Source: a virus
Reading direction: 5' to 3' (one strand)
DNA length: 38,643 nucleotides
IMG/VR virus record: IMGVR_UViG_3300035199_000475
Coordinates: 1-38,643 of that record
Position 1 is the stretch's first letter. Each line of letters starts with the position of its first letter. The notes below the pieces were generated by a model, which saw only the letters and a list, made by a program, of their open reading frames with translations, did no database searches and was not told the DNA's origin. Made by a program: the position numbers and the translations under genes. Positions 1 to 38,643 of this stretch are shown piece by piece.

Positions 1-243
1 GATTCTAAGCATGCCCCTATTGTAAACATGCTGGTTCAATCACGATTCAGACATAGGTCGGGGCTAGAAAAATCAACAATTGCAGATGCAATAAAAGATT
101 ATTTAAAGTCTAGGTCGATACCACAGGAAAAGCTCTCCGCCGCAGGCGTAGATTTTAATGACGTCGTCGATGCAGTTAAATCATCGTCGATGCTAAACAG
201 GCTTCAGACACCAGCTGCGAATTTAAGGTCACAATTAAAATAG
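1..243 (+). CDS. 3' end of an unrecognised gene (partial at left edge)
   Basis: The reading frame is open from the first base to the TAG at 241-243, so the gene starts outside the window. An internal ATG at 28 should not be taken as the true start. The visible 80 residues contain a helical, charged segment (EKSTIADAIKDYLKSR) followed by a hydrophilic tail ending NLRSQLK. I do not recognise the family, and no catalytic motif is visible. Confidence 0.6.
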   Translation, partial: DSKHAPIVNMLVQSRFRHRSGLEKSTIADAIKDYLKSRSIPQEKLSAAGVDFNDVVDAVKSSSMLNRLQTPAANLRSQLK

Positions 244-245
244 CA

Positions 246-278
246 AACAATTATTATTCATAAAAAAAAATAATTGTT
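246..278 (+). terminator. AT-rich inverted repeat, possible terminator
   Basis: A perfect 10-bp inverted repeat (AACAATTATT at 246-255, AATAATTGTT at 269-278) with a 13-nt loop lies 3 nt after the stop codon of the first gene. It is AT-only apart from one G/C pair and lacks a clean T-tract, so it is a weak terminator candidate or an operator-like palindrome in the 92-bp gap before the next gene. Confidence 0.35.
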
Positions 279-335
279 CACATTTGTTCATTTCTATATT
301 TATTTTAATAAAGGGGCCATCCTTGGTATGAAGAA

Positions 336-2582
336 ATGAGATACGCAGCCGTCGCATCTATGATGATAATTTTTATGTCGTGTTCTACGACAGACGGAGC
401 GGGCCTGGACAATGAAAAAAATAATTTACAAGATAATTTTGTGTACCCCGAAATGGATGCAGAGGATATTGTATCGGCTACTGACGGCGATGATACGATT
501 GAGGATGCGGTTCAAGAAATAGAAGAGGACACATACGAAAAAGATTGTATTAAATGCGCTTATTATTTCTGCCCTCCGTTGGACGAAATTTGGCAAAAAG
601 AAATTTGCATTGATTATTGTACTAGCCCTCCAAATGTAGTTTTAGAAGGCGAGTGTGAAGAAATATTGGAGTGCGATCCCACCACCCACATTTTAGAGGC
701 TGATATTCCATGTGTTACAGACGATGGATATCCCGGTGTAAAAGATAAAACCTGCGATAAGGGTGTCATTTATTACACTAAGTGCAAAACAGATTGTGAA
801 CCTGAGTTCTGCGACGGCAAAGATAACGATTGTGATGGTGAGGTTGATGAGGGATTTGAAGACATAGAAGAAATATGCAATAATATTGATGATAATTGTA
901 ATGGTCTCGTAGACGAAGGTGATTACGGTGAGTGCGAAAAACTATGCGGTACTGGTGAAAATTTATGTATCGCAGGCCAATTAGTTTGCCAGGGTCCCGA
1001 GCCAGAGGAAGAAATCTGCGACGGCATCGATAACGACTGTGATGGTGACATCGATGAGGATGTGTCGAACGCGTGTGGGGAGTGCGGGAAAGTCCCGGAA
1101 GAAATATGTAACGGGTTGGATGATAATTGTGATGGTGACATCGATGAGGGACAATTAAATGCGTGCGGGGAATGCGGACCAGTTGATGATGAAATTTGTG
1201 ATGGCAAAGACAACGACTGCAATGGTTTAATCGACGAAGATTTAATTGGTAAGTGCAGTACTGATTGCGAAGAAAATTTGAATATATGTGTTGGTGGAAA
1301 CTGGATTTGCACAGCAAAACAACCGCTGCCAGAAGTCTGTAATGGGTTAGACGATGACTGTGACGGAAAAGCAGACGAAGGCTTAGATTGTTTATGTACA
1401 GTGAGTGATATCGGTGTTTTGTTCCCCTGTCAGGAAAGCCCTCTTATTTGCGGCGCTGGATACAAAACTTGCGAGTGCGTAGATCCGACTGATCCAACCT
1501 GCGCCGAGTTACAACTATCTGAATGCTTGGCTGTGTGCCACTGGTTACCTCAGACAACAGCACCTGGTACTACATGCGATAAATATCTAGGTGAGGTTAA
1601 GCCAGAGGAATGTAATAACCATGATGATAATTGTAATAGTCTTATAGATGAGAATCTTTTTGCGGGATGTTATAGTGGCCCACCATCAACGATGTTTGTC
1701 GGAATATGCTTACCTGGAGAGATGACATGCTTAGAAGGTAGTTGGGGTAATTATGACGACAATGGTGTATTTGTTAAGAAGCTCTGTCTTGGAGAGGTAG
1801 TTCCAGAGCCGGAGGATATATGCAACGGAACAGACACAAATTGTGATGGTGCAATTGATGAAGATAAACAGCTGGAACCGACTGATATCCTTTTGGTCGT
1901 GGATTTATCTGGTTCGATGTATGAAGAAATAAACGCAGTAATGACGGCATTAAACAAGTTTGCTACCCACTATAGCGATTCAGAAGTTATAAAATGGGGA
2001 CTGGTATTTACTGCGTCATATAATAGCTTAACTTCTAAAGAGCAAGTCGTACTTAAGACGGATCTCGTTGATTTTAAAACATTTATGACAATTTTTCAAA
2101 GTTCTGGATTTATTTTAAACGGCGGTTCTGAGCAGAACTACGACGCCATTTATTTAGCCATACATAATTTAGTGGGTGCATCATCGCTGCCATACCAATT
2201 ATCCGATTTAGGGTGGGGAACAGATATGTGGGGATATAGCAATTCATCAAATCCACCGATAAACGGATGGAATATTAGTTGGAGAGAGGATGCTAAACAC
2301 GTAATAATTCTATTTTCAGATGAAGAAGGTCAGAGTTATCTAGATCCTAAAATAACAGAATCGATACTCGTCGGTATGATAAATGTTGCCGACGAACTGT
2401 CCGTATACGCTTTTACCCAGCAGTGGTTAATAGACTCTGGATCATCAGATAATTACGAAGCGTTAGCCTCGGCTGGTATGGGCGGAAAGGTGTATCCCTT
2501 GACAATGAAAGCAATTGAAATGTATAACAGTCTTTTGGAAATACTTGATGAAACTGCATGCGGCGGAAAACCAGCGCCGTAG
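336..2582 (+). CDS. MopE-repeat and VWA-domain lipoprotein
   Basis: A 748-residue predicted secreted lipoprotein. The N-terminus is a short hydrophobic signal ending in a lipobox-like FMSC (Cys16). Residues about 158-515 hold eight copies of a calcium- or metal-binding repeat of the form E-x-C-(D/N)-G-x-D-(N/D)-(D/N)-C-(D/N)-G-x-x-D-E, the motif annotated as MopE-like or 'putative metal-binding motif'. A von Willebrand A domain follows from about residue 517 (ILLVVDLSGSM, an intact DxSxS MIDAS). This architecture is familiar from Myxococcota and other former Deltaproteobacteria rather than from phages, so it may be host-derived. Possible roles are cell-surface adhesion, host-surface modification or superinfection exclusion; none is shown. 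A three-codon ORF (ATG 328, M-K-K-stop) overlaps this start as AATGA. Confidence 0.85.
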   Translation: MRYAAVASMMIIFMSCSTTDGAGLDNEKNNLQDNFVYPEMDAEDIVSATDGDDTIEDAVQEIEEDTYEKDCIKCAYYFCPPLDEIWQKEICIDYCTSPPNVVLEGECEEILECDPTTHILEADIPCVTDDGYPGVKDKTCDKGVIYYTKCKTDCEPEFCDGKDNDCDGEVDEGFEDIEEICNNIDDNCNGLVDEGDYGECEKLCGTGENLCIAGQLVCQGPEPEEEICDGIDNDCDGDIDEDVSNACGECGKVPEEICNGLDDNCDGDIDEGQLNACGECGPVDDEICDGKDNDCNGLIDEDLIGKCSTDCEENLNICVGGNWICTAKQPLPEVCNGLDDDCDGKADEGLDCLCTVSDIGVLFPCQESPLICGAGYKTCECVDPTDPTCAELQLSECLAVCHWLPQTTAPGTTCDKYLGEVKPEECNNHDDNCNSLIDENLFAGCYSGPPSTMFVGICLPGEMTCLEGSWGNYDDNGVFVKKLCLGEVVPEPEDICNGTDTNCDGAIDEDKQLEPTDILLVVDLSGSMYEEINAVMTALNKFATHYSDSEVIKWGLVFTASYNSLTSKEQVVLKTDLVDFKTFMTIFQSSGFILNGGSEQNYDAIYLAIHNLVGASSLPYQLSDLGWGTDMWGYSNSSNPPINGWNISWREDAKHVIILFSDEEGQSYLDPKITESILVGMINVADELSVYAFTQQWLIDSGSSDNYEALASAGMGGKVYPLTMKAIEMYNSLLEILDETACGGKPAP

Positions 2583-2599
2583 AATTAAAAAGGAAAAAT

Positions 2600-3028
2600 A
2601 TGAGAATATTAATAACACTACTATTGCTAGGATTGACTTCTTGCGCTACAACAAACCTAGCATCGTCAGAAACTAGTTATCCATTATTGACAGTAGCGAA
2701 TGTTGAAAAGACATGCGAACCAGTTGAAAACTGGAATATAAAAATCCTTCCCATGCCAGCTATTGTTTTGAGGTTCAACAATTGCGCTGGTGTAAATGAC
2801 CTCTTAGTCATCGTGGCTCCCACCACCGGATTTTCGCAAGAGGTAAGAAAACTTTCTGTTCAGTTGGCAAGCATACACTACACGAACTATCTTAAGAGGG
2901 ATTCAAGTCCACAGACAAGCTGGAAGCTAACGTTGGTTAAGAGCGAGATTAGAAACTCTTCTGACAACGGACAGGAGATTTTTTATTATACTTTATCTAG
3001 TCAAACGTCAGTTGAGACAAACGATTGA
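2600..3028 (+). CDS. small predicted lipoprotein
   Basis: A 142-residue protein. I chose the ATG at 2600 because AAGGAAAA lies just upstream and because it gives a classical lipoprotein signal, RILITLLLLGLTSC, with Cys15 as the lipidation site. A longer frame to 2558 would overlap the previous gene and bury the signal peptide. The mature part has two further Cys and no recognisable domain. It follows the MopE/VWA lipoprotein by 17 nt and is probably co-transcribed, so the two may act together at the host envelope. Family unknown. Confidence 0.75.
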   Translation: MRILITLLLLGLTSCATTNLASSETSYPLLTVANVEKTCEPVENWNIKILPMPAIVLRFNNCAGVNDLLVIVAPTTGFSQEVRKLSVQLASIHYTNYLKRDSSPQTSWKLTLVKSEIRNSSDNGQEIFYYTLSSQTSVETND

Positions 3029-3125
3029 TAAGAATTATTCATAACGTTTTTAATTGCTGTCATGTTGTTTGTACTTTCTAGGAAAGAAGATTTACAGTGA
3101 TTTGTATTATACACCTACATTAGTT

Positions 3126-3347
3126 ATGAGCAATAAAAATATCACCAACGTAATCAGTTTAGACCTGTACAGGTTAAGCCGTGATCTTGATAAAACAATC
3201 GATGCGTTGAAATGTGTTGATTTTCTTGAAAGAAAAGGAATTAACGTACCGGATAGTATTGTTGATGACCTTATGCAAATTAAAAATGCACTAGAAAAAA
3301 ATATGCTTGAAATATCGGGAGGTACGGATAGTGATCAAACTACTTGA
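3126..3347 (+). CDS. hypothetical protein, helical
   Basis: A 73-residue product if started at ATG 3126 (MSNKNITNVISLDLYRL). The frame is open further upstream to a TTG at 3054 and no good Shine-Dalgarno marks either, so the start is uncertain. It is predicted mostly helical, with a DLDKTIDALKCVDFLERKG segment resembling a short coiled coil. The 3' end overlaps the next gene by 17 nt in another frame, typical of the compact arrangement here. Not recognised. Confidence 0.5.
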   Translation: MSNKNITNVISLDLYRLSRDLDKTIDALKCVDFLERKGINVPDSIVDDLMQIKNALEKNMLEISGGTDSDQTT

Positions 3348-3660
3348 CAAGAGTTACGTATGTGATCCATCTACATTGTTGATTAAGGTTTTGGAAAACC
3401 CCAGAAAAAAATCTATTAGTGTGCAGTTATTCTATGAAAAGGCTTCCGCGATCTGTATTGAATATTCATCAGGCCTCAGTTATGACCACGATCCAGAGTA
3501 TTATTTGCTTAGTTATTTATTTGTTCTTGTAAATTCAGATGAAGACATGTTATTAAGTTTAATAGACGATGGTCAATGGGCGGCCACGATGTACGCCAGA
3601 AAGGCCATACGAGGTGTATACAAGAGATCTGGAGGGCTTGTATGGAAAAGGGGTGGATAA
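3331..3660 (+). CDS. hypothetical protein (GTG start)
   Basis: A 109-residue product. GGGAGGT at 3318-3324 sits seven nucleotides before GTG 3331 and decides the start; it lies inside the preceding gene, which implies translational coupling. The sequence includes an acidic Tyr-rich stretch (SGLSYDHDPEYYLLSYLFV) and a basic C-terminus (RSGGLVWKRGG). No known domain is visible. The end overlaps the start of the DNA-glycosylase gene by 19 nt. Confidence 0.6.
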   Translation: MIKLLDKSYVCDPSTLLIKVLENPRKKSISVQLFYEKASAICIEYSSGLSYDHDPEYYLLSYLFVLVNSDEDMLLSLIDDGQWAATMYARKAIRGVYKRSGGLVWKRGG

Positions 3661-4073
3661 TACCGGATAAAAAGTTTGGGTTGGTCCAGGAGGACTTTCT
3701 TGATGATCCATGGAAGGTGCTTATGTGTTGTATCATGTTAAACCTAACAAGTCATAAACAGGTCAGACCGATGGTCCATCAATTTTTTAAACGCTTTTCA
3801 AGTCCGAGTGAGATAATCAAAGCAGACGCTAGTGAAATAATTTCATTTATTAGGTCTCTCGGAATGTATAATCGTAGAACATCTGTGATGAAAAAGTTTA
3901 GTGAGGCTTATTTGTCATTTAATCTTGCAGATGATCCAAAAAAGTTACCAGGGATTGGCGAATACGCTTCAGATGCATTTAATATTTTAATCAATAATGA
4001 TTATTCTATCCAACCTAATGATGGGCCACTAACACAATATGTGACGTGGTACCACGAGAACTATGTAAATTAA
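3642..4073 (+). CDS. MBD4-like HhH DNA glycosylase
   Basis: A 143-residue HhH-GPD superfamily base-excision glycosylase. The layout matches the catalytic domain of MBD4: an entry segment DDPWKVLMCCIMLNLTS, the helix-hairpin-helix LPGIGEYASD at residues 102-111, and QPNDGPLTQY, where Asp127 aligns with the MBD4 catalytic aspartate. There is no lysine of the EndoIII bifunctional type before the HhH, so a monofunctional glycosylase acting on uracil, thymine or a modified base opposite G is expected. Endonuclease III Fe-S cysteines are absent. ATG 3642 has GGAGGG seven nucleotides upstream. Very short for the family. It may protect phage DNA or attack modified host DNA. Confidence 0.75.
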   Translation: MEKGWIIPDKKFGLVQEDFLDDPWKVLMCCIMLNLTSHKQVRPMVHQFFKRFSSPSEIIKADASEIISFIRSLGMYNRRTSVMKKFSEAYLSFNLADDPKKLPGIGEYASDAFNILINNDYSIQPNDGPLTQYVTWYHENYVN

Positions 4074-4127
4074 TATCTAACCATGTTTTAGTTCTATATT
4101 TAATGTCATAGGGTATAAGGAAGAGAT

Positions 4128-4631
4128 ATGAAGATATCGATAAAAGCGTTAAGAAAGATAATTAAAGAGCAATTGCAAGATTTTGAAGCGGATGTCGAGA
4201 CAATTTCTTGTCCCTTGGCAACTCGAGATATTAAAGCGAATACGAACAACAGAAATACAACTCGTGATAATCATTCTTACGGTCCATTAAATCCAGCGAA
4301 ACCAAGCATTGAATTTTGGCAGCCCATTGCAGAAAAATGGTCGGCCACCGTTGATGAAGCAATGTCATCCCGGTGCGCAAACTGTATTGCATTCGATATA
4401 TCACCCCGAATGAAGGAGTGTATGCCCCTTATCGATGAAGGCTTGGATAAAAAATTTCCTGATGACGTGCCAGGGTTTAACCAGAAAAAGTATCCAATCC
4501 AGTTTGGTTATTGTTGGATGCATCATTTTAAGTGTTTAAGTGCTCGGACCTGCGATACATGGGCAGGTGGTGGACCCATTACTGATAGCGATACATCAAA
4601 TAAGTGGCAGGCAAAAGCAAAAAATATTTAA
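4128..4631 (+). CDS. N-terminal-tag family protein with Cys cluster
   Basis: A 167-residue protein beginning MKISIKALRKIIKEQ, the shared tag described in the findings; IIKE fits an (I/L)-x-E protease site. The body is hydrophilic, then has a Cys pattern CANC...C...GYC...C and ends with CDTWAGGG. Spaced cysteines followed by aromatic residues resemble small Fe-S or zinc proteins of the HiPIP-like type, but that is a guess. The WAGG motif recurs in the tagged protein at 4855. Start supported by AGGAAGAG eight nucleotides upstream of ATG 4128. I expect a virion-packaged cargo or minor structural protein. Confidence 0.7.
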   Translation: MKISIKALRKIIKEQLQDFEADVETISCPLATRDIKANTNNRNTTRDNHSYGPLNPAKPSIEFWQPIAEKWSATVDEAMSSRCANCIAFDISPRMKECMPLIDEGLDKKFPDDVPGFNQKKYPIQFGYCWMHHFKCLSARTCDTWAGGGPITDSDTSNKWQAKAKNI

Positions 4632-4641
4632 TGGGTAACGG

Positions 4642-4848
4642 ATGGGTTTATTGTTTTGCGAATTTGGATATCTAATTGGAACGACGATAATACTGCTTTT
4701 TTTGATGTCGATGTATCTATTTACGAGGATATATAATAGTAAGGAGAATAACATGAAAGCATTTTTACATAGACTGGTAAACCTTTTTAATTCTAAGCAT
4801 TGCTGCTGCTGCTGCGGTTGCTGTGTATGCGATAACGGATGTTGTTAA
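4642..4848 (+). CDS. cysteine-packed small protein (alternative start 4753)
   Basis: Two nested products are possible in one frame. From ATG 4642: 68 residues with a strong transmembrane helix (LIGTTIILLFLMSMYLF) before the Cys-rich tail. From ATG 4753: a 31-residue micropeptide preceded by an excellent AAGGAG at 4741-4746. The micropeptide has an amphipathic helix (MKAFLHRLVNLFN) and then HCCCCCGCCVCDNGCC, ten Cys in sixteen residues. Such density suggests thiol-metal binding (metallothionein-like) or heavy palmitoylation or disulfide chemistry. Not recognised. It lies between two tag-family genes. Confidence 0.6.
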   Translation: MGLLFCEFGYLIGTTIILLFLMSMYLFTRIYNSKENNMKAFLHRLVNLFNSKHCCCCCGCCVCDNGCC

Positions 4849-4854
4849 CAACAA

Positions 4855-5061
4855 ATGAAACTAACTAAATCAAGACTGCGTCATATTATAGCGGAAGAAG
4901 TTGCATTAATTTTACAGGATGTTGAAACAACCACGGATGCATGGGCAGGTGGAGAAAATCTAGTTGACCCTGTCGATTATCAAAAACTAGCATCAGGCGA
5001 GGAATCAGTAGGTTCCCCTGAGTCTCTTCCAGATCCTGTAAAGCAGGATGAAAAATCCTGA
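4855..5061 (+). CDS. N-terminal-tag family small protein
   Basis: A 68-residue protein that is nearly all tag. MKLTKSRLRHIIAEE is followed by a short helix and then TTDAWAGGENLVDP, which shares WAGG with the tagged protein at 4128. The C-terminus is acidic and disordered (Glu, Ser, Pro, Asp). It starts six nucleotides after the Cys-rich gene's stop. Probably a virion internal or decoration component; function unknown. Confidence 0.65.
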   Translation: MKLTKSRLRHIIAEEVALILQDVETTTDAWAGGENLVDPVDYQKLASGEESVGSPESLPDPVKQDEKS

Positions 5062-5127
5062 TAGATCTATCTATTCACGGATCCGCGAATATCAATTAAC
5101 CTTATTTTCATAAAGTTCGTTTTTACT

Positions 5128-5156
5128 GTGAAAAGTTTCCTTACGTGTGGTATGAT
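5128..5156 (+). promoter_or_regulatory. phage promoter, GTGAAA-17-TATGAT
   Basis: The -35 is GTGAAA at 5128-5133 and the -10 is TATGAT at 5151-5156 with an extended TGTGG before it. The spacer is exactly 17 bp. It drives the gene at 5182. One of nine near-identical promoters in the window. Confidence 0.8.
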
Positions 5157-5181
5157 GGAATCACATAAGGAGAAAACTCGC

Positions 5182-5505
5182 ATGAATAGAAACAATAAAA
5201 AGTACGCAACAATTGGAAAAGACTTCGACGGTATGGATTTTCGAAACATGGCCAAAGCTATGTCAGATTCAGGCACGAAGATGAATCACGCAACAGCACG
5301 TAACGTGCTGTTAAGTGCAATGCATAAATTTGCTAAACAGTATAATAGGCAATTTGGTCATAATTTAACGAGAGACCAGGTAAAAAGCTTAGCCGCCAAC
5401 CCAAGTTTTCAGAGCGGTATCGGATCCTTGGTGCAGGATATTTATTATCAAAAGGGAGCGAACATTATAGAGGGACCTGTACAAACATCCAGCATTAAAA
5501 AATAA
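5182..5505 (+). CDS. hypothetical phage protein
   Basis: A 107-residue basic protein. The start is ATG 5182, preceded by AAGGAG at 5167-5172; a longer frame beginning at 5128 would use the promoter's own GTG and is rejected. The middle (ATARNVLLSAMHKFAKQYNRQFG...LTRDQVKSLAANPSF) is helical and could be DNA- or protein-binding. Not recognised. It stands alone between two members of the promoter family, so it is probably expressed early and strongly. Confidence 0.65.
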   Translation: MNRNNKKYATIGKDFDGMDFRNMAKAMSDSGTKMNHATARNVLLSAMHKFAKQYNRQFGHNLTRDQVKSLAANPSFQSGIGSLVQDIYYQKGANIIEGPVQTSSIKK

Positions 5506-5512
5506 CCGATCC

Positions 5513-5541
5513 GTGAAACATTAATCAACACATGATACAAT
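5513..5541 (+). promoter_or_regulatory. phage promoter, GTGAAA-17-TACAAT
   Basis: GTGAAA at 5513-5518, 17-bp spacer ending CATGA, TACAAT at 5536-5541. It lies 27 bp upstream of the MoxR-like ATPase gene. Confidence 0.75.
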
Positions 5542-5567
5542 TTAATTAAGGCGACTAGGAGTATATA

Positions 5568-6743
5568 ATGTCTTACGATTTTGAAAGTTTTATTACAATT
5601 GGGACAAAATTACCTCGTCATATTTCCCGCGTTATCGAGGGTGATCATGGTATCGGTAAGAGCCAGGGTGTCAAACAGATTTCAGATAATTTAAATCTAC
5701 CTATGCTCGATATTCGACTTGCTTTGATGACGGAAGGAGATTTCATCGGCATTCCAGAGATTATTGATGTTCAATTCGATGATCCCGAGGTAGAGGCAGC
5801 ATACCAGGCTGATCTTGAAAACACCTTGGCTGGAATGAGCTCGGGCGCAGCGGAACAGATCGCTAAGGGTATTAGGGTTAAATGGGGTCGAAAGACAACG
5901 ACAAGATTTGCCCCTCCAGAATTTATTATTAAATGTGCCCAAGCACCGCATGTGCTGCTTTTGGACGAATTTAACAGAGCAACGCCCGAGGTAAAACAAG
6001 CGGCATTCCAGTTAATTCTTGATAGAAACATTAATGGTCATTACTTGCATCCAGAAACCATCGTGTTTGCAGCGATGAATACAGCTAGTCAGTATCATGT
6101 GGATTCATTGGATCCAGCACTTTATGATCGATTTGCAGTGATTAAGTTGCAGCCGACGATTGATGACTGGCTTAGTTGGGCCAGAGGAAATCTATGCGAC
6201 GAAGTTGTTGATTTTATTTCCCAGTGGCCAAGTCACCTTGAGCACCACGGAGACATCGAACCCTATAAGGTTTATCCATCTCGTAGGTCGTGGGAACGTT
6301 TGCATGAATCATTCGTAAACGTAAACCTCAAAGACGTCGCGTCAGATAACACTGTTCACCACCTCGTTCAACTGACATCCCAATCGATTGTAGGTACTGA
6401 GGCAGCTGTTGCATTCACTAATTTTGTAAAATCGTGCAAGCAAAATGTAGCTGCAGAGGATGTTATTAATAAGTTCGGTAAGGTTGAACGACGTATAGAT
6501 TTCAATGATTACGGATATCTTAACGCGCTTATTGATAGGCTAGACATTCATTGCGGAGAAAACACCTGGACTGAGCGTCAAATTAAAAATATTGCAGCAT
6601 TTCAGCGTAAGTTACCAGCTGAAATGGTTATCGCTTCGTGGAGAAAATTTGTAACATCAGATCCTGAAAATGCAAAACGCGTCCACTACCTCAATAAAGA
6701 ATTCGTTCTTGAGTGTATCGGTGAAGTGCGAGACGATCTGTGA
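5568..6743 (+). CDS. MoxR-type AAA+ ATPase
   Basis: A 391-residue AAA+ ATPase of the MoxR/CbbQ-like class. Walker A is GDHGIGKS (residues about 25-32), Walker B is VLLLDEFNRA (about 128-137), and sensor 1 is FAAMN (about 165-169). MoxR ATPases normally work with VWA-domain proteins as chaperone-like remodelling machines that load metals or assemble complexes. The next gene is exactly such a VWA partner, under its own promoter 19 bp later. The pair parallels the PrkA-YeaH pair at 15-19.5 kb. Phage targets are unknown. Start ATG 5568 has CTAGGAG upstream. Confidence 0.85.
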   Translation: MSYDFESFITIGTKLPRHISRVIEGDHGIGKSQGVKQISDNLNLPMLDIRLALMTEGDFIGIPEIIDVQFDDPEVEAAYQADLENTLAGMSSGAAEQIAKGIRVKWGRKTTTRFAPPEFIIKCAQAPHVLLLDEFNRATPEVKQAAFQLILDRNINGHYLHPETIVFAAMNTASQYHVDSLDPALYDRFAVIKLQPTIDDWLSWARGNLCDEVVDFISQWPSHLEHHGDIEPYKVYPSRRSWERLHESFVNVNLKDVASDNTVHHLVQLTSQSIVGTEAAVAFTNFVKSCKQNVAAEDVINKFGKVERRIDFNDYGYLNALIDRLDIHCGENTWTERQIKNIAAFQRKLPAEMVIASWRKFVTSDPENAKRVHYLNKEFVLECIGEVRDDL

Positions 6744-6768
6744 AATCGTCATAAATTCGTAGTATAAT
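6740..6768 (+). promoter_or_regulatory. phage promoter, GTGAAA-17-TATAAT
   Basis: GTGAAA at 6740-6745 overlaps the stop codon of the MoxR gene; TATAAT at 6763-6768; spacer 17 bp. It drives the VWA/metallopeptidase gene at 6786. Confidence 0.8.
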
Positions 6769-6785
6769 ATTATCAGGAGGGTTAA

Positions 6786-8030
6786 ATGGATCAGCGTGAG
6801 TTTAATAAACACCTGGTTGCGCAGATGGCTACGGATCCATTCTACGCGGCTATATCTCGTAGAATTCGAAAAATTCGATCATTCGATGTTCCGACCGCAG
6901 GTGTTGGGTTTGACAACGAAAAAGTGGTGATGCACTGGAATCCTGATTTTTTTGGTCAGTTAGAATCCCAACATGTGAAGGGTGTGCTTAAGCACGAATT
7001 TCTCCATATAATTGAGGAGCATATTTGTTCCAGGAAGAAAGAGAATGCGCTAGTGTGGAATTTAGCTACAGACTGTGCGATTAATTGTTTAATTACTGCT
7101 GAGCACCTTCCCGATTGTGCAATAATTCCAGGTACATCGTTTAAGAACATTCCGAAGGGTCAAGAAAAACTTGCGCGTCTAATTGAATCGCTACCCCGTA
7201 TGAAGTCTAGCGAGTGGTACTACAATCGACTTATAAAAGAAGAAGATGCTCTGCAGGAATTAACTGACGGCAAGCATAAGTCTGGTTCTGGTTCTACGGA
7301 CGACAATCCTGACCCTTACGATGGTATGGCCAATATAGACAATCACGACGGTTGGCAGGATAGCGTTGATTCCGTTGAGCGAACTGTTATACGAGAAGAG
7401 ATTCGTAGTGTTATTCGTGACGCTGTTCGTGAGGTCGAACAGCGTGTTGCGAAAGGTCTCCAGGCGTGGGGTGATGTTCCTACAGAGATGCAAACCCGGT
7501 TAAAGGAGTTCTGTGCTGGAACTGTTGATTGGCGAACGTTACTTAGAATGAGTACGGGTATGGCTAAGTCAAGAGATAAAAGATCAACCCGGACTCGTAG
7601 GAATCGTAAATATGGATTAGCGCACCCAGGAAAGACTTACCTGCGACGTAGCAGGGTGCTTGTTGCTATTGACGAATCTGGTTCCGTATCTAATGATGAC
7701 ATTTCGTTATTATTCGGTGAGTTGAATAAGCTCGCAAAGGAAATTGAGATTACGGTGATTCACTTCGATACTTTGGTCGACGATAATGTTACAAGCTATA
7801 AACGAGGCGAAAAGATTACGCCGATCAGATATAGATCCGGGGGTACAGATTTTAATGCTCCGACCGACTGGGCAAACAAACATGCGTCGCAGTTTGATAC
7901 GTTGTTTATTTTAACCGATGGACAAGCTGCACCTCCAACGCAATGCAAGATAAAACGAACCTGGATTTTAACACCCGGATGTAAATTATATTTTGACACG
8001 AGGGAATTACAGGTACACATGGGGAAATAG
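6786..8030 (+). CDS. VWA-like protein with putative metallopeptidase domain
   Basis: A 414-residue protein in two parts. Residues about 1-130 form a putative metallopeptidase-like region with KHEFLH (HExxH at 70-74) and a conserved NLATDCAIN stretch. Residues about 290-410 form a VWA-like domain with MIDAS DESGS (Asp296) followed by HFDT. This matches the DUF2201 family (N-terminal metallopeptidase plus C-terminal VWA-like), whose genes commonly neighbour MoxR-type AAA+ ATPases, as here. A low-complexity linker (SGSGSTDDNPDPYD) separates the halves. Start ATG 6786 follows AGGAGGG closely. Likely substrate adaptor for the ATPase at 5568. Confidence 0.85.
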   Translation: MDQREFNKHLVAQMATDPFYAAISRRIRKIRSFDVPTAGVGFDNEKVVMHWNPDFFGQLESQHVKGVLKHEFLHIIEEHICSRKKENALVWNLATDCAINCLITAEHLPDCAIIPGTSFKNIPKGQEKLARLIESLPRMKSSEWYYNRLIKEEDALQELTDGKHKSGSGSTDDNPDPYDGMANIDNHDGWQDSVDSVERTVIREEIRSVIRDAVREVEQRVAKGLQAWGDVPTEMQTRLKEFCAGTVDWRTLLRMSTGMAKSRDKRSTRTRRNRKYGLAHPGKTYLRRSRVLVAIDESGSVSNDDISLLFGELNKLAKEIEITVIHFDTLVDDNVTSYKRGEKITPIRYRSGGTDFNAPTDWANKHASQFDTLFILTDGQAAPPTQCKIKRTWILTPGCKLYFDTRELQVHMGK

Positions 8031-8396
8031 GTGGTGTTGGAATCGACATTAAATTCTTACCAAAAACTCCTTATAGAAATGAAACTTTTCGAGCTGGATT
8101 TAATTCCATTTCTGCGAGGAAAAGAAAAACAAGTTTTTTTACAGGGGATTGATAAACATAGGTTTAGGCAGTACACAAGAAGGTTTCGTAAGCTAAAGAA
8201 AAAAATATCTAGACGTTTGTCAATTGGGTATAAAATACTCGATGAGCGTTTTATATTTTATCTTATAGCGTATGTAAATAGATTGGGAAATGATGAAATC
8301 AATCATCATGTAGAAACGTTTATTACACGAGCCAATGGAAACATTACAAATCTTCAGGCAGGTGCAGTTGATTTTTTAAGGTTAAAAAAAAATTAA
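8031..8396 (+). CDS. hypothetical basic protein
   Basis: A 121-residue product beginning at GTG 8031, directly after the VWA gene's stop; an ATG at 8079 is an alternative. It is very basic in the middle (HRFRQYTRRFRKLKKKISRRL) and may bind nucleic acid. Later a helical segment runs HVETFITRANGNITNLQAGAVDFL. Not recognised. Probably the last gene of the MoxR-VWA transcript. Confidence 0.55.
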   Translation: MVLESTLNSYQKLLIEMKLFELDLIPFLRGKEKQVFLQGIDKHRFRQYTRRFRKLKKKISRRLSIGYKILDERFIFYLIAYVNRLGNDEINHHVETFITRANGNITNLQAGAVDFLRLKKN

Positions 8397-8438
8397 ATCG
8401 CTTGTTCTAAATTATGTTCTTCCGACATACGTATTTCT

Positions 8439-8537
8439 ATGGCTGGGAGTTCGATACGAGACTTGTTAAAATCTTCGTTGTTTGTGCTTGTGTGTTTTCT
8501 AATATCTCATTATTATTACGTATATTTTGAAGCGTGA
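8439..8537 (+). CDS. possible 32-residue membrane peptide in a gap
   Basis: Within the 184-bp gap after 8396, an ATG at 8439 opens a short frame with a hydrophobic helix (SSLFVLVCFLISHYYYVY) ending EA. There is no Shine-Dalgarno. On the opposite strand (8503 down to 8393) a 36-codon open stretch also reads like protein (ending MSEEHNLEQAI), so which is real, if either, is unclear. The rest of the gap holds the promoter at 8534. Confidence 0.25.
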   Translation: MAGSSIRDLLKSSLFVLVCFLISHYYYVYFEA

Positions 8538-8562
8538 AAATTTTTTAGCTCTGTGGTATAAT
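8534..8562 (+). promoter_or_regulatory. phage promoter, GTGAAA-17-TATAAT
   Basis: GTGAAA at 8534-8539, spacer 17 bp ending CTGTGG, TATAAT at 8557-8562. It drives the GDLV protein at 8581. Confidence 0.85.
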
Positions 8563-8580
8563 TGTATTAGGAGTTAGACA

Positions 8581-8865
8581 ATGTATTCAGAAGGTGATTT
8601 GGTAATACCCGCGCATAAAATCTCGTCTCGACGTGAGCGTTTGGGAGATCGCGAATATGATATATTACGTTCATCTCATTATGGTAGCGATACAATTAAT
8701 GATGTATCATATGGTATTTACGTGGGAACGACTCGTGTTAAAAAGTCGTTAACGTCAAAGGTTCTAATTTTAAAACACGTATTCATGTTTGGCGATAAAA
8801 TGTATCTTGCAGATCCAGAGTTGATGAAACTTGCAGATCAAGATAATAAACCGCAGGATAAATGA
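8581..8865 (+). CDS. small GDLV-family (SH3-like) protein
   Basis: A 94-residue protein starting MYSEGDLVIPAH and ending with a predicted beta-rich half (YGIYVGTTRV... VLILKHVFMFGDKMYLADPELMKLA). The opening G-D-(L/M)-V followed by a G-x-(V/I) turn is the pattern of the small proteins at 19462 and 37.7-38.5 kb, which look like one-domain SH3/KOW-like barrels. Preceded by its own strong promoter and AGGAG. Function unknown. Confidence 0.6.
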   Translation: MYSEGDLVIPAHKISSRRERLGDREYDILRSSHYGSDTINDVSYGIYVGTTRVKKSLTSKVLILKHVFMFGDKMYLADPELMKLADQDNKPQDK

Positions 8866-8913
8866 TACAATAAACAATACGCATATAATAATAGTATTAT
8901 TAGGGAGGTCACA

Positions 8914-9174
8914 TTGGACGAGCAAGTTAATAAAACGTGGAACACCGAGGGTCGATTTCAAAGATACGAAGAAGCTGTAGAAAAGCTCGTATCATTTACG
9001 GGCGATAACAGTAGTCGTGAAACTGAAACTCATTTATACAAAATTAAACGAATGAATAGCGATGATCACTACGTCGTAAAATCTTGGACCAAGCCTTTAG
9101 AGCAAAAAACAAAAAAAGCTAAGAAATCTCGTAAATCGAAAAACAAAAAACAAAGTAACAATACGCGATCCTGA
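8914..9174 (+). CDS. hypothetical protein with Lys-rich tail (TTG start)
   Basis: An 86-residue product. A textbook GGGAGGT at 8903-8909 precedes TTG 8914 and decides the start. The N-terminal two thirds are mixed helix and strand (RYEEAVEKLVSFTGD... HHYVVKSW-like region), and the C-terminus is a run of Lys, Arg, Gln and Asn typical of nucleic-acid-binding tails. Not recognised. Confidence 0.6.
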   Translation: MDEQVNKTWNTEGRFQRYEEAVEKLVSFTGDNSSRETETHLYKIKRMNSDDHYVVKSWTKPLEQKTKKAKKSRKSKNKKQSNNTRS

Positions 9175-9186
9175 AATATTTAGTTT

Positions 9187-10122
9187 ATGACAAAGAGACC
9201 CGAACGCGTCATAAAAGAACTAACAAAACTAGCACCAAAGTTTTTCAGTGGTTTAGATAAAGCTATTACGTTATCTAAATTTTGGACGCGGAATAATACA
9301 GATGATTCATGGCTTGTCCGCAATTCGCAACCACAAACCGATGCAGCAAAACGTTTACAGGACGCTCTTCGGGTTTTTGCCAAGACGAATGATACGAATA
9401 TAATTTTTTATGTCGAAAGTCCGCTAGATACGGAGTCTGGTCATTATACACTAGGGCCAGGTCATCCCGCCAACTTAAGTGATTGGTTATTTAATGCAAA
9501 TTTTGGTGTGGCAGAGAAAAGCGGTAGAAAAAAATTAACGCTTGATTTAATGATATTAAGCGATGATTACGATATGTCTGACTTGAACGTTACAAGATTA
9601 ATTAGTCACATTGCTTCTACGATACGTCATGAATTAATTCACTACGGTCAAATTAAAAAACAAACATCTGATCGTGGCAAGCGAAGTATGCTGTCTGCAT
9701 TCCGTAAAATGAAACAGGATCCGCGTCAGATGCCAGATGACCAGAGCCCAAAATATAAGAATACGGAGACTGGTGAATGGCTACCAGGTGGTAGTGAACG
9801 TTATTATAAGGATTACCTAGAGGCACATATAGAGGTCGACGCATATGCTTTTGAGGCTGCTGAGCTTCTTGTGAAAAAATTCGGTAAACAAGGAGCAATC
9901 GATATATTACGTAAAAAAATTAACTTTGACGACCCAAATTTACCAACGGCATTGACGAAGTATGCCCCAGACCTTGTAGGACAAGAGGTTCAGAACGCCT
10001 TAAAGAAACGGATATATTCCTACATCGTAAGCTTTGATGACGCTGGGTTGTTTAACGAATCCAGCGGTATATTACGAGAATTAATTCAGCGTGTTATTGT
10101 AAATCAACGAAGAGGTCATTAA
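9187..10122 (+). CDS. putative zinc metallopeptidase-like phage protein
   Basis: A 311-residue protein with a gluzincin-like signature. RHELIH (HExxH near residue 150) is followed about 65 residues later by YLEAHIEVDAYAFEAAELL, where the Glu and Asp could supply the third ligand. The pattern resembles uncharacterised HExxH proteins I recall from marine phage genomes. No signal peptide. The C-terminus (SGILRELIQRVIVNQ) is faintly like the N-terminal tag seen elsewhere here, which may be chance. Possible roles include maturation or internal virion protease; untested. Confidence 0.6.
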   Translation: MTKRPERVIKELTKLAPKFFSGLDKAITLSKFWTRNNTDDSWLVRNSQPQTDAAKRLQDALRVFAKTNDTNIIFYVESPLDTESGHYTLGPGHPANLSDWLFNANFGVAEKSGRKKLTLDLMILSDDYDMSDLNVTRLISHIASTIRHELIHYGQIKKQTSDRGKRSMLSAFRKMKQDPRQMPDDQSPKYKNTETGEWLPGGSERYYKDYLEAHIEVDAYAFEAAELLVKKFGKQGAIDILRKKINFDDPNLPTALTKYAPDLVGQEVQNALKKRIYSYIVSFDDAGLFNESSGILRELIQRVIVNQRRGH

Positions 10123-10150
10123 CGACCTAGAAAGGTAATGAAAAATTTAT

Positions 10151-10297
10151 ATGATTAGTAACCTATGGAAATCCGCGTGGGATCAGACTCTATACGCGTG
10201 GAATGAATGTGCTCACGGTTCACATCGATGGACCTGGCGTTTCTTATTTGTCAGTATATTTATTGATGGTATATACGTGGGAAAAACATTGCTCTGA
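10151..10297 (+). CDS. small membrane-associated protein coupled to nuclease gene
   Basis: A 48-residue product too short to stand out in a standard ORF scan. The N-terminal half is Trp-rich (LWKSAW... TLYAWNECAHGSHRWTW), then a hydrophobic helix (RFLFVSIFIDGIYVG). Its TGA overlaps the ATG of the following tagged gene (TGATG at 10295-10299), which argues for translational coupling and for the ORF being real. No known family. Start spacing to AAAGG is long, so the exact start is uncertain. Confidence 0.45.
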   Translation: MISNLWKSAWDQTLYAWNECAHGSHRWTWRFLFVSIFIDGIYVGKTLL

Positions 10298-11160
10298 TGA
10301 ACATCACCAAAAAACAGTTAAAAAACATTATTCGGGAACAGTCGACAGCCCATGGCCAACAATGGACAGACCCAACTGATATTTCTGGCTGGAAAGCATC
10401 CACCAGTCTTAGAAAGAAACTTGCTTTCGTAACAGATGCAACATTGAAAAATAATCCTAAATTCCTTCGAGCGTTTAAAACACAACAAATCACGGCCGGC
10501 AAAAATACGTTTAACGTTTTGGATACAACGAATCTTTGGAGTAGGTCTGATGAGGCTGTTGAGCAATTGGTGGTTGATACTCTTAATAAGGGCGGCTATG
10601 ACGCTTATTGGAAAAAAAATGTACCGATCACAGACTCAACACCACCTCAACGCACCACGGCGCTCGCAAAACTACAGTATAAACCTGATGCAGTATATTT
10701 TGATGAAGATGATAAACTTTACGTTGTAGAAGTAAAAAAGACAAACTCGAAAGACTTTTCAAGTGTTCCAACAGCATCGAATGTCGGTTATGACTGGTAC
10801 ATTTTGATTGCAAAAAATGCGGGTTATATTATACCTGGTTCAAGATACGCGGCAATTAGCGCAAGCCGACCTGAAGTCAGATCAATGCCTAAATCGGCAA
10901 GAGTTCAAGAATTTGAGGTTGAGAAACTACGACAACTCCAGGGAGCTGAGTTGGAGAACGAGCTTGATTCTATCGCGGGCAGAGTTGTGGGTTCGTCTAC
11001 GGAAACACTAAGATCATTTATAAAAAAGATTTTAAAGAATAGAATAATCGGTGACAAAAGCGCAAAATTATCGTTACCCATCAGCATCGCCGGACATAAG
11101 ATAAGAGCTGATATCAAATTTGAGCATGTAGTAAAAGCCGAAACGAAAGAAAAACTATAG
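10297..11160 (+). CDS. tagged PD-(D/E)XK-like nuclease
   Basis: A 287-residue protein. It begins with the shared tag MNITKKQLKNIIREQ. The centre has a PD-(D/E)XK-like core: KPDAVYFDEDDKLYVVEVKKT (Asp in the PD motif near residue 130, E-V-K about fifteen residues later), preceded by a helix EAVEQLVVDTLNKGGYDAYW typical of the fold. The C-terminal third is basic. Endonuclease activity is inferred from the motif. Combined with the tag, the best guess is a nuclease carried in the virion, either for host-DNA attack on injection or for head DNA processing. Translation is coupled to the small ORF upstream. Confidence 0.65.
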   Translation: MNITKKQLKNIIREQSTAHGQQWTDPTDISGWKASTSLRKKLAFVTDATLKNNPKFLRAFKTQQITAGKNTFNVLDTTNLWSRSDEAVEQLVVDTLNKGGYDAYWKKNVPITDSTPPQRTTALAKLQYKPDAVYFDEDDKLYVVEVKKTNSKDFSSVPTASNVGYDWYILIAKNAGYIIPGSRYAAISASRPEVRSMPKSARVQEFEVEKLRQLQGAELENELDSIAGRVVGSSTETLRSFIKKILKNRIIGDKSAKLSLPISIAGHKIRADIKFEHVVKAETKEKL

Positions 11161-11187
11161 TGTTGTTCTTTAATTGGAGATTGATAA

Positions 11188-11505
11188 GTGAAATTTACTG
11201 ATGTCGCTCTTCGTAAAATTCATGAACTGGCAGTAAATCAAAACTTAGAGGGTTATGATTTGCGTATCGCCGTTCAAGGCGGCGGCTGTTCTGGGTTTAC
11301 TTACGATATGGATTTCGGTCATGCGCATGATAATGATCATATACAAGAATTTAAGGGTTTAAAGGTCCTTGTAGACCCAATGAGTTTCCAGTATTTAGAG
11401 GGCACAGTTATAGATTACGTTGAATCGTTTCAGTATTCAGGGTTTAATTTTGAGAATCCGAATGCAACGAACACATGCGGGTGTGGATCTTCATTCGCAG
11501 TATAA
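11188..11505 (+). CDS. A-type iron-sulfur carrier (IscA/ErpA/SufA family)
   Basis: A 105-residue HesB/IscA-family scaffold or carrier. The three conserved cysteines are present: Cys34 in GGGCSGF and Cys97/Cys99 in the C-terminal TCGCGSSF. Length and layout are standard. It would accept and deliver [2Fe-2S] or [4Fe-4S] clusters to apoproteins. The start is GTG 11188 after TTGGAGATTGATAA. Sequence alone does not separate IscA, ErpA and SufA. It precedes the endolysin gene and, with the Bfd-like protein at 21911, suggests that the phage manipulates host iron-sulfur supply. Confidence 0.9.
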   Translation: MKFTDVALRKIHELAVNQNLEGYDLRIAVQGGGCSGFTYDMDFGHAHDNDHIQEFKGLKVLVDPMSFQYLEGTVIDYVESFQYSGFNFENPNATNTCGCGSSFAV

Positions 11506-11523
11506 TTAGCGCGGGAGGTATAT

Positions 11524-12372
11524 ATGGCAAATTATACGTTAAGAAAGGGTGATGAAGGACAGGAAGTAAAAAGACTTCAGCGATGTCTTTCGCTGGTCAC
11601 TGATGGTAAATTCGGCACAAAAACCGACATCGCTGTAAAAAGTTATCAGCAGAGTAACAGTTTAGTGCTAGATGGTATTGCGGGACCACAGACGCTAAAA
11701 CATCTCGGGATTGAGGTTTTGCACGGCATAGATGTAAGTGCCTGGAACGGTAAGAACATTGACTGGAAAGCTGTGAGCAAGACTAATGTAGAGTATTGCT
11801 GGATTAAAGCCACCGAGGGAGTGACCCATACAAATCGTGGCCATACGGATAAATTTAAAGGTGCCAGAGATAATGGATTAATCGTTGGTGGATATCACTT
11901 TGCTCGCCCAGATTATAATAATAACGATAATCCGCTTACGGATGCAGTGCAGGAAGCCCACCATTTTTTAAATGTCATGTCGAAGGTGGGAATTAAGCCT
12001 GGGGATCTTTTACCCGTTCTAGATGTTGAAAAGGGTATGAAGACTGACGACCAGTATAACGTGGACTGGTGCTTAAAATGGCTCGATGTTGTTGAGCAAG
12101 AAGCTGGTGTAAAATCAGTCGTGTATTCTGCAAAGTGGGCGTGGGATTTATTTTTGGTAAAAGCCAATAAAAATGATCTCAGTAAATTAATTCAGTATCC
12201 TGTATGGTGGGCATCGTATAGCGGAACAGTGGAACCTAAAAGAAACGTTAGGGGCTGGCAAGAGTGGAATGTGTGGCAGTACGGTAGCAGGGGCAGCGTT
12301 TCTGGTATAAAGGGGAACGTGGATGTAAATTGGATGGCGGGTGGACAGTTACCTAAATTAATTGTCCCCTAG
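11524..12372 (+). CDS. endolysin: PG-binding domain plus GH25 lysozyme
   Basis: A 282-residue peptidoglycan muramidase. Residues about 4-60 are a PG_binding_1 repeat (RKGDEGQEVKRLQ... DGKFGTKTDIAVKSYQ... DGIAGPQTLKHL). Residues about 68-270 are a glycoside hydrolase family 25 domain (HGIDVSAWNG, CWIKATEG, GGYHFARP, LLPVLDVEKG, VWQYGS). GH25 enzymes cleave the MurNAc-GlcNAc beta-1,4 bond. No signal peptide, so export needs a holin. A spanin-like protein follows after a promoter, forming a lysis region. AGGAGGT start. Confidence 0.95.
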   Translation: MANYTLRKGDEGQEVKRLQRCLSLVTDGKFGTKTDIAVKSYQQSNSLVLDGIAGPQTLKHLGIEVLHGIDVSAWNGKNIDWKAVSKTNVEYCWIKATEGVTHTNRGHTDKFKGARDNGLIVGGYHFARPDYNNNDNPLTDAVQEAHHFLNVMSKVGIKPGDLLPVLDVEKGMKTDDQYNVDWCLKWLDVVEQEAGVKSVVYSAKWAWDLFLVKANKNDLSKLIQYPVWWASYSGTVEPKRNVRGWQEWNVWQYGSRGSVSGIKGNVDVNWMAGGQLPKLIVP

Positions 12373-12381
12373 TGTGGAAGT

Positions 12382-12410
12382 GTGAAAAGTGTTCTTTTGT
12401 GTGGTATAAT
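12382..12410 (+). promoter_or_regulatory. phage promoter, GTGAAA-17-TATAAT
   Basis: GTGAAA at 12382-12387, 17-bp spacer ending GTGTGG, consensus TATAAT at 12405-12410. It drives the membrane protein at 12430. Confidence 0.85.
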
Positions 12411-12429
12411 AACATTAGGAGGACAACTT

Positions 12430-12741
12430 ATGAACGGAAATCTACAGGAAGGTCTAGGCATCCTAGGCGTCATCGTAACTGTTATTGTAACAGTGTATTG
12501 TTATCAAGTAATTCAAGAAAATAAGACGCTAGAGGGCCAGGTCGCCGTTTTAAATCAGCAGGTGTCTGTGTTAGAACACAAGCTTGCCGAGCAAACAACG
12601 GAAAAGCTGGTGTGTATTGATACGACAAAGACAGCCATGACCCACCTACGAAAAACGCTTGACGTATTAAGTACTGTTACAAATTCTGATACTTTGATTG
12701 ATTCTAGCGTGGTAATGCTAGCTGATACGAATGGGAATTGA
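12430..12741 (+). CDS. spanin-like membrane/coiled-coil protein
   Basis: A 103-residue protein. ATG 12430 follows AGGAGGA; the longer frame from 12382 begins in the promoter and is rejected. It has one transmembrane helix (about residues 9-27, GILGVIVTVIVTVYCY) and then a heptad-like coiled coil (ENKTLEGQVAVLNQQVSVLEHKLAEQ). This is the layout of an inner-membrane spanin (Rz-like), and it follows the endolysin. No o-spanin lipoprotein is obvious here, so the role is inferred. Confidence 0.6.
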   Translation: MNGNLQEGLGILGVIVTVIVTVYCYQVIQENKTLEGQVAVLNQQVSVLEHKLAEQTTEKLVCIDTTKTAMTHLRKTLDVLSTVTNSDTLIDSSVVMLADTNGN

Positions 12742-13009
12742 TTGTAGTCATGTACTACACGTTATAGCATCGGATCCATATTATATGGTATGGAAAATTA
12801 GAAAAAGTTTTATAAAGAAAATATTGCCGCGCTCCTTAGAGCGCGGCAAGTTTATTGTGAAAAAAAACAGTGCGAAAATACTAATTAAATTTAATAAACG
12901 AACAGCTATGTTACAAAGGATTAAACAAGATGAACCTAGTAAAGTGGAATCAATTACGGTTAGTGCTGGAAACGATGAATATACCATCCCACCGTCTGGA
13001 TCAGCGTGA
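12731..13009 (+). CDS. uncertain ORF spanning a strong hairpin
   Basis: A 92-residue frame starting at ATG 12731, inside the end of the spanin-like gene. It is basic and Lys-rich (WKIRKSFIKKIL... KNSAKILIKFNKR). An 11-bp GC-rich hairpin at 12824-12849 runs through it, and another ORF overlaps its 3' part in a different frame. It may be a real small gene, or the region may be a terminator followed by a second gene. No family recognised. Confidence 0.3.
   Translation: MGIDCSHVLHVIASDPYYMVWKIRKSFIKKILPRSLERGKFIVKKNSAKILIKFNKRTAMLQRIKQDEPSKVESITVSAGNDEYTIPPSGSA
12824..12849 (+). terminator. 11-bp GC-rich hairpin, probable terminator
   Basis: TTGCCGCGCTC and GAGCGCGGCAA form a perfect 11-bp stem with a CTTA tetraloop, striking in this AT-rich sequence. 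On the + strand GTTTATT follows; on the - strand a better T-rich tract follows. It sits 83 bp after the lysis-region gene and probably ends that transcript. Confidence 0.6.
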
Positions 13010-13151
13010 CGTTAGGTGGTTGCTAAGAAACCTACCGATTAATAATCATAGTCATCCTAAGTTTTTAGATGCCATGGGTAGCCTTAAGGAGCTTGCAAAA
13101 GACGACTTAAGAGAACAGGTACAAAGATCAGGTAAAACGCTGGTAGGCTAA
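12930..13151 (+). CDS. hypothetical small protein
   Basis: A 73-residue frame from ATG 12930 (alternative ATG 12975, giving MNIPSHRLDQRDVRW). The C-terminal part is a believable helical domain (DQRDVRWLLRNLPINNHSHPKFLDAMGSLKELAKDDLREQ). It ends 10 nt before the hydroxylase gene. It overlaps the 3' end of the frame at 12731; I think this one is more likely to be expressed. Not recognised. Confidence 0.5.
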   Translation: MNLVKWNQLRLVLETMNIPSHRLDQRDVRWLLRNLPINNHSHPKFLDAMGSLKELAKDDLREQVQRSGKTLVG

Positions 13152-13161
13152 GTTTCACACC

Positions 13162-13629
13162 ATGATACAAAGTGTTATTATTTTCTTTTGCGCATTGATC
13201 TATGCAAATTTTATAGAATGGATTTTGCATAAGTACGTTTTACATGGTTTGGGTAAGGATAAACAATCATTCTGGTCATTTCACTGGAATGAACACCACA
13301 AGACCTGTAGAAAGTTTGAGAATGCAGATGATTCTTATAGGACTATCGGTTTAGGATGGAATTCTAAAACTAAAGAAATACTATCGTTAAGTATTCTTGG
13401 CTTATTGCACTTGCCCACCGTCCTATTGTCTGTAACATTTTTTTCTGGTTTGTTGTTTCATGTGTGTCTATATTTTTATCTTCATAGAAAGAGTCACACT
13501 GATGTCGAATGGGGAAAGCACCATCTAAGGTGGCATTATGACCATCACATGGGAAAAAATCAGGACTGTAACTGGTGCGTAACATTTCCGTTCTGGGACT
13601 ATATTCTTAGATCTCGTAAAACAAAATAG
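13162..13629 (+). CDS. fatty-acid hydroxylase / sterol desaturase family enzyme
   Basis: A 155-residue integral membrane di-iron enzyme. Histidine boxes of the superfamily are visible in order: HKYVLH (about 23-28), HWNEHH (about 41-46), LHRKSH (about 112-117) and HLRWHYDHH (about 125-133). Two to three hydrophobic helices surround them. The family uses O2 to hydroxylate or desaturate lipids such as fatty acids, sterols or carotenoids (the compact size is close to CrtZ-like and small FA-hydroxylase members). Substrate unknown. In a phage it would be an auxiliary gene altering host membrane lipids. Start ATG 13162, weak ribosome site. Confidence 0.8.
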   Translation: MIQSVIIFFCALIYANFIEWILHKYVLHGLGKDKQSFWSFHWNEHHKTCRKFENADDSYRTIGLGWNSKTKEILSLSILGLLHLPTVLLSVTFFSGLLFHVCLYFYLHRKSHTDVEWGKHHLRWHYDHHMGKNQDCNWCVTFPFWDYILRSRKTK

Positions 13630-13716
13630 TTTTTAATTGTTAAAAAAATCCTAAACATTTTTACTCTACTATAAAAAATGTAACTTTATGTGCGTATTGC
13701 ATAAATAATCTTTTAG

Positions 13717-13962
13717 ATGGTAGATAAAAAAATGTATACAATGGATCAAGCAAAACGCGAATATCGCTTCATGGCGAAGAGAGCCCTGTTAAGAGCAAGT
13801 AGGCTGTCTGATCCGTATGCATCGTATTGGATAGAAAAAGCAGTTAGGTATGCTAAGTGGGCCGATGACACCGATTTAACAAGCAAGGCAGTTGCAATTC
13901 AAGAAAGTAATCACACCATCCAACCCCGTCATCTTCCTGATTCATATCGGATTTTACCTTAA
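13717..13962 (+). CDS. hypothetical protein
   Basis: An 81-residue basic, helical product; ATG 13732 (MYTMDQAKREY) is an alternative start to 13717. The sequence AKREYRFMAKRALLRASRLSDPYASYWIEKAVRYAKWAD suggests a helical bundle. Not recognised. It lies after an 87-bp AT-rich gap in which I see no clear promoter of the GTGAAA type. Confidence 0.5.
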   Translation: MVDKKMYTMDQAKREYRFMAKRALLRASRLSDPYASYWIEKAVRYAKWADDTDLTSKAVAIQESNHTIQPRHLPDSYRILP

Positions 13963-13976
13963 AATGAATATACTCT

Positions 13977-14219
13977 ATGTTTGATGAACTAGATTCTGGA
14001 ATGTTAAAAAACTCTGATTTTCTGTGTTTATTATTATCGGCTATTGTTAAAAAACAGGGTGGAAAGTTATCGATTGGTACAGCTGATATAGCAAACATAA
14101 AGATGGATGAGTGTCTTGTTTTGCTTTTCAACACGGACCTCGATAAATTTTTATTAAGCATTGTGCCTGTTGACGAAACAGTTCCAGAATCAAAATCGGG
14201 CAAGCCAACAATTCATTAA
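13977..14219 (+). CDS. hypothetical protein
   Basis: An 80-residue protein from ATG 13977. The middle (IVKKQGGKLSIGTADIANIKMDECLVLLFNTDLDKFLLSIV) alternates strands and helices in a small alpha/beta pattern. No motif recognised. The start lacks a strong Shine-Dalgarno. Confidence 0.5.
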   Translation: MFDELDSGMLKNSDFLCLLLSAIVKKQGGKLSIGTADIANIKMDECLVLLFNTDLDKFLLSIVPVDETVPESKSGKPTIH

Positions 14220-14284
14220 TTTTTCTATAAAACTAGTGTAATATTGTTATGATATTAATAATATTACGTAGGTGGAGAATTAAG

Positions 14285-14536
14285 TTGATCGAAATTCCAG
14301 AAATTAGAAGTTATCGTAAAGAAGACCGCACCAAAAAAATATGGTGGGAAATAAGAAAAGATAATTCTAAATTTTTTGTGTATGATAACATCAATGGGTA
14401 TGGGATGTGGCGCAAAAAATGTAAGTTCGCTAATTTATGGTGCAGCATGATTGGCCTGGGCTTTGTCCCTGACGATAGAATAGCGCTGGCAAAAACCAGT
14501 CCTTCACTCGCAACGTTTATTTCACTAGATTTTTAG
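14285..14536 (+). CDS. hypothetical protein (TTG start)
   Basis: An 83-residue product. TTG 14285 has GGTGGAG at 14271-14277 at good spacing, which I prefer to the upstream ATG 14249 with no ribosome site. It is rich in Trp, Lys and Arg (KKIWWEIRKDNSKFFVYDNINGYGMWRKK). Not recognised. Confidence 0.5.
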   Translation: MIEIPEIRSYRKEDRTKKIWWEIRKDNSKFFVYDNINGYGMWRKKCKFANLWCSMIGLGFVPDDRIALAKTSPSLATFISLDF

Positions 14537-14549
14537 AGAGGATTACAGT

Positions 14550-14684
14550 TTGGAGTACGCAATTTTAATTTGCACAGTAATGTGCATCGGATTATTCGTT
14601 AGACATTTATTACACACGACGACGCAGAATGAGCGAATACTTGACACATTACGCAAGCGGGGAGAGAAAAATATTAATGAGTAG
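14550..14684 (+). CDS. small single-pass membrane protein (TTG start)
   Basis: A 44-residue product from TTG 14550, with GAGAGGA upstream. The hydrophobic segment YAILICTVMCIGLFV is one transmembrane helix, followed by a polar tail (NERILDTLRKRGEKN). The end overlaps the next start by eight nucleotides, consistent with a coupled pair. Unknown function. Confidence 0.5.
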   Translation: MEYAILICTVMCIGLFVRHLLHTTTQNERILDTLRKRGEKNINE

Positions 14685-14919
14685 TCGTGCTTCGAGACCA
14701 TTGCAGAGAAAGAACAATAAGCAAAAAATTAAACGAAAAAAGCAAAAACTAGATAAACAGTTAAAATTAAATAAGTTATTGCCAAATAAATGTACAGTAT
14801 GCACCGAGGCATTCGATGAAACCAACAAAAAGATGATAAATGAGTGGCACATCGTTATCGAGCATAACGAAACAAGCGTAAATCTTTATTGTCCAACGTG
14901 CTGGGAGAAGCAAATATAA
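14677..14919 (+). CDS. zinc-ribbon-like small protein
   Basis: An 80-residue product. I chose ATG 14677, which has GGGGAGAG upstream and gives MSSRASRPLQRKNN, over an upstream ATG at 14629 that would overlap the membrane gene. The first 45 residues are very basic (Lys, Arg, Gln). The C-terminal part has two CxxC pairs (CTVC and CPTC, about 35 residues apart), typical of a zinc ribbon. Probably nucleic-acid binding. Confidence 0.6.
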   Translation: MSSRASRPLQRKNNKQKIKRKKQKLDKQLKLNKLLPNKCTVCTEAFDETNKKMINEWHIVIEHNETSVNLYCPTCWEKQI

Positions 14920-14988
14920 TATGTCTTGTGCAAATCAATACTCATTTTGGCAATGCTATAATTTATTTTACGATATTTAATTTATACC

Positions 14989-16197
14989 ATGTCAGATTTT
15001 ATTAGACATAAAACAGTTGCTGATCGAGCAGCAGGCGATCGACGCCGCCACCGGGCTAAAATTGAAGATGCGATAAAGCGTGGCGTTACAGATGTCGTTG
15101 CAGAAGAATCCATTATCGGTCAAGATGGAAAGAAAAAAATTAGAGTTCCTGTCCGTGGCATAAAAGAATATAGATTTGTATACGGTGATAATCAAAAGAA
15201 TGACAGGGTAGGTTCAGCTCCAAATAAGGATATACGCCGCGGCCAAAAGGTGGGAGAAGACCCAAGTCAAAAACAGGGAAAAAATCCATCCGCGTCAGGA
15301 GATAAACCGGGCGAAGAATATTACGAAGTCGAAATTACCTTGGAGGAATTAACAGATTATCTATTTTCAGATTTAGAATTACCTGATCTTGAAAAAAAGA
15401 AAATGATGCGCATCAGTGGAGAGAAATTTAAGCGTCACGGATATCGTTCACAGGGTATTAGACCTCGACTTGATAAAAAGAAGTCATTCAAACAATTGAT
15501 TAAACGTAGAAAAGCATCTAAATTTGCTAAGCAGGATGAGTCTCACGACCAAGAAGAGATCGGGTTTCACGACAATGATCTGCGTTATAAACATATTAAA
15601 GTAAAAGAGCGCGAGGCATCTAACGCTGTAATATTTTTTTTAATGGACATATCTGGATCGATGACAAAACTCAAGAAGTATTTGGCCAGAAGTTTTTATT
15701 TTCTGTTGTATCATTTTTTACGTAGCAAATATGAGCATGTCGAAATAGTGTTTGTAGCTCATGATACATCAGCATACGAAGTTAGTGAAGAACAGTTTTT
15801 TAAACGAGGAAATGCAGGTGGCACTCTGGTGTCGACAGGTCTTGAAAAGGTACAAGAACTAATTGCAGGTAGGTATCATCCGACAAACTGGAACGTATAT
15901 TGCTTTCAATGTTCAGATGGCGATAATTGGCCACAGGATATGCAAAAAACAAAAATATTAATCGAACAGCTAAAGACACAGTGCCAATTATTCGGTTATT
16001 GTGAGATTCGTCCCGCGTCAGATATACCGAACTGGGATCGAGGGGACGACCGACAGACGATTTTATGGGAGGCATATGATATGATGGCTGATCGTATGTT
16101 TAAATTAGTTAACATACATTCGAAATCAGATATTTGGCCTTCGTTTAAACGATTGTTTGGTGCGAGTCGAAAACCAAGACGGGTAATGGCAAAATGA
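14989..16197 (+). CDS. yeaH: YeaH/YhbH (DUF444) VWA-domain protein
   Basis: A 402-residue member of the DUF444/YeaH family, close to the usual ~425. The N-terminus (MSDFIRHKTVADRAAGDRRRHRAKIEDAIKRG) and the FLMDISGSM MIDAS (about residues 217-225) are characteristic; a FLxxDxSGSM VWA domain occupies the C-terminal half. In bacteria yeaH is co-transcribed with the Ser/Thr kinase gene yeaG (prkA) and is often next to spoVR; the set responds to starvation and stress. Here all three are contiguous. Its TGA overlaps the next ATG (16194-16197). Mechanism in a phage is unknown. Confidence 0.93.
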   Translation: MSDFIRHKTVADRAAGDRRRHRAKIEDAIKRGVTDVVAEESIIGQDGKKKIRVPVRGIKEYRFVYGDNQKNDRVGSAPNKDIRRGQKVGEDPSQKQGKNPSASGDKPGEEYYEVEITLEELTDYLFSDLELPDLEKKKMMRISGEKFKRHGYRSQGIRPRLDKKKSFKQLIKRRKASKFAKQDESHDQEEIGFHDNDLRYKHIKVKEREASNAVIFFLMDISGSMTKLKKYLARSFYFLLYHFLRSKYEHVEIVFVAHDTSAYEVSEEQFFKRGNAGGTLVSTGLEKVQELIAGRYHPTNWNVYCFQCSDGDNWPQDMQKTKILIEQLKTQCQLFGYCEIRPASDIPNWDRGDDRQTILWEAYDMMADRMFKLVNIHSKSDIWPSFKRLFGASRKPRRVMAK

Positions 16198-17498
16198 GTT
16201 GGAGCATCGCAGATCTAGAAAAGTGGGATAAGGAAGTTGTTGAATTATCTAGGGCCGCTAACCTTGACTGGTTTCCTATCAGATATGAAATATGCGATTA
16301 TTATACGATGATAGGTCATATGTCGTATCACGGAATGCCAACTCATTATGGTCACTGGTCATTCGGAAAAAGCTTTGAAAGAATTCACCAGTCGTATAAC
16401 GCAGGAGTGTCTGGATTACCATATGAATTAATCATCAATGCAGATCCTTCTATCGCTTATTTAATGCGGGAAAACCCTTTATATTTACAGGTTCTTATTA
16501 TGGCACATTGCGTTGGACATTCTGATTTTTTTAAGAACAACGCAACTTTTAAAAATACAGATCCTGACATTATCGTTAGTAGAATGAGAAATGCAAAGAA
16601 GAGAATCCAGGCGTATATTGAAGATCCTACGATAGGGATCGATAAAGTTGAAACAATCGTAACCGCCGCCCACGCTATTCAGTTTCAGGTCCCGCGGAAT
16701 AGAATGCAATCTTTAACCAGGGACGATCAAGTTACAAGATTGATCAGTCGCGCGGAAGAAGACGAAACAGATATAGATCCAGAAACAATAGAGAGAATTG
16801 TTATAGATCCAGAGTACGATTTATTATCATTTATTGCAGAAAATTCAAGAAATATGCCAGACTGGAAGAGGGATATATTAGAGATTGTCAGGATGGAATC
16901 AAATTATTTCATTCCACAGATACAAACAAAAATAATGAATGAAGGATGGGCTTCGTTTTGGCATTATCGAACAATGCATAATTTAAAATTGCCAGACAAA
17001 ATGCATCTTGCGTTTCTTAAAATGCATAACTTGGTTATCAGACCTCATATGGGGGGATTAAATCCATACCACTTAGGGTTTGAAATGTTTCGTAGAATTG
17101 AGGAACGCTTTGGATTAGACGAATGTTTCATTGCAAGGGAGTCCCTTAACGATTCTTCATTCTTATTGTCTTATTTAACCAGGAAGGATTGTGAAGATTT
17201 AGGATTGTTTAGTTTTTCTTTAAAGAGAAAAGTTGGCTATTTAATTAAAGAGATTTCTGATGAAGATGGTTGGAAAGTCATTCGATCATCGCTGGTAAAG
17301 AATGTAGGGACAAACGCGATGCCTGTGATATATGCTGTTGATGTTGATAAGGAATTTACTTTACGACTGCAACACGAGCATGATGGTCGTGATTTAGAAC
17401 TTGAACATGCAGATCAAGTCGTGGAACACATCAAAACGTTGTGGGGTGATGATGTTAAATTATCGACTGTTATTGAAGAAGAACCGTGGGAATTTTAA
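16194..17498 (+). CDS. spoVR: SpoVR family protein
   Basis: A 434-residue SpoVR/YcgB homologue, somewhat shorter than E. coli YcgB (~510). Diagnostic features are the N-terminal LDWFPIRYEICDYYTMIGHMSYHGMPTHYGHWSFGKSFER block, the GLPYELIINADPSIAYLMREN block, and the later INEGW-like segment (NEGWASFWHYRTMH). SpoVR is needed for spore-cortex formation in Bacillus, but most homologues are in non-sporulating bacteria, where the biochemical role is unresolved. Here it is translationally coupled to yeaH and followed by prkA after 35 bp, giving a complete stress-kinase module on a phage. Confidence 0.95.
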   Translation: MSWSIADLEKWDKEVVELSRAANLDWFPIRYEICDYYTMIGHMSYHGMPTHYGHWSFGKSFERIHQSYNAGVSGLPYELIINADPSIAYLMRENPLYLQVLIMAHCVGHSDFFKNNATFKNTDPDIIVSRMRNAKKRIQAYIEDPTIGIDKVETIVTAAHAIQFQVPRNRMQSLTRDDQVTRLISRAEEDETDIDPETIERIVIDPEYDLLSFIAENSRNMPDWKRDILEIVRMESNYFIPQIQTKIMNEGWASFWHYRTMHNLKLPDKMHLAFLKMHNLVIRPHMGGLNPYHLGFEMFRRIEERFGLDECFIARESLNDSSFLLSYLTRKDCEDLGLFSFSLKRKVGYLIKEISDEDGWKVIRSSLVKNVGTNAMPVIYAVDVDKEFTLRLQHEHDGRDLELEHADQVVEHIKTLWGDDVKLSTVIEEEPWEF

Positions 17499-17533
17499 TA
17501 AAACGAGTTTAAAAACTATGATAGGATTGATGT

Positions 17534-19477
17534 ATGCTAGAAGAAAAAAATAATGAAAATGAATTTCTTAATTTAATTCGTAAACAACGCCGAAAAAAGA
17601 AAAAGAAAAAATTCGTAGGTAATTTTATAGAGTATGTCGACCTGATCCAAAAAGAATCAGATGTTGTTAAGTTGGCCCACAAACGCTTATATGATACGGT
17701 CGTTGATCGTGGCGTAGTGACAATGGAATCATCCGACCCTAGAAAGTTAAAGATTTTTGATAATGAAAATATAAAGATATACGATTATTTTAAAAATGAA
17801 TTTTTCGGAATGGAACGCGTAATTGCAAAGGTGATGCGGTTTTTAAAGTCTGCGGCAATGAAAGGTGAAGAAAGTCGACAAGTGATTCTTTTGATGGGAC
17901 CTGTTGGTGCAGGTAAATCTGCGCTTGTGGAACACATTAAGAAGGCCATTGACGGATTATCCTATTATCACTTAAAAGGAGACCCTCAACGAGGAGAGCC
18001 CCTCCAATTATTACCACGATCACTAAGGGATGAGTTTGAGTCAAGACTTGGCGTTTCTATAGAGGGGGATATTAGTCCAGTTGCACGTCATTTATTGTTA
18101 AATGAATACGACGGAAAGTACGAAAACTTTGACATCGTAGAAACGACATTTTCCCAACGCGGTAGAAGGGGAATAGCATCGGTACCGCCCATGGACGCGA
18201 ACTCTCAAGACGTGTCGGTACTGATTGGATCAGAGGATATATCAAAGCTTGATAAATATCCAGAAGGAGATCCCAGAACACTAGCATTAAACGGAGCATT
18301 TAATGTGGGAAATAGGGGTATCGTAGAATTAGTTGAAGTGTTTAAAAATGAAATTGAATTTTTACATACGATCATTACCGCAACGCAAGAAAAAAGAATA
18401 CCCTCACCGGGTAGAAACGATATGGTCTATTTCGATGGCGTGATATTAGCCCACTGTAATGAATCGGAATGGAATAGATTCCAATCATCCCACACTAATG
18501 AAGCCATACTCGATAGGATTGTAAAAATTAACGTTCCGTATATATTGGAACTCGATCAAGAGATTAAGATTTATGAAAAGATTCTTGCGCGATCAGACTA
18601 TAATATGCACATTGCTCCCCATTCATTAAAAGTCGCCTCAATGTTTTCAGTGATGTCTAGATTAAAGGAGTCGCAAAAGTGTGATATTCTTACAAAGATG
18701 AAAATTTATAATGGCGAAGAAGTTATAGAGAAAGGTCGCGTTAGAAAAATTGACATAAGGGATCTTAGAGACGAAGCAAGAAATGAAGGTATGTTTGGTA
18801 TATCAACGAGGTTTATCATGAAGTCTATTGATAATGCTCTTGCTGAGTCGGAAAAAAGTATAATTACCCCCGTATCAATAATGGATTCGATTATCAAGCA
18901 GGTAAAAGAACAGATAGTAGATGCTGAATTTAGAGAGCAGTGTCTTGGATTGATTCAGCATGTGGTTCGAGAGGAGTATTTAAAAATCTTAGAAAATGAA
19001 ATTGCTAAGGCATTTATTGCTGCCTATGAGGAACAGGCACAATCTTTATTCGATACGTACTTGGACAATGCAGAGGCATTTACTACACATTCTAAATTAA
19101 AAGATAAGGTTACGAAAGAAGAAAAACAGCCTGATGAGAAATTTATGCGAATTATAGAGGAGCAGATCGGCGTAACTGGATCATCACGAGATGGATTTAG
19201 GACAGACGTAACCGCTTATATGTTTGCAAAATTACGCCGCGGCGAGAAGGTAGACTATAGAAGTTATGAGCCCCTTAAGGAAGCCATAGAAAGTTATCTT
19301 ATCAGCTCAGTAAAGGACATGGCTCGTATTGTTACAAAATCTAAGACAAGGGACGAAGACGGTCGGAAAAAATACAACGATATGGTTAAAACGTTGATAA
19401 ACGATTACGGCTATAACGAAGCTAGCGCAGAAGAAATTTTATCGTATGCGAGTAACAATTTATGGAGAGACAATTAG
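17534..19477 (+). CDS. prkA: PrkA/YeaG family AAA+ serine protein kinase
   Basis: A 647-residue protein, the same length as E. coli YeaG (644). The FFGMERVIAKVMRFLKSAAMKGEESRQVILLMGPVGAGKS region holds Walker A (GPVGAGKS, about residues 121-128). An AAA-like ATPase core is followed by the PrkA C-terminal domain. PrkA/YeaG phosphorylates Ser/Thr substrates and supports adaptation to nitrogen and carbon starvation in enterics and sporulation in Bacillus; some work describes protease activity instead. It completes the yeaH-spoVR-prkA set. A basic KKKKKK patch lies near the N-terminus. No promoter of the GTGAAA type precedes the module. Confidence 0.95.
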   Translation: MLEEKNNENEFLNLIRKQRRKKKKKKFVGNFIEYVDLIQKESDVVKLAHKRLYDTVVDRGVVTMESSDPRKLKIFDNENIKIYDYFKNEFFGMERVIAKVMRFLKSAAMKGEESRQVILLMGPVGAGKSALVEHIKKAIDGLSYYHLKGDPQRGEPLQLLPRSLRDEFESRLGVSIEGDISPVARHLLLNEYDGKYENFDIVETTFSQRGRRGIASVPPMDANSQDVSVLIGSEDISKLDKYPEGDPRTLALNGAFNVGNRGIVELVEVFKNEIEFLHTIITATQEKRIPSPGRNDMVYFDGVILAHCNESEWNRFQSSHTNEAILDRIVKINVPYILELDQEIKIYEKILARSDYNMHIAPHSLKVASMFSVMSRLKESQKCDILTKMKIYNGEEVIEKGRVRKIDIRDLRDEARNEGMFGISTRFIMKSIDNALAESEKSIITPVSIMDSIIKQVKEQIVDAEFREQCLGLIQHVVREEYLKILENEIAKAFIAAYEEQAQSLFDTYLDNAEAFTTHSKLKDKVTKEEKQPDEKFMRIIEEQIGVTGSSRDGFRTDVTAYMFAKLRRGEKVDYRSYEPLKEAIESYLISSVKDMARIVTKSKTRDEDGRKKYNDMVKTLINDYGYNEASAEEILSYASNNLWRDN

Positions 19478-19647
19478 CAAGCACCATCCACCCCGGTGAT
19501 TTGGTGACAATGAAGATATTCCCTAGGGGATTCAATCACGAAATAGGAATAGTAAAATCTACACACAAATCAGCTTGTAAGATATTCTTTCCCGTTAGCG
19601 GTATGACAAAATGCACGACTATTGATCGTGTGGTGCTTATAAAATGA
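19462..19647 (+). CDS. small GDLV-family (SH3-like) protein
   Basis: A 61-residue protein from ATG 19462, overlapping the end of prkA. It shows HPGDLVTMKIF...GFNHEIGIVKS...CKIFF and ends with VVLIK, the GDxV/GIV pattern of the array at 37.7-38.5 kb. The stop overlaps the ATG of another family member (AATGA at 19643-19647), which is frameshifted. Confidence 0.65.
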   Translation: MERQLASTIHPGDLVTMKIFPRGFNHEIGIVKSTHKSACKIFFPVSGMTKCTTIDRVVLIK

Positions 19648-19852
19648 ATCCTGGTGATATGGTCGTTCGTATATCCTCAACCCGTATTTTCATAGGTTTT
19701 TCACCGACGGACGCCAGGTCGGCATCGTATTAAAGCTAACTGAACCGACCCCACTGTTCCCTTATCAGGTCGCAACTGTGCTATTTGCGTCTGGTGAACA
19801 AGAAGAGCTTGCAACAACGTTTCTTAAGTTGATACACAACCCTCAAGATTAA
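19644..19852 (+). pseudogene. GDMV-family gene with a -1 frame break at a T5 run
   Basis: ATG 19644 reads MNPGDMVVRISSTRIFIGF and then goes out of frame to a stop at 19731. In the -1 frame the sequence continues as FTDGRQVGIVLKLTEPTPLF... and ends FLKLIHNPQD at 19852. Joined at the five-T run 19697-19701, the product matches the GDxV family in length and motif order. A single missing T would explain the break. It may be a real mutation, a sequencing or assembly indel, or ribosomal -1 slippage; the local sequence is not a canonical slippery heptamer. Confidence 0.6.
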
Positions 19853-19893
19853 TGTTAATATAGATTTAGGGCTACACTTGGAGGTGCGTAATA

Positions 19894-20532
19894 ATGAATA
19901 CGACGTTTGTTGTTCCTGCTCGAATGGGATCGAAAAGACTTCCTTTTAAAAATAGAAAACTTGTACCAATTTTATTACGTGAACAAGCTCGTGGCTCATG
20001 GCTTAGTAATACGATAGTAACAACAAACGATCCTGAAATTATAAAGCTTGTTAATGAAGTCGGCGCGTTAGTTCATCATAGATCTGATAAAAATTCTGGT
20101 GATACTGCATCCCTAAAAGACGTTTTACTTGAAGTCGTAGCGGATAATGGGTTTACGGAAGATGATATAGTCGTCGTGTTATATCCTACGTATCCAGAAA
20201 GAACTGTTGACGATATAAAGTCCGCGCTTTCGTTCATGAAAACATACACAGCGAATTCTTTATTATGCAGAAAAAAGATAAAAACCCATCCATGGATGTG
20301 TCTTCTAAGCTCGGATGGAAAAAAGGGATCTCAGGTTGTTAATAACAACTTATATCGCTGGCAGGATTTTCCTGAATGTTTTGAGTACTGTCATTTTATT
20401 GTAGCTTTTAAAGTCAAAGAATTGCCGTCGTTAAACAATCAACTGTTTAATAACGATACGGTTTTTTATTCCGTTAATGATCCAATCGATGTAGACACAA
20501 GAGAAGATTTCAATACGTACTTAAATAGGTGA
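19894..20532 (+). CDS. CMP-sugar synthetase (cytidylyltransferase family)
   Basis: A 212-residue nucleotidyltransferase. The opening FVVPARMGSKRLPFKNRKL is the CTP-binding signature of CMP-Neu5Ac/CMP-Kdo-type synthetases, and IVTTNDPEI and a PIDVDTREDF-type C-terminus (Asp-rich metal site) follow. It would activate an acidic sugar with CTP for surface glycan or phage decoration. Start ATG 19894 has GGAGGTG upstream. A sugar cupin lies 118 bp after it across the tRNA-Ser gene. The exact sugar cannot be told. Confidence 0.85.
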   Translation: MNTTFVVPARMGSKRLPFKNRKLVPILLREQARGSWLSNTIVTTNDPEIIKLVNEVGALVHHRSDKNSGDTASLKDVLLEVVADNGFTEDDIVVVLYPTYPERTVDDIKSALSFMKTYTANSLLCRKKIKTHPWMCLLSSDGKKGSQVVNNNLYRWQDFPECFEYCHFIVAFKVKELPSLNNQLFNNDTVFYSVNDPIDVDTREDFNTYLNR

Positions 20533-20546
20533 GGCAGTTAGACTGG

Positions 20547-20632
20547 GGAAGGGATCCGGCTGGATGAGGAACTTGTCTTGAAAACAAGCGGAGGTTTAAA
20601 ACCTCTTCAGGGTTCGAGTCCCTGTCCTTCCG
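20547..20632 (+). tRNA. tRNA-Ser (TGA)
   Basis: 86 nt with a long variable arm as in class II tRNAs. The acceptor GGAAGGG pairs with TCCTTCC (one G-U), the anticodon loop is CTTGAAA with TGA at 20579-20581, and the T arm contains GGTTCGAGTCC. The 3' CCA is not encoded. Reads UCA and related Ser codons. Confidence 0.95.
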
Positions 20633-20649
20633 TTTTTATGGAGTATAAT

Positions 20650-21006
20650 ATGAGTAGTATAACGATGATTAAGAAACCGTGGGGCTATGAAGAGCTATGG
20701 GCAAAAACAGACAAGTACGTTGGAAAACTATTGGTAATAGAACCTAATAAGCGTTTGTCACGACAGTACCACAAGAGTAAGGATGAAACGATATATGTTG
20801 TTCGTGGAGAACTAATACTTGAAATTGGATCAGGCGAAAATATTAATCGATCTGTATTGCTGGTAGGAGCATCGTATCATGTAGCTCCAGGAACGATCCA
20901 CAGATTTATAGCGTCAGATTTTGGTTGTACCCTCATGGAAGTATCAACACCAGAACTCGATGATGTGGTCCGCTTAGAGGATGATTACAAAAGATGTAAC
21001 CAGTGA
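20650..21006 (+). CDS. cupin, mannose-6-phosphate isomerase type II-like
   Basis: A 118-residue single-domain cupin. KPWGYEELWA, the RLSRQYHKSKDETIYVVRGE metal-binding motif and PGTIHRF match the C-terminal cupin of type II phosphomannose isomerase/GDP-mannose pyrophosphorylase proteins. It may isomerise a sugar phosphate or a nucleotide sugar. ATG 20650 follows ATGGAG; a longer frame would read through the tRNA-Ser gene and is rejected. Functionally linked to the CMP-sugar synthetase upstream. Confidence 0.85.
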   Translation: MSSITMIKKPWGYEELWAKTDKYVGKLLVIEPNKRLSRQYHKSKDETIYVVRGELILEIGSGENINRSVLLVGASYHVAPGTIHRFIASDFGCTLMEVSTPELDDVVRLEDDYKRCNQ

Positions 21007-21073
21007 TTAAGCTATACTTATAAGTTATAGTAAACTGAACGTTGCTAGAATATAGATGGGATAAGTTTTAATT

Positions 21074-21286
21074 ATGAGTTTCAGCATGGACATTAAAACA
21101 ATTTTAGCGGTAGCAACAGCGGTGGCATGTTTAGGCGGTTTTTATTATACAACGAATCATCGATTAGATCGTTTGGAAATGACGTGCAGTGAAGCTAAAA
21201 ATATCAACACTGGTACCATGGATAAAGTCGTTCTTTTGGAGAAGCAATTGAACAGATTAAAGCGACGTATAGAGAAATTAAAATGA
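21074..21286 (+). CDS. small membrane protein with coiled coil
   Basis: A 70-residue protein. The N-terminal transmembrane helix is IKTILAVATAVACLGGFYY, followed by a polar region and a basic coiled-coil end (VVLLEKQLNRLKRRIEKLK). It overlaps the next gene as ATGA (21283-21286). Layout is spanin- or virion-membrane-like. Not recognised. Confidence 0.6.
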   Translation: MSFSMDIKTILAVATAVACLGGFYYTTNHRLDRLEMTCSEAKNINTGTMDKVVLLEKQLNRLKRRIEKLK

Positions 21287-21567
21287 AACTTACGGAATCA
21301 AAACTTCGACAACTTATCAGGGAAGAACTTCAAACTGAGCTGTTCGGTTTTTCTAAACTGGAAAAAGCAATAAAAGAAGTACAAAAAGAAATGTTCGCAG
21401 ACGCATATAGCGCTAACGTTAATAACGCGATTTATAAGCATCTTAGGCCGCTTATAAATTCATCTGGCGATGCTGAAAGAATAATTAAAAAGTTAAGCGG
21501 AATAGATACGCGCGACTTTAAATGGATGAAAAAATCGATTAGGGATCTAGTCCCTAGAGGAAGGTAA
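21283..21567 (+). CDS. N-terminal-tag family protein
   Basis: A 94-residue protein that begins MKLTESKLRQLIREE, the clearest consensus form of the shared tag, and continues with a helical, charged body (KLEKAIKEVQKEMFADAYSAN... AERIIKKLSG). It is translationally coupled to the preceding membrane protein. LIRE fits the (I/L)-x-E site. Expected to be a virion internal protein; function unknown. Confidence 0.65.
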   Translation: MKLTESKLRQLIREELQTELFGFSKLEKAIKEVQKEMFADAYSANVNNAIYKHLRPLINSSGDAERIIKKLSGIDTRDFKWMKKSIRDLVPRGR

Positions 21568-21568
21568 T

Positions 21569-21838
21569 ATGAAATCTATACGTAAAATTTTATTAACGTC
21601 AGTTATATGCATAGCTCTTGGATATACCGGGGGTTACTATTATGCAACCACAAAGCATCACCAAGCATTATCTACCTGCGAGCAGGCTGTTCAAAAATCT
21701 CAGGGGCAGGTTGAGAAGTTTTGTCAAGGACATCAGTTAGGTGAGTCAAATTTAGGAGCAGTCCGCGTTAGTGAGGTTGTATGCAATGGAAAAAAAGAAC
21801 TATGTTTCTGTGGTGTTCCTGATATCTTTAGACCGTAA
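21569..21838 (+). CDS. membrane-anchored Cys-containing small protein
   Basis: An 89-residue product. The N-terminal hydrophobic helix (ILLTSVICIALGYTGGYYYA) could be a signal anchor. The outer part has four Cys including CNGKKELCFCG, suggesting disulfides or metal binding outside the cytoplasm. It follows the tagged gene closely (AGAGGAAGGTAAT before the ATG). Not recognised. Confidence 0.6.
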   Translation: MKSIRKILLTSVICIALGYTGGYYYATTKHHQALSTCEQAVQKSQGQVEKFCQGHQLGESNLGAVRVSEVVCNGKKELCFCGVPDIFRP

Positions 21839-21859
21839 TCAAAATAATATAACAATTTT

Positions 21860-21888
21860 ATGAATATCGACTGTATTTGTAGTATAAT
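21860..21888 (+). promoter_or_regulatory. variant promoter, ATGAAT-17-TATAAT
   Basis: ATGAAT at 21860-21865, 17 bp, TATAAT at 21883-21888, ahead of the Bfd-like gene. The spacing equals that of the GTGAAA family but only four of six -35 bases match. Confidence 0.45.
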
Positions 21889-21910
21889 TTTAATATAAAC
21901 GAGTGTTGAA

Positions 21911-22093
21911 ATGATTGTTTGTATTTGTAAGTCTGTTACCGCGGAAGATATAGAGCGTTATTTGGAGCTACACCCAACCGCTAATTTTCACGATGTAATT
22001 AAGATGACGTCCGCCGGCCGGGATTGCGGTATATGCGTATCCGCAATTATACAAATAATTAATGATAGACCGGAGCTATTGAACAATGCTTGA
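21911..22093 (+). CDS. Bfd-like [2Fe-2S] ferredoxin
   Basis: A 60-residue protein with the BFD-domain cysteine pattern C4-x-C6-x32-C39-x2-C42 (VCICKS... DCGICV), the same as E. coli bacterioferritin-associated ferredoxin (~64 residues). Bfd binds bacterioferritin and reduces its iron core so that Fe2+ is released. BFD domains also occur in NirB- and NifU-type proteins, but a free one this size is Bfd-like. A phage copy could mobilise stored host iron during infection. It has its own promoter-like element and sits 15 bp before tmRNA. Confidence 0.85.
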   Translation: MIVCICKSVTAEDIERYLELHPTANFHDVIKMTSAGRDCGICVSAIIQIINDRPELLNNA

Positions 22094-22108
22094 TTCGATC
22101 TTTGGTAT

Positions 22109-22473
22109 GGGGGTGAAACGGTTTCGACGAAATAATGACATTGTACGGATGCAAACAGCCAACCGTAATACATGGCTTAAATAGTGTTACAATTTTTAAT
22201 TGCCAACGATAACGTTGAGTACGCTTACGCACTAGCTGCGTAATCGCTGGGTTGCCGATGACCTTGTAAACAAATATCGGATAGTTGGGTGGTCTCCAAT
22301 GATTGTGACAAGACTAAAATGGTTATCCTATTCGTAGTAGGTGTGATCCTGATTCTCGATAGGGATGGTTGGGAACATCGAGATTGTTTGTCGATTTATA
22401 AAAATCGACTAAGTTTGTGAATGACCCGTCTGTTGAGTTGTTTCGGACCCGGGTTCGACTCCCGGCACCTCCA
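22109..22473 (+). ncRNA. ssrA: tmRNA (transfer-messenger RNA)
   Basis: 365 nt, one-piece. The 5' end GGGGGTGAAACGGTTTCGACG and 3' TTCGACTCCCGGCACCTCCA are the canonical tmRNA ends. The acceptor GGGGGTG pairs with CACCTCC (one G-U), and the T arm is CCGGG-TTCGACT-CCCGG. The tag frame is at 22202-22243 with resume codon GCC, encoding ANDNVEYAYALAA and TAA; the C-terminal ALAA is the classic ClpXP degron. tmRNA rescues stalled ribosomes together with SmpB, which is not in this window, so host SmpB or a gene elsewhere would be needed. CCA is not fully encoded. Confidence 0.96.
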
Positions 22474-22496
22474 CTTTATCTAACTGGAGCAATAAA

Positions 22497-22748
22497 TTGG
22501 ATTATCAGTATAAAGAAAAAATTAGTCAATTATCAGATAGGGATATAGACGCTATCATTTTTCAGTTAAAGAATAAGTCTACACGACAGAATGGTCCTGC
22601 CGCCGAGGAGGTATTGATGTTTGCCGGCATGGAATGGAATAACAGGCACCCGGGTACACTACCACCTTGTTTCGTGGGTAGGAAATTTCCAAAATGTTAT
22701 GAGGGTATTCGTAAAATTTATGAGTGGCCCGATGTTAATGAACAGTAG
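22497..22748 (+). CDS. hypothetical protein (TTG start)
   Basis: An 83-residue product. CTGGAGC precedes TTG 22497 at good spacing and fixes the start, 24 nt after tmRNA. The sequence YKEKISQLSDRDIDAIIFQLKNKS... PAAEEVLMFAGMEWNNRHPG is helical and then Pro/Cys-containing. Not recognised. Confidence 0.55.
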   Translation: MDYQYKEKISQLSDRDIDAIIFQLKNKSTRQNGPAAEEVLMFAGMEWNNRHPGTLPPCFVGRKFPKCYEGIRKIYEWPDVNEQ

Positions 22749-22872
22749 TATATTAATGCTTCTGTTATTAATACGTTGTAAAACGAAAGTTATAAACATA
22801 AATCGAGTTAAAGATAGTGCAGTACTCTATTGATATTTTTCCAATATTACGATTGTTTATTAATTTGGTTAT
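22749..22872 (+). other. AT-rich gap before a promoter
   Basis: About 125 bp with no frame I can support. It leads into the GTGAAA promoter at 22873. No strong hairpin seen. Confidence 0.4.
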
Positions 22873-22901
22873 GTGAAAAATGGACAGTTGTTGTTTATAA
22901 T
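22873..22901 (+). promoter_or_regulatory. phage promoter, GTGAAA-17-TATAAT
   Basis: GTGAAA at 22873-22878, 17-bp spacer, TATAAT at 22896-22901 (without the TG extension). The expected start of transcription, near 22908, coincides with the ATG at 22909. Confidence 0.7.
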
Positions 22902-22908
22902 ATAACTA

Positions 22909-23016
22909 ATGGATAAGATATTATGCGTATATGGTTTCGATAATTCATCGGTTGAATTAGAATCGTATAAAAAGAAAAACTATAAACCAAAGGGTGAAGC
23001 ATGTTGGGTTTTATAA
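22909..23016 (+). CDS. possible 35-residue leaderless ORF
   Basis: ATG 22909 begins a 35-residue polar peptide (MDKILCVYGFDNSSVELE...). The ATG lies about seven nucleotides after the -10 element, so any transcript would be leaderless. The stop overlaps the start of the next gene. It may be a coupled leader or chance. Not recognised. Confidence 0.35.
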   Translation: MDKILCVYGFDNSSVELESYKKKNYKPKGEACWVL

Positions 23017-23234
23017 TTGGTGGTGCCACTGGATTGTTAGTGGGTTTTGGATTAGGAAAGGCATCAGCATTTAACGGCCAATGGACTGTTCTAACATGGA
23101 ATCGCAACGCTATGGCATATCGTCCTATGCTAATAACTGAGAAGGATCAAATTGTACAGGGTGGTCGATATTTACTCGCCCAAGATGTTGATGTTGATAC
23201 GTTAAAGCGTGTTGTTGGTACGAACTCAGAATAA
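23001..23234 (+). CDS. small Gly-rich membrane protein
   Basis: A 77-residue protein from ATG 23001, with AAGGGTGAAGC upstream. The N-terminus is a Gly-rich hydrophobic segment with GxxxG spacing (LGFIIGGATGLLVGFGLGKASAF), followed by a small soluble domain (WTVLTWNRNAMAYRPMLITEKDQIVQGGRYLL). It could be a membrane-inserting or holin-like peptide, but evidence is thin. It is followed by tRNA-Arg after four nucleotides. Confidence 0.55.
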   Translation: MLGFIIGGATGLLVGFGLGKASAFNGQWTVLTWNRNAMAYRPMLITEKDQIVQGGRYLLAQDVDVDTLKRVVGTNSE

Positions 23235-23238
23235 GTTT

Positions 23239-23314
23239 GCCTCTGTAGCTCAGATGGATAGAGCGGGGGATTCCTAATCCCCGTCTGTCGCAGGTTCGAA
23301 TCCTGCCAGGGGTA
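23239..23314 (+). tRNA. tRNA-Arg (CCT)
   Basis: 76 nt. The anticodon loop TTCCTAA has CCT at 23273-23275, reading AGG. The acceptor GCCTCTG pairs with CAGGGGT, with G1-U72 and U4-G69 wobbles; the T arm has GGTTCGAATCC. CCA not encoded. The same unusual G1-U72 pair appears in the TCT tRNA. Confidence 0.95.
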
Positions 23315-23368
23315 CTATATGTCGAATATGTTCTAATTGAATATTTATTATAGTAAGGGGAAAATATT

Positions 23369-23476
23369 ATGAATGAGTTTTCATGGGGTGTTGTTGCTGG
23401 TGTGGTCGCCTCGCCGTTTGCATGGCTTGGTGTAAAATGGTGCTACGATAAATTACAGCAACTTTTATCGAACTAG
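23369..23476 (+). CDS. 35-residue membrane peptide
   Basis: ATG 23369 follows TAAGGGG and encodes MNEFSWGVVAGVVASPFAWLGV then a short basic/polar tail. One transmembrane helix is likely. It ends three nucleotides before the next gene. Unknown function. Confidence 0.5.
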   Translation: MNEFSWGVVAGVVASPFAWLGVKWCYDKLQQLLSN

Positions 23477-23479
23477 TAT

Positions 23480-23878
23480 ATGGTTAGTGGTTTAAAAACT
23501 GCCGTAGCTTTATTCATTGCTATCAATGTATGTTCATGCGTGTCATCAATTAATCCGTATGGGCCTGTTTCCTGTGCCACTTGGGAAAATGAAGAATGCG
23601 GACCGACCGCGGAATGTGCTGCACTCCTATATAATAGAGCACAGTCACATATGAGTGTAGCTCGACAGTTAGCAAAAAATGGATTATTTATGTCATCAGC
23701 AATGGAGTACCGCCACGCCATCTGTTTATTAAACAACGCAGATATTAGATTACGTGAATCGAAGCTTCAAGATTTTGACGACTGGCAAGTCGCTGTTACG
23801 TTCGGTTTAGAAAGAAAGATTAAAGAGTCCATTAAGCAGTGCGATATGTTTATTAATATGTACAGATGGAGACAATAA
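23480..23878 (+). CDS. small predicted lipoprotein
   Basis: A 132-residue protein. The N-terminus (LKTAVALFIAINVCSC) is a signal peptide ending in Cys18/Cys20, so it is probably lipidated. The mature part contains several Cys (CATWENEECGPTAEC) and then a helical, TPR-like stretch (LLYNRAQSHMSVARQLAKNGLFMSSAMEYRHAICLLNNAD). Followed directly by the tagged gene (TAAGTG junction). It could be an envelope-acting factor; not recognised. Confidence 0.6.
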   Translation: MVSGLKTAVALFIAINVCSCVSSINPYGPVSCATWENEECGPTAECAALLYNRAQSHMSVARQLAKNGLFMSSAMEYRHAICLLNNADIRLRESKLQDFDDWQVAVTFGLERKIKESIKQCDMFINMYRWRQ

Positions 23879-24613
23879 GTGATTTTAACTAAAAAACAAT
23901 TGCGTAGCGTAATTCGTGAAGCAGCAAGCGATGTTGTTGATAACATTTTGTCTGAGGGCTTCAACCTAGGTGAATTTGTAAAATGGCAATCTTTTAAAGA
24001 GCCATGGGAGGTCGCCGCGTTTACGGACGGCTGGAATAAGACGGTGGAATTATTGAAAAAATCTCCCCCTACCAATGAAGAGATGGAATCACTAGACATC
24101 AAGCACCCCGGCCAGTATGCCTCAGTTTTAAGAGATAGAATGGAGATAGACGTAAAAAACGCGATTGCCAAACACGCGGCAGGAGCTAAATATCCCAATA
24201 GCTCAAAGGCCAACTGGTTAAGATTTGCATGGCATAATATGGTGTCAAACCTTGTTACCGCGGAGTTAAAAACACCGGGAAGTATTAATAATCTTCCAGA
24301 CGGAAAAACTGTAGCATCAGCAATAACGCAGAAAGAACTTGATAGACAGGCAAAGCGTGTATCAGACCTTAAGGGAAGAACGGAACGAACCGTACAGGAT
24401 CTTAAGGACGTCGATCCTAAGTCCATAGTACGTGGTCCGACATACGGTCACACAAGTATGAATACGACTTATGCCCCTGAAAATTTATCTGATAAAGATG
24501 CTGTGTATTGGTTACTTGATAAGTTTACTGGTGCCCCTATGTGGAAGTTCTTGATCCACCGTGATCCGAAGAATGGAAGAATATATGCCTATACAGAGAT
24601 TGATTCATCTTAA
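23879..24613 (+). CDS. N-terminal-tag family protein (GTG start)
   Basis: A 244-residue protein opening MILTKKQLRSVIREA, the shared tag. The GTG lies directly after the previous stop codon. The body is mainly helical and basic with a WxxF-rich segment (KWQSFKEPWEVAAFTDGWNKTVELL) and ends with a beta-type region (MWKFLIHRDPKNGRIYAYTEI). No known enzyme motif seen. Probably packaged in the virion if the tag hypothesis holds. Confidence 0.65.
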   Translation: MILTKKQLRSVIREAASDVVDNILSEGFNLGEFVKWQSFKEPWEVAAFTDGWNKTVELLKKSPPTNEEMESLDIKHPGQYASVLRDRMEIDVKNAIAKHAAGAKYPNSSKANWLRFAWHNMVSNLVTAELKTPGSINNLPDGKTVASAITQKELDRQAKRVSDLKGRTERTVQDLKDVDPKSIVRGPTYGHTSMNTTYAPENLSDKDAVYWLLDKFTGAPMWKFLIHRDPKNGRIYAYTEIDSS

Positions 24614-24619
24614 CCGTAC

Positions 24620-25075
24620 CTAAGTATTTTTCCAGATACTATTGAACTCTTTTTTAAATCCACCAACGACATATTTTAATCTTATAATCACAAAGTTTTC
24701 TGCATTTCTTCTAGCGGCGTTTACCGTCCAGTTAAATGAGCCAGTACCAACAGCACTATTATCTCCGATGATAAATTTATGATGCATTAACCCTGTTTTT
24801 TTATCACACTTAAGCATGATCCCGGCCTCTAATAATAATTCATCATCGGCGTATGGATTACCTGCCTGCATGTTATCGATAAGGATTCTTATTTTTACAC
24901 CCCGGTTGTGCGCTCTGATTAATGCTTTTGTAATATCATCATGCGTTATAGAGTATATTGCGGCATCTATTGACGTTTTACACCTATCTATGAATCCTAT
25001 TAACGTTTCCGCAGTATTGTTATCTGGACTAAAGTAATATGAAACATAGCGCGACATAGTGAGTATAGTATACAT
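24620..25075 (-). CDS. PLD-type phosphodiesterase / nuclease
   Basis: A 151-residue protein, one of only two well-supported minus-strand genes. HHKFIIGDNSAVGTGSFNWT is the HKD motif (HxK...GSxN) of the phospholipase D superfamily; only one copy is present, so it should act as a dimer like the Nuc endonuclease. The preceding block (FIDRCKTSIDAAIYSITHDDITKALIRAHNRGVKIRILID) is typical of this group. It may degrade host DNA. The start is ambiguous: MYTILTMSRY at 25075 or MSRY at 25057. It converges with the tagged gene six nucleotides away. Confidence 0.85.
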   Translation of the reverse strand: MYTILTMSRYVSYYFSPDNNTAETLIGFIDRCKTSIDAAIYSITHDDITKALIRAHNRGVKIRILIDNMQAGNPYADDELLLEAGIMLKCDKKTGLMHHKFIIGDNSAVGTGSFNWTVNAARRNAENFVIIRLKYVVGGFKKEFNSIWKNT

Positions 25076-25106
25076 ACGGACAGGTTGATTTAAAGGACAA
25101 CAATTA

Positions 25107-25130
25107 TGAGTGGAACAATATCGCTTTGAA
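25107..25130 (+). CDS. seven-codon coupled leader ORF
   Basis: ATG 25107, with AAAGGAC upstream, reads M-S-G-T-I-S-L-stop. Its TGA overlaps the TTG start of the next gene (TTTGA). This looks like termination-reinitiation coupling. Low certainty that it has a function of its own. Confidence 0.35.
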
Positions 25131-25404
25131 ATTCATTGTTAAACAATCAACGCACGTTTATGTTTCAAATTCGCTTAAAAAAGCAACGTTCTTTAAAAAA
25201 CGCGCGCTATCAGAGACAAAATTTTTTAAAGAAGACATTATTGTAGACCCCATCGGAACATACACAAAAGATAAGTCAATCGCAGCCTCTTCTCTGAGGA
25301 ACGAAGGGTTTTACGTTTTTTCGTTAAACAAGCACACCTCCGGCTGGAAAAACTATAGTATGGTGATAGTTAATAATAAGGATGTTAAAGTTCTTAACAA
25401 CTAA
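25126..25404 (+). CDS. hypothetical basic protein (TTG start)
   Basis: A 92-residue product from TTG 25126, just downstream of the seven-codon leader. Very Lys- and Phe-rich (KKATFFKKRALSETKFFKEDIIVDPIGTYTKD) with a beta-rich end (GFYVFSLNKHTSGWKNYSMVIVNNKDVKVL). Not recognised. It ends six nucleotides before the deformylase gene. Confidence 0.55.
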   Translation: MKFIVKQSTHVYVSNSLKKATFFKKRALSETKFFKEDIIVDPIGTYTKDKSIAASSLRNEGFYVFSLNKHTSGWKNYSMVIVNNKDVKVLNN

Positions 25405-25410
25405 ACATTG

Positions 25411-25863
25411 ATGATCGATATTGTAACAAACGTAGCATCTCTACAAACACCATACGGGCGTGTTGATTCTTTAGATGAGGCAAAAATAATCGCGGATAGA
25501 TTATTCGCAACTTTATCTAGGTATCCCGCTGGTGTAGGTTTAGCTGCAAATCAAATTGGCATAGTTAAAGCAGTGTGTGTTGTAAACGTTAGTAGACCAT
25601 TGTGGTTTGCAAATCCTACGTTTACATATTATAATACACCCGAAAAAACCGTATTTCAAGAGGGCTGTATATCATTTCCAGACGTTACTGTTCTTACAGA
25701 GAGATATAAAAATATTATTGTTCAAGCAGATAATTTCTTACAGTGTAATGAAATGATTTTTGATGAAAAAAATATACTTGAATGTGTGTGCGTACAGCAC
25801 GAAATATGCCATCTAATGGGTGAAACAATGTTCGATTATCGCTCCAAGCCGGAATTAATATAG
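25411..25863 (+). CDS. def: peptide deformylase
   Basis: A 150-residue enzyme removing the N-formyl group from nascent proteins. All three motifs are present: GVGLAANQIG, EGCISFP (metal-ligand Cys) and QHEICHLMG (HExxH). ATG 25411 is preferred to a TTG three bases before it. Phage deformylases are known in cyanophages and other marine phages, where they are thought to speed maturation of rapidly made proteins. The Asp of the common HEIDH is Cys here. Confidence 0.93.
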   Translation: MIDIVTNVASLQTPYGRVDSLDEAKIIADRLFATLSRYPAGVGLAANQIGIVKAVCVVNVSRPLWFANPTFTYYNTPEKTVFQEGCISFPDVTVLTERYKNIIVQADNFLQCNEMIFDEKNILECVCVQHEICHLMGETMFDYRSKPELI

Positions 25864-25918
25864 AATAATAACTTTAAGCATGCCAAATATCACAGCACCA
25901 TTACAAGAGGGTATCATA

Positions 25919-26140
25919 ATGAAAAAGAAAGGGATACATGAACGAATTATAATGTATGAGAATGGAGAACTAAAACTCACTGAGATCGTAATACTTTTTC
26001 AAGAATTAATAGATTCTGGATTTGCATGGAAACTACAGGGTCACTATGGTCATATCGCAGGGGAATTAATAGAGGCTGGATTGTGTAATATGTATCCGGT
26101 AAGCGAGGACGATATCCCAATCCCGGTTGAGCTACATTAA
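25919..26140 (+). CDS. small conserved phage protein (DUF7417-like)
   Basis: A 73-residue product. ATG 25919, with GAGGGT upstream, is preferred to ATG 25880. The block YENGELKLTEIVILFQELIDSGFAWKLQGHYGHIAGELIEAG matches a small family I recall as widespread in phages. Function unknown, probably early. Confidence 0.65.
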   Translation: MKKKGIHERIIMYENGELKLTEIVILFQELIDSGFAWKLQGHYGHIAGELIEAGLCNMYPVSEDDIPIPVELH

Positions 26141-26181
26141 ACTTAATTTGATAAACGAAAAGGAGAAATAAATTAAATAAC

Positions 26182-26589
26182 ATGGGTTTAAGAGAAGTTT
26201 ATGAATATACTGCTACTTATGAGCAGCTTAGAAATGAAACGCGTCAAGTATACGCAGACTGCAATACACTTGAGACAGGTTACATAATGCAATGGGATTC
26301 TAACGTTGCTATGGATGTTAATGGTTGGCAATCGATTATGGAGTCAGCATTAGAGTTCGATGCAGGTGAACATAATAATTTCTGTACCACCGAAGTCGCT
26401 CAGTTTTTTTATGACGCTGAAACTATTTATCACGATGAATTATCTATAATTCCCTCTAGAAGGCAAGGCGTTTCATGTTTCATTCATGCGAAACATGAAA
26501 CGCTGGATTACATCAGACGATTTGCAAGAAAAATAGGCGCAAAAGCTGTTCATGCCAATGGTGACGATTTACAGTTGCTATGGGATTAA
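26182..26589 (+). CDS. hypothetical protein
   Basis: A 135-residue mixed alpha/beta product from ATG 26182. AAAAGGAG lies about 18 nt upstream, which is long, so the start may be a few codons earlier at a non-ATG codon. The C-terminal half (VSCFIHAKHETLDYIRRFARKIGAKAVHANGDDLQLLWD) has a small ferredoxin-like pattern. Not recognised. The stop TAATG overlaps the next start. Confidence 0.55.
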   Translation: MGLREVYEYTATYEQLRNETRQVYADCNTLETGYIMQWDSNVAMDVNGWQSIMESALEFDAGEHNNFCTTEVAQFFYDAETIYHDELSIIPSRRQGVSCFIHAKHETLDYIRRFARKIGAKAVHANGDDLQLLWD

Positions 26590-26801
26590 TGATGAATAAT
26601 GAAGTGAAAGAAATATTAGTCGATTTAATTGACTACTATAATACAATCGGTACAGAAGATGATCCTGGATTTAAATCGTTCACGGATATCGTAAATAGGT
26701 CATCTAAGATGTTAGAGCGCAACGCCACCCCACGGATTCGTGACGTTCTTCCACATAAAGATTTTACTGAAAAAATTATAAAGCAAGAAAACGAATGGTA
26801 G
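26589..26801 (+). CDS. hypothetical small protein
   Basis: A 70-residue product starting at ATG 26589 in the TAATG overlap (ATG 26580 and 26592 are alternatives). Mostly helical (NNEVKEILVDLIDYYNTIGTEDDPGFKSFTDIVNRSSKML). The layout recalls the protein at 36490 (both have a 'DDPGF/DNPGL...' turn followed by a R-S-S/V-L helix), so they may be paralogues. Function unknown. Confidence 0.55.
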   Translation: MMNNEVKEILVDLIDYYNTIGTEDDPGFKSFTDIVNRSSKMLERNATPRIRDVLPHKDFTEKIIKQENEW

Positions 26802-26867
26802 TCTAGATTATGATCTAGCTATTTACGTACAAAAACATTCCTGGTTCAGCTATTTAAATCAGGGATT

Positions 26868-27440
26868 ATGATAAAGTCAAGAAAATTTAAAAAAATAGCT
26901 TTGATGTCTGAGGTGCTATCATTACAAGAAGTTAAATTTAAAGAATTAGATGGCAAGTACCTTTCAGAGTTTAGGCGAGATTTTAAGCTTGAGTTGGAAT
27001 TTTTACATTCTATTCCTCTCAACATAGAGTCAAAACATGAACACCAGTTTAAGCCAGACATATCTAGGGAATCTCTTAAAAAAATTCATCGTGCCCTTGT
27101 AAAAATAGCACACCCAGATTTAAATCCCGATCACGATAACGATGATAAATTTGTAAAAATTCAGCAGGCATATGAACAGGGAAATGCGACTGTCATGGTT
27201 GAATTAGCTGTCCAGAACAAATTGGATATAGATCTTATTGAAGAAGACTTTCTAGAACTAGAGAGACAAATAAAAATCCGTGAACAGATATTGGAAGATA
27301 AAAAATCGACGGTTAGATGGATCTGGGGCAGGTCGAATAAAAGCGTTAAAATACGCAACAAGATAAGGCAAACACTAGGTATTAACTTAAAGCAGTTTCA
27401 AGTGTGGACTGAGAATCACCACGGGGGTATCAGTATATAA
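26868..27440 (+). CDS. J-domain protein
   Basis: A 190-residue protein with a central J-domain-like segment (KKIHRALVKIAHPDLNPDHDNDDKFVKIQQAYEQG), including the HPD tripeptide needed to stimulate DnaK/Hsp70 ATPase. Flanking regions are charged helices; the C-terminus (TVRWIWGRSNKSVKIRNKIRQTLG) is basic. It may direct host DnaK to phage proteins or replication complexes. No glycine-rich or zinc-finger domain, so it is a type III J-protein. Confidence 0.8.
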   Translation: MIKSRKFKKIALMSEVLSLQEVKFKELDGKYLSEFRRDFKLELEFLHSIPLNIESKHEHQFKPDISRESLKKIHRALVKIAHPDLNPDHDNDDKFVKIQQAYEQGNATVMVELAVQNKLDIDLIEEDFLELERQIKIREQILEDKKSTVRWIWGRSNKSVKIRNKIRQTLGINLKQFQVWTENHHGGISI

Positions 27441-27504
27441 AACAAACCGCAATTTAGGATTAAACATTTATTGTACCATATATTATAAATTGAATGTTCA
27501 TTGA

Positions 27505-28159
27505 TAATTTAAATGACCCTGGTTCTCGGGTCTAGAAATCCAGATTGAGTTACCGGCTTTTGGACATTGACGATAGTTGATGATAGAGAAAACCTTGATT
27601 GGGAAGGGGGTGTTCTTAAACCCCTGTCGCCTGACTAAGAAAGGGAATGGGTAAAGGAAGGTGGTACTTCTGAAAACCATTCAGCAGTTTAAGGTGTGAG
27701 CTTCTATACCACAGGAAGAGAGCTACCAAAAATACCTACGGATTTGTGGATTCATCGTGGGAACGGGATAAGGACATGCTCCAATGCTATGGAAAAATAG
27801 TCTTGGGAAGGAGGGTTAAAAACCTCTAGAATCTAACTACTGTTTTCAGAAGTCTCTCTGGTAAGAATGGCAACAGTCTTACCGTCCCGAAAGGGGTTAC
27901 ATGGATAATTTTCCAAGAATTAGAAATGTAACGCTCAACGACGAGGAAAGGTGTACAGTTTACTCAACGAAGAGCAGAATGCTAATAGTAGTACCGCGTG
28001 CTGTTCCGTGATCTTAACAGGTCGAGAACAGGGAGAAAGCTCGTGAACGGTGTTACTAGCCGGTGTGCGTACCTCTAACCCGGGTAATGGGAACAGGCTC
28101 AAAAGGCTTGGGGATCATGAGTATTGGAAATATAGACGTACTGGTATTTCTTTTTTTTT
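27505..28159 (+). ncRNA. large structured non-coding RNA (~650 nt), GOLLD/ROOL-like candidate
   Basis: No credible protein frame exists over about 700 nt. The region is more GC-rich than its surroundings and full of stems: 27515-27519 with 27528-27532 (GACCC/GGGTC), a perfect 12-bp long-range helix 27666-27677 with 27842-27853, GGTAAGA/TCTTACC near 27860-27883, GTTACAT/ATGTAAC near 27896-27932, a CCC-GAAA-GGG hairpin near 27886, and a possible end-to-end helix 27552-27557 with 28059-28064. It ends at a hairpin with a T9 run (28127-28159). Giant phage RNAs such as GOLLD and ROOL have this size and tRNA-rich context, but I cannot confirm the class. The 5' end is approximate. Confidence 0.75.
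28127..28159 (+). terminator. Rho-independent terminator of the large ncRNA
   Basis: GAAATA (28127-28132) pairs with TATTTC (28145-28150) and is followed directly by nine T. It lies 27 nt before the next coding start and marks the 3' end of the structured RNA. Confidence 0.7.
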
Positions 28160-28185
28160 ATTTACACACTTACACAGGAGAAAAA

Positions 28186-28392
28186 ATGAGCGAATCGAAT
28201 AGAAGCGGATACGAACTCCGCACTGATTTATTAGGAATGGCGATAGGAATTGTAACAGACAAGAACAATCGTCAGTTTGATAATGAACACCTTAAACCAG
28301 AGGGACAACGAAGCCCCGTTCCACCATATACAACAGAAGATGTAATCGCGGAAGCTGAAAAACTTTATCAGTTTGTTCAAAAGAAGAATTAG
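28186..28392 (+). CDS. small conserved T4-like phage protein
   Basis: A 68-residue product. ATG 28186 follows AGGAGAAAAA; the longer frame from 28063 lies in the ncRNA and is rejected. The blocks GYELRTDLLGMAIGIV and YTTEDVIAEAEKLYQFVQ are a pattern I recognise from many T4-like marine phages. No biochemical role is known to me. Confidence 0.7.
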   Translation: MSESNRSGYELRTDLLGMAIGIVTDKNNRQFDNEHLKPEGQRSPVPPYTTEDVIAEAEKLYQFVQKKN

Positions 28393-28408
28393 TTCCCCAC
28401 ATAATCAT

Positions 28409-28426
28409 ATGCTAGTTGTTTAGCAT
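28409..28426 (+). other. short hairpin upstream of UTR element 1
   Basis: ATGCTA and TAGCAT form a perfect 6-bp stem with loop GTTGTT, immediately 5' of the first repeated UTR hairpin. It could be a weak terminator or part of the same RNA structure. Confidence 0.4.
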
Positions 28427-28458
28427 CCCGCAGGAAGGCACGGGGTCACAGGTGTCTT
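28427..28458 (+). repeat. repeated 5'-UTR hairpin element, copy 1
   Basis: CCCGCAGG is followed by the stem AAGGCAC/GTGTCTT (28435-28441 with 28452-28458, one G-U) closing the 10-nt loop GGGGTCACAG. It lies 25 nt before the ATG at 28484. Same layout as copies 2 and 3. Confidence 0.8.
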
Positions 28459-28483
28459 ATATCAATTTATAAAGGAGGTTATT

Positions 28484-28819
28484 ATGAAGGAAATTTTAAA
28501 TAAGTATGGAGTCTATATCGTCGTTGCGCTTTTGGTTGGTGCAGCCGCATTTTGGTGGGTAAGCAATAAAAGCGACACCGAAAGCAAAAATGTACCAGCA
28601 AAGGCATCGCAAGTAGAGTCGCCACAACCAACTGCCCAACCGGCAGTCGGAACAGTGACTATTACGGACGATAAAGTAAAACCAGTTAACCCAACGGTAT
28701 CTGGCAATTCTGATGATCGTAGTAATGAAGCACAGGATGAAAGTTCTAGCACTGTTTCTCAACCGCAAGAAGCAGATGAAAATACTGCAAAAAATAAAGA
28801 AAATACCTTTGAACAATAA
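28484..28819 (+). CDS. membrane-anchored acidic disordered protein
   Basis: A 111-residue protein: a signal-anchor helix (YGVYIVVALLVGAAAFWWV, about residues 9-27) and then a long disordered tail of Ser, Thr, Pro, Glu, Gln and Asn. AAAGGAGG precedes the ATG. Expected to sit in the inner membrane with its tail in the periplasm. Not recognised. Its UTR carries the repeated hairpin. Confidence 0.65.
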   Translation: MKEILNKYGVYIVVALLVGAAAFWWVSNKSDTESKNVPAKASQVESPQPTAQPAVGTVTITDDKVKPVNPTVSGNSDDRSNEAQDESSSTVSQPQEADENTAKNKENTFEQ

Positions 28820-28823
28820 TATG

Positions 28824-28852
28824 CAACCTTGTTTTAATATTGAACAAGGTTG
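28824..28852 (+). terminator. 10-bp hairpin, probable terminator
   Basis: CAACCTTGTT (28824-28833) and AACAAGGTTG (28843-28852) form a perfect stem with a 9-nt loop, four nucleotides after the stop at 28819, followed by TTAGTTTC. Likely a transcript end or processing site. Confidence 0.6.
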
Positions 28853-28862
28853 TTAGTTTCTA

Positions 28863-28895
28863 TTCCGCAGGAGGGCATGGGATAACAGATGCCCT
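28863..28895 (+). repeat. repeated 5'-UTR hairpin element, copy 2
   Basis: TTCCGCAGG is followed by the perfect stem AGGGCAT/ATGCCCT (28872-28878 with 28889-28895) closing GGGATAACAG. The ATG at 28922 is 26 nt downstream. Stem bases differ from the other copies but pairing is kept. Confidence 0.85.
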
Positions 28896-28921
28896 ATTTT
28901 TTAATATTTAAAGGAGATTTT

Positions 28922-29131
28922 ATGAACTATATTAAGACCAAAAACACGAAGCGTTTCTCATTTCAAGTTAATCGAAACACCACCGCCAAGAAGGCGGGAT
29001 CCAATACGGTAACGATTAGTACTCGCGGTACTGATGGTTGTTACAGTGCCGGACAATCGCAGTTGACGTTAACTGTCCGTGAAGCATCCGCTTTGAAGAG
29101 CTTTCTAGATAGTAACCTAGTGTCCGAATAA
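28922..29131 (+). CDS. small conserved T4-like phage protein
   Basis: A 69-residue product with AAAGGAG upstream. The block RFSFQVNRNTTAKKAGSNTVTIST... SQLTLTVREASALKSFLDSNL matches a small beta-rich family I know from T4-like cyanophages and other marine phages. Role unknown. Probably abundant, given the structured UTR. Confidence 0.7.
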   Translation: MNYIKTKNTKRFSFQVNRNTTAKKAGSNTVTISTRGTDGCYSAGQSQLTLTVREASALKSFLDSNLVSE

Positions 29132-29137
29132 TACAAG

Positions 29138-29170
29138 TTCCGCAGGGAGGCACGGGGTTACAGGTGCCTC
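29138..29170 (+). repeat. repeated 5'-UTR hairpin element, copy 3
   Basis: TTCCGCAGG is followed by the perfect stem GAGGCAC/GTGCCTC (29147-29153 with 29164-29170) closing GGGGTTACAG. The ATG at 29217 is 46 nt downstream. Confidence 0.85.
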
Positions 29171-29216
29171 ACATTCACATGATTTATATCAATAATAAAA
29201 AAAGAGGAAACTTACG

Positions 29217-29648
29217 ATGGGTAAAGTAAAGAATGGACAAACGGTGAGTGTTCATTATGTGGGAACGCTGAATGATGGTACGGAGTTCGATAATTCGAAT
29301 ACACGAGGAGAACCAATGTCATTTCAGGTGGGCTCTGGACAATTAATTTCGGGATTCGACACAGCGGTACAAGGAATGTCGATTGGAGAATCAAAAACTA
29401 TTAAAGTATCTCCGGACGACGCGTATGGTACCGTAGATGATAATGCAATTCAAACGTATCCAAGTTCTATGTTTCCAGACAACTTTCAGTTCTCAGTGGG
29501 TGCTCACGTTCAAGGATCTGACGATTCCGGTCAACCAGTAACCGCAAGAATTTCAACGTTTAATGATGAAAATGTAACCCTGGATTTTAATCATCCGCTA
29601 GCGGGAAAAACATTAAACTTTGAAATTAAACTTATCGATATTGAATAA
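29217..29648 (+). CDS. FKBP-type peptidyl-prolyl isomerase (SlyD-like)
   Basis: A 143-residue FKBP. VSVHYVGTLNDGTEFDNS, GSGQLISGFDTAVQGMSIGESKTIKVSPDDAYG and an inserted IF-type flap region follow the SlyD/FkpB layout. It catalyses cis-trans isomerisation of prolyl bonds and can act as a chaperone. Similar genes occur in T4-like marine phages. No signal peptide, so cytoplasmic. It lacks the His-rich metal tail of E. coli SlyD. Confidence 0.93.
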   Translation: MGKVKNGQTVSVHYVGTLNDGTEFDNSNTRGEPMSFQVGSGQLISGFDTAVQGMSIGESKTIKVSPDDAYGTVDDNAIQTYPSSMFPDNFQFSVGAHVQGSDDSGQPVTARISTFNDENVTLDFNHPLAGKTLNFEIKLIDIE

Positions 29649-29653
29649 TATCG
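29636..29653 (+). terminator. hairpin between convergent genes
   Basis: CGATATT-GAAT-AATATCG is a perfect 7-bp stem across the stop codon of the FKBP gene, facing the end of the minus-strand peptidase gene. A possible bidirectional terminator; AT-rich and without a clear T-tract. Confidence 0.35.
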
Positions 29654-29660
29654 GTTGAGA

Positions 29661-30299
29661 CTATATTTCTAGTATACATAAAGCTTTATTTACGTTCATG
29701 ATAAACGTCGTATGCATATCTGTCCAGCCAGAATATTTTGTTCCGGCATGATCAGGATCGGCATCTGTTTCTTTAATTGCCCAAATGCTTGCGTGTACAA
29801 GTTCATGTATTAAAGACGTATCGCAAATCAGTTTATCTTCCGGTCCCGTCTTAACCCACACATACCCAGGACTATACGTTAATCCTCCATACTGAGCATT
29901 TTCATATTTGATTCCATCCAAATCATATCCCGTTCCACGTTTATCTTCAGAGCTCCAGTGTATCAGTATTTTATTTAAGTTGTTTATGACCACATCTTTT
30001 GGATCGGTAAAATAATCAAGCCACATGGTATAAAATATCATTAGCGCTGTCGATACGCGTCGGCCATCATACAAGCTACAGTCTTCTACCACTTGCCATG
30101 TCTTATAAAACGTGGGGATTTTTACTAGTTGAGGCATCAAATTGCTTGAATCGCAATTACTACCTTCACGCGTAATGTCTCGTATTTCTGGAATTGCTGT
30201 TATACACGTTGTATTGAAACTCGTCGTAAATATAACGATAGAAAAGAGACAAAAAAAACGCAATCCCATATTAATACGTATCTCATTTAACAATCCCAC
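29661..30299 (-). CDS. secreted putative zinc metallopeptidase
   Basis: A 212-residue minus-strand protein. A hydrophobic N-terminus (GLRFFCLFSIVIFTTSFNTTC) is a signal peptide, possibly lipidated at the Cys; the true start may be the internal Met at 30269. IHELVHASIW supplies HExxH, and DADPDH about ten residues later may give the third ligand. It is short for the known families. It would act in the periplasm or on the surface. Not assignable to a named peptidase. Confidence 0.65.
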   Translation of the reverse strand: MGLLNEIRINMGLRFFCLFSIVIFTTSFNTTCITAIPEIRDITREGSNCDSSNLMPQLVKIPTFYKTWQVVEDCSLYDGRRVSTALMIFYTMWLDYFTDPKDVVINNLNKILIHWSSEDKRGTGYDLDGIKYENAQYGGLTYSPGYVWVKTGPEDKLICDTSLIHELVHASIWAIKETDADPDHAGTKYSGWTDMHTTFIMNVNKALCILEI

Positions 30300-30316
30300 T
30301 GCTAATATTTAATTTG

Positions 30317-30679
30317 ATGGCCAGACGACGAAAAAAGTTATGGAGCAAAAGTTCAATTTATACCACGATGGACGGTAAGAAAGTTGAAATGGATAGTACA
30401 TGGGAAGTTGCCATGGCTTCAAGACTCGATGCCCTTGGGATTAAATGGGTACGCGATAATACGTTAAAGCTTATGTACGTTACACGAGGCAATAGAAAAC
30501 GAAAATATATTCCCGATTTTTATCTTCCAGATTATGATGTCTATATCGAGGTGAAGGGTTACTGGACAGATGCTGCCCGCCATAAAATGAAAGATGTTCA
30601 AGAAAGAAATCCCGTTAGAATTTTAATTTTAGAATCTCTGTCGGAAATAGTGAACCTAGATATTAAAACCATAAAATAG
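30317..30679 (+). CDS. PD-(D/E)XK-type endonuclease-like protein
   Basis: A 120-residue protein starting at ATG 30317 (a TTG precedes it). DSTWEVAMASRLDALGIKWVRDN, then KYIPDFYLPDYDVYIEVKGYW, carries the E...PD...ExK nuclease signature of small phage and Vsr/homing-endonuclease-like proteins. It may nick DNA or act as a recombination or restriction nuclease. It is divergent from the peptidase gene upstream. Confidence 0.75.
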   Translation: MARRRKKLWSKSSIYTTMDGKKVEMDSTWEVAMASRLDALGIKWVRDNTLKLMYVTRGNRKRKYIPDFYLPDYDVYIEVKGYWTDAARHKMKDVQERNPVRILILESLSEIVNLDIKTIK

Positions 30680-30739
30680 ATTTGTTGTGACTGTTCTTTG
30701 TGAACAATTTATTAATATTGCTTAAAATAAGAATATCAA

Positions 30740-31105
30740 ATGGACTACAGGAAATATATGACAGAGAACAATAGCTGGAAATATGCGCAAATTTTAGTCG
30801 AGTATAGTCGTGATGATACAAGGTATTTAATCGCTGAAGTTTATTCTCTGGGCCCCAACGGAGAGTACGATACATTTTGTCCTGCTCGCCTGGAAACTGT
30901 CGCGGATCTTAAACATGCTATAGACGATATAGAAAGAGATGGTCCGAATACATGGTTTTATGATAACGGTAAGTTTGCATGGAAAAAGTGTAACAACGGA
31001 TTTGAGTGGGACTGGTACCCAGCAAATCAAAGTTATAGCCAGAAGGTTGATAAGCAGGATCCGCATGACGACTATACGGTTACACCCTATGGAGAAAAAA
31101 AATAA
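30740..31105 (+). CDS. hypothetical acidic Trp-rich protein
   Basis: A 121-residue product from ATG 30740; ATG 30758 (MTENNSWKYAQ) has a better AGGA upstream and is an alternative. Rich in Trp, Tyr, Asp (NTWFYDNGKFAWKKCNNGFEWDWYPANQSY). It may be a small beta-rich domain. Not recognised. Confidence 0.55.
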   Translation: MDYRKYMTENNSWKYAQILVEYSRDDTRYLIAEVYSLGPNGEYDTFCPARLETVADLKHAIDDIERDGPNTWFYDNGKFAWKKCNNGFEWDWYPANQSYSQKVDKQDPHDDYTVTPYGEKK

Positions 31106-31122
31106 AACGACGTTAAACTAAT

Positions 31123-31353
31123 ATGAATCCAGAGAACCAGAAGATCATAAGACAAAGGATTTTAGAGGTAGCAGAGAACCTGGTAGGAAAGCTTCCAGAG
31201 CACCCCAGACACCCGAAAGGAAGAAATCCATATGCACATATCCCGAAAGTTATAAAGGACGCTACCGGTGGTATTTCGTACAAGGATTTACCTGATGAAA
31301 TGTTCAATGACGTTATGCAGCTTATACAGTATTGTGAAGATAATCCATTTTGA
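31123..31353 (+). CDS. small conserved phage protein
   Basis: A 76-residue product. The block HPKGRNPYAHIPKVIKDATGGISYKDLPDEMFNDVMQLIQYCEDNPF resembles a small family that I recall in T4-like marine phages. No role known. It ends six nucleotides before tRNA-Arg(TCT). Confidence 0.55.
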   Translation: MNPENQKIIRQRILEVAENLVGKLPEHPRHPKGRNPYAHIPKVIKDATGGISYKDLPDEMFNDVMQLIQYCEDNPF

Positions 31354-31359
31354 ATTCAT

Positions 31360-31433
31360 GCCTCGATAGCTCAGCTGGACAGAGCATCGGCCTTCTAAGC
31401 CGACGGCCGCAGGTTCGAATCCTGCTCGGGGTA
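31360..31433 (+). tRNA. tRNA-Arg (TCT)
   Basis: 74 nt. The anticodon loop CTTCTAA has TCT at 31394-31396, reading AGA. The acceptor GCCTCGA pairs with TCGGGGT (G1-U72 and U4-G69 wobbles), and the T arm has GGTTCGAATCC. CCA not encoded. Confidence 0.95.
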
Positions 31434-31456
31434 CTTTACATACCACGGAGGGTGTT

Positions 31457-32020
31457 ATGAAATTTTTAATACCATTTTTTATTGTAATGTTGATCAATGC
31501 ATGCTCAGTATCGAATAATTTGTCCGACGGACAAGTCGACTGTGGAGGTCTTATTGGTGACCGTGCTTGTAACTTTTCTCTTATGGATCAAACGGGAAGC
31601 GATTGGACACTACACGACCACCACGGAAGTATTATCATTCTTGATTTTTCTGCAATGTGGTGTGGGTACTGTCAAAAAGCAGCCATCATCGCTCAGGAAA
31701 TTCAAGATAAATACGCTCGCGATAATGTTGTTTGGGTAACCATCTTACTTCAAAACAACTACGGCCAACAGCCAACATTAAAAGATTTAAACGCCTGGGC
31801 TGATGAATTTGAAATGTCTTCATCACCAGTGGTATCGGGAAATAGCGAGATGATAGATACTTCGGCAAAGGATGGTTATAACGTAAACACGTGGCCAGGA
31901 CTTGTAATTATAGATCGAGATATGAAGATCATCCATGAATTAAAGGGCTGGAACGAAATGCAAGTTAAGTTCTGGTTGGAGCAATTAACTCAGGAATCAA
32001 CGAGGAGAAACAATGATTAA
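31457..32020 (+). CDS. thioredoxin-like lipoprotein (TlpA/ResA type)
   Basis: A 187-residue protein. The N-terminus FLIPFFIVMLINAC is a lipoprotein signal (Cys16). The thioredoxin fold carries SAMWCGYCQKA (CxxC active site) and a cis-Pro-like NTWPGLVIID. TlpA/ResA proteins reduce or oxidise disulfides of exported proteins. A phage copy anchored in the envelope may fold phage or host surface Cys proteins; note the several Cys-rich exported proteins in this window. The end overlaps the glutamine synthetase start by eight bases. Confidence 0.9.
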   Translation: MKFLIPFFIVMLINACSVSNNLSDGQVDCGGLIGDRACNFSLMDQTGSDWTLHDHHGSIIILDFSAMWCGYCQKAAIIAQEIQDKYARDNVVWVTILLQNNYGQQPTLKDLNAWADEFEMSSSPVVSGNSEMIDTSAKDGYNVNTWPGLVIIDRDMKIIHELKGWNEMQVKFWLEQLTQESTRRNND

Positions 32021-33101
32021 TCGTGCTTCAATAAATCGTAAAGTAGAATATATTTGGGTTGATGGTACAAAACCAACACCCCAGCTAAGATCAAAGACAA
32101 AGATGTTAAGTCCCAAAGAAGGAATTCCTATTTGGGGATTTGATGGTTCTAGTACTAATCAAGCAGAAGGCTCTGACTCTGATTGCGTGTTGAGTCCAGT
32201 ATTTGTTTGTAATGATCCAATTCGTGGATATCCCAATGAATTAGCATTGTGTGAAGTGTTAAATACGGATATGACTCCACACAAATCAAATACAAGGGCT
32301 AGTTTATCTAAAGTATATGAAAAACATAAACCTGAAGATATGTGGTTTGGGATGGAGCAGGAATATACTTTTATGAACTGGTGGGATTATAGACCATACG
32401 GATTTGATTATTGCCGCTGGATCAAGGAGGAGACTACAAGCGAAGGACAGGCACCGTTCAAACCACTTCCACAAGGTCCATATTATTGTAGCGTCGGATC
32501 TGGATTAGCAATTGGTAGAAAAGTTGCAGAAGAACATCTAGATGCTTGTTTGGAAGCAGGATTAACACTATCGGGAATTAACGCTGAAGTGATGCCAGGT
32601 CAATGGGAATTTCAGATTGGTCCAGTCGATGCAATGGAAGTTTCCGACCAGCTTTGGGTTGCTCGTTGGTTACTACACAGAGTTGCAGAAAAATACGAGA
32701 TAGCCGTTTCTTTTGACCCAAAACCAGCTGAAGGTGATTGGAACGGTGCAGGATGTCATACTAATTTTTCTACCAAAGAGATGAGAAATTCTTTAGAAGC
32801 TTGTGAAAGAGCGGCCACCGCTTTAGGAAAGCGAGCAACAAAGCACATTGAGAATTACGGTGCCGGTATTGAAAAGAGGTTAACCGGTGATCATGAAACA
32901 TGCTCTTATAATGAATATAAGTGGGGAGTATCAGACCGCGGAGCGTCTGTAAGGATCCCGTGGCAGGTAGCAAAAGAGGGTAAGGGTTATATTGAAGATC
33001 GGAGACCCAATGCAAATTGTGATCCTTATGTAGTCACAAGGCTAATTACAGAAACTGTTTGTGGTTCCAACGAATTATATGACACATATTTTAAGAGCTA
33101 G
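32013..33101 (+). CDS. glnII: glutamine synthetase, type II (GlnII/GSII)
   Basis: A 362-residue GS of the eukaryotic-type class II (usual length ~340-370), not the bacterial class I dodecamer. Landmarks are VEYIWVDGT, IWGFDGSSTNQAEGSDSDCVL, WFGMEQEYTFM, GINAEVMPGQWEFQIGP, NGAGCHTNFSTKEMR and SDRGASVRIP with YIEDRRPNANCDPY. Makes glutamine from glutamate, ammonia and ATP. GSII occurs in some bacteria (rhizobia, actinomycetes and others) and eukaryotes. A phage copy is unusual; it could raise glutamine for nucleotide synthesis or bypass host GS adenylylation control, since GSII lacks the Tyr adenylylation site of GSI. ATG 32013 follows GAGGAGAAAC. Confidence 0.95.
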   Translation: MINRASINRKVEYIWVDGTKPTPQLRSKTKMLSPKEGIPIWGFDGSSTNQAEGSDSDCVLSPVFVCNDPIRGYPNELALCEVLNTDMTPHKSNTRASLSKVYEKHKPEDMWFGMEQEYTFMNWWDYRPYGFDYCRWIKEETTSEGQAPFKPLPQGPYYCSVGSGLAIGRKVAEEHLDACLEAGLTLSGINAEVMPGQWEFQIGPVDAMEVSDQLWVARWLLHRVAEKYEIAVSFDPKPAEGDWNGAGCHTNFSTKEMRNSLEACERAATALGKRATKHIENYGAGIEKRLTGDHETCSYNEYKWGVSDRGASVRIPWQVAKEGKGYIEDRRPNANCDPYVVTRLITETVCGSNELYDTYFKS

Positions 33102-33342
33102 ACAAAACGTAAAGATAAACAGTCGCAAGGAAAAAGCAGGGGGTTTTCATATTGGAACAGTGATATACGGATATGATAAAATACTAAAAAAAATCATAGG
33201 GGGTTATATTACAGAGACGTTCATTGAAGACGATAAACAGCATTTAACCATTCGATGGTCTGATCCATTTATTGCAATTGAATACTGCTCCGCGGCTGAT
33301 TTACGCAAGAGATTAAAATCAAAAGAACGGAGGTTAGGTTAA
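33079..33342 (+). CDS. hypothetical small beta-rich protein
   Basis: An 87-residue product if started at ATG 33079 inside the end of the glutamine synthetase gene; no Shine-Dalgarno decides it. The core HIGTVIYGYDKILKKIIGGYITETFIEDDKQHLTIRWSDPFIAIEYC has the G-x-V...I-x-W rhythm of the GDxV SH3-like group but lacks the GDLV start. Not recognised. Confidence 0.5.
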   Translation: MTHILRARQNVKINSRKEKAGGFHIGTVIYGYDKILKKIIGGYITETFIEDDKQHLTIRWSDPFIAIEYCSAADLRKRLKSKERRLG

Positions 33343-33371
33343 TCATTATGATAATTATTTAATGGAGTATC

Positions 33372-33956
33372 ATGAATTTATTACGTGAATACATAAGAAA
33401 GCTTCTTGACGACAAGCAAAATTGTTTGCGGGAGTCAAAGTTAAGAGTGTTTGATTTCGATGACACCCTTGTCAAGTCAGGTTCTAGAATTAAGGTTTCT
33501 CATAAAGGACAAGAAAAATATATAACGCCAGCAGAATTTGCGATGCAAGGCGAAAAGCCAGGTCACGGATATGATTATTCAGAATTTCTGGATGTTGTTG
33601 AACCGCGTGAGATTAGAAGGGTCACCAACATCTTACGGAACGCTGTCAGGGCCGGGACCGTCGGAAGAGAAATTGTGATTTTAAGTGCTCGAGGACCAGG
33701 ATCGAAATCTTCCATAAGAGATTATTTAGAAAGCATAGGGATAGATACTACAAAAATAACATTCGCGCTGTTAGGAAACGCAAATCCGATAGCTAAGCGT
33801 GACTGGATAGAAAAGAGAATCGCGGATCGCGGTGTCACCGACGTATTGTTTTTTGACGACTCAGGAAAAAATGTTAATGCTGTTTCAAGCTTAAAAGATC
33901 AATTCCCAGATATAAAGCTCATTGCAAGAAAAGTTTCCTACGCGGAAGAAATATAA
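33372..33956 (+). CDS. HAD-superfamily phosphatase with tag-like N-terminus
   Basis: A 194-residue HAD hydrolase. The motifs are FDFDDTLVKSG (DxDxT), ILSARGPGS (motif II), AKRDW (Lys) and VLFFDDSGKNV (DD). Comparable phage proteins act as polynucleotide 3'-phosphatases or 5'(3')-nucleotidases. The N-terminus MNLLREYIRKLLDDK departs from but recalls the shared tag (L-R-x-x-I-R-x-L-L). ATG 33372 follows ATGGAG. The substrate is unknown. Confidence 0.8.
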   Translation: MNLLREYIRKLLDDKQNCLRESKLRVFDFDDTLVKSGSRIKVSHKGQEKYITPAEFAMQGEKPGHGYDYSEFLDVVEPREIRRVTNILRNAVRAGTVGREIVILSARGPGSKSSIRDYLESIGIDTTKITFALLGNANPIAKRDWIEKRIADRGVTDVLFFDDSGKNVNAVSSLKDQFPDIKLIARKVSYAEEI

Positions 33957-34103
33957 TAAAACACTATAAAAACTGGCATAACATTAAGATAATTGTTACA
34001 GTTTGTTATCGGAGGTGTTTTATGTATTGACGGATTATCTGTATAAATTAGTAAGGTGAACGTAAACTATTACAAGTAACCGCATCCGATTGATAGGATC
34101 TGC
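33957..34103 (+). other. gap with a two-codon minigene
   Basis: 147 bp. GGAGGTG at 34011-34017 is a near-perfect ribosome site followed by ATG-TAT-TGA at 34022-34030, a complete two-codon frame. No other frame or promoter of the GTGAAA type is seen. It is either the remains of a deleted gene next to the direct-repeat insertion, or a true minigene. Confidence 0.45.
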
Positions 34104-35390
34104 ATGCATAAAAAAACACCAAAAAATAAGATCAAGATTGTAATATCAACCTGTAAGGGTTATGAAACTTTTTTATTTAACATCTTAGAAGACTTAGACT
34201 ATAAGAACCACATTGATGATATTATCATCGTTCAAGGAAGGTGCGATCGACAAATGATCACGTGCCACGATGGTGTTCCAATGATCTGCTCTACCAAGAA
34301 CCTGTTTGACTATATTTCCTTTAACATGGTGGCAAAATATGCAGATCATCCAGTCGTAAACAGCGATAAGTATTTGTTTCTTCATGATACATGCGAAATC
34401 ACCGACACCACATTTTTCTGGAAAACGCTAAATGAGCTAGATAAAAAGACCGATGATGGCTATGGTTTCTATTACCTTTGCAATAAGGAGCTGTCTGCCG
34501 GCAATAATATCGGTATTGGAACAAAGGAGTTCGTCGTTGAGTATGGTTCAAATTTTAACATACTTCATTCCATATCAAAACCTCTCGCAATTACTCTTGA
34601 ATGTGGAAAAAGTCTACCACTGCACCCGACGATTTGTGCAAATGCAGACTCCGTAAAGGCCATTGCGTTGGAGCTATCAACTCAATCGTTGAAAAATGAG
34701 TTAAAATTTATCTTTGCACCGCAATCTAAGGACCTCTTTCATGCTTGCAAAGTCTCTCTACCAGGTATACCGTGGAACAGGGGTCCCGGAAACCACCTTG
34801 AAACATACCAGCATGACATATTCATTGATTTACTTAAAAGATTGTGCATTTTGTATTATTCTCATACATCTCTATCAGGTGAAGGAAGCAATCTCGGTGA
34901 TGGAACTGGGTTTCCAATTTTGCGGATCAAGAAGAAGTCCGGCCGTAATGGTAATATTTCTCGTGTCGTCCAGCCCATATCTACCTGTAAAGAGGATCTT
35001 GTTCGAACGACCTTTCCATCCCTCGTTAATGGTGTTTACTTTCGCTATAACATTGACGCGTTGTATGCTGTAATGAATGGCGATCCCGAAACCGTCCGGC
35101 CCATGATTTTAAACGACAGATTGCAGAGCGAGAAGGAAGAGTTATGGCATTGGTTGAACAACAAGGCATGGAACAACCTCCGCATAGGTAAAGAACAGAT
35201 CGTTTGTATGGGGGACGATCTTATTAAGTTTCCTAAAGAAAAGGAGGCTGTTACAAGACGTTATATAACCCAAACCCTCATCGACCACGACCAGTCTAAA
35301 TACCCTTTATATTTTTTAGATATCAAGGATTTGTTTAAAACATATAAGCACGTAGTATTGGAGTACAAGGAAGTCATGGTAAATGACTAA
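34104..35390 (+). CDS. putative glycosyltransferase, possibly acquired cassette
   Basis: A 428-residue protein. The N-terminus KIKIVISTCKGYETFLFNILEDL and KYLFLHDTCEIT resemble a GT-A nucleotide-binding start with a D-x-(D/C)-type metal motif, so a glycosyltransferase is likely but not proven. The middle (GIPWNRGPGNHLETYQHD) and C-terminus are not recognised. Base use looks richer in GC and in CTC/CTT, TCC and CCG codons than the neighbours. The first coding stretch is repeated just after the stop (38 bp, 2 mismatches), which suggests insertion by recombination or loss of a tandem paralogue. Confidence 0.6.
   Translation: MHKKTPKNKIKIVISTCKGYETFLFNILEDLDYKNHIDDIIIVQGRCDRQMITCHDGVPMICSTKNLFDYISFNMVAKYADHPVVNSDKYLFLHDTCEITDTTFFWKTLNELDKKTDDGYGFYYLCNKELSAGNNIGIGTKEFVVEYGSNFNILHSISKPLAITLECGKSLPLHPTICANADSVKAIALELSTQSLKNELKFIFAPQSKDLFHACKVSLPGIPWNRGPGNHLETYQHDIFIDLLKRLCILYYSHTSLSGEGSNLGDGTGFPILRIKKKSGRNGNISRVVQPISTCKEDLVRTTFPSLVNGVYFRYNIDALYAVMNGDPETVRPMILNDRLQSEKEELWHWLNNKAWNNLRIGKEQIVCMGDDLIKFPKEKEAVTRRYITQTLIDHDQSKYPLYFLDIKDLFKTYKHVVLEYKEVMVND
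34134..34171 (+). repeat. direct repeat, copy A
   Basis: 38 bp starting AAGATTGTAATATCAACCTG, inside the 5' end of the glycosyltransferase-like gene. Copy B at 35390-35427 matches 36 of 38. Confidence 0.9.
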
Positions 35391-35427
35391 AGATTGTAAT
35401 ATCAACCTGTAAGGGCTATGGAACTTT
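35390..35427 (+). repeat. direct repeat, copy B (remnant of a second gene start)
   Basis: Begins at the last base of the upstream stop codon. In frame it reads KIVISTCKGYGTL, the same as the start of the glycosyltransferase-like protein, then stops at TAG. It therefore looks like the decayed head of a paralogue or the scar of a recombination event. Confidence 0.85.
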
Positions 35428-35446
35428 ATTCTAGTTAAAATCCACA

Positions 35447-35475
35447 GTGAAAATGTATGACTTACATGATACAAT
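35447..35475 (+). promoter_or_regulatory. phage promoter, GTGAAA-17-TACAAT
   Basis: GTGAAA at 35447-35452, 17-bp spacer ending CATGA, TACAAT at 35470-35475. It drives the gene at 35501. Confidence 0.75.
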
Positions 35476-35500
35476 GATTATATCAGTAGTTGGAGATTGT

Positions 35501-35839
35501 ATGAAGGTTTATCATAAAAAGAATTTTAGAGAATTAGTTGAACATCCTCGTGACAATGAAGGATGGCTGAAAATGATGGATGCTCAAGAGCAAGCCCAAT
35601 TTCCCCGAGACTATACATTGGTTGCCACAGTCGAAGGCGACGATGTCGAAAAAGCCTTTGAGCTAACAAATACAATTGACCACAGCTGGTGGGAGAATGA
35701 AGGGGCAACAGCCCTATTCGATGATTCTGGTTGCAGGAGTACATCGGTCGGTGACGTTGTTGTAATGTCAGACGGTAGACAGTTGGAATGCGCCCCATTC
35801 GGATGGAAGCTTCTCAACGACGAATTGTACGATGACTAG
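35501..35839 (+). CDS. hypothetical phage protein, YodL-like
   Basis: A 112-residue product. ATG 35501 follows TTGGAG; the longer frame starts in the promoter and is rejected. It has a segment CRSTSVGDVVVMSDGRQLECAPFGWKLL that resembles the R-S-x-S-V-G-D-V motif of small plasmid and phage proteins (YodL-like). No function is established for them as far as I know. Acidic overall. Confidence 0.6.
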   Translation: MKVYHKKNFRELVEHPRDNEGWLKMMDAQEQAQFPRDYTLVATVEGDDVEKAFELTNTIDHSWWENEGATALFDDSGCRSTSVGDVVVMSDGRQLECAPFGWKLLNDELYDD

Positions 35840-35848
35840 CACAATAGC

Positions 35849-35877
35849 GTGAAAATTCAAAGCACATATGATATAAT
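35849..35877 (+). promoter_or_regulatory. phage promoter for the tRNA-Leu/Met cluster
   Basis: GTGAAA at 35849-35854, 17-bp spacer ending ATATGA, TATAAT at 35872-35877. The predicted start falls just before tRNA-Leu. Confidence 0.8.
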
Positions 35878-35890
35878 AAATTTAAGAGAT

Positions 35891-35973
35891 GCCGGGATGG
35901 TGGAATGGTAGACACAACGGACTTAAAATCCGTTGCTCATGTGAGCGTGAGGGTTCAAGTCCCTCTCTCGGTA
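35891..35973 (+). tRNA. tRNA-Leu (TAA)
   Basis: 83 nt with a variable arm. The anticodon loop CTTAAAA has TAA at 35924-35926, reading UUA. The acceptor GCCGGGA pairs with TCTCGGT (G1-U72, G5-U68), and the T arm has GGTTCAAGTCC. CCA not encoded. UUA is a frequent Leu codon in these genes. Confidence 0.95.
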
Positions 35974-35975
35974 CC

Positions 35976-36044
35976 TTGAATGGAACTGTCGAGTTATGGC
36001 GATACGACCATCGGAATCCATTCAACAGGACGCTCCCGTCCTGT
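35976..36044 (+). ncRNA. structured spacer RNA between tRNA-Leu and tRNA-Met
   Basis: TTGAATGGA (35976-35984) pairs perfectly with TCCATTCAA (36017-36025) and encloses smaller complementary pairs (ATGG/CCAT, CGAT/ATCG). It is followed by the perfect 8-bp hairpin ACAGGACG-CTCC-CGTCCTGT (36025-36044). It is co-transcribed with the tRNAs. It may be a processing signal or an independent small RNA. Confidence 0.6.
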
Positions 36045-36074
36045 AAGTATCAGTGCACTGGTACAGGGAGGAAC

Positions 36075-36147
36075 GGGCCTGTAGCTCAGTTGGTAGAGCA
36101 GGCGGCTCATAACCGCTCGGTCGGGGGTTCGAGTCCCTCCAGGCCCA
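36075..36147 (+). tRNA. tRNA-Met/Ile (CAT)
   Basis: 73 nt. The acceptor GGGCCTG pairs perfectly with CAGGCCC, the anticodon loop CTCATAA has CAT at 36108-36110, and the T arm contains GGTTCGAGTCC. CAT could be elongator Met or the lysidine-modified Ile2 species; initiator-type features (mismatched 1-72, GGG/CCC anticodon stem) are not seen. CCA not encoded. Confidence 0.95.
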
Positions 36148-36173
36148 CCGTTCATTTATAGGGATACGGATAT

Positions 36174-36458
36174 ATGGATTACGTTAAGATAGCAAATGAG
36201 ATAGGGTCGTTGGTCGCTGAAAAGAATGTAGCGTACGGTGATTCGTTTGGTCAAGCATGCAAGATACTAGAAGTGCTATACCCTGATGGGATACAGCCGA
36301 ATCAATATAGGGACGCCCTTGCGGTTACCAGGGTTATAGATAAACTGTTCCGACTTGCGAATAAAAAAGATGCCTTTGGTGAGAGCCCGTGGAAAGATAT
36401 ATGCGGCTATGCCATTCTCGGCGTTGCAAATGAAAATCAAAAGCGAAACTCTGAATAA
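36174..36458 (+). CDS. Nmad1/DUF1599 family protein
   Basis: A 94-residue member of the DUF1599 (nucleotide modification associated domain 1) family. The block EKNVAYGDSFGQACKILEVLYPDGIQPNQYRDALAVTRVIDKLFRLANKKDAFGESPWKDICGYAILG is characteristic. The family lies in phage loci for modified nucleotides or dNTP metabolism, but its reaction is not certain. Single domain; no fusion. Follows tRNA-Met by 26 bp. Confidence 0.85.
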   Translation: MDYVKIANEIGSLVAEKNVAYGDSFGQACKILEVLYPDGIQPNQYRDALAVTRVIDKLFRLANKKDAFGESPWKDICGYAILGVANENQKRNSE

Positions 36459-36489
36459 TAGGAAACCATAATAAAAACAGGAGAAACAA

Positions 36490-36711
36490 ATGCCATTTAA
36501 TCTACCCGGCACCGTTGATGAATGTCTTAGTGAATTATTGGACGCATGGATCTACAAACATGTAATGGAGCGATCTCAAGATAATCCGGGTTTAGACTCG
36601 TATAAATTAAACAGTCGATTGATTAAGCGATCAAGCGTTCTTAAGGAACGTATCGAAATCGCGATACGCAAAGCCGATTTGTCGGTGGTGGAAGAATTAG
36701 CTGATAATTAA
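36490..36711 (+). CDS. hypothetical small protein
   Basis: A 73-residue product from ATG 36490, with CAGGAG upstream. Helical (GTVDECLSELLDAWIYKHVMERSQDNPGLDSYKLNSRLIKRSSVLKERIEIAIRKA). Its spacing of DNPGL and RSSVL recalls the protein at 26589, so the two may be distant paralogues. Not recognised. Confidence 0.55.
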   Translation: MPFNLPGTVDECLSELLDAWIYKHVMERSQDNPGLDSYKLNSRLIKRSSVLKERIEIAIRKADLSVVEELADN

Positions 36712-36728
36712 TTGTTCTGTCGGTAGCT

Positions 36729-36757
36729 GTGAAATAGATTCCGCCATGTGGTATGAT
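36729..36757 (+). promoter_or_regulatory. phage promoter, GTGAAA-17-TATGAT
   Basis: GTGAAA at 36729-36734, 17-bp spacer ending ATGTGG, TATGAT at 36752-36757. It drives the YqaJ-like recombinase. Confidence 0.8.
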
Positions 36758-36779
36758 TATAACAACAGGGAGGAAAAAT

Positions 36780-37448
36780 ATGCAAACAGCATCTCAAAGA
36801 AATAGTTGGTTAAAGAAACGAAAAAAAGGTATTGGTGGTAGCGAGTTAGCCGCCATTATCGGTTTATCGCCATTTTCAGGTCCAATTGATATCTGGAAAA
36901 ACAAGCGGGGTGTAGGAGAAAAGTTTACTCCGACAGAGCAGATGAGGTGGGGAAACCTATTAGAGTATGCCATTGCTAAGGAGTGGAATAAACAAAACGG
37001 TGGACATCCAATGATGGGCGGTGATTTGATCGTTCATTCCGATGAGTCTTGGATGAGGGGAACCCCCGACTTTTTACTATTTGAGAATGGCATACACGAC
37101 GGTCCTACCTCTGTGCTTGAGGTTAAAAATACAAGTGCATTTGCGAAAGGATACTGGGGTACTGATGAAGATCCCAAGGTTCCTGTAAACTATGTAATTC
37201 AAGGACAATGGTACCTTCACCTTACAGGTCTTGATACAATACATTATAGTGTTTTGTGTGGGGGTAATATGTTAATTTCTAGGACGCTTTATCGTGACGA
37301 TGAATTGATTAACGAGCTTATGAATCGAGGTCGAGAGTTTTGGAGACTTATAGAAACGGGTGTTGAACCAGACGAGCTCGAAACTGAAGAGGTCGATGGT
37401 AAGGTTGTCAACGTTGTTCCCGCAGGACCGTGGGATAAATACATGTAA
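36780..37448 (+). CDS. YqaJ-like viral recombinase / exonuclease
   Basis: A 222-residue lambda-exonuclease-type PD-(D/E)XK nuclease. KKGIGGSELAAIIGLSPF, RWGNLLEYAIAKEW, RGTPDFLLFENG (Asp of PD) and VLEVKN (ExK) are the family motifs. It would degrade 5' strands of dsDNA to make 3' overhangs for single-strand annealing. No Beta/Erf-type partner is in the window. ATG 36780 follows GGAGG; the frame beginning upstream includes promoter sequence and is rejected. Confidence 0.9.
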   Translation: MQTASQRNSWLKKRKKGIGGSELAAIIGLSPFSGPIDIWKNKRGVGEKFTPTEQMRWGNLLEYAIAKEWNKQNGGHPMMGGDLIVHSDESWMRGTPDFLLFENGIHDGPTSVLEVKNTSAFAKGYWGTDEDPKVPVNYVIQGQWYLHLTGLDTIHYSVLCGGNMLISRTLYRDDELINELMNRGREFWRLIETGVEPDELETEEVDGKVVNVVPAGPWDKYM

Positions 37449-37457
37449 GGAGACAGC

Positions 37458-37625
37458 ATGAAGGTTAACAAAGAAGAAAAGATCAGGCAGCTTCTTATGA
37501 GCCAGTTTCTTAACGATAGAAGAGCTCTACCGACCAGCTATTCTCCAAAGGTAAAGCTGGTACACATATTTTGGTACTTATACCCTCTAGCACTTTATTA
37601 TGCGTGGAAAGATGTAATCTGGTGA
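37458..37625 (+). CDS. small protein with C-terminal hydrophobic segment
   Basis: A 55-residue product from ATG 37458, with AAGGAG upstream. Polar start (VNKEEKIRQLLMSQFLNDRRALP) and an aromatic, hydrophobic end (LVHIFWYLYPLALYYAWKDVIW). Possibly membrane-attached. Starts a run of at least eight tiny, nearly overlapping genes. Not recognised. Confidence 0.55.
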   Translation: MKVNKEEKIRQLLMSQFLNDRRALPTSYSPKVKLVHIFWYLYPLALYYAWKDVIW

Positions 37626-37628
37626 GTT

Positions 37629-37712
37629 ATGAGTGTTAATAGAATTACAGCATTGGTAATTTTGGTCTGGATTGGTCTTTTTCTGATCGGAAAAATTCGT
37701 GAAGATCGGTGA
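37629..37712 (+). CDS. 27-residue single-pass membrane peptide
   Basis: ATG 37629 reads MSVNRITALVILVWIGLFLIGKIRE. One transmembrane helix with a basic end (positive-inside). It overlaps the next gene's GTG by 14 nt. Preceded by CTGGTGAG, a weak site. Its compact setting supports it as real. Confidence 0.5.
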   Translation: MSVNRITALVILVWIGLFLIGKIREDR

Positions 37713-37869
37713 TATGGTTGAATTGCTTGACGTCAATGGAAGACCAGAATCGCTCTTTGGGATCGTGATGGGGTTCGACAAACGAGGTCGCGTTAAGGTA
37801 TACTGGTCAACTGGAATGTGGTATGAGGATGCAGCATGGGAATGGGGACGGTTGAGGCTGGTTACGTAA
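37699..37869 (+). CDS. GDMV-family SH3-like protein, array member 1
   Basis: A 56-residue protein from GTG 37699: KIGDMVELLD... LFGIVMGFDKRGRVKVYWSTGMWYED...LRLVT. The order is GDxV start, a loop, G(I/V)V, then V-x-W, and an L-x-L-V end. This is the layout of a one-domain SH3/KOW-like barrel. Overlaps the membrane peptide upstream. Confidence 0.65.
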   Translation: MKIGDMVELLDVNGRPESLFGIVMGFDKRGRVKVYWSTGMWYEDAAWEWGRLRLVT

Positions 37870-37879
37870 GGAATGACAA

Positions 37880-37990
37880 ATGAATGTAATTATACAAGAA
37901 TATTCAAGCACTCCAGATTTTATAAAGCAGGTAGGACTGATAGTGTTGTTAACAGTAATTGTTGTTTTCCTACTGGGAGAGAAAGAATGA
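37880..37990 (+). CDS. 36-residue membrane peptide
   Basis: ATG 37880 reads MNVIIQEYSSTPDFIKQ followed by VGLIVLLTVIVVFLL and GEKE. Single transmembrane helix. Its TGA overlaps the next ATG (AATGA at 37986-37990), which argues for coupling and against a longer start for the next gene. AAGGAATG lies upstream. Confidence 0.5.
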   Translation: MNVIIQEYSSTPDFIKQVGLIVLLTVIVVFLLGEKE

Positions 37991-38160
37991 AAGTCGGTGA
38001 TTTGGTAAGACGTACTGTACCACTTCCTAATGTGGATAAAATCTTTGGAGTCGTTTTAAAAATTTCGATTGACAATAAATCATGTGAGGTCTGGTGGCCA
38101 GACGGTTACCGCTCCGTCCCTTTTATTAAGAATCTTGAGGTGATTAATGGATGCCGGTGA
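37987..38160 (+). CDS. GDLV-family SH3-like protein, array member 2
   Basis: A 57-residue protein from ATG 37987, with GGGAGAG upstream: KVGDLVRRTVPL... FGVVLKIS... CEVWWPDGYRSVPFIKNLEVI. A longer in-frame start at 37873 exists but would read through the membrane peptide in another frame. Shares GDLV, G-V-V-L-K and V-W-W with its neighbours. Confidence 0.65.
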   Translation: MKVGDLVRRTVPLPNVDKIFGVVLKISIDNKSCEVWWPDGYRSVPFIKNLEVINGCR

Positions 38161-38338
38161 TTTAGCAAAAATTAACAAACGAGCTTTTGCCCGACGGGAA
38201 CTTTGGGATAAGGTTGGAATCGTGCTAGGGTGCTATCGATATAATAACGGCACCATTCGTGATGTACGTGTCTTCTTAGATGGACGTATACATCTTTTTG
38301 ACTATCATGCTGTGGAGCTAATCAATGCAAGTCGGTGA
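38147..38338 (+). CDS. GDLA-family SH3-like protein, array member 3
   Basis: A 63-residue protein overlapping the previous gene by 14 nt. DAGDLAKINKRAF... KVGIVLGCYRY... VRVFLDGRIHLFDYHAVELI has the same motif order, with GDLA instead of GDLV. Overlaps the next gene by 14 nt, the same overlap as before, which indicates duplication. Confidence 0.65.
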   Translation: MDAGDLAKINKRAFARRELWDKVGIVLGCYRYNNGTIRDVRVFLDGRIHLFDYHAVELINASR

Positions 38339-38498
38339 TATGGTAAAACGAATAGGGCATTACAATAAAAAGCTGGTATATCATGGGCTTGTTCTGGAAT
38401 TAAACACGCTAGGATTTGCAAAAGTTCTTTGGGGCGATGGGTTCTGTCAGCTCGATTCCTGGTGGCGGGAAGGAATCGAGATAGAGGTGGTTGTGTGA
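38325..38498 (+). CDS. GDMV-family SH3-like protein, array member 4
   Basis: A 57-residue protein from ATG 38325: QVGDMVKRIGHYNKKLVYHGLVLELN... AKVLWGDGFCQLDSWW... IEIEVVV. Same layout (GDMV, G-L-V-L, V-L-W-G-D-G). The stop overlaps the next GTG (GTGA). Confidence 0.65.
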   Translation: MQVGDMVKRIGHYNKKLVYHGLVLELNTLGFAKVLWGDGFCQLDSWWREGIEIEVVV

Positions 38499-38643
38499 AA
38501 GTAGAAAATCAATGCGATAGAATATTAAAACTTAAATGGAAAAAGAACAACGGCATTTGTCGATCTGAAAATTCTAATCGAGTTTTTCAAATAACTAAAT
38601 CTGGAAATGTTTGGGAGCTGGTGGAGGTCATTAAAGATAAACG
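38495..38643 (+). CDS. start of an unrecognised gene (partial at right edge)
   Basis: GTG 38495 overlaps the previous stop (GTGA at 38495-38498) and reads VKVENQCDRILKLKWKKNNGICRSENSNRVF... NVWELVEVIKDK to the window end. It is basic, possibly a small beta-rich protein; the GDxV motif is absent. No family recognised. Confidence 0.5.
   Translation, partial: MKVENQCDRILKLKWKKNNGICRSENSNRVFQITKSGNVWELVEVIKDK

Follow-up and report, generated by a model that had tools for sequence, protein, structure and literature searches.

What is encoded between the DnaJ-domain gene (26868-27440) and the 68-codon gene (28186-28392) of a virus record from IMG/VR was the question raised by this locus. The window, i.e. 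the whole stretch of DNA analysed, comprises 38,643 bases, and the region studied extends from 27505 to 28159. The initial annotation had read this region as a giant structured non-coding RNA of the ornate large RNA type. Our comparison bears this out, as homologues with strong compensatory covariation were found and the Rfam models fail on the region. That it belongs to a conserved family of non-coding structured RNAs can be regarded as virtually certain. Its members share a conserved fold with four tertiary helices, do not encode a protein, have no conserved neighbour gene, occur as a single copy per contig and carry a boxA-like leader. In the window, the conserved RNA spans approximately 27515-28152 and the leader element 27496-27506.

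A blastn search of the INPHARED phages with the region and two homologues gave no match, and the upstream neighbour gene 26868-27440 as bait returned nothing. The gene 28186-28392 as bait retrieved 64 relatives in IMG/VR contigs, and three of these 64 loci contained a full-length homologue of the RNA region with approximately 70% identity. Patterns built from conserved blocks of the first homologues were then used to find more members, which raised the total to 26 hits representing about 21 distinct sequences including the window. The RNA family hence has about 20 other distinct members in IMG/VR phage contigs of up to 317 kb. Pairwise identity of the full-length members ranges from 55 to 95% (mean 70%), and all 20 contigs contain one RNA site each, with one divergent copy being matched as two pieces. 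A covariance model of the central hairpins (R1) did not reveal additional members, neither in the other loci that were searched nor in 17 other large phage contigs. The RNA is also absent from the available sequence of other large phage contigs with the neighbour gene 28186-28392, which indicates a patchy presence, bearing in mind that these contigs may be fragments. The neighbour gene itself (MSESNRSGYELR...) is strongly conserved in the 64 viral contigs (up to 87% identity) and matched nothing in INPHARED or Pfam. Of the 15 contigs tested, 7 contain a gp23 capsid gene of the T4 type, and Terminase_6C was detected in none of the contigs. In one member, L068 (2652-3307; IMGVR_UViG_3300009378_000005, 45501-46163), the RNA follows the gp23 major capsid gene at a distance of approximately 0.7 kb and has the same direction; this placement was not seen in the other contigs checked.

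The fold was derived from an alignment of 20 sequences, for which RNAalifold predicted 144 pairs, 93 of them with at least one change on both sides. Covariation was assessed in the manner of R-scape, using APC-corrected G-test statistics and a null model that was simulated along a FastTree phylogeny and preserved the change count of every column. Four pairs, each of them a standard pair, were significant when all column pairs were considered, as were 27 of the 144 when the predicted set was considered, versus 0-1 with partners slid. Two predicted helices (columns 59-61/378-380 and 66-70/326-330) were dropped because they are near-invariant and clash with the 5' hairpin. The final structure consists of the remaining RNAalifold pairs, the 5' hairpin, a 3' pseudoknot and further tertiary helices from a systematic scan. 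It is pseudoknotted and comprises 167 pairs in 33 helices, with 96.9% of cells paired over the 20 sequences and 107 pairs changed on both sides, compared to 38-45% and 25-34 pairs in the slid-partner control. As the structure was derived from the same sequences, this control is biased in its favour; the effect size and the tree-based null nevertheless make a chance result implausible. When only the four tertiary helices are considered, 99.1% of cells are paired and 12 of the 22 pairs show double changes. The elements are the following (all on the plus strand):

27515-28152, +: structured non-coding RNA body of about 640 bases (167 pairs, 96.9% of cells paired)
27515-27532, +: 5' hairpin GACCC/GGGUC, 91% paired, with compensatory changes in L084 (GACCG/CGGUC) and L076 (GGCCC/GGGCC)
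27614-27640, +: loop pseudoknot 27614-27618 with 27636-27640, 98% paired, 3 of 5 pairs double-changed
27661-27712, +: kissing loops 27661-27665 with 27708-27712, joining two neighbouring apical loops, 98% paired, 3 of 5 pairs double-changed
27747-27835, +: loop pseudoknot 27747-27752 with 27830-27835, 100% paired, 3 of 6 pairs double-changed
27836-27992, +: long-range helix 27836-27842 with 27986-27992, closing the central domain, 100% paired, 4 of 7 pairs double-changed
27859-27895, +: two adjacent hairpins with GNRA-type tetraloops (GCAA, GAAA), 98-100% paired, the first stem with five covarying pairs and the second invariant
28039-28122, +: 3' domain helix 28039-28046 with 28115-28122, 96.5% paired, 4 of 8 pairs double-changed
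28065-28141, +: pseudoknot 28065-28070 with 28136-28141, reaching into the loop of the 3' hairpin, 100% paired, 3 of 6 pairs double-changed
28128-28161, +: 3' hairpin followed by T9, probable terminator, kept in full-length members with diverging sequence

Many stems, as noticed in the initial annotation, are real and backed by covariation. Its most prominent example, a 12-bp helix (27666-27677/27842-27853), is present in the window sequence and not conserved: 64% of its cells are paired over the 20 sequences, compared to 62% in letter shuffles, and several pairs are broken in most members. Instead, two covarying stems (27645-27650/27677-27682 and 27656-27660/27667-27671) take up its 5' strand, and the stems 27836-27842/27986-27992 and 27845-27848/27980-27983 overlap with its 3' strand. 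The minimum free energy of the window region lies below that of dinucleotide shuffles (z -2.4), which is weak evidence on its own.

At the 3' end, the T9 run does follow a hairpin at about 28128-28161, as had been proposed. The stem is A/U-rich, a U-run lies directly 3' of the hairpin in six members, and a separate, strong terminator follows shortly after it in L009, L068, L104 and L085.

Two features had not been part of the initial annotation, a leader motif and a palindromic loop, of which the latter bears on the assembly of the RNA:

27952-27957, +: apical loop with the palindrome UGUACA, the only one conserved in this RNA and a candidate for symmetric kissing between molecules

The lineage that has diverged furthest (L084/L086/L105) carries another palindrome, UAGCUA, in the corresponding hairpin. 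Such a palindrome-for-palindrome exchange is the sequence criterion for symmetric intermolecular kissing loops in OLE and GOLLD (PMC12286853), and it supports intermolecular pairing because adjacent bases cannot pair within one chain. The exchange is one event, for which we estimate a chance of about 1 in 16 that a palindrome arises again when both self-pairs change. The loop and the kissing-type pairings are compatible with oligomerisation, and judging from the sequences we consider the chances of a homo-oligomeric RNA to be evenly balanced. The RNA could instead be a monomer or an RNA-protein particle, similar to the raiA motif, a large RNA that stays a monomer (PMC12286853). The palindromic loop would then contact a protein or the ribosome, and all kissing pairs would be intramolecular. 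The extensive intramolecular tertiary pairing agrees with this explanation and the invariant loops could be binding sites, but no conserved partner gene lies nearby and the changed palindrome is still a palindrome. We regard a monomer or RNA-protein particle as possible, though rather unlikely.

The second additional feature precedes the conserved body:

27496-27506, +: boxA-like antitermination element, GTTCATTGATA in the window; 19 of 20 members have the core TCTTTNAMA

The element reads GTTCTTTGAAA or GTTCTTTAACA in the relatives and lies just upstream of the conserved body, with an unconserved linker in between; in the window, the element is degenerate and has decayed to GTTCATTGATA. Column conservation of the core is 0.88, compared to 0.52 upstream and 0.53 in the linker. 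The published gammaproteobacterial boxA consensus GYTCTTTAANA (PMC5725501) is present without deviation in six members, and the boxA of Escherichia coli rrnB, TGCTCTTTAACAATTTA, lies about 141 bases before the 16S rRNA. The family hence possesses what characterises an rrn-type boxA leader, i.e. GYTCTTTAANA or a close variant 5' of an untranslated RNA. As in rrn operons, this motif is situated in the leader 5' of a long structured RNA that is not translated, whereas the phage RNA body is not rRNA. Based on this resemblance, the motif is likely to be an rrn-type boxA. Near-consensus sigma-70 promoters were found upstream in L084, L103, L104, L105 and L075, and shuffle tests were convincing only in L068, L074, L084, L103 and L104 and nearly so in L075 and L105, while a consensus scan of the window detected no promoter at the right place. 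The upstream promoters in some members suggest that boxA would fall within the transcript. BoxA binds NusB-S10 (PMC5725501); it also opposes Rho on long RNAs that are not translated, and it has been linked to the folding of rRNA (PMC4807359). It may be speculated that an abundant boxA RNA acts as a decoy, which titrates NusB-S10 and lowers host rRNA synthesis, with the body mainly providing stability. The conservation of boxA between unconserved flanks would suit such a decoy, but the constraint on the body, with its pseudoknots and invariant loops, is far above what stability needs, and the boxA of the window copy is degenerate, which renders this explanation improbable.

The family was further compared with known RNAs. 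Among the Rfam 15 models, none matched the window region at E-values up to 10, while the same library found the tmRNA and four tRNAs of the window; six relatives were without match at E-values up to 5. This includes the covariance models of introns, RNase P, OLE, HEARO and rRNA, none of which matches the region, and thereby, with GOLLD and ROOL, all models with which the initial annotation had proposed a comparison. The ROOL model (RF03087, threshold 99.1 bits) gave no match at E-values up to 10 in 21 contigs, and the same search found ROOL at 358 bits in another genome. With the GOLLD model (RF02032, threshold 150 bits), which was run without a positive control, no match was obtained at the RNA in the 21 contigs, and the best score was 8.6 bits in one contig, away from the RNA. 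Our literature search revealed no description of the family, although its coverage was incomplete and other papers may exist. The suggestion of a new class is consistent with these results, and we are highly confident that the RNA lies outside the described Rfam families.

Nevertheless, the family has the properties of an ornate large phage RNA: it exceeds 0.5 kb, is non-coding, has a covarying multi-helix pseudoknotted fold and is free-standing in phage genomes. ROOL, which forms an octameric cage with D4 symmetry, is likewise phage-borne, about 0.6 kb long, pseudoknotted, non-coding, often located near tRNAs and patchy in its distribution. It differs in sequence and model match, and no boxA was found near the single ROOL locus examined. 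GOLLD forms a homo-oligomeric cage (14-mer) with symmetric kissing loops. It is likewise a phage-borne giant RNA and has in common with the present RNA a symmetric palindromic loop of the GOLLD L21a type (PMC12286853) and, for many members, the tRNA-rich surroundings, whereas its sequence differs, its model does not match above chance and no common domain was found. OLE (RF01071) and the raiA motif are also large ornate RNAs, OLE with a palindrome-exchange kissing loop (PMC12286853), but here no Rfam match was obtained, the RNA resides in phage contigs and there is no conserved partner gene. Size and phage setting like those of GOLLD and ROOL might indicate that the RNA belongs to a known family (GOLLD, ROOL, OLE, intron, RNase P or rRNA) from which it has diverged very far; given the absence of Rfam matches in the window and the six relatives and the failure of the GOLLD and ROOL models on 21 contigs, this is very unlikely.

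No gene family occurs in more than 5 of the 21 neighbourhoods of the RNA. The lack of a widely common neighbour gene argues against a cis-regulatory leader as well as a protein partner encoded by an adjacent gene. A leader acting in cis on the downstream gene, as a riboswitch-like element or an attenuator, could be suspected since in the window about 25 bases separate the T run from the start of the next gene, and a gene follows soon after the RNA in several other loci. The downstream genes vary by phage, however, and terminators end the RNA in many members, which makes a leader very unlikely as well. The neighbourhood had been described as tRNA-rich, which holds for many members and not for all: a tRNA lies directly upstream in several, nearby in more, and within the locus sequence at hand in about half. 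The window contains a tmRNA at 22109-22474 (tag ANDNVEYAYALAA), and L074 a phage tmRNA (346-766) with the unusual tag peptide ANNNYYFEESRLAA, 2.3 kb upstream of the RNA. Genes associated with protein fate surround the RNA in the window (25408-29648), namely those for a peptide deformylase, the DnaJ-domain protein and an FKBP-type isomerase.

A protein gene that is hidden or frameshifted has a negligible probability, for nothing was found in its favour, all frames of the window copy contain stops (longest open stretch 59 codons), none remains open across the homologues, indel lengths in the 20-sequence alignment are not multiples of three and compensatory changes are pervasive; the initial annotation's statement that the region has no plausible gene is thus confirmed.

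Taken as a whole, we consider it an even question whether the region encodes a free-standing large structured phage RNA of the GOLLD/ROOL kind, yet of a separate family, that is Nus-antiterminated and homo-oligomeric. Transcription would start at a promoter just upstream and, in the manner of rRNA operons, boxA in the nascent leader would recruit the NusB-S10 antitermination complex of the host. RNA polymerase could thereby complete the long untranslated RNA without Rho termination, perhaps also aiding its proper folding. The RNA would end at or just after the 3' hairpin, the loop of which would be locked by the pseudoknot, and copies might associate via the palindromic loop, and possibly the kissing loop too, into a homo-oligomer. 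By analogy only, the role of this oligomer in infection may resemble the one proposed for GOLLD and ROOL particles, with the translation machinery or its surroundings as a possible site of action. We count in favour of this reading the covariation, pseudoknots, non-coding status and lack of a common neighbour gene, the conservation of boxA between unconserved flanks with its exact consensus in six members, the palindrome exchange, and the tRNAs near many members, as with GOLLD and ROOL. Against it count the degenerate boxA of the window, the palindrome exchange being a single event, kissing pairs that may all be intramolecular, promoters that convince in only some members, and about half of the loci having no tRNA within the flanks at hand. 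More tentatively, and with somewhat less than even chances, the family may represent a giant phage RNA machine of a new class that uses the transcription and folding route of host rRNA via boxA and self-assembles by a symmetric kissing loop; if true, an RNA particle would be produced along the ribosomal RNA route during infection.

To our knowledge, only a few giant ornate RNAs of phages are known. A further family that is unrelated in sequence and has a covariation-backed pseudoknotted structure offers an independent comparison for them. The boxA leader points to a rule, open to testing, by which phages may produce structured RNAs that are long and untranslated, and oligomerisation is predicted from the palindrome exchange ahead of any cryo-EM.

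Elsewhere in the window, three adjacent genes were observed at 14989-19477. The first has a match to a sporulation protein, and the third is related to PrkA/YeaG serine kinase genes of the Thermus phage phiYS40 and of phages of about 600 kb.
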